A stretch of 35,134 nt of DNA from Bacilli bacterium (GTDB taxonomy: Bacteria > Bacillota_I > Bacilli_A > RFN20 > CAG-826). The stretch spans positions 1-35,134 of the forward strand of contig JAFYAZ010000015.1 of the NCBI GenBank assembly GCA_017540455.1, read 5' to 3'. A model generated the notes under the pieces. It saw only the letters and a program-made list of their open reading frames with translations, was not told the DNA's origin and did no database searches. The position numbers were made by a program, and so were the translations under genes. Positions within the stretch are counted from its first letter, which is position 1, and each line of letters starts with the position of its first letter. Below are positions 1 to 35,134 of this stretch, piece by piece.

Positions 1-25
1 AAGTCTTATAGGTGGAGGGGGAAAA

Positions 26-529
26 ATGCCGATCTCAAAACGTACGGCGATTGGCTTCATTGCCGGCAACCAAGAAGCCATCGAAAAAGTATACCTTGAG
101 TACAAAAATCTCATGTATTTCGTCATCGCCGCCTACGTCAAAAACCAAGACGACTGTGACGATGTTTTGAGCGAGGCGTTCCTTAAGGCGGTTGAGCATA
201 AGGATCAACTAAAAGATCCTAACAAACTCAAATCCTTCCTCTGTTCGATCGCCAAAAATAAGGCTATCGATTTCATGAAGAAGAACAGAGCTCTCCCTTC
301 CTCCGATCTCATTGAGGAGATATACGGCGAAGAAGAAAGAAGCAACCCTGTCCTCAACATGATCGAACCCCTCCTTTCCAACAAGGAGACAATCATAGTC
401 TATCTACGCGCAATCCATTCCTATTCCTGGGAGGAGATCGTCGAGGAAACCGGCATTCCCGAATCATCCGCCAGGAGAATCTACACGAACGCGAAAGAGA
501 AACTAAGAAAGGAGCTATTATGGGCTTAG
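26..529 (+). CDS. Sigma-70 family (ECF-like) RNA polymerase sigma factor
   Basis: A 167-residue alternative sigma factor that should direct RNA polymerase to a small regulon. Residues about 19-85 read as sigma region 2 (YLEYKNLMYFV, then DDCDDVLSEAFLKA and the basic AIDFMKKNR end). Residues about 115-165 read as region 4, a helix-turn-helix (YSWEEIVEETGIPESSARR followed by KEKLRKEL). Only these two regions are present and the size is normal for ECF-type factors. The ATG follows a strong AGGTGGAGGG ribosome site at 11-20. Its 3' end overlaps the next gene by 10 bases, so the two are almost certainly cotranslated; the usual partner in that position is an anti-sigma factor. The promoter lies outside the window. 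The family is clear; the regulon is unknown. Confidence 0.9.
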   Translation: MPISKRTAIGFIAGNQEAIEKVYLEYKNLMYFVIAAYVKNQDDCDDVLSEAFLKAVEHKDQLKDPNKLKSFLCSIAKNKAIDFMKKNRALPSSDLIEEIYGEEERSNPVLNMIEPLLSNKETIIVYLRAIHSYSWEEIVEETGIPESSARRIYTNAKEKLRKELLWA

Positions 530-2178
530 ACAAAAGAATGAAGAAAAGAATCCAACAGATCGACAAGAACCTGGATGCCATAGTTAAGAATCCTTACGAG
601 AAAAAAGAAATAATCGAAAAGAAACCTACGAGCTTCCCAACATGGGCAAGGTGGGCTCTCCCTCTTGGCGGCGCGGTTTTGACTGCTTCTTTGGCCTTAG
701 GCATCGTTCTTCCTATTACCCTCTTAGGAGGAGGCTTAAACGCCAACCCAGGCACCGCAACAGCAAGCGCGCCTTCACGCACTGACAACGACAAGGACAA
801 TCCTCGTGAACCAAGCGGTTCTATGACAAAACATAACCCGAACCATTATGACGAATACCAAGATGGAACTTACACGCCTGAAAACCTCAATTGCCTAATC
901 TCTCCAAACAAAGGAGCTACCAGAGATGGTGTCACCAGCCGCATGAGTGAAACCACATACAATTCCTATAAGGCTTTTGCGAAGAAATTCGTCACTTTGA
1001 TGATGGAAGTCAATAATCCTGCCGGTTCTTCTGAAGAGAGCCTTGCCATCTCGATCCCTGACGCTTACATCGCTCTCGCCATCACCGGAATCATCTCTGA
1101 TGAAAATGGTTTGCAGGATGTTCTGAGTTATCTTGAGTTGGAAAACATAACCGCTCTTAAAAACGCCGCAAAACAAATCATCTCCAATCTCGGAACGATG
1201 GAAAAAGATTATGGAGGAAACGACGTCGGAGGACTCAATCTCAATTCCATTTGGCTCAATCCGGAAAAGATGTCCTTGCTCGCCGAAAAAGATGAAGATC
1301 TCTATCGCGACCTCAAAAATATCTTTGAGGCTTCTCTCTATCTCGATGGGCTTACCAGCAACAAAGCCAAGCAGTACATCGGCGAGAATGGATTGCCTGA
1401 TAAGCCTATCCCAAATATCGAGCTTCCTCACGATGACAATCCTGCCGCTGTAAGCGTTATGTCCGTCTATTACGATATGGATGTTTTTGAGGCCTCGGAT
1501 TGGTATCGGAGCGAATATCAGAGCGGCCAACATACGATGAGCTACACGTTTGGTGGAGTGACCAAGCAGGTCGATTACATTGGCAAAACTGAACGCCACA
1601 AAGAAATCTTCGAAAACGACAATCTCACTGGCACGACCATGTCGCTTGATAATAGCCATATCAACTTCTTCTTACCGAAGGATGAGACCGCTATGCCTAG
1701 CACGATTCTTGATGATGTGCTCGATAAGAATTACTCTCCTAAAACATTCACTTACACAAGCAAAACCGGAGAGGAGGAAGACACCACTCTATGCGATGTT
1801 AATGTGTCTGCCCCATACTTCTTCTTGGAGAATAAGGCGCTTTTAGAAAGAGAATACTTACTTCCACTCTTCCCTAGCCTCACTTCCCATGGAGTTGCCT
1901 CACGTCTTGCTTCATCGAAGAACGGATTACCTGTCGCTCTCGAATCCATAATGCAGTTCTCTACCATGAGATTCGATTACAACGGTTTCTATTCTTGCTC
2001 CGCGACGATTACGCTCTCTGATACGGCGTCTGCCAATCGTGACCCTGTGGTGGTTGACTTCGCTTTGAACCGTCCTTATGCGTTTGAAAGAAGCAGATAT
2101 ATCCGTAACAGTGACGGCGGTGCTTACGAAGTCCCTATCATTGTTGGCGAGATCGTCGATCCTAATTACCTCGTCTAA
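520..2178 (+). CDS. Single-pass membrane protein with extracytoplasmic serpin-like domain (putative anti-sigma partner)
   Basis: A 552-residue protein. Residues 1-44 are a charged cytoplasmic tail, about 45-70 a membrane helix, 73-145 a low-complexity Ser/Thr/Asn/Pro stalk. From about 148 to the end the order of motifs matches the serpin fold: an AFAKKFVTLM helix, SIPDAYIALAITG followed by LQDVLSYL, the NSIWLN segment near 240, SVMSVYYDMDVFE, MSLDNSHINFFLP, a reactive-loop-like GFYSCSATITLS (489-500), the NRPYAFE strand (517-523; compare serpin DRPFLF) and a C-terminal VGEIVDP. The first ten bases overlap the sigma gene and the ribosome site AAAGGAG sits at 508-514. Position and topology suggest an anti-sigma factor with a serpin sensor; that role is inference. 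The serpin assignment is by motif order, not by a profile search. Confidence 0.75.
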   Translation: MGLDKRMKKRIQQIDKNLDAIVKNPYEKKEIIEKKPTSFPTWARWALPLGGAVLTASLALGIVLPITLLGGGLNANPGTATASAPSRTDNDKDNPREPSGSMTKHNPNHYDEYQDGTYTPENLNCLISPNKGATRDGVTSRMSETTYNSYKAFAKKFVTLMMEVNNPAGSSEESLAISIPDAYIALAITGIISDENGLQDVLSYLELENITALKNAAKQIISNLGTMEKDYGGNDVGGLNLNSIWLNPEKMSLLAEKDEDLYRDLKNIFEASLYLDGLTSNKAKQYIGENGLPDKPIPNIELPHDDNPAAVSVMSVYYDMDVFEASDWYRSEYQSGQHTMSYTFGGVTKQVDYIGKTERHKEIFENDNLTGTTMSLDNSHINFFLPKDETAMPSTILDDVLDKNYSPKTFTYTSKTGEEEDTTLCDVNVSAPYFFLENKALLEREYLLPLFPSLTSHGVASRLASSKNGLPVALESIMQFSTMRFDYNGFYSCSATITLSDTASANRDPVVVDFALNRPYAFERSRYIRNSDGGAYEVPIIVGEIVDPNYLV

Positions 2179-2180
2179 CA

Positions 2181-2212
2181 AAAGAGGCCACGGAAAAGTG
2201 GCCTTTTCTTTT
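2181..2212 (+). terminator. Intrinsic terminator of the sigma/serpin operon
   Basis: AGGCCA at 2185-2190 pairs with TGGCCT at 2199-2204 around an 8-base loop, followed by a T-rich run (TTTTCTTTT). It sits just after the serpin-like gene's stop. Confidence 0.8.
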
Positions 2213-2259
2213 AGAAAGGTGTTGCGGTTTCCCTTCTTTTTAGAGTTCAATTAAGGGGT

Positions 2260-2895
2260 ATGAAAAAGAAGATAATCGTTTTGGTTGTGAGCCTCTTGCT
2301 CATTTGTCTCATCACTTTCAGCGCCCGACTCATCCCTGGGGACATCGTTTTTGCTCTCAGATTCGCCCTTATAGTCCTTATCAATCTCCTTAATGGAGCG
2401 GTCGCTTTGGTGGCCATCAAGATCACGGGCATTAAGATTGGTGTTGAGCTCGCTAACTGGAAATCCTATTTGATCGGTTTAGGCGTCGCTCTCGTATTAT
2501 CTTTCTTCATCGCTTTCTTACCGGCCCTCTTAGGCTTTTCCCTCGTCGGAGATCATGTTGATTTTTCCCCGGCGAACCTCTTCCTCAACCTTTTCTTCTT
2601 TATGATTATCATTGGACCGGTGGAAGAGCTTATCTTCCGAGTCTATGTCCAGGAGACCTTCATTGGTTTCTTCACCAAGCATAAGTGGATTGCCGTCATC
2701 ATTGCCTCTGCGTTATTTGGTCTATGGCACTTCATCAATAACGGCGACTTCGCCCAAGTCCTCTTCACCTTTGGCATCGGCGCGGTCTTTGGCTTTGCGA
2801 AATACTTCATCAAGGAATGCAAGTTCGTCGGTGTGGCCTTCGCCCATGGCCTCTATGACTTCCTAAACGTCATAGTCCGATTCTTCGTCGTTTAA
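2260..2895 (+). CDS. CPBP family intramembrane glutamic endopeptidase (CAAX protease/Abi type)
   Basis: A 211-residue polytopic membrane protein with about six hydrophobic segments. It carries the three CPBP motifs in order: EExxxR (E122, E123, R127 in VEELIFR), FxxxH ending at H157 (FGLWH) and HxxxD (H196 and D200 in HGLYD). These residues form the active site of Rce1-like intramembrane proteases. Bacterial members process peptides or act in bacteriocin immunity; the substrate here cannot be told. The AAGGGG ribosome site at 2253-2258 lies only one base before the ATG, an unusually tight spacing, yet no other start fits the first membrane helix. It is monocistronic between two terminators. 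Confidence 0.88.
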   Translation: MKKKIIVLVVSLLLICLITFSARLIPGDIVFALRFALIVLINLLNGAVALVAIKITGIKIGVELANWKSYLIGLGVALVLSFFIAFLPALLGFSLVGDHVDFSPANLFLNLFFFMIIIGPVEELIFRVYVQETFIGFFTKHKWIAVIIASALFGLWHFINNGDFAQVLFTFGIGAVFGFAKYFIKECKFVGVAFAHGLYDFLNVIVRFFVV

Positions 2896-2920
2896 AAAAG
2901 ACCGGTCATCCGGTCTTATT
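2894..2920. terminator. Bidirectional terminator between convergent genes
   Basis: AAGACCGG (2898-2905) and CCGGTCTT (2910-2917) form a perfect 8-bp stem with a 4-base loop. On the minus strand it is followed by six Ts (plus-strand A-run 2894-2899), so it best serves the leftward acyltransferase gene. It can also end the rightward protease gene. Confidence 0.85.
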
Positions 2921-4154
2921 ATTTGATTTTCTCTTTCTTGAGATCGTATATGGCTTCGACTGCGAATCTTATCTTGGTCAGCCATTTTTCTTTATGGAGA
3001 GGATAAGCGAAATATGTCTCATCAGGGGAGGAGAGGTCAATGAGTCCTCCTTTCCCTTTCCAGTTGTAGTCGATATGAAGACCAAAGCTCTGAAGAGGTT
3101 CCCTATGGAAGACGATTCCACTTGGTCCTTTGACGATGATTCCATTATCGATGTCATGGGTGAGGTGGTATTCTCCTTCTAGAGGAACGAAGCCAATCTT
3201 GACGCCTTCCATCTTCTTCATTCGTATATCGTCTTCGAAGTGATATGTTCCATCTCTGACTTCTTTCTCGACGTTGGATTTCTCCCATTCGAACCAACTA
3301 GAGATCTTGGTGAATTTGGCTTCTCCGTTGACGCAAGACAAAGTCCCATCTTCGTTCAAGCGATATTCTACTCCGCATGAGTCGCATTTGAGGGTGTCTC
3401 CATTTGAAGACATCTCAAATTCTTTTCCGCAGTGGGGGCACTGATAAAGGACCCTCTCAAGCCCGACCGCTCTATTCGGATAATCGATTTTGATGTGGTT
3501 TTGCAGTTGATATTCTTCTTCGTCAAAATTGAAGCAATTCCTGATGATTTTCTGAATATCTCCAGCAGAAAGCTCCTCAATTTCGCTTTTTGAGATGACG
3601 CATTCCATCTCTGCGGTGATTGGGACTGGCCTAACTTGTTGGTCGCTCCACTGAGGTTGGCGAAGATAGCTTCCGTGGCAGTTAAGGAAGACGACAGGGA
3701 CTTTCATGTATTTGATGAGTTTGCCTAATCCTTCATCGATCCTCAAAGGTTTGCCAACGAAGGAATAAACGGCCTCAGGATACATGACCATGATCTTTTT
3801 CTTCTTTTTGAGGACATCGGCCATGCTGATAAGACTTCTAGGGTCATTAACAAAACGCCTCTTCGGCATGATGCCGGAATGGACGCAGACGAAATACTTG
3901 TCGATGAATTCCTCGGCTGCGCAAACCCAGTAGCTTCTTCGAGGGCTGGTCGCTCCTAAACCGAGATAGATATCCATGAAGGAGGAGTGGTTCGACAAAA
4001 GGATGTATGGAGGCTTTGGCATCTTGCCGATCTTCTTGATCGTCGCCTTTTCTTTCTTCCTCGCGAAATAGGCGGCAGTCCTGATGATGAAAGAGAAAAG
4101 GAAAAGGATCCTTTTCGGCTTCATATGGACATCAATCCTTTTGATTTTCTTCAT
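2919..4154 (-). CDS. PlsC-like lysophospholipid acyltransferase with C-terminal zinc ribbon
   Basis: A 411-residue protein. Residues about 12-30 are hydrophobic. The acyltransferase core carries the NHSSFMD block, that is the HX4D catalytic pair H56/D61, then GIMPKRRF (about 94-101) and YPEA (125-128), the glycerolipid acyltransferase motifs. Such enzymes acylate lysophosphatidate at the inner membrane face. After residue 230 comes a C-x2-C...C-x2-C zinc ribbon (C239, C242, C257, C260) and a roughly 140-residue beta-rich tail not seen in plain PlsC. The ATG at 4154 lacks a good ribosome site, and a TATAAT lies only 10 bases upstream. An internal ATG at 4124 (M11) has AAGGA upstream and may be the real start. 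The acyl acceptor is not determined. Confidence 0.85.
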   Translation of the reverse strand: MKKIKRIDVHMKPKRILFLFSFIIRTAAYFARKKEKATIKKIGKMPKPPYILLSNHSSFMDIYLGLGATSPRRSYWVCAAEEFIDKYFVCVHSGIMPKRRFVNDPRSLISMADVLKKKKKIMVMYPEAVYSFVGKPLRIDEGLGKLIKYMKVPVVFLNCHGSYLRQPQWSDQQVRPVPITAEMECVISKSEIEELSAGDIQKIIRNCFNFDEEEYQLQNHIKIDYPNRAVGLERVLYQCPHCGKEFEMSSNGDTLKCDSCGVEYRLNEDGTLSCVNGEAKFTKISSWFEWEKSNVEKEVRDGTYHFEDDIRMKKMEGVKIGFVPLEGEYHLTHDIDNGIIVKGPSGIVFHREPLQSFGLHIDYNWKGKGGLIDLSSPDETYFAYPLHKEKWLTKIRFAVEAIYDLKKEKIK

Positions 4155-4164
4155 CGTTAGGAAA

Positions 4165-4170
4165 ATTATA
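4165..4170 (-). promoter_or_regulatory. Candidate -10 element for the PlsC-like gene
   Basis: A perfect TATAAT on the minus strand. No convincing -35 box is visible. Transcription would begin about four bases before the 4154 ATG, which favours either a near-leaderless message or translation from the ATG at 4124. Confidence 0.4.
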
Positions 4171-4255
4171 GACCCTCGAGTAAGCCATTCCTATGTGCTT
4201 ATTTCTTCCTTTCGCGCACATTCGTCCGTAAAATAAATTTAATCGAGGAAAGATT

Positions 4256-5929
4256 ATGAAAAGAAAGACTCCTTTTTTGATGGCCACCATGCCTCTATTT
4301 GCTATTGCGACCTTGGGCGGTTGCAATACCACCCCACGCAATTCGACGCCTAAGAGCGAAGAGCCAGAGGAAAGCAAGCCTCTTGAGGTTGGCGACACCG
4401 TCAGGATGTGGACCTCACCAGAGGACTACGAGAACGCCCCTTTAGGTTTAGCGGAAGGATCAGGCACCGTCGCCATCTCTGAAGATGATGGATACGATGA
4501 CTATTACTCCCTTTCCTACACCCTCACAAAAGAAGGATATATCGGAAGCGACCTCATCGAGGAGCCGTATTTCAAAGATGAAGACGCCAAGAACGGCGAC
4601 ATCATCTCCCTTTACTATTACCTTCCTGCGAATAGCAACATCAAGACCATCCAGTTAGAGGCTCTCCCATGGAATAGCCGTGCCTCAAGCGTCTTAGGCG
4701 AAGCGGTCACCGTCACCTCTAGCGTAGAGGGCGAATGGAATCAGATGGAAATGACCTATGACACCCTCGAAATGCTTGGCTCATTAAGGATTAACTACAC
4801 CCTTACGGACTCCACAAAACAAGGAAAGATCCTCCTCGATGACATTGAGATCACCTATGGTGAAGAAACCGTTAAGACCAAATACGAATTTAATGACGAA
4901 TCCCTCTATCAGACATATGAGGATTACTTCAAACTCGGAACCTGCATGTCAGACACGATGGTAAGAAATACCGAGATCAGGAAAATCACCATCGACAACT
5001 TCAATTCCATCACCGCGGAAAACGAAGGAAAACCTGAGCGAATCCTTGACCAAGAAGCGTGCCAGGCTCTTCTTTCTAGCGATCCAGCAGGGGTTGCCAT
5101 CACCACAAAGCCATTCGAGAGAATCTACGATTGGGCGGCTGAGAATAACATCGGAGTGAGACATCACACCTTTGTTTGGTATTCCCAAACCCCAGCCTGG
5201 TTCTTTACGACCGACTACACCCAGAACGGCCCGAAAGCGAGCCGTGAGCTCATGCTCGAGAGAATGGAGAATTACATCAAAACAACCATTGAGATCCTCA
5301 ATGAAAGATGGCCGGAAACCGTGTACGCCATCGACGTCGCTAACGAAGCGGTCGAAAACGGTGGACTCAGAACAAATAACAACAACTGGTACACCACAGT
5401 TGGAGATGACTTTGTTTATTACGCTTTCAAATACGCTTCCGAAATCAAGGAAGAGTTAGAGATGGACGTTGAGCTTTATTACAACGACTTCGCCTTCGAC
5501 TATCAGCCAAATCTTTGCCAGTGGGCTATCAATAATATCCTCAAAGACGCCATCGCCGAGAACCTCATCGATGGTGTCGGCATTCAAACCCACTTAGATT
5601 CCGGTGCGAATATGGACAACATCATCAACGACGCCAAATACATCAAACAAGCAGGTCTTAAGTGCCAGCTCACCGAGATCGACATCACCACAAACGGCAC
5701 AAGCCAAAACGAATACGATAAGCAAAGCAACGCTTACAAGACCCTCATTAAGAAGGTTCTTGATAACAACTCCTTAAGACAGACCGATATCAATGCCGTC
5801 ATCCTTTGGGGCGTCACCGATAACCTCTCCTGGAAACGCAACCAGTACCCTCTTCTCTTCACCGAAGAATATGAGAAGAAGCCATGCTACACCGGTTTCC
5901 TCCAAGCCTTATCCGAAGCCAACATCTAG
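4256..5929 (+). CDS. GH10 endo-1,4-beta-xylanase, surface lipoprotein
   Basis: A 557-residue secreted lipoprotein: a basic N terminus, a hydrophobic core and lipobox LGGC with C23 as the lipidated residue. Residues about 45-200 form a beta-rich module resembling a carbohydrate-binding domain. From about 215 on is a glycoside hydrolase family 10 barrel: RHHTFVWYSQTPAWF; the acid/base glutamate E364 in DVANEA; GVGIQTH; the nucleophile E474 in LTEIDI; and the family-typical LWGVTDNLSW near the C terminus. It should cleave internal xylan linkages outside the cell. The ribosome site GAGGAAAG lies at 4245-4252. It has no CAZyme neighbours, so it looks like a stand-alone fibre-degrading enzyme rather than part of a polysaccharide locus. 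Confidence 0.93.
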   Translation: MKRKTPFLMATMPLFAIATLGGCNTTPRNSTPKSEEPEESKPLEVGDTVRMWTSPEDYENAPLGLAEGSGTVAISEDDGYDDYYSLSYTLTKEGYIGSDLIEEPYFKDEDAKNGDIISLYYYLPANSNIKTIQLEALPWNSRASSVLGEAVTVTSSVEGEWNQMEMTYDTLEMLGSLRINYTLTDSTKQGKILLDDIEITYGEETVKTKYEFNDESLYQTYEDYFKLGTCMSDTMVRNTEIRKITIDNFNSITAENEGKPERILDQEACQALLSSDPAGVAITTKPFERIYDWAAENNIGVRHHTFVWYSQTPAWFFTTDYTQNGPKASRELMLERMENYIKTTIEILNERWPETVYAIDVANEAVENGGLRTNNNNWYTTVGDDFVYYAFKYASEIKEELEMDVELYYNDFAFDYQPNLCQWAINNILKDAIAENLIDGVGIQTHLDSGANMDNIINDAKYIKQAGLKCQLTEIDITTNGTSQNEYDKQSNAYKTLIKKVLDNNSLRQTDINAVILWGVTDNLSWKRNQYPLLFTEEYEKKPCYTGFLQALSEANI

Positions 5930-5953
5930 GCTTCTCGGAAACCATACGTTTTT

Positions 5954-5961
5954 GATATAAT
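5954..5961 (+). promoter_or_regulatory. Extended -10 promoter of the HAD/CAT/TIR operon
   Basis: TATAAT at 5956-5961 is preceded by a TG at 5953-5954 (TGa-TATAAT, extended -10). No clear -35 is seen. It gives a leader of about 14 bases that just includes the GGAAAGG ribosome site at 5967-5973 and supports the GTG start at 5982. Confidence 0.6.
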
Positions 5962-5981
5962 CAAACGGAAAGGTCAAAAAA

Positions 5982-6647
5982 GTGAAGGTTGAATCAAGAC
6001 ACATAACCGCCGTGATTTTTGACATGGACGGGGTCATCTTCGATACCGAAAGCCTTTGGAAAAAGGCCTTTTTGGCCGCTAACAAGAAATTCGAAGTCGA
6101 CATCTCCGAGGAATACCGAGCCGGGATGTGCGGCAAAAACGAGAAGCTTGTCCGTGAGGAGCTTAGGGTCCATCGCCCATCCTTGGACGTTGACGCTTAC
6201 CGCGACTTCATGCTCGATAGCGTGAACCACGATATCTCCGTTGGTGATTTCGAAATCAAACCAAACTTCAAAGAGATCGTTGCTTATCTCAAAGACAAAG
6301 GAATCAAAATCGCTCTAGCGACTTCCTCCCATAAAGCGAGGGCAGAGAACCTCTTCAAACTAAAAGGAATGGAAATTGCATGGGTTTTTGATGCCGCCAT
6401 ATACGCGGAAGACGCTTTAGGCAAATCAAAACCTGATCCATTCATGTTCTTAGAAGCCGCCAAGAAAGTAGGGGCAGAACCATCTGAGTCCATCGTTGTT
6501 GAGGATTCCATCAACGGCATTGAAGCGGCCGTAAGAGGTAACCTCATCCCTGTCATGGCGGTTGATCTCATCCCACCAAACGAATTCGCAAGAGAACACG
6601 CTTATATAATCAACGACCTCAGCGGTTTAAAGGAACTCATCAAGTAA
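5982..6647 (+). CDS. HAD-superfamily hydrolase (beta-phosphoglucomutase-like phosphatase)
   Basis: A 221-residue soluble enzyme with all four HAD motifs: nucleophile D14 and acid/base D16 in FDMDGV, a Ser/Thr motif in LATSSH (about 107-112), K150 in GKSKPDP, and E174/D175 in VVEDSINGIEAA. A four-helix cap lies at about 20-90, as in phosphoglucomutase-type sugar-phosphate phosphatases. It starts with GTG at 5982; no downstream start would keep motif I, and GGAAAGG is 8 bases upstream. Only one base separates its stop from the next start, so translation is coupled. The family is firm; the substrate is unknown. Confidence 0.88.
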   Translation: MKVESRHITAVIFDMDGVIFDTESLWKKAFLAANKKFEVDISEEYRAGMCGKNEKLVREELRVHRPSLDVDAYRDFMLDSVNHDISVGDFEIKPNFKEIVAYLKDKGIKIALATSSHKARAENLFKLKGMEIAWVFDAAIYAEDALGKSKPDPFMFLEAAKKVGAEPSESIVVEDSINGIEAAVRGNLIPVMAVDLIPPNEFAREHAYIINDLSGLKELIK

Positions 6648-6648
6648 T

Positions 6649-7293
6649 ATGGAAAAGATCGATATCAAGAGCTGGGCGAGAAGAGCCCAATATGAGAACT
6701 TCGTGGGATATACAAACCCTGTGTTCTCAGTCACGGTGAGACTCGACGTCACCAAACTCGTCTCCTTCTGCAAGGAGAAAGGGAAATCTTTCTTTGCCAC
6801 CTTCCTCTACATCATGAGCGAGTCCATGAACGAGATCCCAGAATGGAGAATGAGAATTAAGGATGACGAGGTAGTTATCTTTGATAAAGTTCACCCAAGC
6901 TTCGTCGTCTTGAAAGATGACGATGAACTCGCAACATGCATGAGCGAGGCCATCTCCGACTACGAGACCTTCCACGATAAGACCAAAGAAATGATCGCCA
7001 AAGCCAAGAGCGAAAAATCAGGGGCTTTCGAATCGGTCAAGAGAGTGGACAGAATCTTTGTCTCGACCCTCCAGTGGATCGATTTTACCTCGATGAGCAA
7101 CCCATATAATTTCGCCGACAAAGAGCAAACGAGCATCCCAAGGGTCACCTGGGGCAAGTACGTCCTCAAAGGTGAGCGATACGAAATGGCCTTCGATGTT
7201 GCCGGACACCACGCCTTGGTTGATGGCGTCCATTCCGCAAGGCTCATCAACAAGATTCAGGAAAAAATAGACGACATAGAAAATCTAAAGTGA
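6649..7293 (+). CDS. Chloramphenicol acetyltransferase family protein (CAT-like)
   Basis: A 214-residue protein of the usual CAT subunit length. It has the N-terminal W-x-RR-x2-Y-x2-F pattern, the VHPSFVVL core strand, and the active-site block HHALVDG, in which H188 is the catalytic histidine and D192 its structural partner. Canonical enzymes are trimers that move acetyl from acetyl-CoA to chloramphenicol. Chromosomal relatives often act on other acceptors, so a resistance phenotype is not implied. It starts one base after the HAD stop with no ribosome site of its own close by, and its stop overlaps the ribosome site of the TIR gene, so the three form one operon. Confidence 0.87.
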   Translation: MEKIDIKSWARRAQYENFVGYTNPVFSVTVRLDVTKLVSFCKEKGKSFFATFLYIMSESMNEIPEWRMRIKDDEVVIFDKVHPSFVVLKDDDELATCMSEAISDYETFHDKTKEMIAKAKSEKSGAFESVKRVDRIFVSTLQWIDFTSMSNPYNFADKEQTSIPRVTWGKYVLKGERYEMAFDVAGHHALVDGVHSARLINKIQEKIDDIENLK

Positions 7294-7302
7294 GGTAACA
7301 CC

Positions 7303-8652
7303 ATGAGAGGAAAGGTATTCATCGCCTGGAGCGGAACGAGATCAGTCGCCGAGAAAGTCAAAGAGATACTCGATAATGAGCATGACTACATTTGCTATAT
7401 CGGCGGTAACTCTGACAACAATTCCCAATATTCGTCAGTAGGGGATACGATCATCCAGCAGATCAAAAGCTGCAACCAAGCCATCGTCATCTTCCAGAAC
7501 AAACAAGATGGCAACGTGAGCAACAACGTCTTCTTTGAACTTGGCTATGTCTTAGCCAGATACGGCACAAGGAAAACCCACTGCGTCAAAAAGAGAGAAG
7601 AGAAGATTGTCCTCCCATCCGACTTCGATAGTTCCTTCGTTGAACCTATTTCATCAAATGATGAAGAGGCTTTCGCAAGAGGCATCGTCGATTATTTCCT
7701 CAAGAGGCAGAAGATGTCGATCCCTGAGGAGAAGATGACCCTTATCGACAACCGTTACAAAATCAAAGAAAAAATCGCCTCCCATTATTCGGCTGCCGGT
7801 TCGATGTGCTCTGATTATGAACTTGCCCAGTACATCATCTTCTACATGCAAGCTGCCCATATGTTTGAGGACGAGAAGAAAGTCCAAAAGGAAATCGAGA
7901 AGTTCTATCGTGAGCATAACACCGAGTTCTCTTTGGAACTCAGATGCGCGGTCAGGATGTGTCTTTCTTTCTTCAAACTCACAAGTGAGATCAAAGTCTA
8001 CCCAGAGACATCGAACGTCTATATCGACGAAGATACTTTCTGCGATTTCAGGGAAAGCTATCAACAGATTTACGACGATCTCGATTTAGATAATCCTGAG
8101 GTCAAAGATTATTTCTCGCAGTGGATGAGGACCTATGTCAACAACCATTACTCATTCGTCTACATGCTCTTTGCCAACAACGAGAGCCTTGATATGGAAA
8201 CAAGGAAAGGTCTCCATGAGAGAGCAGTTGAATCGTCCTATAAGACCCTTGAGAATCTTGAGGTTCTTGAGAGCTTTGGAAAGAAGGATGACTGCGCTGA
8301 TGTGATCGGGCTTGACTCCCTCATCAGAGCCTACGTTTTTAGGAATCTTTATCTCTCCTGCGATTTCTTAGGCAAGAAAGAAGAAGCCAAAGAATGGCTT
8401 AGCAAAACCGTTAAGGTGAGGTCCAAACTTAGAAAGACCTTCGAAGGCATCATCGACACACAGATTCAGAATACCTTCTGCATGGAATACTACCTCGCCA
8501 TCATCGATTACTATTGCTACATGGATACCTTCGACAAGAAACACAACCTCAACTCGATGAAGACATATCTCGATGAGGTAAGCAAAGACAAGAAAGAGAA
8601 CGCTTATCTAAGGAGAATCGCTCTCTTCTACGAGAAAGAGAAAAAGGAATAA
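7303..8652 (+). CDS. TIR-like nucleotide-binding domain protein with C-terminal helical region
   Basis: A 449-residue protein. Residues 1-135 resemble the TIR-like nucleotide-binding family found in bacterial immune effectors: KVFIAWSGTRS strand/loop, GDTIIQQIKSCNQAIVIF, then NNVFFELGYVLARYG with E79 at the position of the NADase glutamate, and IVLPSDFD. Residues 150-449 are helical, rich in Tyr and charged residues, and resemble TPR-type repeats without an exact match. Relatives cleave NAD+ or bind nucleotides once activated; defence or signalling is inferred here. The ribosome site GAGGT (7292-7296) overlaps the upstream stop, and a strong terminator follows. No CD-NTase, STING or phage gene is adjacent. 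Confidence 0.72.
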   Translation: MRGKVFIAWSGTRSVAEKVKEILDNEHDYICYIGGNSDNNSQYSSVGDTIIQQIKSCNQAIVIFQNKQDGNVSNNVFFELGYVLARYGTRKTHCVKKREEKIVLPSDFDSSFVEPISSNDEEAFARGIVDYFLKRQKMSIPEEKMTLIDNRYKIKEKIASHYSAAGSMCSDYELAQYIIFYMQAAHMFEDEKKVQKEIEKFYREHNTEFSLELRCAVRMCLSFFKLTSEIKVYPETSNVYIDEDTFCDFRESYQQIYDDLDLDNPEVKDYFSQWMRTYVNNHYSFVYMLFANNESLDMETRKGLHERAVESSYKTLENLEVLESFGKKDDCADVIGLDSLIRAYVFRNLYLSCDFLGKKEEAKEWLSKTVKVRSKLRKTFEGIIDTQIQNTFCMEYYLAIIDYYCYMDTFDKKHNLNSMKTYLDEVSKDKKENAYLRRIALFYEKEKKE

Positions 8653-8655
8653 AAG

Positions 8656-8689
8656 AAAAACCGGGCCGAACCCGGTTTTTTTGTTTTTT
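8656..8689 (+). terminator. Intrinsic terminator of the HAD/CAT/TIR operon
   Basis: AAAAACCGGG (8656-8665) pairs with CCCGGTTTTT (8671-8680) around CCGAA, followed by more Ts. The A/T flanks make it usable on both strands, so it may also end the leftward gene whose stop is at 8698. Confidence 0.9.
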
Positions 8690-8697
8690 GCTTTAAC

Positions 8698-9210
8698 TTA
8701 ATAGCTGCTTGAGCTGCTGTTGTCTTGTCTTCTCTGATCGGTGATGTTATCGATCGCGATGACGAGAGCGACGAAGAAGGCCAAATCTTTCTTGTATTCG
8801 TCATCGATATCGAGGACGAAGGAATCTCTTAAGGAGATCTTTCTTGCGACGTGGCCGATTTCCTTGCCCTTAAGGGAGATGTGGTAGTCGAAGCAGAGGA
8901 TGTTGCCCTTGATTTCGATCTGACCGAGTTTGGTGTCGATGAAATAACGGTCATGTAAGGACCAGAATTTCTTCTTCATGTAGGCAACCTGATTGCCATC
9001 CTTGTCATAGACCAAGGCTTTTCTCACGAAGAAGGTCCAGAATTTGTTTCTGACGGTGTAGAGGAGATTTCCGTTCATGTCCTGGACAAATTTCTTTCTG
9101 GTGAAGGTCCAGAATTTGCCTTTGACGTAAAGAACGTCTTTCTCATTCATGTCTTTGACGGTGGAGCCACCACGCAAAGAAATCCATTTGTTGCGGATAC
9201 TGACTTGCAT
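8698..9210 (-). CDS. LURP-one-related (YxjI/tubby-like) protein
   Basis: A 170-residue soluble protein with the strand-repeat pattern of the LURP-one-related fold: three successive blocks ending in a KFW motif (GKFWTF, NKFWTF, KKFWSL), each followed by a Gly/Asp turn, then a C-terminal helix (FFVALVIAIDNI) and a Ser-rich tail ending SSSSSY. These are tubby-like beta barrels around a buried helix; plant members are defence-linked, and bacterial YxjI has no settled function. The ATG is preceded by AAAGGA on the minus strand. A TAAAAT at 9239-9244 (minus) is a possible -10. Confidence 0.82.
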   Translation of the reverse strand: MQVSIRNKWISLRGGSTVKDMNEKDVLYVKGKFWTFTRKKFVQDMNGNLLYTVRNKFWTFFVRKALVYDKDGNQVAYMKKKFWSLHDRYFIDTKLGQIEIKGNILCFDYHISLKGKEIGHVARKISLRDSFVLDIDDEYKKDLAFFVALVIAIDNITDQRRQDNSSSSSY

Positions 9211-9344
9211 ATGTTTATTCCTTTCAGGATGCGATCAAATTTTAACACGCTTCTATCCAAAAACAAAATGACAGCAGTTCTGGTTAAGCGCTTCCTTTTG
9301 TGCAAAAACACATCTTTATCCCCCTCTTTTTAACAGGCATTTCC

Positions 9345-9372
9345 TTGAAATGGGTTAATAAAGCTTTACAAT
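9345..9372 (+). promoter_or_regulatory. Sigma-A type promoter for the orphan lipoprotein
   Basis: TTGAAA (9345-9350), a 16-base spacer and TACAAT (9367-9372). Transcription would start near 9379, leaving a leader of about 80 bases before the ATG at 9459. The rest of 9211-9344 shows only AT-rich sequence and the divergent promoter region of the LURP-one gene. Confidence 0.65.
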
Positions 9373-9458
9373 AGTCCCTGACATATAAGCCGAATATTCG
9401 TTAGAAATCTCGTTTTATGTGTTTTTTATGAAGCAACCGCTTCAAGAAAGGTTAAAAC

Positions 9459-10280
9459 ATGAAAGTTTCAAAAATTCTTATGGCCGCCGCGATGCTTGGT
9501 AGCATGATGCTTGCTAGCTGTGGTGGCGAAGGCGAACAACAGTCGAACGCCGCCGAGACTTCAGTCGCCGGTTCCAAGGCCTCTAGCTCCAAAGTCAGCT
9601 CCAGCAAATTCTCTGCTGTCTGGTCAAAGGATGCGAGCCTCCACGTCGAGCCAACTTGCGATGCCGAAGGCAAGGACGTCGAAGTCTGCCTTAACAGCAG
9701 CGCCCCGAACAAAGAGACCGTTCTTCCAAAGAAGGCCCACACTTGGGGAACCAAGAGTGCCAAGGTCGAAGCCGAAGGCAAGACTGGTTACTGGACCAAT
9801 GAGTGCAGCGTCTGCCACACCAAAGCCATCATCATCGATGCTTTGAATTGGACCAAGATCGAAGGCTCCAACAAGGATAGCAGCGGTGCTACCCTCAAAT
9901 TCAGCACCAATGGCAACTATGCCGAGTATGAATTCAACATGCCACAGGCCTTAACCAACGTCACCGTCGGCGTCTATGGCTGGGTTGACTACTGGAAAGA
10001 TGGCAGCAACAACAACGACCAGAGAGGCTTCTTCTCCACCAAAGCAGGAGATGGCAGCGCCAACGTTGGAGTTAAGATCAACGATACCGATCTCACCATC
10101 ACCAACACCAAGACCTACGAAGAGATGGGCATGACCGCTGGCGAGAACGGCAACAGCTCCTTCTGCCTCTGCGAAATGGGTACCGTCGCTTCCATCGCCG
10201 CTGGCGACTTCAAGCTCACCTACACCCGTTTAGAGTCCTACAACCTCAACATCACCGAAATCTGGTTGATGTACAAGTAG
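9459..10280 (+). CDS. Secreted lipoprotein with Cys/His-rich middle and beta-sandwich C terminus
   Basis: A 273-residue predicted lipoprotein. The signal peptide ends in lipobox LASC with C21 lipidated, followed by a Ser/Lys/Ala linker (SSSKVSSSK). Residues about 50-125 carry a Cys/His pattern (EPTCDAEGK, VCLNS, KKAHTWG, ECSVCHTK) like small Cys-rich repeats of Firmicutes surface proteins. Residues 130-273 are beta-rich with aromatic residues (VYGWVDYW, LNITEIWLMYK), similar to carbohydrate-binding sandwiches such as CBM6/35, but no family is certain. GAAAGG at 9446-9451 is the ribosome site. It is monocistronic, with its own promoter and terminator. Ligand unknown. Confidence 0.75.
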   Translation: MKVSKILMAAAMLGSMMLASCGGEGEQQSNAAETSVAGSKASSSKVSSSKFSAVWSKDASLHVEPTCDAEGKDVEVCLNSSAPNKETVLPKKAHTWGTKSAKVEAEGKTGYWTNECSVCHTKAIIIDALNWTKIEGSNKDSSGATLKFSTNGNYAEYEFNMPQALTNVTVGVYGWVDYWKDGSNNNDQRGFFSTKAGDGSANVGVKINDTDLTITNTKTYEEMGMTAGENGNSSFCLCEMGTVASIAAGDFKLTYTRLESYNLNITEIWLMYK

Positions 10281-10305
10281 TCTTGCTACTAAGAGATTGA
10301 AAACT

Positions 10306-10333
10306 AGCCGAGGATAAAACCTCGGCTTTTTTT
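10306..10333 (+). terminator. Intrinsic terminator after the lipoprotein gene
   Basis: AGCCGAGG (10306-10313), a 6-base loop, CCTCGGCT (10320-10327), then seven Ts (10327-10333). Confidence 0.9.
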
Positions 10334-10398
10334 GTGCAAAAAATAGCGATTTTGCCAGAGATATCGAAAAAGAAGAGTGACTTTTGAAGAAAACCTTA

Positions 10399-10407
10399 TG
10401 ATAAAAT
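10399..10407 (+). promoter_or_regulatory. Extended -10 promoter for serC-serA
   Basis: TGa-TAAAAT (TG at 10399-10400, hexamer 10402-10407) lies 29 bases before the serC start. No consensus -35 at normal spacing. The leader carries AAGGGAG at 10424-10430. Confidence 0.55.
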
Positions 10408-10436
10408 CATAGGTAGCACTTTTAAGGGAGAAATTT

Positions 10437-11519
10437 ATGAAGCGAGTATTTAACTTCTCAGCAGGCCCAGCCACCCTTCCCTTGGACGTCCTCAAAGAAG
10501 CCCAAGAGGAACTTCTCGATTTTGAGAATAGCGGCATGTCCATCATGGAGATCTCCCATCGATCTAAGCCTTTCGAGATAGTCCTCGAAGAGGCCGTCGC
10601 TGATCTTCGCGACCTTTTGAAGATCCCAGAGAACTACAAAGTCATCTTCTGCCAAGGCGGCGCCTCAACTCAGTTCGCCGCAGTTCCGATGAACTTAATG
10701 AAGAACAAGAAAGCGGACTATATCCTTTCTGGTCTTTTCTCGACGAAAGCCTATAAGGAAGGATGCTTGTTTGGCGATTGCCAAGTAATAGCCTCCTCTA
10801 AGGACGATAACTTCACCCATATCCCATCTCTCGATAACCTTCCAGTTAGGGAAGACGCGGATTACGTCCATATCTGTGAGAACAACACCGTCTATGGAAC
10901 AAAGTTCCACACTCTTCCTGACACAAAAGGAAAACCTCTTGTCGCTGACCAATCCTCTTGTTTCTTAAGCGAGCCTTGTGACGTCAGCAAATACGGTGTC
11001 ATTTACGCCGGTGTCCAAAAGAATGTTGGCCCAGCCGGTTTAGCCATCGTCATCATCCGTGAGGACCTCATCAGAGAAGACCTCGACATCGTTACCCCAA
11101 CGATGCTCAAATGGAAAACCCAGGTTGATGCGGATAGCCTATACAACACCCCAAACTGCTTTGGCATCTATATGTGCGGAAAAGTCTTCAAATGGCTTAA
11201 GAAGCAGGGCGGTCTCGAAGAGATGAAGAAGAAAAACGAAGAGAAAGCCAATTATCTCTACGATTATCTCGATCATTCGAAATACATCGCTGTTGCGGAT
11301 AAAGACAGTCGCTCAATCATGAACGTCACCTTCAAGACTAGCGACCCTGAGCTTGACGCTTTATTCTGCGAAGAAGCCAAGAAGCACGGCATCATCTCCA
11401 TCAAAGGCCACAGAGCCGTTGGAGGAATGCGCGCTTCGATCTATAACGCCATGACCCTCGAAGGCGTCAAAGCCCTCGTCGAGTTCATGAAGGAATTCGA
11501 AAAGGAGCACCTTAAATGA
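10437..11519 (+). CDS. serC: Phosphoserine aminotransferase
   Basis: A 360-residue PLP enzyme converting 3-phosphohydroxypyruvate and glutamate to phosphoserine and 2-oxoglutarate in serine synthesis. It starts with the signature FNFSAGPATLP, has SGMSIMEISHRS and FCQGGASTQF for phosphate and cofactor contacts, and the PLP lysine K195 in GVQKNVGPAG. The C-terminal KGHRAVGGMRASIYNAM is highly typical, and the length equals E. coli SerC within a few residues. The last four bases overlap the serA start (ATGA), so the two are cotranslated. AAGGGAG lies 6 bases before the ATG. Confidence 0.97.
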   Translation: MKRVFNFSAGPATLPLDVLKEAQEELLDFENSGMSIMEISHRSKPFEIVLEEAVADLRDLLKIPENYKVIFCQGGASTQFAAVPMNLMKNKKADYILSGLFSTKAYKEGCLFGDCQVIASSKDDNFTHIPSLDNLPVREDADYVHICENNTVYGTKFHTLPDTKGKPLVADQSSCFLSEPCDVSKYGVIYAGVQKNVGPAGLAIVIIREDLIREDLDIVTPTMLKWKTQVDADSLYNTPNCFGIYMCGKVFKWLKKQGGLEEMKKKNEEKANYLYDYLDHSKYIAVADKDSRSIMNVTFKTSDPELDALFCEEAKKHGIISIKGHRAVGGMRASIYNAMTLEGVKALVEFMKEFEKEHLK

Positions 11520-12667
11520 AAGCCTATTGCCTAGATAAGATCTCAAAGGTAGCTTTAGCCACCCTCAAAGCCGCTGACAAAACCGTCGAGTCCCTTTCTG
11601 ATGCCGATTCGATTCTTGTAAGAAGCTCCAAAATGCATGAGATGGCCCTCCCAGAGAACATCCTTGCCGTCGCTAGAGCCGGTGCTGGCGTCAATAACAT
11701 CCCATTAGCCGACTACGCCGAAAAAGGCGTGGTGGTCTTCAACACCCCAGGCGCGAACGCCAACGCCGTCAAAGAACTTGTCATCGCTTCCCTCATGCTT
11801 GCTAGCCGTGACATCATCGGAGGCAGCCTCTGGGTCAAAGAGAACGCAGAGGATGAGAACATCTCCAAAACCGCTGAGAAGGCCAAATCCCAGTTCGCTG
11901 GAAATGAAGTCTTCCATAAGAGCATCGCCGTCCTTGGTTTAGGCGCGATCGGTGTCCTTGTCGCCAATGCCTGCGTCGACCTTGGCATGCAGGTCATCGG
12001 ATATGACCCATATCTCTCAATTCATAACGCCATGCTTCTCAATAAGAGAGTCACCTATGTCTCTTCTTTAGAAGAAGCCATCAAAGACGTTGATTTCCTC
12101 ACCGTCCATATCCCTCTTACCGATTCGACAAAGGGTCTTGTTAACAAGGACCTCATCGCAAAGATGAAAGATGGTGCGACCATCCTCAACCTCTCTCGCG
12201 ATGGCATCATCGACGAAGAGGCTCTTAAAAAGGCCTTAGAGGAAGGCAAGATCAAGAAATACATCACCGACTTCGCTAACCCGAATGTCGTGAAGATGCC
12301 TAACACACTTTGCTTCCCTCACTTAGGAGCGTCAACCGAAGAAGCCGAGGACAACTGCGCCCTCATGGCTATCGCTGAGCTCAAAGACTATCTTGAGAAC
12401 GGAAACATCTCTAACTCTGTTAACTATCCTGCCGCTGACGCCGGCAAGAAAGGTCAAGGTGTCAGGGTTTGCATCAACCATAAGAACATCCCTGGCATGA
12501 TCAACAACTTCACGACCATCATCTCCCGTGACGGTGGCAACATCGCCTCCCTCGTCAACAAATCAAGGAACGAATACGCCTACACCATCATCGATACCGA
12601 CAAGGAAGTCGATGCGAAAGAACTCCTCGAAGTCCAAGGCGTTCTCCGTGTTAGGATCATCAAGTAA
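11516..12667 (+). CDS. serA: D-3-phosphoglycerate dehydrogenase with C-terminal ACT domain
   Basis: A 383-residue enzyme oxidising 3-phosphoglycerate to phosphohydroxypyruvate, the first step of serine synthesis. It has RAGAGVNNIP in the substrate domain, the NAD-binding GLGAIG at 141-146 with D about 20 residues on in GYDPYL, active-site R228 in LSRDG and H269 in FPHLGAST. Residues about 312-383 form an ACT domain (NIPGMINNFTTIISRDGGNI), the usual serine-sensing module. The place of the normal catalytic Glu (DVFENEP) reads TDFANP, as I recall for a clostridial-type subfamily. It overlaps serC by 4 bases. No serB was recognised in the operon. Confidence 0.95.
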   Translation: MKAYCLDKISKVALATLKAADKTVESLSDADSILVRSSKMHEMALPENILAVARAGAGVNNIPLADYAEKGVVVFNTPGANANAVKELVIASLMLASRDIIGGSLWVKENAEDENISKTAEKAKSQFAGNEVFHKSIAVLGLGAIGVLVANACVDLGMQVIGYDPYLSIHNAMLLNKRVTYVSSLEEAIKDVDFLTVHIPLTDSTKGLVNKDLIAKMKDGATILNLSRDGIIDEEALKKALEEGKIKKYITDFANPNVVKMPNTLCFPHLGASTEEAEDNCALMAIAELKDYLENGNISNSVNYPAADAGKKGQGVRVCINHKNIPGMINNFTTIISRDGGNIASLVNKSRNEYAYTIIDTDKEVDAKELLEVQGVLRVRIIK

Positions 12668-12669
12668 TT

Positions 12670-13446
12670 ATGAAAGTAGGAATGCCGATCCTCTTTGAAT
12701 TCAACACCATTGAGGAGAATCTCAAGTTGGCTAAGGAACTCGGGCTCGACTTCGTTGAGCTCAACCTCAATTTTTCCTATTGCCGCAAAGAGATGGAAGA
12801 AGGCAAAATTCCTGTCCTTTTAGAAAAATATCCCCTGCAAATCACGCTTCATTTTTATGATGAGGCCGATTTAGGATCATATCCTGAAGTAGTGGAAGGC
12901 TACCTCAAACTCTTAGAGAGATATGCCTCTCTTGGAGAAGGTTATGTGAAGATGATGAACTTCCATAACAACGGCGGGCCTCTCGTCACCATCTCAGGCA
13001 AGAGGAACTATGTCTACGAGAAAGAATATGATTCATATATCGCTGGGCTCATCCCTGCCTACAAGAAGGCCAAAGGTATTTTGGAGAGCAAAGGCATCAA
13101 GCTTGTCATCGAGAATACCGATACCTGTCCAGGCGCTACCTTCTTAAAAGACGTTTACCGCGATGAGATGAATGCTGGCTTCCATTTCAATTTCGATATT
13201 GGCCATGACGCCGTGATGGGCGATTGGCTATATGACTTATCAAAGAAGCTCCCACTCAAATTCGACGAGTTCCATATCCATGATTCCGATGGAAAGAGGA
13301 ACCATCTTGCCCTTGGTGAAGGAACCCTTGGGGAGAAACTGAAGGAATTCAAAAAGATGGCCGAGGAGAACGACGCTTACGTCCTTCTTGAGGTCAAATC
13401 CAAGGAAGATCTCATCAAATCAGTTCCTTTCTGGAGGAATCTATAA
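12670..13446 (+). CDS. Xylose-isomerase-like TIM-barrel protein (sugar phosphate isomerase/epimerase family)
   Basis: A 258-residue barrel protein of the AP-endonuclease-2/xylose-isomerase-like group. Metal-binding and catalytic positions appear in order: VELNLN after strand 1, TLHFYDEA, MNFHNNGG, IENTD, FNFDIGHD, EFHIHDSDG and a final LLEVKS. The His/Asp/Glu set would hold one or more divalent metals. Members isomerise sugars such as hydroxypyruvate or inosose, or cleave abasic DNA; the short length and missing DNA-binding loops favour a small-molecule substrate. It starts 2 bases after serA, so it is part of that operon, but a role in serine metabolism is only suggested by position. Confidence 0.82.
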   Translation: MKVGMPILFEFNTIEENLKLAKELGLDFVELNLNFSYCRKEMEEGKIPVLLEKYPLQITLHFYDEADLGSYPEVVEGYLKLLERYASLGEGYVKMMNFHNNGGPLVTISGKRNYVYEKEYDSYIAGLIPAYKKAKGILESKGIKLVIENTDTCPGATFLKDVYRDEMNAGFHFNFDIGHDAVMGDWLYDLSKKLPLKFDEFHIHDSDGKRNHLALGEGTLGEKLKEFKKMAEENDAYVLLEVKSKEDLIKSVPFWRNL

Positions 13447-13449
13447 ACC

Positions 13450-15387
13450 ATGAAGTGGGCTTTGTTCGTCTTCGCTTTTGTCGCGCCAATAATCGTTAAC
13501 GGCATCTTTTTCTTCTTCGAGACCTTCAAGAAGAAAGAAAATCTTTCTTTTAAAAACAAAACCGTTCAGAAAGAGCTTTGGAACCTTGGAGCATCCTTCG
13601 TCCTTTGCCTTATCTCCGCGATAGTCGGCCTCTTCTCCAGCGACGTCTCTGCCATGAATATCTTCGTTGGCAATCTCTTTATCTGCCTTTTGGCAAGAGA
13701 GATGACCCCGCTTATCAAACTCGATTGGAAGAAACTCGATAAAAAGGCCATCACCCCGATCGCCAAAGCCGCGATTGCTCTTCTTGGATTCATCTTCGAA
13801 ATCAGCCTCTTCCAAACCTGGTCGATCTATCTTCTTTCCGGAATGAGGTTAGGGGCGTTCGCTCTCCTTGCCTATCTCGTTGGCAACCTCACCGAATCCT
13901 ATTACGAGAACAAAGACCTTTCCATCATCAGAGTGGCCTTCGCTTTCTTCTTCATCGTCTTCCTTTTCTACACAATCTCAGATCCGAAAGCCTGGTTCGA
14001 TGCCTATCCATTTGAAGATGGCCTCAAGTATCTTGAGGATAACCCATATCTTTACTACAACCAGTTCGACGCTTTCATGCATGGGCAACTCCATCTTGCA
14101 GCAGAGCCTGATCCTCGTTTGGCTTCGTTAGAGAATCCATATGACCCATATCAAAGAGTTGGCATCAGCTATCTTTGGGATACCGTCTATTGGAACGGCA
14201 AATACTATTCGTATTATGGGGTCGCCCCGATCTTCTTCGTCATGTTCCCTGTCTATATTCTTTCAGGGTTCACGATCGTTCCTAATGGCTTGTTCTGTCT
14301 CACTCTCGCGACCGTCCTCTACGCGTATGGCATCTTCAGGCTTTCTCTTCTTCTCAAAGGGAAGTACGCTGCCAACCTTCCAAGCTGGTTTGTCTATGCC
14401 TTTAGCTTCCTCGTTTTCGTCTCGTCCTTAGGGTATAACTTCCTTAACTTCAGATGGACGGATTGGAAATACAGGGTTCCATTCGCCTATGCCGTAGTGG
14501 GCATGGTCTTCTTCCTCGCCTATTTCTTCGAAGGCCTCAAACGGGAAGGAATCAAACAACATATCTACTGGGGATTATCCGCTTTGTTCTATGTCCTCAT
14601 CATGGGCTCTAGACCTGAGCTTGGCATCATCGCCATCCTCATCGTCCCATACCTTGTGAAATATATTCTCCAAGGCAGGACAAAGAACGCGAAAGGGGAG
14701 AAGAATAATCTTTATCCTCTCATCCCATTTGCTGCCGTTCTTGTCGTTGGAGGCATTGCCCTAGCAGGATACAACTTCCTCCGTTTTGGCAGCCTCACTG
14801 AATTCGGCTCGAATTACCAGCTCACGATCAATGACGCCAGGACGAATTCCCTCGACTTAGAGCATGGTCTCTTCGACGCTTTCTACCATTATTTCTGGCA
14901 GCAGCCTATTTTCTCCATGAAGATAGAAGAGACAGGATTTGCAGGGTTTTTTGACTTTGGCCAGTTCCCATTCATAACCACTCAGTATGTCGGTCTCCGC
15001 TATGAGACTCATGTCTATATCTCTCATTCCGTTGGCCTTCTTTCTAGCCCAGCCTTCTATCTTGGATTGCTCCTTCCTTTCGGCTTAGCGGCCCATAAGA
15101 AGATTGAGGAGTGGGTCTATCTCATCCTTCCTCCGTTCCTTCTTCTCATCCTTTGCTGGCTTATGTACTGCCTTGGCGGCGTCTGCATGCGCTACATCCT
15201 TTACTTCTGGCCTCTTGCCGGGATCTGGGCGATGTCGGTCTTCTATTCTTCTTGCTCAACTTTGACAAAAGAAAAGAGCACCAGGACACCTTTGATGGTT
15301 TTGTCTCTAGTGCTTCTTGCTTTAGGTGCTTTCCTCGCCATCAACTTAGGCATGAACCCATTCGATGGCTGGCAGATAGTCGGCTAA
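13450..15387 (+). CDS. Polytopic GT-C-like membrane protein (putative lipid-linked-sugar glycosyltransferase)
   Basis: A 645-residue integral membrane protein with about a dozen hydrophobic segments. A long outward loop (about 178-257) holds an Asp/His-rich patch (NQFDAFMHGQLHL from 204), LENPYDP and YWNGKYYSYYG (247-257). This loop after early helices, with acidic residues, recalls GT-C enzymes that move sugars from polyprenyl phosphate to envelope acceptors. A soluble segment near 455-500 and more helices follow. GGAGGA (13433-13438) lies in the end of the isomerase gene, only 3 bases upstream, so it closes the serC operon. The convergent neighbour is another GT-C protein. The GT-C assignment is by topology and pattern; donor and acceptor are unknown. 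Confidence 0.65.
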   Translation: MKWALFVFAFVAPIIVNGIFFFFETFKKKENLSFKNKTVQKELWNLGASFVLCLISAIVGLFSSDVSAMNIFVGNLFICLLAREMTPLIKLDWKKLDKKAITPIAKAAIALLGFIFEISLFQTWSIYLLSGMRLGAFALLAYLVGNLTESYYENKDLSIIRVAFAFFFIVFLFYTISDPKAWFDAYPFEDGLKYLEDNPYLYYNQFDAFMHGQLHLAAEPDPRLASLENPYDPYQRVGISYLWDTVYWNGKYYSYYGVAPIFFVMFPVYILSGFTIVPNGLFCLTLATVLYAYGIFRLSLLLKGKYAANLPSWFVYAFSFLVFVSSLGYNFLNFRWTDWKYRVPFAYAVVGMVFFLAYFFEGLKREGIKQHIYWGLSALFYVLIMGSRPELGIIAILIVPYLVKYILQGRTKNAKGEKNNLYPLIPFAAVLVVGGIALAGYNFLRFGSLTEFGSNYQLTINDARTNSLDLEHGLFDAFYHYFWQQPIFSMKIEETGFAGFFDFGQFPFITTQYVGLRYETHVYISHSVGLLSSPAFYLGLLLPFGLAAHKKIEEWVYLILPPFLLLILCWLMYCLGGVCMRYILYFWPLAGIWAMSVFYSSCSTLTKEKSTRTPLMVLSLVLLALGAFLAINLGMNPFDGWQIVG

Positions 15388-15393
15388 GTAAGT

Positions 15394-17115
15394 TTACTTA
15401 CTCCAGAAGCCAATCTTGTTGGCTTCTTTTTTGTTTTCGAACTTCTTGAGAAGGTGGTCGATAAGAAGACCAACGACAAGTCCGATTGGAAGATAAAGAA
15501 GCATCGCGTATCTGGCGTTCATCGTGCATCCGACTGGATAACGCATGCAGAAGGCCATGTAGGAGATCGCTGAGCTAAAGAAAGTAACGACCAAGAAGTA
15601 GAAGACGAAATCGTTTTGCTGCTTCTCGCCTTTGACCAAGGAACGGATCTTCTTAACGATGAAGAAGACTCCACCGATGATGAAGACAATGCCGGCCATG
15701 ATCGAGAAGGTGTAGGCAAGCGTAACGAGAATCCAGAATGGGTTCTTGACATCACCCAAGGATTCCGCCATCCATCTGATATCGGCTTCGGAGAATAGGC
15801 CAGTCTTAAGGAAGGCAGTCCAGCAGTTGAAGTCGATGGTGCCCCAGTAGTAATCCTGAGGGCTTCCTGCGGCGGAGCGGACGTTCGTAATATGGTAGAA
15901 GAGGTCTGGCGAAGGGAAGATGAAGAGCCTTGCCCACACTGGGTAAATCTCTGGGTCGATGTACATGAAGTAATCGGTTCCATAAATGCCGACAAGATCC
16001 CAAACATAGGCGATTGGCCTGTCATATTTCAACTTCGCGTAGATTTCGAAGAAGAGTCCTAATGGGAAGACAATGACAGCGAAGACACCCATCTGGATGA
16101 TGAATTTGATGAGTTCTTTGTTATCCGCTTTGACCCATTTGCCATCTTTTCTGAATAGACCAATGAGGTCGATTAAGAAGATAGCGGCAACCGGGAAGGC
16201 AACGACGACGGTGGAAAGCTTTGTTTCCATTCCTAAGCCGATGCAAAGAGCGGTGGCGACAAGAGGAACGTAGGAGCGTGTCTTGTGATAGCGGATCGCG
16301 GCATATAAAGCGGCAAAGGAGAAGAGCAAGGATAAGGAGTCGTTGTTCTTGTAAGCGCTGATGAACCAGAAGGCAGGGGTGAAGAAGAGAAGGAACGAAC
16401 CGATGATCGAAACGCGTTTGTTAAGCCCTAATTCAACGATGACCTTGTAGGCGAAATAGAGAGTGATGATGCCTTGGAAAGAAAGGAAGATCCTCGCTGT
16501 CTCGAAAGCGGTGTAATCAAAGATGGTGAATTCTCCGAAATGCGCGCTGCTAGCGACATTAGGAACAATCGCCTCAGAGCCCTGGAAATGAGGTAAGAGG
16601 ACGGAGTTTATCCTCATGAAGAAAGCAATCGCAGCGTGGTAAAGCTTTGGCTGGTAGTATTGGCTACCCAAATCAACCGCTGGGATTTGGCCGGTTTTGT
16701 AGATGTCATAGATGATGGCCCAATGACCATAATCGCCAAAGACTCCATAGTCATGGGTGTAGGAGCTGTCGTTATAGGTTCTCGCCATGGTGAATGGGAG
16801 GACAAGACCAGCGGACATCATGAAGATAAGGAAGACGGCCTTTCTGGTTGTGAGTTTTCCATATACGGCCGCCAAGAGTAAATAACTGACGACGAAGATC
16901 TCATAGAAAACGAGGGCAACAACGAAGATGATGCGAGAGGCTTCGCTATTGAAACCGACCTTTTCATACATCCCTTGTTGGTAGACGAAAAGGAAATAGA
17001 TCGCGTACATCAGTAAGACCGCGACTGGCCAAATGACGAAAGGCGCCCATTTCTTCTTGAAGAAGGAACAAAGCATCTCGTCAAACTTTGTGAAATGTTC
17101 TTTGACTGTGTTCAT
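15394..17115 (-). CDS. GT-C/PMT-type membrane glycosyltransferase
   Basis: A 573-residue polytopic membrane protein with about 11-13 helices. After the second or third helix is an outward loop with H121/D122 (YTHDYG), D128 and H131 (GDYGHW), then the YQPKLYH block (154-160). This is the pattern of dolichyl/polyprenyl-phosphate-mannose-type (GT39/PMT_2) enzymes, whose first-loop Asp is catalytic. It probably glycosylates a surface polymer, lipid or protein from a lipid-linked sugar. It ends 6 bases from the end of the other GT-C gene. Upstream on the minus strand TGc-TAAAAT (17152-17160) is a likely extended -10. The ribosome site (AGGT) is weak. Confidence 0.78.
   Translation of the reverse strand: MNTVKEHFTKFDEMLCSFFKKKWAPFVIWPVAVLLMYAIYFLFVYQQGMYEKVGFNSEASRIIFVVALVFYEIFVVSYLLLAAVYGKLTTRKAVFLIFMMSAGLVLPFTMARTYNDSSYTHDYGVFGDYGHWAIIYDIYKTGQIPAVDLGSQYYQPKLYHAAIAFFMRINSVLLPHFQGSEAIVPNVASSAHFGEFTIFDYTAFETARIFLSFQGIITLYFAYKVIVELGLNKRVSIIGSFLLFFTPAFWFISAYKNNDSLSLLFSFAALYAAIRYHKTRSYVPLVATALCIGLGMETKLSTVVVAFPVAAIFLIDLIGLFRKDGKWVKADNKELIKFIIQMGVFAVIVFPLGLFFEIYAKLKYDRPIAYVWDLVGIYGTDYFMYIDPEIYPVWARLFIFPSPDLFYHITNVRSAAGSPQDYYWGTIDFNCWTAFLKTGLFSEADIRWMAESLGDVKNPFWILVTLAYTFSIMAGIVFIIGGVFFIVKKIRSLVKGEKQQNDFVFYFLVVTFFSSAISYMAFCMRYPVGCTMNARYAMLLYLPIGLVVGLLIDHLLKKFENKKEANKIGFWSK
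15405..15432 (+). terminator. Intrinsic terminator lying inside the opposing gene
   Basis: AGAAGCCAA (15405-15413) pairs with TTGGCTTCT (15419-15427) around TCTTG, then six Ts and TTGTTTT nearby. It ends the rightward serC operon, but the DNA also encodes the C terminus of the leftward gene (15394-17115). Confidence 0.8.
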
Positions 17116-17151
17116 AGATAACCTAAACGAATTAAATCGTTTAACTGTAAT

Positions 17152-17160
17152 ATTTTAGCA
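17152..17160 (-). promoter_or_regulatory. Extended -10 promoter of the leftward GT-C gene
   Basis: TGc-TAAAAT on the minus strand, with a leader of about 30 bases. A short perfect inverted repeat, CCTTTC-TTT-GAAAGG (17165-17179), lies just upstream and could be an operator. Confidence 0.45.
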
Positions 17161-17221
17161 TCAACCTTTCTTTGAAAGGCAAGTAATGATTTCTTAGTTA
17201 GGGTTTCTCGCTCAATTGGTT

Positions 17222-17227
17222 TAGAAT
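17222..17227 (+). promoter_or_regulatory. Candidate -10 for the GtrA-domain gene
   Basis: TAGAAT lies 4 bases before an ATG at 17232, so transcription would begin at or after that ATG. This favours the in-frame ATG at 17265 as the true start. No clear -35. Confidence 0.4.
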
Positions 17228-17264
17228 AGTCATGCTCCTAACAAGAGGAAAGACCAAAAATATC

Positions 17265-18200
17265 ATGGAAAACGAAGTCAAAAATCAAGAAATCGCTGAC
17301 AAAACCCCTGTGAATGAGGTTCCAACAGCGACTAGAAACATCAAATTCGAAGCCTTATTGACCGCGGCCGCGATTGCCGTTGGAATTGTTATTGCCGTCA
17401 TCATCAGCCTCCTTATGCCTGCTAATTCAGGTGAAACTTTTGAGATCGCTTATGGTGGAGGCGCCCCTCTTCTTAGAGAGAAAGGAACCCTCATCGTCTC
17501 CCTCATCAACGGCTTTGCCGTCAACATCGCCACGCTTACCGCTCTCTATTTCATTAGGCCAAGCGGAATCAAACCGATCTTAGGCAATAAGTGCCGTAAT
17601 GCCTTGTTGCTCGCTATCCTTGCTCTCTTTGGTGTCCTTGCCCATGTTGTCTTAGGTATCCTCGTTCCTGTCACAAGCGTTCCTACTGCCCTCATCCAAG
17701 GCGCTATCGCCATCATCGTCGGCGTTTACGACCTTCTCATTTACAAGCTCTACATGGAGAACCGCACATACTCCAACAACCTTTTCTGGGAGATCTTCCG
17801 TTTCGGTATCGTTGGTTTGGTTGCGGCCGTCTTTGATTTCTTGACCGTCTTCGCTTTCAGATTTGGCGTCTTCGGAAGCGGAACCGATTGGTATGTCACC
17901 CTCATCTCCACGACCTGTGGTTTCATCGTCGGCGTCACCATCAACTACCTCATGTCCACCTACATGGTCTACAAGGCCAGCAAATCGAACCTCGCTAAGA
18001 CAGCGAAAGGCGTCATCTTCTTCGTCGTCCTTTCCGCGATTGGCCTCGGAATCGGAATCGGCTTAGAGTATCTCCTCTATGATTTCTTCTTCCTTAACCT
18101 TGGAATCGTTATCTTCATCTATCCTGTCGTCTTCGTGGTCCGTACCCTTGTGGTCATGGTCTATAACTACTTATCCCGTAAGTTACTTATCTATAGATAA
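17265..18200 (+). CDS. Membrane protein with C-terminal GtrA domain
   Basis: About 311 residues from the ATG at 17265 (322 if an upstream ATG at 17232 is used). After a charged 25-residue tail come about eight hydrophobic segments. The second half matches the GtrA four-helix domain: FRFGIVGLVAAVFDFLTVF, GFIVGVTINYLMSTYMVY and a final VVMVYNYLSRKLLIYR. GtrA proteins are thought to flip or handle polyprenyl-phosphate sugars for GT-C glycosyltransferases, which fits its neighbours. The N-terminal ~160-residue membrane region is extra compared with plain GtrA (about 120-150 residues). GGAAAG at 17247-17252 is a rather distant ribosome site. Confidence 0.83.
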   Translation: MENEVKNQEIADKTPVNEVPTATRNIKFEALLTAAAIAVGIVIAVIISLLMPANSGETFEIAYGGGAPLLREKGTLIVSLINGFAVNIATLTALYFIRPSGIKPILGNKCRNALLLAILALFGVLAHVVLGILVPVTSVPTALIQGAIAIIVGVYDLLIYKLYMENRTYSNNLFWEIFRFGIVGLVAAVFDFLTVFAFRFGVFGSGTDWYVTLISTTCGFIVGVTINYLMSTYMVYKASKSNLAKTAKGVIFFVVLSAIGLGIGIGLEYLLYDFFFLNLGIVIFIYPVVFVVRTLVVMVYNYLSRKLLIYR

Positions 18201-18204
18201 GTAA
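18183..18204. repeat. 22-bp perfect palindrome at the end of the GtrA gene
   Basis: Half-site TTACTTATCTA followed directly by its reverse complement, covering the last codons and stop of the GtrA gene. It precedes the true terminator by 10 bases. Confidence 0.75.
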
Positions 18205-18214
18205 TGGCAAAAAT

Positions 18215-18242
18215 AAAAGGAGGCACGTTGCCTCCTTTTTTT
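18215..18242. terminator. Bidirectional terminator between convergent genes
   Basis: AAAAGGAGGC (18215-18224) pairs with GCCTCCTTTT (18230-18239) around ACGTT. T-runs follow on both strands, serving the GtrA gene and the leftward FAD oxidoreductase. Confidence 0.9.
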
Positions 18243-18257
18243 GTTTGTTTAGAGAAC

Positions 18258-19832
18258 CTATTTCTTGGATTCTTCTTTCTTTTCATCTTCCTCATGATAG
18301 GACTTCTCGGTGTTGACGCTCCAGATGGATGATTTGTCTGGGTTGCCAGAGAGGAAGACATCGACCGCGGTGATGCCACAAAGCATCGAGTGGTCCATGT
18401 TGTTGTAACGGTGCTGGCCGTTTCTGCCAATGCAGTAAAGGTTTGGAATGCTATTGAGGTATTTCTCAACGATGTCGAAGTAATCGTAGGCACCGAAGTA
18501 AGCAGGATAGGCTTTCTTCACGCGGATACGTGTGGAATCGAGGACATTCTTCTCGCTTTCGATGATGCCCATGGAGACAAGCTCCTTGATGGCCATATCG
18601 ATGAAGTCCTCATCTTTGGCTTCCCACATCTCGTCGCCTTCGTTGCAGAAGTATTCAAGGCCGATCCAAATGTGTTTGCTTGGGTCATCGACCATGTATG
18701 GCGACCAGTTGTTGAAGATCTGGATACGACCAAGCTTAACGTCTCTTTCCTGAACATAGATCCAGTTATCTGGAACGATGTTGTTGAGGGTTTTGATCTT
18801 GGTTTCGTTTTGGATTTTGAGTTTGTCGAGAAGAAGACCGACGGTAATGAAGTCACGGTATGGGAGGCTAGTTCCGATATCGTAGACGGCTTTGTCCATC
18901 TTGTCCTCACCGATTGCGGCGATGAGGTCTTTGATAGGCATGGTTGAGAAGACGGCATCACATCTGAAGGCTTTGCCATCTTTGGCGACCAAAGAGGTGA
19001 TGTTGTTATTCTCGTCGAGGTTGATTCTGACGACTTCCTTCTCGTACATAATGACACCGCCTTTGGCGACGACATCGCTAGCGAGCTTGGTGTAGAACTG
19101 ACCTGGGCCGAACTTTGGATATTTGAATTGTTCGATAAGAGAGGTCTCAACCTCTTTGTCTTTCTTTTTGAAAGGCTTGGTTAAAGCGGACCAAACGGCC
19201 TTGGTAAGAGAAAGGCCTTTGACACGCTGGGCACCCCAAGAAGCGCTGAGCATCTTTGGAGAAACGCCCCAAAGCTTCGTGGTGTATGACTCAAAGAAGA
19301 GTTGATAGAGAGGTTTGCCGAAGCGGTTGATGTAGAAATTCTCAAGCGAGGTCTCTTTTCTCTTGTGGAGGCAAGAACCGAGATAACCGAATCCGCATTT
19401 CATGGTGCGCATGAAACCCATGTTCTTGATGGTCGAGAACTTAAGGGAGATTGGATAATCGAAGAATTTTCTTAAGAAATAGATACGGGAAACGCGGTGG
19501 CGGAGAAGCATGACGTTGTCTTCCTTCTCTGGGTCTGGTCCGCCTTCGACGAACTTCTTGTCGGTGCCAAGGATCTTATCGTCGTAGCTTGGCTGGCCCT
19601 GGGTTGGCATAAGCTCATCCCAAAGCTTGTTGACTCTCTCGTCCTTGGTGAAGAAACGGTGTCCGCCGATGTCGATATGGTTGCCTTTGTATTCGGCGGT
19701 ACGTGAAATGCCACCGACGAATTTCTCGGCTTCGAGGATTATTGGCTTGATGTCGCTTCTTTTGAGCAACTCATAGGCGGCAGTAAGACCAGCTGGCCCT
19801 GCGCCGATGATTAATACGTTCTTTTGTTCCAT
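18258..19832 (-). CDS. FAD-dependent oxidoreductase (UDP-galactopyranose mutase / amine-oxidase-like)
   Basis: A 524-residue flavoprotein with an N-terminal Rossmann motif ([17 protein letters not shown], GxGxxG at 10-15), an acidic residue binding the FAD ribose ([10 protein letters not shown]) and GGHRFF (about 57-62). The central YTTKLWG and [18 protein letters not shown], and the C-terminal [22 protein letters not shown]-contact block are typical of a family often found in envelope-glycan loci and annotated loosely as protoporphyrinogen-oxidase- or UGM-like. The highly charged tail ([12 protein letters not shown]) is probably disordered. AAAGGA lies 10 bases upstream. Its neighbours suggest modification of a sugar or lipid intermediate; the substrate is unknown. 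Confidence 0.83.
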
Positions 19833-19859
19833 GATGGTGTTGTCCTTTGTCCCATAGGC

Positions 19860-19887
19860 ATAATAGCCATAGGGCTCAGTAATTCAA
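19860..19887 (-). promoter_or_regulatory. Sigma-A type promoter of the FAD oxidoreductase gene
   Basis: On the minus strand TTGAAT (19882-19887), a 16-base spacer and TATTAT (19860-19865); leader about 20 bases including AAAGGA. This gives the gene its own promoter despite the upstream leftward gene. Confidence 0.6.
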
Positions 19888-19919
19888 GATTAGTTTTCGT
19901 AATCTGAAAGTAATTGTAT

Positions 19920-19933
19920 GCCTTTATAAAGGC
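19920..19933. repeat. 14-bp palindrome (GCCTT-TATA-AAGGC)
   Basis: A perfect inverted repeat 10 bases past the stop of the LOG-family gene. Without a T-run it is a doubtful terminator and could equally be a protein-binding site. Confidence 0.45.
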
Positions 19934-19943
19934 AAATCATAGG

Positions 19944-20465
19944 TTAGATAAGGTTTTCAAGCTCTTTGGCTTCGTCGATGAAGGTGATATCTTCCCAAAC
20001 GGTTTTCTTGATATAGCCTTCTTTGATCATCCTGTTGATTTGGTCTCTTGTTGGGTTATAGAAACCTTCGTAATTAACGACGATGGTTTTTGGGGTAACG
20101 ATGCCCATTCTCTTCCAGCTGATGACATCGGCCATTTCCTCAAGGGTGCCGAATCCGCCAGGAAGGATGACGTAAACATCGCCTAAAGCTGCCATTCTTT
20201 CTTTTCTAATACCCATATTTGGGACGAACTCGATGACGTCGTTGTTCTTATCGACGAGGTCTTTGAAAATCTCTGGGACGACGCCGATGATTCTGACTCC
20301 GGCTTCATTAGCCGCTTTGGCTAAAACGGCCATGGTTCCGCTTCCGGAACCGCCAAATACCAAGGTGTGACCTTTCTTTCCGATTACTTTTGCGACATCG
20401 ACGACTTGGTCGATGTAGGATTGGTTTGCTGGTGTCTGAGCACCTAAGAATACTGCTACGTTCAT
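19944..20465 (-). CDS. LOG family protein (TIGR00730-type; nucleotide 5'-monophosphate phosphoribohydrolase fold)
   Basis: A 173-residue Rossmann-fold protein. It has FGGSGSGTMAVLA (37-49), the paired catalytic/binding residues R87/K88 in GIRKERM, and PGGFGTLEE (102-110), the family signature PGGxGTxxE. LOG enzymes split the N-glycosidic bond of nucleoside 5'-monophosphates (cytokinin precursors in plants; AMP and pyrimidine nucleotides tested for bacterial relatives). AAGGAG is 6 bases upstream and overlaps the end of the AAA ATPase gene, 10 bases away, so the two form an operon. Length is normal for the short form. Confidence 0.9.
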   Translation of the reverse strand: MNVAVFLGAQTPANQSYIDQVVDVAKVIGKKGHTLVFGGSGSGTMAVLAKAANEAGVRIIGVVPEIFKDLVDKNNDVIEFVPNMGIRKERMAALGDVYVILPGGFGTLEEMADVISWKRMGIVTPKTIVVNYEGFYNPTRDQINRMIKEGYIKKTVWEDITFIDEAKELENLI

Positions 20466-20475
20466 ATAAGACTCC

Positions 20476-21855
20476 TTAGATCTTCGAATAGAGGGATGCC
20501 ATTCGGTACGTGATGTATTTTACGCGGTTTACGCTAGGCGCGAACATACCTCTTGAGATAATTACGATATTTTTATAAGGCCTTTGCTTTTCGTAGAGAC
20601 TATGGGCGAAGGCTTCGATCCTCTTGCCATCGAAGGCTTGTCTTGATGGGTTGATGAGGACATAGAAGTTCCCAGAAAGGGTTTCGACGATGATTGTTCC
20701 GTCGTAACTTAAGGTCCTTGGGTCGTTGAAGTATGGAGCGATGTTCATGACTTCTTCCTTGAATTTGCCTCTCATTGCTTCCTTGGTTAGGAATTCCATC
20801 GAGATGTCCACAATGCGTTTTGGGAGGAATTCCTTTTCAAATTCCTTCTTGATGATGGTTTCGTATGTGCGGTCGATTTCCTCAGGGAGGATATCAGACA
20901 TCGTGTTCTCATAGACGTGAGAGTAGAAGAAGTCGTAAACAGGGTCAACAAACTCATAGAAGAACTTCTTTTTGTCGTGTTCGTAGTGGAGAGGGGCTTT
21001 CTTAACGATGATTCCCATCTCGATGAGTTTGTTGAGAATGTAATCGAAGTCGCCGGTAGGGGATTTGAGCTTAAAAGAATCTTTGAGCTCGCCATAATGG
21101 GCAAAACGATGCTTCGCTAAAATGTTCAAAAGCGTGTCAGCCTCGTACTTTTTGGCAAAAGAGCCATTTAAATCCCCCTCGATTTTCATTCTTAGAGGTG
21201 AATCTACATACAAAAGAAGGTCTTTTAAGTTCTTCGCAAAACCTTTCTGAGGCTGAAGCATCGCGTTATAGAGAGGAAATCCCCCGAAGACAGCGTAGTA
21301 GGAAAGCTTGTCATCAAGCAAAGCGGTAGGGTAGAAAGAGGAGGCCGCCAAATAATTGAATGGGCGGATCTCGACGGACTCGTTAAAGAACTCATTAAAG
21401 AAATCGTTGTCCTCGTTGTACCCATAGGAAGAGGTAACGCCGATGAGCTTGATGTTCCCGTATTTGGAGAAGCGATCTTTGAAGCTCTTGAAGAATGGTT
21501 TTATCTCAAGTCCGACAGACAAGAGTTTGCCAATGTCATCGATGACTAAAATGACTTTTTGATTGACGGAATTTTCAAAGATGAATTTTATGAGCTGCGA
21601 GATATCGTTTGTGGCAGGTAATTCAACGTTAGGAAAGGCCTCTGCGCATTTGGCTTTGAGATGCCTAAGAATTGCGCCTTTATTTTCGCTTTCGACATGG
21701 AGGTAGATCTTGGTGGCGAGAATGCTCTTGCTAGCCATGTGAACGAGGGTGCTTTTTCCGACATTTTTGCCCCCGTAAACAAGGAAAGAACCATAGCCGC
21801 TTCGGTTAAGGAAATTCTTGAGTTGGCTAATCTCGTTTTGCCTTTCTTTAAACAT
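20476..21855 (-). CDS. AAA-family ATPase (ATPase_2 / DUF234 type)
   Basis: About 459 residues. An N-terminal P-loop ATPase: FKERQNEISQL, Walker A GGKNVGKST (28-36) and Walker B VILVIDD (D106/D107), then a sensor-like IKLIGVTSS. The middle (about 230-330) is a winged-helix-like region followed by FVDPVYDFFYSH, as in the archaeal-type ATPase_2/DUF234 proteins. The last ~110 residues resemble the PD-(D/E)XK-like tail of that group, but no intact catalytic set is seen. The start is taken at 21855 because GGAGGT lies 5 bases upstream; an earlier in-frame ATG at 21900 has no ribosome site. Function in this family is poorly known. Confidence 0.82.
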   Translation of the reverse strand: MFKERQNEISQLKNFLNRSGYGSFLVYGGKNVGKSTLVHMASKSILATKIYLHVESENKGAILRHLKAKCAEAFPNVELPATNDISQLIKFIFENSVNQKVILVIDDIGKLLSVGLEIKPFFKSFKDRFSKYGNIKLIGVTSSYGYNEDNDFFNEFFNESVEIRPFNYLAASSFYPTALLDDKLSYYAVFGGFPLYNAMLQPQKGFAKNLKDLLLYVDSPLRMKIEGDLNGSFAKKYEADTLLNILAKHRFAHYGELKDSFKLKSPTGDFDYILNKLIEMGIIVKKAPLHYEHDKKKFFYEFVDPVYDFFYSHVYENTMSDILPEEIDRTYETIIKKEFEKEFLPKRIVDISMEFLTKEAMRGKFKEEVMNIAPYFNDPRTLSYDGTIIVETLSGNFYVLINPSRQAFDGKRIEAFAHSLYEKQRPYKNIVIISRGMFAPSVNRVKYITYRMASLYSKI

Positions 21856-22229
21856 AAAATACCTCCATAAAATCTTAGTTGAAAATAATAGAGAAAGCAA
21901 TTTCTTGGTGGAATATCTTCGCGTGTTTCCTAATCAAGCGAAAAATTTTCCAACTAAGCATCTGTGCTTTCGGCCAGATTTTGTAAAGAAAATTTTGTGT
22001 TTTTTCTCCTCAAATAAAATAAGGAATATTTGAAAATTTGTAAATCAAAAACAGCGAAAAGTCTAAAAAAGTTTCGCAAAACCGCTATCTTTTTACTGGA
22101 ATCCCTTTTATTTAATTAATAAGGATTTAATAGGTGAGATTTTTGGACAAATTATTTAAATCCTTTTTCTGTTTTCTTTATTTGACTTTAGACGATAATA
22201 TTCTAGTCAAAACTTATGGAGGATTTTAA
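21856..22229. other. AT-rich intergenic region between divergent genes
   Basis: 374 bases with no credible gene; a 71-codon reading frame across its left half is not supported. It holds distant inverted arms CTTAGTTG (21874-21881) and CAACTAAG (21951-21958), the second preceded by TTTTC. Between them is TTCGC (21918-21922) with GCGAA (21938-21942). Further right are GCGAAA/TTTCGC (22054-22059, 22072-22077) and an interrupted inverted repeat TTTGAC-tt-TAGA...TCTA-GTCAAA (22181-22211) just before the fakB ribosome site. A possible -10 for fakB is TAATAT at 22196-22201. Confidence 0.6.
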
Positions 22230-23126
22230 ATGAACAAGATTGCCATTCTTATTGATTCAACCGGCGACCTTAACGCTGAGCTCCGTGAAAAGTACGGAAT
22301 TGATGGCTACTGCGCAATGCACATTAGCTTCGATGGTAAAGAAATTCCAGCCTCCCTTGATTGGGATGCCGGCGTTCAGCCAGAAGAGCTTTATAAAGTA
22401 TTAGTTGAGGGCAGAAGAATCTATACTTCAGCCGTCACTGTTCAGGAATATCAAACCCAGTTCACCAAATATTTAGACCAGGGAATGGATGTTTTATACA
22501 TCGCCTGCTCTAGCGGCCTTAGCGCTTCGATCAATGTCGCGCATCAAGTCGCCGATAAACTCAACCCACAATACAAGGGCTGCAAAGTAGTTTGCATTGA
22601 CTCTTTAGTTTCTGGTTATGCCCAGGGTCTTATGGCCATCAAAGCCAGAGAGCTTGCTAACGCTGGCAAGGACGTCGATGAGATTGGTGCCTGGCTTGAA
22701 AAAGAACGCCTCAAATTCAACCAAGTCGCTTCCTGCGAAACCCTTAAATACCTCAAAGCCGCTGGCCGTGTTACCGCTGCCGCCGCTTTCTTCGGAAACC
22801 TCTTCGGTGTCAAACCTATCCTTATCAGCGACATCAAGGGTCATAACTTCGCCGTTAAGAAGATCAAAGGCCGTCTCCCATCCATTAAGGAAGTCGCCAA
22901 AATGACCGTCGAACTCTGCGAAGATATCGAGAACAGCACTATCTACATCGGTCACATCGTCGATCCACAGGGTGCCGAGATGCTCAAACAAGAGATCCTT
23001 AAGCTTGCCCAGCCAAAAGACATCTATGTTGGCCCAATCGGACCTATCGTCGGTGCTTCTACCGGTCCTGGAACCATCTCTGCCTATTTCTATGGCAAAG
23101 AAGTCACCGTTTGCGCAGACAAATAA
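22230..23126 (+). CDS. DegV family fatty-acid-binding protein (FakB-like)
   Basis: A 298-residue protein of the DegV/EDD fold, which binds a fatty acid and presents it to FakA for phosphorylation to acyl-phosphate. It has ILIDSTGDL at the N terminus, YTSAVTVQEY (normally TSQ), ACSSGLSASI, then ETLKYLKAAGRVTAAAAFFGNLFGVKPIL, the hallmark GR...KPIL region, and VGPIGPIVGASTGPGTI near the end. The length is slightly above the usual 280-290. GGAGG (22218-22222) is 7 bases before the ATG. The next gene, 34 bases on, is the kinase subunit, which strongly supports the role. Confidence 0.92.
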   Translation: MNKIAILIDSTGDLNAELREKYGIDGYCAMHISFDGKEIPASLDWDAGVQPEELYKVLVEGRRIYTSAVTVQEYQTQFTKYLDQGMDVLYIACSSGLSASINVAHQVADKLNPQYKGCKVVCIDSLVSGYAQGLMAIKARELANAGKDVDEIGAWLEKERLKFNQVASCETLKYLKAAGRVTAAAAFFGNLFGVKPILISDIKGHNFAVKKIKGRLPSIKEVAKMTVELCEDIENSTIYIGHIVDPQGAEMLKQEILKLAQPKDIYVGPIGPIVGASTGPGTISAYFYGKEVTVCADK

Positions 23127-23134
23127 ATAACTAC

Positions 23135-23151
23135 CTCTTATATAAGAGAGG
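23135..23151 (+). promoter_or_regulatory. Palindrome covering the fakA ribosome site
   Basis: CTCTTATATAAGAG (23135-23148) is a perfect 14-bp palindrome. Its right arm runs into GAGAGGA, the ribosome site for fakA. A weak hairpin in the mRNA could lower FakA translation relative to FakB. Confidence 0.5.
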
Positions 23152-23160
23152 AATATACGT

Positions 23161-24840
23161 ATGAAGACTATTACCGGAAAAACCTTCTCAGAAATGGTTC
23201 TCAATGGTTATCGCGACCTTAAGATTCATTATGAGAAAGTCAATGATCTCAATGTGTTCCCTGTCCCGGATGGCGACACCGGAACCAACATTGCTGCCAC
23301 CTTAACGGGTGGTGTTAACGCCATGAAAGATGCCAACTTCGATTCGATCGGAGATGTGGCTGAAAAACTCGCTGGCGGCATGCTTTTAGGCGCTCGTGGA
23401 AACTCTGGCGTCATCATCAGCCAGTTCTTCCAAGGTATCTCCGAGGCTCTTGCTAGCCTCGATACCGCTAACGTTACCCAATTCGCTAGCGCCCTTAGAA
23501 GCGGAACCTCAAAAGCCTATGAAGCCGTCGTCCATCCAGTCGAAGGCACCGTTCTTACCGTTGCCCGTGAATCAACCGTCTACATCATGGACAACCTTTC
23601 CAAGATGGAGGATTTCGAAACCTTATTCGAAAACCTTCTCCGTGAGATGAGGCTTTCCCTCGACAGAACCCCAGATTTATTACCTGTCCTCAAAGAAGCT
23701 GGCGTCATCGATAGCGGTGGTGCAGGCCTCGTCTACATCATGGAAGGTATGGGCAAATACATTGTCGGCGAAGAAATCGACGATGCTGAATTCAATGGCC
23801 CAACCAACGGTGTCGCTACCGATGAGAAGATCCCATTCGATGAGAATTCCGTCCTTGATTACGGATACTGCACCGAATTCATCCTTCAGCTTCTTAACTC
23901 CAAGTGCGATCCAAAGGCCTTCGACCTCAAAGAGATGATCCATTTCTTAGAGGGCATTGGCGATTCCATCGTCGCCCTCAAACAGAAGACCATCGTTAAG
24001 GTCCATGTCCACACCAAAGAGCCATGGAAAGCCATCCAATACGCTCAAAAGTTCGGCGAATTCGTCACTTTCAAGATGGAGAACATGTCAATTCAGCATA
24101 ACGAAAAGCTTCTCAAAGAGATGCCAATCGAGGAAGAAAAGCCAACTGAGCACATCGTGGCCAACGAAAAGCGCCAGGAAGTTCAGATTGTCGCTGTTTC
24201 CCCATCCTCAAGCATCACCGAGCTCTTCCTCAACATGGGCGCCAACCAGATCGTCTCTGGCGGTCAGACCATGAACCCAAGTGCCGACGACTTCATCAAA
24301 GCCTTCGACGCCGCTAACGCTGACAACATCATCGTCTTCCCAAATAACGGCAACATCATCCTCACCGCTGAGCAAGCCGCTAAGCTCTATACCAAGAGTA
24401 AGGTCTATGTCCTTCACTCCAAGAGTGTCGTCGAAGCCTATAGCGCTCTCTCAATGGCCTTCTTCGATGGTCAGAACATCGAGGACTGCATCGAGGAGAT
24501 GACCGAATCCATGAAAGGAGTCGTTTCTGCAGAGATTTCCCCAGCAATTCGCGACTCTTTGAACAATGGCATTGCTATCAAGAAGGGTGATTACATGGGC
24601 ATCCTTAAGAACAATATCGTCTCCTCTTCCCCAGATATGATGGCGACCATCAAGGAACTCCTTACCAAGGTCCCAGAAATCGAAGAGAAGTCAGTCTTCA
24701 CCATTTTCTATGGTGAGGATGCCGACGATAAGGTCAAAGAAGATCTCCAAGGCCTTGTGAAGAAAGACTTCCCTAACCTCGAGATGGTCGAGATCGATGG
24801 CAGACAAAGCATCTACCCTCTCATCTTCGCTCTCGAATAA
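23161..24840 (+). CDS. fakA: Fatty acid kinase subunit FakA (DAK2/YloV family)
   Basis: A 559-residue kinase. The N-terminal DhaL-type domain (about 1-200) has NVFPVPDGDTGTN with Mg-ATP ligands D37 and D39, GARGNSGVIISQFFQG and the DSGGAGLVYI strand. A central domain contains HVHTKEPWKAI, and a C-terminal EDD-like domain (about 330-559) has SPSSSITELF, GGQTMNPSADDF and FPNNGNIILTA. It phosphorylates fatty acid held by FakB using ATP, giving acyl-phosphate for PlsX/PlsY phospholipid synthesis. Length matches known FakA (about 550). It follows fakB in the same transcript and ends at a clear terminator. Confidence 0.95.
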   Translation: MKTITGKTFSEMVLNGYRDLKIHYEKVNDLNVFPVPDGDTGTNIAATLTGGVNAMKDANFDSIGDVAEKLAGGMLLGARGNSGVIISQFFQGISEALASLDTANVTQFASALRSGTSKAYEAVVHPVEGTVLTVARESTVYIMDNLSKMEDFETLFENLLREMRLSLDRTPDLLPVLKEAGVIDSGGAGLVYIMEGMGKYIVGEEIDDAEFNGPTNGVATDEKIPFDENSVLDYGYCTEFILQLLNSKCDPKAFDLKEMIHFLEGIGDSIVALKQKTIVKVHVHTKEPWKAIQYAQKFGEFVTFKMENMSIQHNEKLLKEMPIEEEKPTEHIVANEKRQEVQIVAVSPSSSITELFLNMGANQIVSGGQTMNPSADDFIKAFDAANADNIIVFPNNGNIILTAEQAAKLYTKSKVYVLHSKSVVEAYSALSMAFFDGQNIEDCIEEMTESMKGVVSAEISPAIRDSLNNGIAIKKGDYMGILKNNIVSSSPDMMATIKELLTKVPEIEEKSVFTIFYGEDADDKVKEDLQGLVKKDFPNLEMVEIDGRQSIYPLIFALE

Positions 24841-24857
24841 AAACAAAACAAACGACT

Positions 24858-24883
24858 AGGACCCGCTTGGGTCCTTTTCTTTT
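24858..24883 (+). terminator. Intrinsic terminator of the fakB-fakA operon
   Basis: AGGACCC (24858-24864), loop GCTT, GGGTCCT (24869-24875), then TTTTCTTTT. Confidence 0.9.
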
Positions 24884-24890
24884 GCGTTTA

Positions 24891-24899
24891 TGCTATAGT
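24891..24899 (+). promoter_or_regulatory. Extended -10 promoter, leaderless start
   Basis: TGc-TATAGT ends 7 bases before the ATG of the lipid kinase gene, placing the transcript start at or next to the A of that ATG. No ribosome site is present between them. Confidence 0.55.
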
Positions 24900-24906
24900 T
24901 TCTCTA

Positions 24907-25779
24907 ATGAAGGCTTTGCTTATCTATTCCCATAACACCGGCTCTAACAAGAGGGGCTTTGCTAATAAGCTTTCTTATGTCAAAGAAAGGCTTTCGACCG
25001 TTTTCGATGTTCTCGAATGCGTCTGCACCCTCTCAAAAGAAGAGACAGCAAGGCTCATTCACGAGAAGGGAAGCGAGTTCGATTCCCTCATCATCGTTGG
25101 AGGGGACGGCACCTTTAATAACGCTTTGACAGCAGTGATGGGCTTAGAGAAAAGACCAACCATCGGCTACCTCAATTTCGGTACTTTAGGCGATGTTGGT
25201 AAGGCCTTTGGCCTTAAAAACGATTACAAGAAAGATCTCGAAATCATTTTAGAACAGGTTTCGAAAGACTACGATGTCGGCAAAGTCGTCTCTGATGACA
25301 ATACCTATTATTTTGCATACACATGCTGCATAGGCGCGTATAGCGATATCCCATACTCCGTTGGGAGAAAGAGGAAAAGGCAGATTGGCAAACTCGCCTA
25401 CTACGAGAAAGCGGTAGGGGAAGCTTTTAAGAAAACCCTCATCCAATACAAAGCCAAACTAGATGACAAAGTAGATATTGAAGGGGAATCCCCGTTCCTC
25501 ATGATCATGAACGGAACCCATATGGCAGGATTCACGGTCAACAAGCAATGTGTCTATGATGATGGCAAATTTGAGCTATATGTCACAGAGAAGGGCCCGT
25601 TCAATGGATTGCTTCACTACATTCCGCTCAAAAATGTACATCCTTTTACAATTGGCAAATGTTCAATAGACGCGCCTGCATCTGAATATTGGTGCCTTGA
25701 TGGAGAGAAGGGACCTTCAGGAAAAATTACAATTGAAGTTTGCCCAAAAGCCATCAAAGCATACTCAAAACTCCGCTAA
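24907..25779 (+). CDS. YegS/DgkB-type lipid kinase (diacylglycerol kinase catalytic domain)
   Basis: A 290-residue soluble kinase. The N-terminal catalytic domain has the IIVGGDGTFNNAL signature (GGDGT at 65-69) and NFGTLGDVGKAFG, the second nucleotide-contact loop. The C-terminal half is the usual beta sandwich (MNGTHMAGF, YDDGKFELYVTEK, WCLDGEKGP). Relatives phosphorylate diacylglycerol, or other lipids, feeding phosphatidate back into phospholipid and lipoteichoic-acid turnover. This agrees with the adjacent fatty-acid kinase genes, although a terminator and a separate promoter split them. No ribosome site is visible before the ATG, so translation is probably leaderless. Exact lipid substrate unproven. 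Confidence 0.9.
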   Translation: MKALLIYSHNTGSNKRGFANKLSYVKERLSTVFDVLECVCTLSKEETARLIHEKGSEFDSLIIVGGDGTFNNALTAVMGLEKRPTIGYLNFGTLGDVGKAFGLKNDYKKDLEIILEQVSKDYDVGKVVSDDNTYYFAYTCCIGAYSDIPYSVGRKRKRQIGKLAYYEKAVGEAFKKTLIQYKAKLDDKVDIEGESPFLMIMNGTHMAGFTVNKQCVYDDGKFELYVTEKGPFNGLLHYIPLKNVHPFTIGKCSIDAPASEYWCLDGEKGPSGKITIEVCPKAIKAYSKLR

Positions 25780-25807
25780 AACGATAAAAAAATATCAAAT
25801 ATCCCCC

Positions 25808-25834
25808 GCAAAAACCGATTATTTTGCTTTTTTT
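25808..25834 (+). terminator. Weak AT-rich terminator after the lipid kinase gene
   Basis: GCAAAA (25808-25813) can pair with TTTTGC (25822-25827), followed by seven Ts. The stem has few GC pairs. Confidence 0.45.
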
Positions 25835-25877
25835 CTTTAAAAATTGGTCCTAATATTAGTACAAAGGGGAAATATAT

Positions 25878-27719
25878 ATGAAAAAATCAAAAGCTCCAAT
25901 TTTTGTACTTGCGATTCTTTCAGTCGTCATGCTTGGCGCTGGTATCGCAGTCTACATCGTGGCCCCAAGTATGGCAGGTGGTTGGGCGGACACATTTAAA
26001 CACGCCGACCTCTTAGGCTCTCTTGGTGAGTTGCCAGCCGTTTTCGGAACTCTCATGGGATTCGAGAACAAAGAACTTTTCACAAAGTTCGAAATCGGCG
26101 TTCTTATCATGGACGTCTTGATCCTTGCAGCCTTGGCAGTTCTTGTCATCATGTGGATCATCAACCTCATTCTTCTCATCGTTAAGAAGAAACCTATCCA
26201 CTTAATTCCAAACCTCGCTTGGCTTCTTGCCTCAGGCGCTGCCGTCATCTTATTGGCCCTCGCCCTTGTCCCAGCCAAACAAGGTTCCTCCTTTGTTGGT
26301 GTCCTTTTCGAAGGATCCGGCATGGCAAAAGATGGCATGGTCTGGTATCACGATGCCTTAGGCGCCATCGGAAGCTCTATCTCTAGCGAATACGGCAAAG
26401 GCCTTGGCCTTGCTGCCGGACTTTTCATCCTTATCTTAATCGCCGCTTACATCATTGGCCTCGTCGCCATCATCAAATCAACCGGCGCTCTTGCTAAAGA
26501 AAAGAAAAAGAAGAAAGTCGCTGATGAAGAAGGCGCTGACGAATACGAAGAAGACGAAGAAGAATGCGAATCCGAAGAAGAAAAAGATGATAAGCGTTCC
26601 GAGAAAGCTGGACCATACATCATCCAGAACTTCTATAATGGCGCTCCAATGCCATATTGCTACCCACCTCACGAATGTCATTGCCATGAGCCAAAACCTG
26701 AGCCAAAACCTGAGCCAGAGCCAGAGCCATGCAAGTGCGAATGCTGCGAAGAAGAGGACAGACCTCTTACCGCCAAAGAGCTTCGTGCCATCATCCGTGA
26801 AGAATTAGACGATCGCGAGCATCCAGAAGAGATCGAACCTCTTACCGATGAAAGAGCCCGCGAAGTCATCCAGGAAGAACTCGCTGATTACTACACTGGC
26901 AAAGACGAAGAAGAGCCAGTTGAAGAAGAAGCAGAAGACGTCATGACTGCCGATGATCTCAGGAAGATGATCAAAGAGGAAGTCGAAGGCGCCGTCAAAC
27001 CAGCCGAAGGCCTTACCTCCGAAGAAGTTCGTGGTATCATCCGCGAAGAACTCGGTGCCGCTCCAAAAGCCGAAGAACCAAAAGACAACCTCTCCGCTGA
27101 GGAAGTCCGTTCCATCGTCGCCGAAGAGCTCGCCAAATATCTTCAGAACATCGCTGTTGTTGAAGAAGTCGAGCCAAAAGAAGAACCAGCACCTGAGCCT
27201 GAGCCAGAGCCAGAGCCAGCACCTGAGCCAGAGCCAGAGCCAGAGCCAGCACCTGAGCCAGCCGCTCCAGTGATCCGTCTCTCCTTCGCTGAGAAAGTCA
27301 CTGCTGCCCCTCAGGAAGTCAAAGACAACTACAACGACCTCAAAGCCTACGCCTTAGGCTATGGCCTTAAGAGCCGTGTTGCCAATGGTGGCGATACCTT
27401 CCGTCTCCACACCAAGACCTACTTCCGTATCAACATGGTCGGAAAAGGCCTCAAGCTCTACTACGCCCTCGATCCAAAGGATTACGAGAATTCCCCAATC
27501 CCAGTCCAGGACGTTGGCCACAAGAACCTCTACAAAGATATTCCTCTTTGCTTCAAGGTCAGAAGTGGTCTCTCCGTCAAGCGTGCCAAGCAGCTCATCG
27601 ATGATGTCTGCGGAAAAGCCGGCTTGACCGCTGGAGCTCCAGTCGACACCCGCGACTACGCCGCCGATCTCGTTAACTACGTTAATGATGGCAGCGAAAG
27701 CACTGACGACGAAGACTAA
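25878..27719 (+). CDS. Large membrane protein with acidic linkers, Cys/His cluster, 14-residue helical repeats and a C-terminal domain
   Basis: A 613-residue protein of no recognised family. Four membrane helices (about 6-28, 72-103, 109-133, 176-201) are followed by a very acidic Lys/Glu stretch. Next is a Cys/His cluster (C261, H265, C267, H268, C269, H270 and C285, C287, C289, C290) split by a Pro-Glu run. Residues 297-418 hold five copies of a motif like LTxxELRxIIREEL. A Pro-Glu-Ala repeat (about 436-465) leads to a folded C-terminal domain (about 470-600) with FRLHTKTYFRINMVGKGLKLYYALDP; similar sequences end other Firmicutes proteins of unknown role. AAAGGGGA lies upstream. It sits alone between terminators. 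Function cannot be assigned. Confidence 0.8.
   Translation: MKKSKAPIFVLAILSVVMLGAGIAVYIVAPSMAGGWADTFKHADLLGSLGELPAVFGTLMGFENKELFTKFEIGVLIMDVLILAALAVLVIMWIINLILLIVKKKPIHLIPNLAWLLASGAAVILLALALVPAKQGSSFVGVLFEGSGMAKDGMVWYHDALGAIGSSISSEYGKGLGLAAGLFILILIAAYIIGLVAIIKSTGALAKEKKKKKVADEEGADEYEEDEEECESEEEKDDKRSEKAGPYIIQNFYNGAPMPYCYPPHECHCHEPKPEPKPEPEPEPCKCECCEEEDRPLTAKELRAIIREELDDREHPEEIEPLTDERAREVIQEELADYYTGKDEEEPVEEEAEDVMTADDLRKMIKEEVEGAVKPAEGLTSEEVRGIIREELGAAPKAEEPKDNLSAEEVRSIVAEELAKYLQNIAVVEEVEPKEEPAPEPEPEPEPAPEPEPEPEPAPEPAAPVIRLSFAEKVTAAPQEVKDNYNDLKAYALGYGLKSRVANGGDTFRLHTKTYFRINMVGKGLKLYYALDPKDYENSPIPVQDVGHKNLYKDIPLCFKVRSGLSVKRAKQLIDDVCGKAGLTAGAPVDTRDYAADLVNYVNDGSESTDDED
27186..27265 (+). repeat. 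30-bp in-frame tandem repeat (Pro-Glu-Ala)
   Basis: The unit beginning CCAGCACCTGAGCC recurs at 27186, 27216 and 27246 with a 30-base period, encoding the ten-residue unit PAPEPEPEPE. A shorter 12-bp repeat (CCAAAACCTGAG) lies in the same gene near 26690-26715. Such tracts change length by slippage. Confidence 0.85.
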
Positions 27720-27735
27720 TACATAGTCTCCTATG

Positions 27736-27765
27736 AAGCGGGGTGTAAAAACCCCGCTTTTTCTT
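27736..27765 (+). terminator. Intrinsic terminator
   Basis: AAGCGGGGT (27736-27744), loop GTAAAA, ACCCCGCTT (27751-27759), then TTTTCTT. Confidence 0.9.
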
Positions 27766-27817
27766 ATGCCTAAAGCGTGTGCGTGCGTTTTGCTTTCTTT
27801 ATCTTTACGATTTCACC

Positions 27818-27823
27818 TATAAT
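27818..27823 (+). promoter_or_regulatory. -10 element of the zinc-ribbon operon
   Basis: A perfect TATAAT 12 bases before the ATG at 27836. The predicted leader is only about six bases. This argues against an earlier in-frame start at 27779. Confidence 0.5.
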
Positions 27824-27835
27824 GTAGGTAACGAT

Positions 27836-28849
27836 ATGAAATGCAATAAATGCGGGACCGAGCATCCTAGCTATGCTAAGTTTTGCGCTAAGTGCGGCGC
27901 ACCTTTAGCCGTTGCTCCTATAGCTGTCCAACCTGCTGAAAAAGTGGGCGAAGCACCAGCCAAGGAAACATCCTCTTTTTTCACCAAGGTCAAAGAGTTC
28001 ATCACGAATCCGGTCTATTCCTCGACCCGTTCGATCGTTCTTTATATCGCGACCGGCGCGTCTACGCTTGTGTGGCTCATCATCGGCCTTGCCGTTGGCT
28101 GGACCGCATGGATGTTCCTTCCGATCATCATTCTCGCCATCTCTCTTGGTGGATTCTTCTACGAAGTTAGCAAGATTGGCATCTCTAGCGAAGAGCTCGA
28201 GCAGTGGAACAAGGCCAGAGAAAATAACCGTATCTTCAAGAAACCTCTCCAGGATCCTAATAAATTCGGCGCCAAAATCGAATACTGGCATGCCTCTTTC
28301 AAACCGAACAAGATGATCGTCATCGTTTCAACCGCGGCGATACTCTTCATGTATCTTCCTCTCATCATCGGCTCATCGGTTCGTTTCGCCACTAAGAACG
28401 CCGCTCCTGGCACCAGTCAGAATGGCGGTGGCTCCACGAGAAAATACGAAAGAGAATTCAAAGGCTTCTGGCCAGATGCTCCTTATATCGTCAAACTCCC
28501 ATCCTGGGAAGGTAAGGTCATTTCAATCTGGGATGAGATCAAAGGGAGAAAAACATATGAGACCCCTATGCGCGACAGTGCTTATTACGGAATGGAAATC
28601 CAGATTCAGGAAGGCGATTATGAAGCCGCTCGTGGTCAGGCCTTAACGGTTGGCTACACCGACGTAACCGAGGATTATCAAGACAGGACAAAGGCAATGT
28701 ATTTTGAGATGGATTGGGGCGAAGGCACAACCTGGCACCAGAACCGTTATCATGCCTCTCTCTCCATCTTAAACATGGGTTATAACAACGACTACAAAGA
28801 CTACACCATAATACAGACCTACATGTTTTTCGATTACGGAGGCGAATAA
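27836..28849 (+). CDS. Zinc-ribbon membrane protein with extracytoplasmic domain
   Basis: About 337 residues. It opens with a double CxxC zinc ribbon (C3, C6, C17, C20; MKCNKCGTEH...FCAKCGAPL), typical of the small 'zinc-ribbon' caps on many Firmicutes membrane proteins. A Pro/Ala/Glu linker, membrane helices at about 66-87, 90-108 and 160-180, and a C-terminal ~150-residue region follow, with many aromatic and acidic residues (FWPDAPYIVKLPSWEG, YYGMEIQIQEGDY, MYFEMDWGEGTTWHQN). The start at 27836 is chosen because the zinc ribbon begins there and a TATAAT lies between it and the more upstream ATG. The next gene begins 2 bases after the stop. Function unknown. Confidence 0.8.
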   Translation: MKCNKCGTEHPSYAKFCAKCGAPLAVAPIAVQPAEKVGEAPAKETSSFFTKVKEFITNPVYSSTRSIVLYIATGASTLVWLIIGLAVGWTAWMFLPIIILAISLGGFFYEVSKIGISSEELEQWNKARENNRIFKKPLQDPNKFGAKIEYWHASFKPNKMIVIVSTAAILFMYLPLIIGSSVRFATKNAAPGTSQNGGGSTRKYEREFKGFWPDAPYIVKLPSWEGKVISIWDEIKGRKTYETPMRDSAYYGMEIQIQEGDYEAARGQALTVGYTDVTEDYQDRTKAMYFEMDWGEGTTWHQNRYHASLSILNMGYNNDYKDYTIIQTYMFFDYGGE

Positions 28850-28851
28850 GA

Positions 28852-29325
28852 ATGCTGACGAATCGCGCTACTTTGATAGTTATTGCCATCCTTGTTGGAT
28901 CGGCGATTCTTCTAGCGGTTTTCCTTATCGTTCTCGCTTTTAAAGGCAAAAAGAACCCAAAAGCGAAAGCAGGGGCTTTGAAGTTCTTCGCCTTCCTTTT
29001 TGCCTTGACCACATCGGCCCTTTCCGTCATCGCCCCGCTAGTGTATACGAACACCATCGACATCAATCTTTCCTACGGCATCTTCACGCCGACGGAAGAA
29101 TCCCCATATTATGTTCGCCTCCGCATCCATCGAAGTAGCCTCGAAGTCGAGAGCATGGGCGTTGGCGAATACTCAAACAAAGAAGTGACCTACAAGCTTG
29201 AGAATTCCAATCTCACTTTTGATTACAGTGGCAAAACCTATACCTTCGAAGTCCGTAGCTTTGGCAAACATCTCTATGAGAACGGAGTCAAGGTCTTCCA
29301 TTATCAGAAAGGAACCGAAGGCTAA
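28852..29325 (+). CDS. Small two-helix membrane protein with outer beta-rich domain
   Basis: A 157-residue protein: membrane helices at about 7-30 and 43-65, separated by a basic loop (KGKKNPKAKAG), then about 90 residues rich in Tyr, Ser and charged residues (YYVRLRIHRSSLEVESM, YSGKTYTFEVRSFG) that probably fold as beta strands. GGAGG in the end of the previous gene is the ribosome site. Both neighbours overlap or nearly touch it, so the three genes are one translational unit. No family was recognised; the outer part may resemble the soluble part of the previous protein in role, which is a guess. Confidence 0.75.
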   Translation: MLTNRATLIVIAILVGSAILLAVFLIVLAFKGKKNPKAKAGALKFFAFLFALTTSALSVIAPLVYTNTIDINLSYGIFTPTEESPYYVRLRIHRSSLEVESMGVGEYSNKEVTYKLENSNLTFDYSGKTYTFEVRSFGKHLYENGVKVFHYQKGTEG

Positions 29326-30245
29326 TGAAGTACTGTATCTATTGCGGCGCCAAGCTTTCTGATGATGACGTTTTCTGCATACAGTGCGGTCAGAAGGTTC
29401 TTTCGTTAGAAAAACTCAAGGAAGAAGCCCTCAAAGAAGAAGGGGAGAAGGACCTCGAAAAGGAACGCCTCGAAGAGGAAGAGAAGAAACGCCTTGAAGA
29501 AGAAAAGCGTCAGGAAGAGGAAAGACGCTTAGAAGAAGAAAGGCGTCTCGAGGAACAAAGAAGAATCGAGGAGGAGAAGCGTCTTGAAGAAGAACGCAGG
29601 AAACTCGAAGAACAGAAACGCTTAGAAGAGGAACAAAGAAGACTCGAAGAGCAAAGACGTCTCGAAGAGGAGCAGAAGCGTCTTGAAGAAGAAAGGCGCA
29701 AAGCCGAGGAGAAACGCCTCGAAGAAGAACGCCTTGCCAAGGAAGAAGAGCTTAGGAAAGAGGAGGAACGCCTCCGTCTTGAGCAAGCTCAAAAAGAAGA
29801 GAAAGAAAAAGAAGAGGCTGCCAAGATCCGCGCCGAGATAGAGAAAGAACGCGCAGAGCTTGAACGCATCAAAAAAGAAAAAGAAGCCCTTCTTGCTGGT
29901 AAAGAAGAAGAGGCCCAGGTAGAGAAACCAAAAGCCGAAGAAATCGTCGAAAATAAGAAAAATAATGCAGTTTTGCCAGTGGTTTTGCTTTTTGTCGACG
30001 TCATAATGCTAATTGCATTAATGGTCGTAAAGACTATCAACAAGGATGTCACTGTGATTGTTTGCGGAGCCTCTATGGTTGCCGATGCCGTATCGGCGAT
30101 CATCGCCATCGTCTTTATGGTGAATAAGAAATATTCCAAGGCAACCAAATGGGCTTTCGGAATGCTTTTGATGGTAGCGATCGCTCTTGCCATCGGTTCG
30201 TTCATGGCCTTTAGTTTTGACTTCCCAGGAAGCGGATCCCGCTAA
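29325..30245 (+). CDS. Zinc-ribbon protein with long Glu/Arg/Lys helix and three membrane helices
   Basis: A 306-residue protein. Zinc ribbon C4, C7, C18, C21 is followed at about 28-205 by an uninterrupted charged helix with repeated RRLEEE/KRLEEE units, the pattern of a coiled coil or a stable single alpha-helix. Then come membrane helices at about 215-235, 243-266 and 275-298 and a short GSGSR tail. The zinc ribbon and rod face the cytoplasm if the basic-inside rule holds. The start overlaps the previous stop by one base (TAATG), so it is coupled. The rod could hold the ribbon some 25 nm from the membrane if fully helical (estimated from 0.15 nm per residue). Role unknown. Confidence 0.8.
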   Translation: MKYCIYCGAKLSDDDVFCIQCGQKVLSLEKLKEEALKEEGEKDLEKERLEEEEKKRLEEEKRQEEERRLEEERRLEEQRRIEEEKRLEEERRKLEEQKRLEEEQRRLEEQRRLEEEQKRLEEERRKAEEKRLEEERLAKEEELRKEEERLRLEQAQKEEKEKEEAAKIRAEIEKERAELERIKKEKEALLAGKEEEAQVEKPKAEEIVENKKNNAVLPVVLLFVDVIMLIALMVVKTINKDVTVIVCGASMVADAVSAIIAIVFMVNKKYSKATKWAFGMLLMVAIALAIGSFMAFSFDFPGSGSR

Positions 30246-30252
30246 GCGTTTT

Positions 30253-30281
30253 TTGAAGTTCGCCCCTGTTTGTGGTAGAAT
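30253..30281 (+). promoter_or_regulatory. Promoter of the CNNM/CBS gene pair
   Basis: TTGAAG (30253-30258), a 17-base spacer and TAGAAT (30276-30281) preceded by TG (extended -10). It starts 8 bases after the upstream gene's stop, with no terminator between. Confidence 0.65.
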
Positions 30282-30311
30282 ACCAAAGTCGAATAAGGAG
30301 TTCGACATCAA

Positions 30312-31334
30312 TTGGACCCTCTAAGTTGGCTGTACCTAGCTCTAATAATCATATTCGTCATAATAGCCGCCTACTTTGCGCTTGCTGAGACGGCTTTTTC
30401 TTGTTTGAACAAGTATCGATTCCAGGTTCAGAAGGACCATGGATCGAGAACGGCTAAGGCCGTCCTTTTCATCGCCGAGAGATTCGATACCACTTTAGTG
30501 GTGGTACTTATCGGCACGAATGCCGCCAGTGTCGTCCTCTCCGTTGTCAGCACGATTCTTTTCACCCAAAAGGTCTTCCCAAACCTTGATTCCTCCATCG
30601 CCGGTCTTATCTCGACCATCGTGATGACTGTCATCCTTTATCTCTTTGGCGAAACCATCCCAAAGCAGATCGGAAAGAAAATCCCTAACAAAGTCGCTTC
30701 ATTAGTCGTCTATCCTCTCATCCTTTTCTATTTCCTCATCTGGCCAATCGCCATGGTTTTCACCGGCATTTCTTGGCTAGCCAAGAAAATCTTCCCGGCC
30801 AAAGAGGAGCCAGAGGTCACTGAAGAGGATTTCACAAGCGCAATCGAGCTCAAAGAGGAAGAAGGCCTTATTGAGGAAAGCGAAAGTGATGTCATCATCA
30901 ATTCCATCGATTGGAGTGACACCGCCGTCAAAGAGGTCCTTACCTCAAGAAGGAAGATGTTTACGATCGACTTATCAGGACTTACCAATGACGATATCGC
31001 CAAGATCGTCTGCGAGACCCAGTATTCAAGAATCCCTGTCTATGAAGGGGAGATAAATGACATCAAAGGCATCCTCATCGTCAAGAAGTTCCTTTCGATG
31101 TACCTCAAAAAGAAGAATTTCGACATCAACAAAGCCTTAGAGAAACCATATATCGTTGACCCAAGGGTCAAGATCGATGACCTGACTGATGGTTTTAGGG
31201 CCAACCATACCCAATCTGCCCTCGTCTATAAGGACGACCGTTTGGTAGGCATGGTCACCATGGAAGACATCCTTGAGGAACTCGTTGGCCCAATCGGCGA
31301 GAAAGAAGCCACGTTAGAGGAGGCAAAGCAATGA
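30312..31334 (+). CDS. CNNM-domain/CBS-pair membrane protein (HlyC/CorC-like, no C-terminal domain)
   Basis: A 340-residue protein. Residues about 1-170 form the CNNM (DUF21) membrane domain, with AAYFALAETAFSCLN and LFGETIPKQIGKKIPN; residues about 190-325 form a CBS pair (VLTSRRKMFTIDLS, SRIPVYEG, LVGMVTMEDILEELVGPIGE). CNNM/CorC proteins move Mg2+ (or Co2+/Na+) and sense nucleotide or Mg through CBS. The usual C-terminal CorC_HlyC domain is missing, unlike its downstream paralog. It starts with TTG at 30312, 10 bases after AAGGAG; no ATG fits before the first helix. It overlaps the next gene by 4 bases. Confidence 0.9.
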   Translation: MDPLSWLYLALIIIFVIIAAYFALAETAFSCLNKYRFQVQKDHGSRTAKAVLFIAERFDTTLVVVLIGTNAASVVLSVVSTILFTQKVFPNLDSSIAGLISTIVMTVILYLFGETIPKQIGKKIPNKVASLVVYPLILFYFLIWPIAMVFTGISWLAKKIFPAKEEPEVTEEDFTSAIELKEEEGLIEESESDVIINSIDWSDTAVKEVLTSRRKMFTIDLSGLTNDDIAKIVCETQYSRIPVYEGEINDIKGILIVKKFLSMYLKKKNFDINKALEKPYIVDPRVKIDDLTDGFRANHTQSALVYKDDRLVGMVTMEDILEELVGPIGEKEATLEEAKQ

Positions 31335-32623
31335 GCCCGCTTGATTACGTGTATTTGGCCATAATCATCGTCTGCTTGCTTCTTAGCGCCTCTTTCAGCG
31401 CGTCTGACATGGTTTATTCCTGTGTCAGTCAGTCCCGTTTAGAGAAAGATAAGTCCAAAGCCTCCAAGAAAGCCCTCAAGCTCGCGGAGAACTATGACAA
31501 CACGATTGCCACGATCCTCTTCGGAAACGATTTCGTGAACGTCCTTGCCTCATCCTTGACCGCTCTTCTTTTCATCGACATCTTTAGAGGCACTACTTTG
31601 GAGAATATGGCGGAGACGATAGGCGCTCTTTCGCTCCTCTTCGTTCTTCTCCTTTTTGGTGAGATAACACCAAAAGCCATTGCAAAAAACCACTCTTTCT
31701 TCCTTTCGAGGTTCTTCGCGGGATACATCAATGTCCTCAAAATTATCTTCTTCCCGTTCGTTTGGCCAAGCACCAAAATCGCCGAATGGATTTCTTCTCC
31801 GTTCTTAGAGAAAGCAGGGGAAGAGAGCAAAGTCGCTTCCGACGAAGAGCTTGAGGCGATGGTCAATGCTATCGAGGATGAAGGCCTCATTGATGAAGAT
31901 CAGTCTGAGCTCCTTCTTAGGTCCCTCGACTTCAAAGAGACAAGCTGCTACGAGATCATGACCCCACGTGTCAAGATCTTCGGATATGACACCGATTCCT
32001 CATTTGAGGAATTCTTGAAGCGCAAAGGCGTTTTCGATTTCTCGCGCATCATCGTCTACAAAGGCGACCTTGACCACATCCTAGGCTATCTCCCAGTCAA
32101 GACTCTTCTTAGAGAGATGGTCAAAGGCACTTTCACGTCCTATGAGAGTCTCATCATGCCGATCGTCAGCGTACCTCGTACGATGATGGTCTCAAGCGTC
32201 ATGGAGCTCATGAAAGAGAACCGTCATCACATCGCTCTTGTCAGAGACGAATTCGGCGGCACCGAAGGTATCATCACCCTTGAGGATATTCTTGAGGAGC
32301 TCGTCGGTGAGATGTGGGATGAGAACGATAAGCCAGCGACATCCATCGTCAAAGCCCCAAAGAGAAACACCTTCATCGTCAAAGGTGACACTAACATCGA
32401 CGATTTCTATAACTATTTCGGACTCGATCCAGACAAACTCCTCGAGGACGATTATTCGACCGTCTCAGGCTGGGTCGTTGATAAACTTGGAAGATTCGCG
32501 GAAGTAGGGGATGTCGTGAGTAATGGTCCTATCAAACTGACCGTCACGAAATGCAAGGAATACACCGTCACCGAGGCCCTTGTCCGTTGGAATAAAAAGA
32601 AACCCGTCATCACTGACGAGTAG
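31331..32623 (+). CDS. CNNM/CBS/CorC_HlyC membrane protein (putative Mg2+ transport)
   Basis: A 430-residue full-length HlyC/CorC family protein: CNNM domain (about 1-165; ASFSASDMVYSCVSQ, LFGEITPKAIAKN), CBS pair (about 200-325; MTPRVKIFGYD, SRIIVYKG, FGGTEGIITLEDILEELVGEMWDE), and a C-terminal transporter-associated domain (about 340-425; TFIVKGDTNIDDF, TVSGWVVDKLGR). GAGGAGG at about 31317-31323 is its ribosome site and the start overlaps the upstream paralog's stop (ATGA). The two proteins may work as a heteromer, since CNNM proteins dimerise. The convergent guanylate kinase gene ends 2 bases away, and no terminator hairpin was seen. Confidence 0.92.
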   Translation: MSPLDYVYLAIIIVCLLLSASFSASDMVYSCVSQSRLEKDKSKASKKALKLAENYDNTIATILFGNDFVNVLASSLTALLFIDIFRGTTLENMAETIGALSLLFVLLLFGEITPKAIAKNHSFFLSRFFAGYINVLKIIFFPFVWPSTKIAEWISSPFLEKAGEESKVASDEELEAMVNAIEDEGLIDEDQSELLLRSLDFKETSCYEIMTPRVKIFGYDTDSSFEEFLKRKGVFDFSRIIVYKGDLDHILGYLPVKTLLREMVKGTFTSYESLIMPIVSVPRTMMVSSVMELMKENRHHIALVRDEFGGTEGIITLEDILEELVGEMWDENDKPATSIVKAPKRNTFIVKGDTNIDDFYNYFGLDPDKLLEDDYSTVSGWVVDKLGRFAEVGDVVSNGPIKLTVTKCKEYTVTEALVRWNKKKPVITDE

Positions 32624-32625
32624 CT

Positions 32626-33186
32626 TTACTGTTTGTGTTTGAGTCCTCTTTCCTCGAGGGCTTCGAGATATTTGTCGTAGATCTCCTCGGCTATCTGCTG
32701 GGGAGTCTTTTTGTCTGTTCTGATTTTGTAATCGATGTAGCCGTTTAGCTTTTTGGCGGAGAAGCTATTCTGGTCTTTCATGAGGCGCATATAGATATCG
32801 CCTTCTTTGTCTCCGCGTTGCCTCATTCTCGCTTCCCTTGTGGTCGGAGTGGCCATGAGCTGGAAGGAGACGATGATCTTGCTATTGAGCTTCTTGAAGG
32901 TTTTTAGGCCATTAGGATCGAGAACGACGCATTTGTTCTCACTGACCTGAGCTTTAGAGCATCCATAATGAAAATCACCATAGGTGGTGGTTTCTACGAA
33001 GGCATCGCTTTTCCTAAGGAGCTCAAAGGTCTCTTCGTTAACGAAGTAATAGTCGACGCCATTCCTCTCGCCTGGACGAGGGGCTCTTGTCGTATGAGTT
33101 ATAGCTTTCTTTATGTCGTAGTCTTTTTTAAGAGCTTTTGCGACTTCTGTCTTACCGCTTGCGCTTGGGCCAACGATGATGATCAT
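32626..33186 (-). CDS. gmk: Guanylate kinase
   Basis: A 186-residue P-loop kinase converting GMP and ATP to GDP and ADP. P-loop GPSASGKT (6-13; usual form GPSGAGKS), then the GMP-binding HTTRAPRPGERNGVDYYFV, FVETTTYGDFHYG (usual Y-G-N-x-YG) and a lid region rich in Arg (TREARMRQRGD). It is slightly shorter than typical Gmk (about 205). The P-loop and a few contact residues differ from the standard, so a guanylate-kinase-like paralog is possible. A TATAAT on the minus strand ends 6 bases before the ATG, pointing to leaderless or near-leaderless expression. Confidence 0.85.
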   Translation of the reverse strand: MIIIVGPSASGKTEVAKALKKDYDIKKAITHTTRAPRPGERNGVDYYFVNEETFELLRKSDAFVETTTYGDFHYGCSKAQVSENKCVVLDPNGLKTFKKLNSKIIVSFQLMATPTTREARMRQRGDKEGDIYMRLMKDQNSFSAKKLNGYIDYKIRTDKKTPQQIAEEIYDKYLEALEERGLKHKQ

Positions 33187-33192
33187 GGCCTT

Positions 33193-33198
33193 ATTATA
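33193..33198 (-). promoter_or_regulatory. -10 element at the gmk start
   Basis: A perfect minus-strand TATAAT with 6 bases before the ATG, so transcription should begin at about the start codon. No -35 matched at normal spacing. Confidence 0.5.
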
Positions 33199-33327
33199 AC
33201 CCAGTTTTTCTTTCCTGATGCCGGCAATTTGAGTTGAAAAATTTCTTCTTCGATGGGGTCTGGTTTTTTCATCTTTTTTGTGAAAAATGAGCCTTTCTCC
33301 AATATTGGATAAGTGAGGACCTGCAAT

Positions 33328-33690
33328 ATGAACGAAAACGAACCGAAAAAGAAAACCATCCGCTTAGAGGAAATCATCAAAAAGGAATACTCTTCCTCCC
33401 TGTTCCATAGCGGTTTCCCATCGAACACACATGTGTATGACCTTAATACCGCTTATTTGAGGTTCCGCATGCCCAGGAAGGAAGCTTCTTTCCTCCTTAA
33501 GGCGAATGAGTTCTTTAGGAACCTTAATTTCGTTCAGGGCCTAATCTTCGTGAACGATTATCTCGAGAAGGGGAACAACTACCGCTTCTGGTGGATGAAA
33601 CTCGGAAACAGAGATTTCTATGAGCAAGAAAGGAGGGACTTAGAATGCAAGCTGAAAGACAAATACGGGTATCTTATGGGCGCAAGCTGA
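33328..33690 (+). CDS. Small cytoplasmic protein of unknown family
   Basis: A 120-residue charged protein with no signal peptide or membrane helix. The N terminus is basic and acidic by turns (NENEPKKKTIRLEEIIKKEY); the middle contains YDLNTAYLRFRMPRKEASFLL and NFVQGLIFVNDYL; the end is helical (EQERRDLECKLKDKY). No known motif was found. The ATG at 33328 is preferred over a GTG at 33313 because GAGGA lies 8 bases before it. Its last 46 bases overlap the start of the next gene, which is in another frame, so the two are expressed together. Confidence 0.65.
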   Translation: MNENEPKKKTIRLEEIIKKEYSSSLFHSGFPSNTHVYDLNTAYLRFRMPRKEASFLLKANEFFRNLNFVQGLIFVNDYLEKGNNYRFWWMKLGNRDFYEQERRDLECKLKDKYGYLMGAS

Positions 33691-34778
33691 AAGCAGTTCT
33701 CCTTGCCCTTAGTTCTTTGACGCCGCTTCTTTCCTCCGCTTGGTCTTTCGATTACGTCTGGCAGACAGTTACAAAGACCTGCTACATCGAGGACTTTTAT
33801 TGGCAACCAAACGATCAAAAGGATCGTAGGGCCATACTACGTATGCATATGCTCAAGGATGCTGATATTGCTCTAAGCGTTCAAGCTGATCACACATACA
33901 ACGAAAACGGCAAAAGCAAACATGAAACAAGAGGGGATGTCAGACCGGGTCTTACGTGGATGGAGGCTCGTTTTGACTTCCATCACTATGCGAAAGGGGA
34001 GACTATCGATTTCGAAATTGTTGTCCCTTATTCCCAGATGCATATCGGATACGAAGAACAACATCTTGATGTCGAAACAAGGGTCCTTGTTAAACCCGAA
34101 ACAGTTGAATCATGGAGCGTTCAGGTTCCATACGGATACATCGCTCCAACTGAGTTCAGCCTTAAGGGTGGCCACTCATTCACGAATTCGAAGTGTTTCG
34201 GAGGCTACTATAACGGACAACAAGCCCTTGCTAACGCTCATTATGTGGTGGTTTCCTCTAAAGACCTCAAAGACGAATATGAGGTCGATTCGCAGGGGAT
34301 TTTGCCTCTAAAAGAAATGAGGTTCCATAAACAGGAATACGATTATTCTTTAACTCCGCTCACGATGATGAGTGGGGAAGTCCGCTTCTATAACTACCTT
34401 GACGATTTCCATATCGGCACAAGAAAGGTCGATGAGAAAAACAATCCATACATAACCGTCCCTCTCAAACTCATTCCAGACGGGAGAGAATCATATCTCC
34501 GTTCTAAGAAGCTTCTCTACGTCAAAGAGGACATACGACACGAGACAAACGAGTATCACTCTGAGGATCAAGGTTATGGCATGACCTACACGATCTTCCT
34601 TCCTCCGGTTAGAGGGATGCAGGCAAGGTTCTATGACTGCCAGATTCGTTTAGAGGGAGTAGGGGACCAGAATGCCGATACATTAATCCATGATTTCAAG
34701 GTCTTCCGTTATTCGAATGACGTTGGCCCAAAGATAAATAGCCGCTACTACGTGACGGAGGTGAAAACCGATGTTTAA
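33645..34778 (+). CDS. Secreted protein of unknown family
   Basis: A 377-residue protein. A long basic N terminus (MQAERQIRVSYGRKLK) is followed by a hydrophobic stretch (about 17-33) ending in SSAWS, which suits a Sec signal peptide or an anchor. The rest is hydrophilic, rich in Tyr, His and Asp/Glu, and looks beta-stranded (WMEARFDFHHY, YDYSLTPLTMM, YGMTYTIFLPP, ARFYDCQIRLEGVGD). A perfect AGGAGGG at 33631-33637 lies 7 bases before the ATG, inside the upstream gene. It overlaps the next gene by 8 bases. No family recognised. Confidence 0.72.
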   Translation: MQAERQIRVSYGRKLKAVLLALSSLTPLLSSAWSFDYVWQTVTKTCYIEDFYWQPNDQKDRRAILRMHMLKDADIALSVQADHTYNENGKSKHETRGDVRPGLTWMEARFDFHHYAKGETIDFEIVVPYSQMHIGYEEQHLDVETRVLVKPETVESWSVQVPYGYIAPTEFSLKGGHSFTNSKCFGGYYNGQQALANAHYVVVSSKDLKDEYEVDSQGILPLKEMRFHKQEYDYSLTPLTMMSGEVRFYNYLDDFHIGTRKVDEKNNPYITVPLKLIPDGRESYLRSKKLLYVKEDIRHETNEYHSEDQGYGMTYTIFLPPVRGMQARFYDCQIRLEGVGDQNADTLIHDFKVFRYSNDVGPKINSRYYVTEVKTDV

Positions 34779-35134
34779 TTTCCTTCTTTTCGTAGCCCTC
34801 TTCGTGCTTTCTGTTTCGGCTTACACTTTTTCGTACACCTCTAGTGGCATAGTCAACGCCTTCACGGCTTTCGATTTCACATACGCTCAGAATGCCGTCG
34901 TCTCAGATCCTAATGGGGGTCCGGCATATTTCAGCAAAAGGCTCTTTTACCGCATCGTGGATGACTATTTCACGGCGGACTTAGAGAAATATAACGTTAA
35001 CGATTGGAACGTCGACCTCGATTTCAAGGATGGCGATGGGAAAAGGACCGAATACATTGGAAGAGTCGACATGAGCTTCAGCTGCAGATTCAACGGCAAG
35101 TATAAATACGAGGCTTATAAGGCCTTTGAGATAA
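34771..35134 (+). CDS. Secreted protein, 3' end outside the window (unknown family)
   Basis: An open frame of 121 codons with no stop before the window edge. The ATG at 34771 overlaps the previous stop, with GGAGGTG at 34757-34763 as ribosome site. A clean signal peptide (MFNFLLFVALFVLSVSA, 1-17) is followed by YTFSYTSSGIVNAFTAFDF and a region rich in Asp, Tyr and Phe (DLDFKDGDGKRTEYIG). It resembles the previous protein in general make-up (secreted, beta-rich, Tyr/Asp-rich) but clear homology cannot be shown by eye. Likely third gene of the operon. Confidence 0.65.
   Translation, partial: MFNFLLFVALFVLSVSAYTFSYTSSGIVNAFTAFDFTYAQNAVVSDPNGGPAYFSKRLFYRIVDDYFTADLEKYNVNDWNVDLDFKDGDGKRTEYIGRVDMSFSCRFNGKYKYEAYKAFEI

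Follow-up and report, generated by a model that had tools for sequence, protein, structure and literature searches.

What would a membrane-anchored serpin be doing in a gene that overlaps the gene of an ECF sigma factor? The question arises in an uncultured member of the Bacilli, and we addressed it in a window of 35,134 nucleotides, the whole stretch of DNA that was analysed. The first nucleotide of the window is also that of contig C35, which belongs to a draft genome of 1.16 Mb. The nearest named relatives of this genome are metagenome-assembled Bacilli labelled Bacilli, Bacillales or Erysipelotrichaceae, several of them from the forestomachs of sheep, water buffalo and roe deer.

The sigma factor gene and its surroundings

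The features of the locus are summarized in Table 1. The preliminary description had the serpin gene overlapping that of an ECF-like sigma factor; indeed, both reading frames are real and share 10 nt. The overlap suggests that the pair belongs to one transcription unit. The 167-aa product of the upstream gene matched the Pfam families Sigma70_r2 (E 5.8e-12) and Sigma70_r4 (E 1.2e-5) and scored above the cut-off of TIGR02937, the NCBIfam model of the ECF superfamily. It is short and contains regions 2 and 4 with no region 3, as expected of an ECF sigma factor. The genome carries four ECF sigma genes, three of which are directly followed by a membrane serpin. The gene of a large membrane protein (1940-3180) overlaps the fourth (L070:1402-1977). 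This partner, an anti-sigma factor of another type, lacks a serpin and has an N-terminal motif that contains FVP and is repeated.

Table 1. Features of the sigma-serpin locus in window coordinates.
Feature	Position	Strand	Remarks
-10 element GTCTTAT of predicted sigma-dependent promoter	3..9	+	Shared motif
ECF sigma factor gene	26..529	+	167 aa; region 2, aa 23-88; region 4, aa 117-162
Predicted transmembrane anti-sigma factor with serpin sensor	520..2178	+	552 aa
Cytoplasmic tail, aa 1-45, predicted sigma-binding	520..654	+	Kept in relatives with other outer domains
Single membrane helix, approximately aa 46-71, N-in by basic tail	655..732	+	Hydropathy
Low-complexity extracellular linker, aa 72-143	733..948	+	Low model confidence
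Serpin domain, aa 144-550	949..2169	+	Family profile, AF2 model, structure matches
Reactive-centre-loop region, aa 489-516	1984..2067	+	Conserved hinge, then variable loop, aa 503-516
C-terminal serpin strands, NRPYAFE (aa 517-523) and VGEIVDP (aa 542-548)	2068..2163	+	Sequence
CPBP/Rce1-like intramembrane protease	2260..2895	+	211 aa; Pfam; directly downstream of the pair

The gene of the CPBP protease adjoins the pair in the window and in L058, L060, L061 and L014, amounting to about half of the orthologous loci, and is absent beside the pair in L056, L057 and L059. Since this adjacency is missing in some orthologous loci, we dropped the protease as a dedicated partner; its role is uncertain because adjacency alone is insufficient to assign one. 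Further along, the window encodes a secreted GH10 xylanase lipoprotein (4256-5929), which fits a plant-fibre gut habitat. Two large ORFs, 25878-27719 (613 aa) and 13450-15387 (645 aa), have no convincing Pfam family, the sole Pfam signal of the former being a weak low-complexity match.

The fold of the outer domain

The outer domain of the 552-aa protein comprises approximately 405 residues. Searched alone, the protein had no Pfam match at E ≤ 1, none in NCBIfam and no PDB serpin. These single-sequence results looked like a refutation of the serpin assignment until family profiles were used. Matches to the window family were found in 21 of the 97 genomes searched (the window's own and relatives), some of them to the tail only. 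A profile of the family matched 41 PDB sequences, all of which were serpins (best E 1.4e-8). Individually, six of 17 family members matched Pfam Serpin (PF00079), with a best E of 9.5e-13. Profile-profile alignment using hhalign against bona fide serpins of the same genus yielded an E of 7.6e-27 over 452 columns.

The predicted structure pointed to the same fold. In the AF2 model, the outer domain had a pLDDT of approximately 85, and its top PDB matches were all serpins, with latent tengpin (Z 33.4, 349 residues, 3.0 Å) and cleaved serpins in the lead; native tengpin scored 28.4. The input alignment was shallow (11 sequences), with two of the five models at a mean pLDDT of approximately 70 and three at 40-45, and details of the state of the loop should be read with caution for these reasons. 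Based on comparison of profiles and of the model, we regard the serpin fold of the outer domain as settled, as the preliminary description had proposed from motif order and as the fold comparison that it suggested now bears out. We considered the ATA/ASA sequence that follows the helix in the window as a signal-peptidase site and dropped it, as L006-L008 do not keep it. The window-type serpin domain also occurs as a free lipoprotein without a sigma gene (L062).

Coupling of sigma factors and membrane serpins

The window's genome has two further pairs. On contig C1, the coupled protein has an outer domain that Pfam itself recognises as a serpin (E 4.5e-42), and on C10 it belongs to a family that reaches Pfam Serpin at 1.3e-8. 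We surveyed serpins across the order, restricting the count to loci whose readable upstream sequence was 400 nt or longer. Serpins with an internal membrane helix lay directly after an ECF sigma gene in 74 of 74 cases, often with a 4-nt overlap, versus none of the 65 serpins with a signal peptide or lipoprotein signal. The latter include L173 and L174, annotated with an internal helix and lacking a sigma gene; we rejected them as exceptions because their start codons appear to be miscalled, a signal peptide lying further inside each. The Fisher p of approximately 3e-41 is indicative only, as the loci are related to each other and thus non-independent.

At least 20 genera from four families of the order have such pairs, as does a second order, where four loci in genus g189 have the same layout and a canonical inhibitory hinge; the sampling covered one phylum, the phylum-level sample being almost wholly of the class already seen. 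Thus, comparison of gene order supports the coupling of ECF sigma factors to membrane serpins that was proposed from this one locus, and the genome survey suggested alongside it found three pairs in this genome and others in many genera. Free lipoprotein serpins without a sigma gene are common in the order. Membrane serpins of family f17 (L191, L196 and L220-L229) have no adjacent ECF sigma gene, and some carry long insertions. Two serpins of the same class, L187:1483-2712 and L183:1420-2571, have no obvious signal peptide and are apparently cytoplasmic.

The tail and helix as a predicted anti-sigma module

In the 552-aa protein, a hydropathy peak near residue 51 follows a K/R-rich tail, which fits a single helix with the tail predicted to lie inside. 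This agrees with the short cytoplasmic tail and lone membrane helix of the preliminary description. No known anti-sigma domain (zinc-binding or RsgI N-terminal) was found in the protein using Pfam at E ≤ 1 or NCBIfam. With no described domain match in its tail, the protein is classed as one that works like an anti-sigma factor through an undescribed tail: a predicted single-pass anti-sigma factor whose tail would bind the sigma factor.

Searching with the tail and helix revealed three proteins, L246, L251 and L252, with homologous tails and unrelated, non-serpin outer domains. Their sigma factors are 57-72% identical to that of the window. The retention of sigma factor and tail while the sensor was swapped indicates that tail and helix form a modular anti-sigma unit and, by comparison of these loci, that the serpin is one of several exchangeable sensors. 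The preliminary description had counted sigma-linked homologues without the serpin against its proposal. Such pairs do occur; we read them as swaps of the sensor on a common module. In the window's genome, a secreted lipoprotein bearing the promoter motif described below (L274:1534-2397) is homologous to the swapped sensor of L251 (aa 158-324; BLASTP 7e-26). Judged by this match, a sensor and a predicted target of the sigma factor have a domain in common.

Promoter motif and predicted regulon

The sigma gene and lipoprotein genes have a common upstream motif, TTTTKARCGNTW-N15-GTCTTRT. For the window's sigma gene, the -35 part, TTTTGAGCGTTT, falls just beyond the edge of the window and is read from contig C43 (L066, motif start at 1501). 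This contig overlaps the first bases of the window and carries the lipoprotein gene array that precedes the sigma gene. Allowing a spacing of 14-16 nt, we found 18 occurrences in eight of 37 genomes of the genus, always with a spacing of 15 nt, and no occurrence of a reversed control pattern in the same 37 genomes. The motif was present in seven of the eight genomes with a window-type pair (seven full pairs and one fragment) versus one of the 29 others. Those sites that were readable lay directly before the start of a sigma gene or a secreted lipoprotein gene.

The lipoproteins upstream of the sigma gene, each of approximately 300 aa, belong to one undescribed family and are encoded in tandem arrays of one to three genes (L066, L057-L061), many of which carry the motif or a variant. 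They had no match in Pfam or to PDB profiles, and none by Foldseek at E 0.05 or better.

To score serpin genes, a promoter matrix was trained on promoters with the motif, none of them from serpin genes, and run over serpin upstream regions. The null maximum over 1500 shuffles was 14.9; the score was 23.3 before L001, which has a variant of the motif upstream and is the only free lipoprotein serpin that we found in the genome of the window. Free serpins scored at least 14 in six of eight carriers of the pair versus two of 49 other genomes outside genus g51, although the weaker scores are tentative, since the threshold of 14 lies a little under the null maximum. In carriers G008 and G019, the matrix scan did not find the motif before the free serpins. 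For the other sigma-serpin pairs, a loose ECF promoter motif occurred before ten of 68 sigma genes and none of 68 free serpins, with approximately 0.06 expected, which is no more than suggestive of a loose common promoter.

Based on these promoter matches, the regulon of the sigma factor probably comprises its own operon and secreted lipoproteins, in this genome including the free serpin L001. Promoter matches before secreted serpins and lipoproteins predict a loop in which the membrane serpin senses, the sigma factor responds and secreted products follow.

The reactive-centre loop

When a protease attacks the exposed loop of a serpin, the hinge of the loop inserts into the main sheet. In the window serpin, hinge residues G489, F490, S492, S494 and T496 are conserved on one face. 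Within the window family, the sheet-facing positions P14, P12, P10 and P8 had entropies of 0.61, 0.75, 0 and 0.29 bits, versus 1.39, 1.19, 1.65 and 1.32 bits for the alternating positions P13, P11, P9 and P7, and the loop past the hinge is variable. A conserved sheet face with a variable distal loop fits selection for insertion together with a fast-changing protease specificity. The AF2 model came out with the loop inserted.

The hinge consensus of inhibitory serpins is Gly at P15, Thr or Ser at P14, and small residues from P12 to P9. The window hinge keeps Gly at P15, Ser at P12 and P10, and Thr at P8, and has Phe at P14, Tyr at P13 and Cys at P11. The window-type loop is approximately 5 residues longer than that of alpha-1-antitrypsin. 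The P14 Phe and the long loop suggest that the window serpin may be a poor inhibitor that might bind proteases without trapping them. Loss of the hinge is not general in the group: some coupled relatives (L083, L046 and L054) have a textbook inhibitory hinge, with the small-residue sequences EAAAVT in L083 and GEGAAVT in L046.

Proposed mechanism and alternatives

The reading that we favour, and consider somewhat better supported than not, is that the protein is an anti-sigma factor in the membrane, that its serpin loop serves to sense proteases, and that a switch of the loop and proteolysis free the sigma factor. Here, the tail would hold the sigma factor at the membrane, and the exposed loop would be the bait for an extracellular protease. 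Once the loop was attacked or cleaved, its hinge would be driven into the main sheet. This insertion would leave the anti-sigma factor open to proteolysis in several steps, the last of them by a site-2 protease. Most simply, release would take the route of RsiV and RsiP, with site-1 cleavage before the site-2 protease; the genome encodes a site-2 protease. The freed sigma factor would then transcribe its own operon and the secreted lipoproteins, here probably including the free lipoprotein serpin. Binding of the sigma factor by the tail, a protease as the signal, the triggering role of the loop switch, release through intramembrane proteolysis and the regulon are all inferences. By analogy to tengpin, in which an N-terminal extension stabilises the native state (PMC8233489), an N-terminal membrane tether could plausibly read the switch. 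In the fullest version, the system is a one-shot alarm: a protease irreversibly flips the anchored serpin, freeing the sigma factor and inducing secreted serpins and lipoproteins in a self-matching defence loop. This version is possible but somewhat less likely than not. The preliminary description had put forward such a one-shot protease sensor, for which the conserved face of the loop hinge, the loop-inserted model and the promoter motif before secreted serpins give indirect support.

Some serpins are reversible binders, as the hormone-binding serpins are. The outer domain could be a receptor of this sort, binding of a ligand or protein alone exposing the anti-sigma factor to proteolysis. 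The departure of the window-type hinge from the inhibitory consensus at P14 favours such a receptor, as does RsiV, in which the mere binding of an enzyme from the host can be enough for release (PMC6066255). Nevertheless, the selectively conserved sheet-facing residues and variable distal loop resemble those of protease-bait loops, and several coupled relatives keep the canonical hinge, so we consider a plain receptor rather unlikely.

The commonness of free lipoprotein serpins without a sigma gene, and the f17 membrane serpins without one, would suit a surface inhibitor that shields the cell and is co-transcribed with a sigma factor controlled otherwise. This is improbable given that every internal-helix serpin of the order, and no secreted one, directly follows a sigma gene, and that the recurrence of this tail and sigma factor alongside unrelated outer domains is not accounted for by chance co-transcription. 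We give even less credence to a simple degradation sensor, in which removal of the outer domain by any protease starts intramembrane proteolysis and the serpin contributes a protease-sensitive loop only. The cut pieces of a cleaved serpin remain joined through the folded body, so loop cleavage alone would not shed the domain, and conservation of the inward face of the hinge is left unexplained. In favour of such a sensor are the site-2 protease of the genome and the usual route of such anti-sigma factors, intramembrane proteolysis after site-1 cleavage (PMC8844934).

Relation to known systems

The proposed sensing of proteases through the serpin loop has its nearest parallel in RsiV, an anti-sigma factor that is a lysozyme receptor and is freed by proteolysis (PMC6066255). 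Like the pair described here, RsiV and sigma-V of Bacillus subtilis and Clostridioides difficile combine an ECF sigma factor and a single-pass anti-sigma factor; as proposed for the pair, the outer domain directly senses a hydrolytic enzyme, and stepwise proteolysis ends with the site-2 protease (PMC6066255, PMC9044953). The outer domain of RsiV binds lysozyme, whereas that of the pair is a serpin with a predicted protease signal and predicted irreversible loop insertion. In the RsgI/SigI systems of Clostridium thermocellum, each genome likewise has several sigma factors paired with membrane anti-sigma factors of one family, whose sensors resemble parts of the secreted products under their control (PMC3990059, PMC12484212). 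The resemblance of the L251 sensor to a secreted lipoprotein, together with the free serpin domain L062, recalls this arrangement. However, the RsgI sensors are carbohydrate-binding modules, and the window tail has no RsgI domain detectable using Pfam.

Among serpins, the closest solved fold is tengpin, a prokaryotic group T serpin; neither a sigma link nor a membrane anchor is described in PMC8233489 for tengpin and other group T serpins. The cellulosomal PinA serpins of C. thermocellum are, like the window serpin, surface serpins, in their case of a fibre degrader and directed against subtilisin-like proteases, but they are cellulosome-borne effectors rather than sensors, with no sigma coupling described (PMC12484212). 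In the open-licence PMC literature, we found no report of a serpin linked to a sigma or anti-sigma factor and no described precedent for an anti-sigma factor using one, in agreement with the preliminary description. On that literature, what appears to be new is the serpin as sensor; pairing of an ECF sigma factor with a membrane anti-sigma factor is already known.

The coupling, the promoter motif and the predicted targets make the proposal directly testable in a laboratory host. If it is true, bacterial serpins, whose part in signalling has been little explored, would gain a receptor role, and ECF sigma systems would gain a sensor that records protease attack once and irreversibly. These uncultured gut Bacilli probably sense attacking proteases and respond by secreting proteins, further serpins among them. 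As Bacilli from ruminant guts carry the pairs widely, the pairs may set the response of these bacteria to the proteases there.
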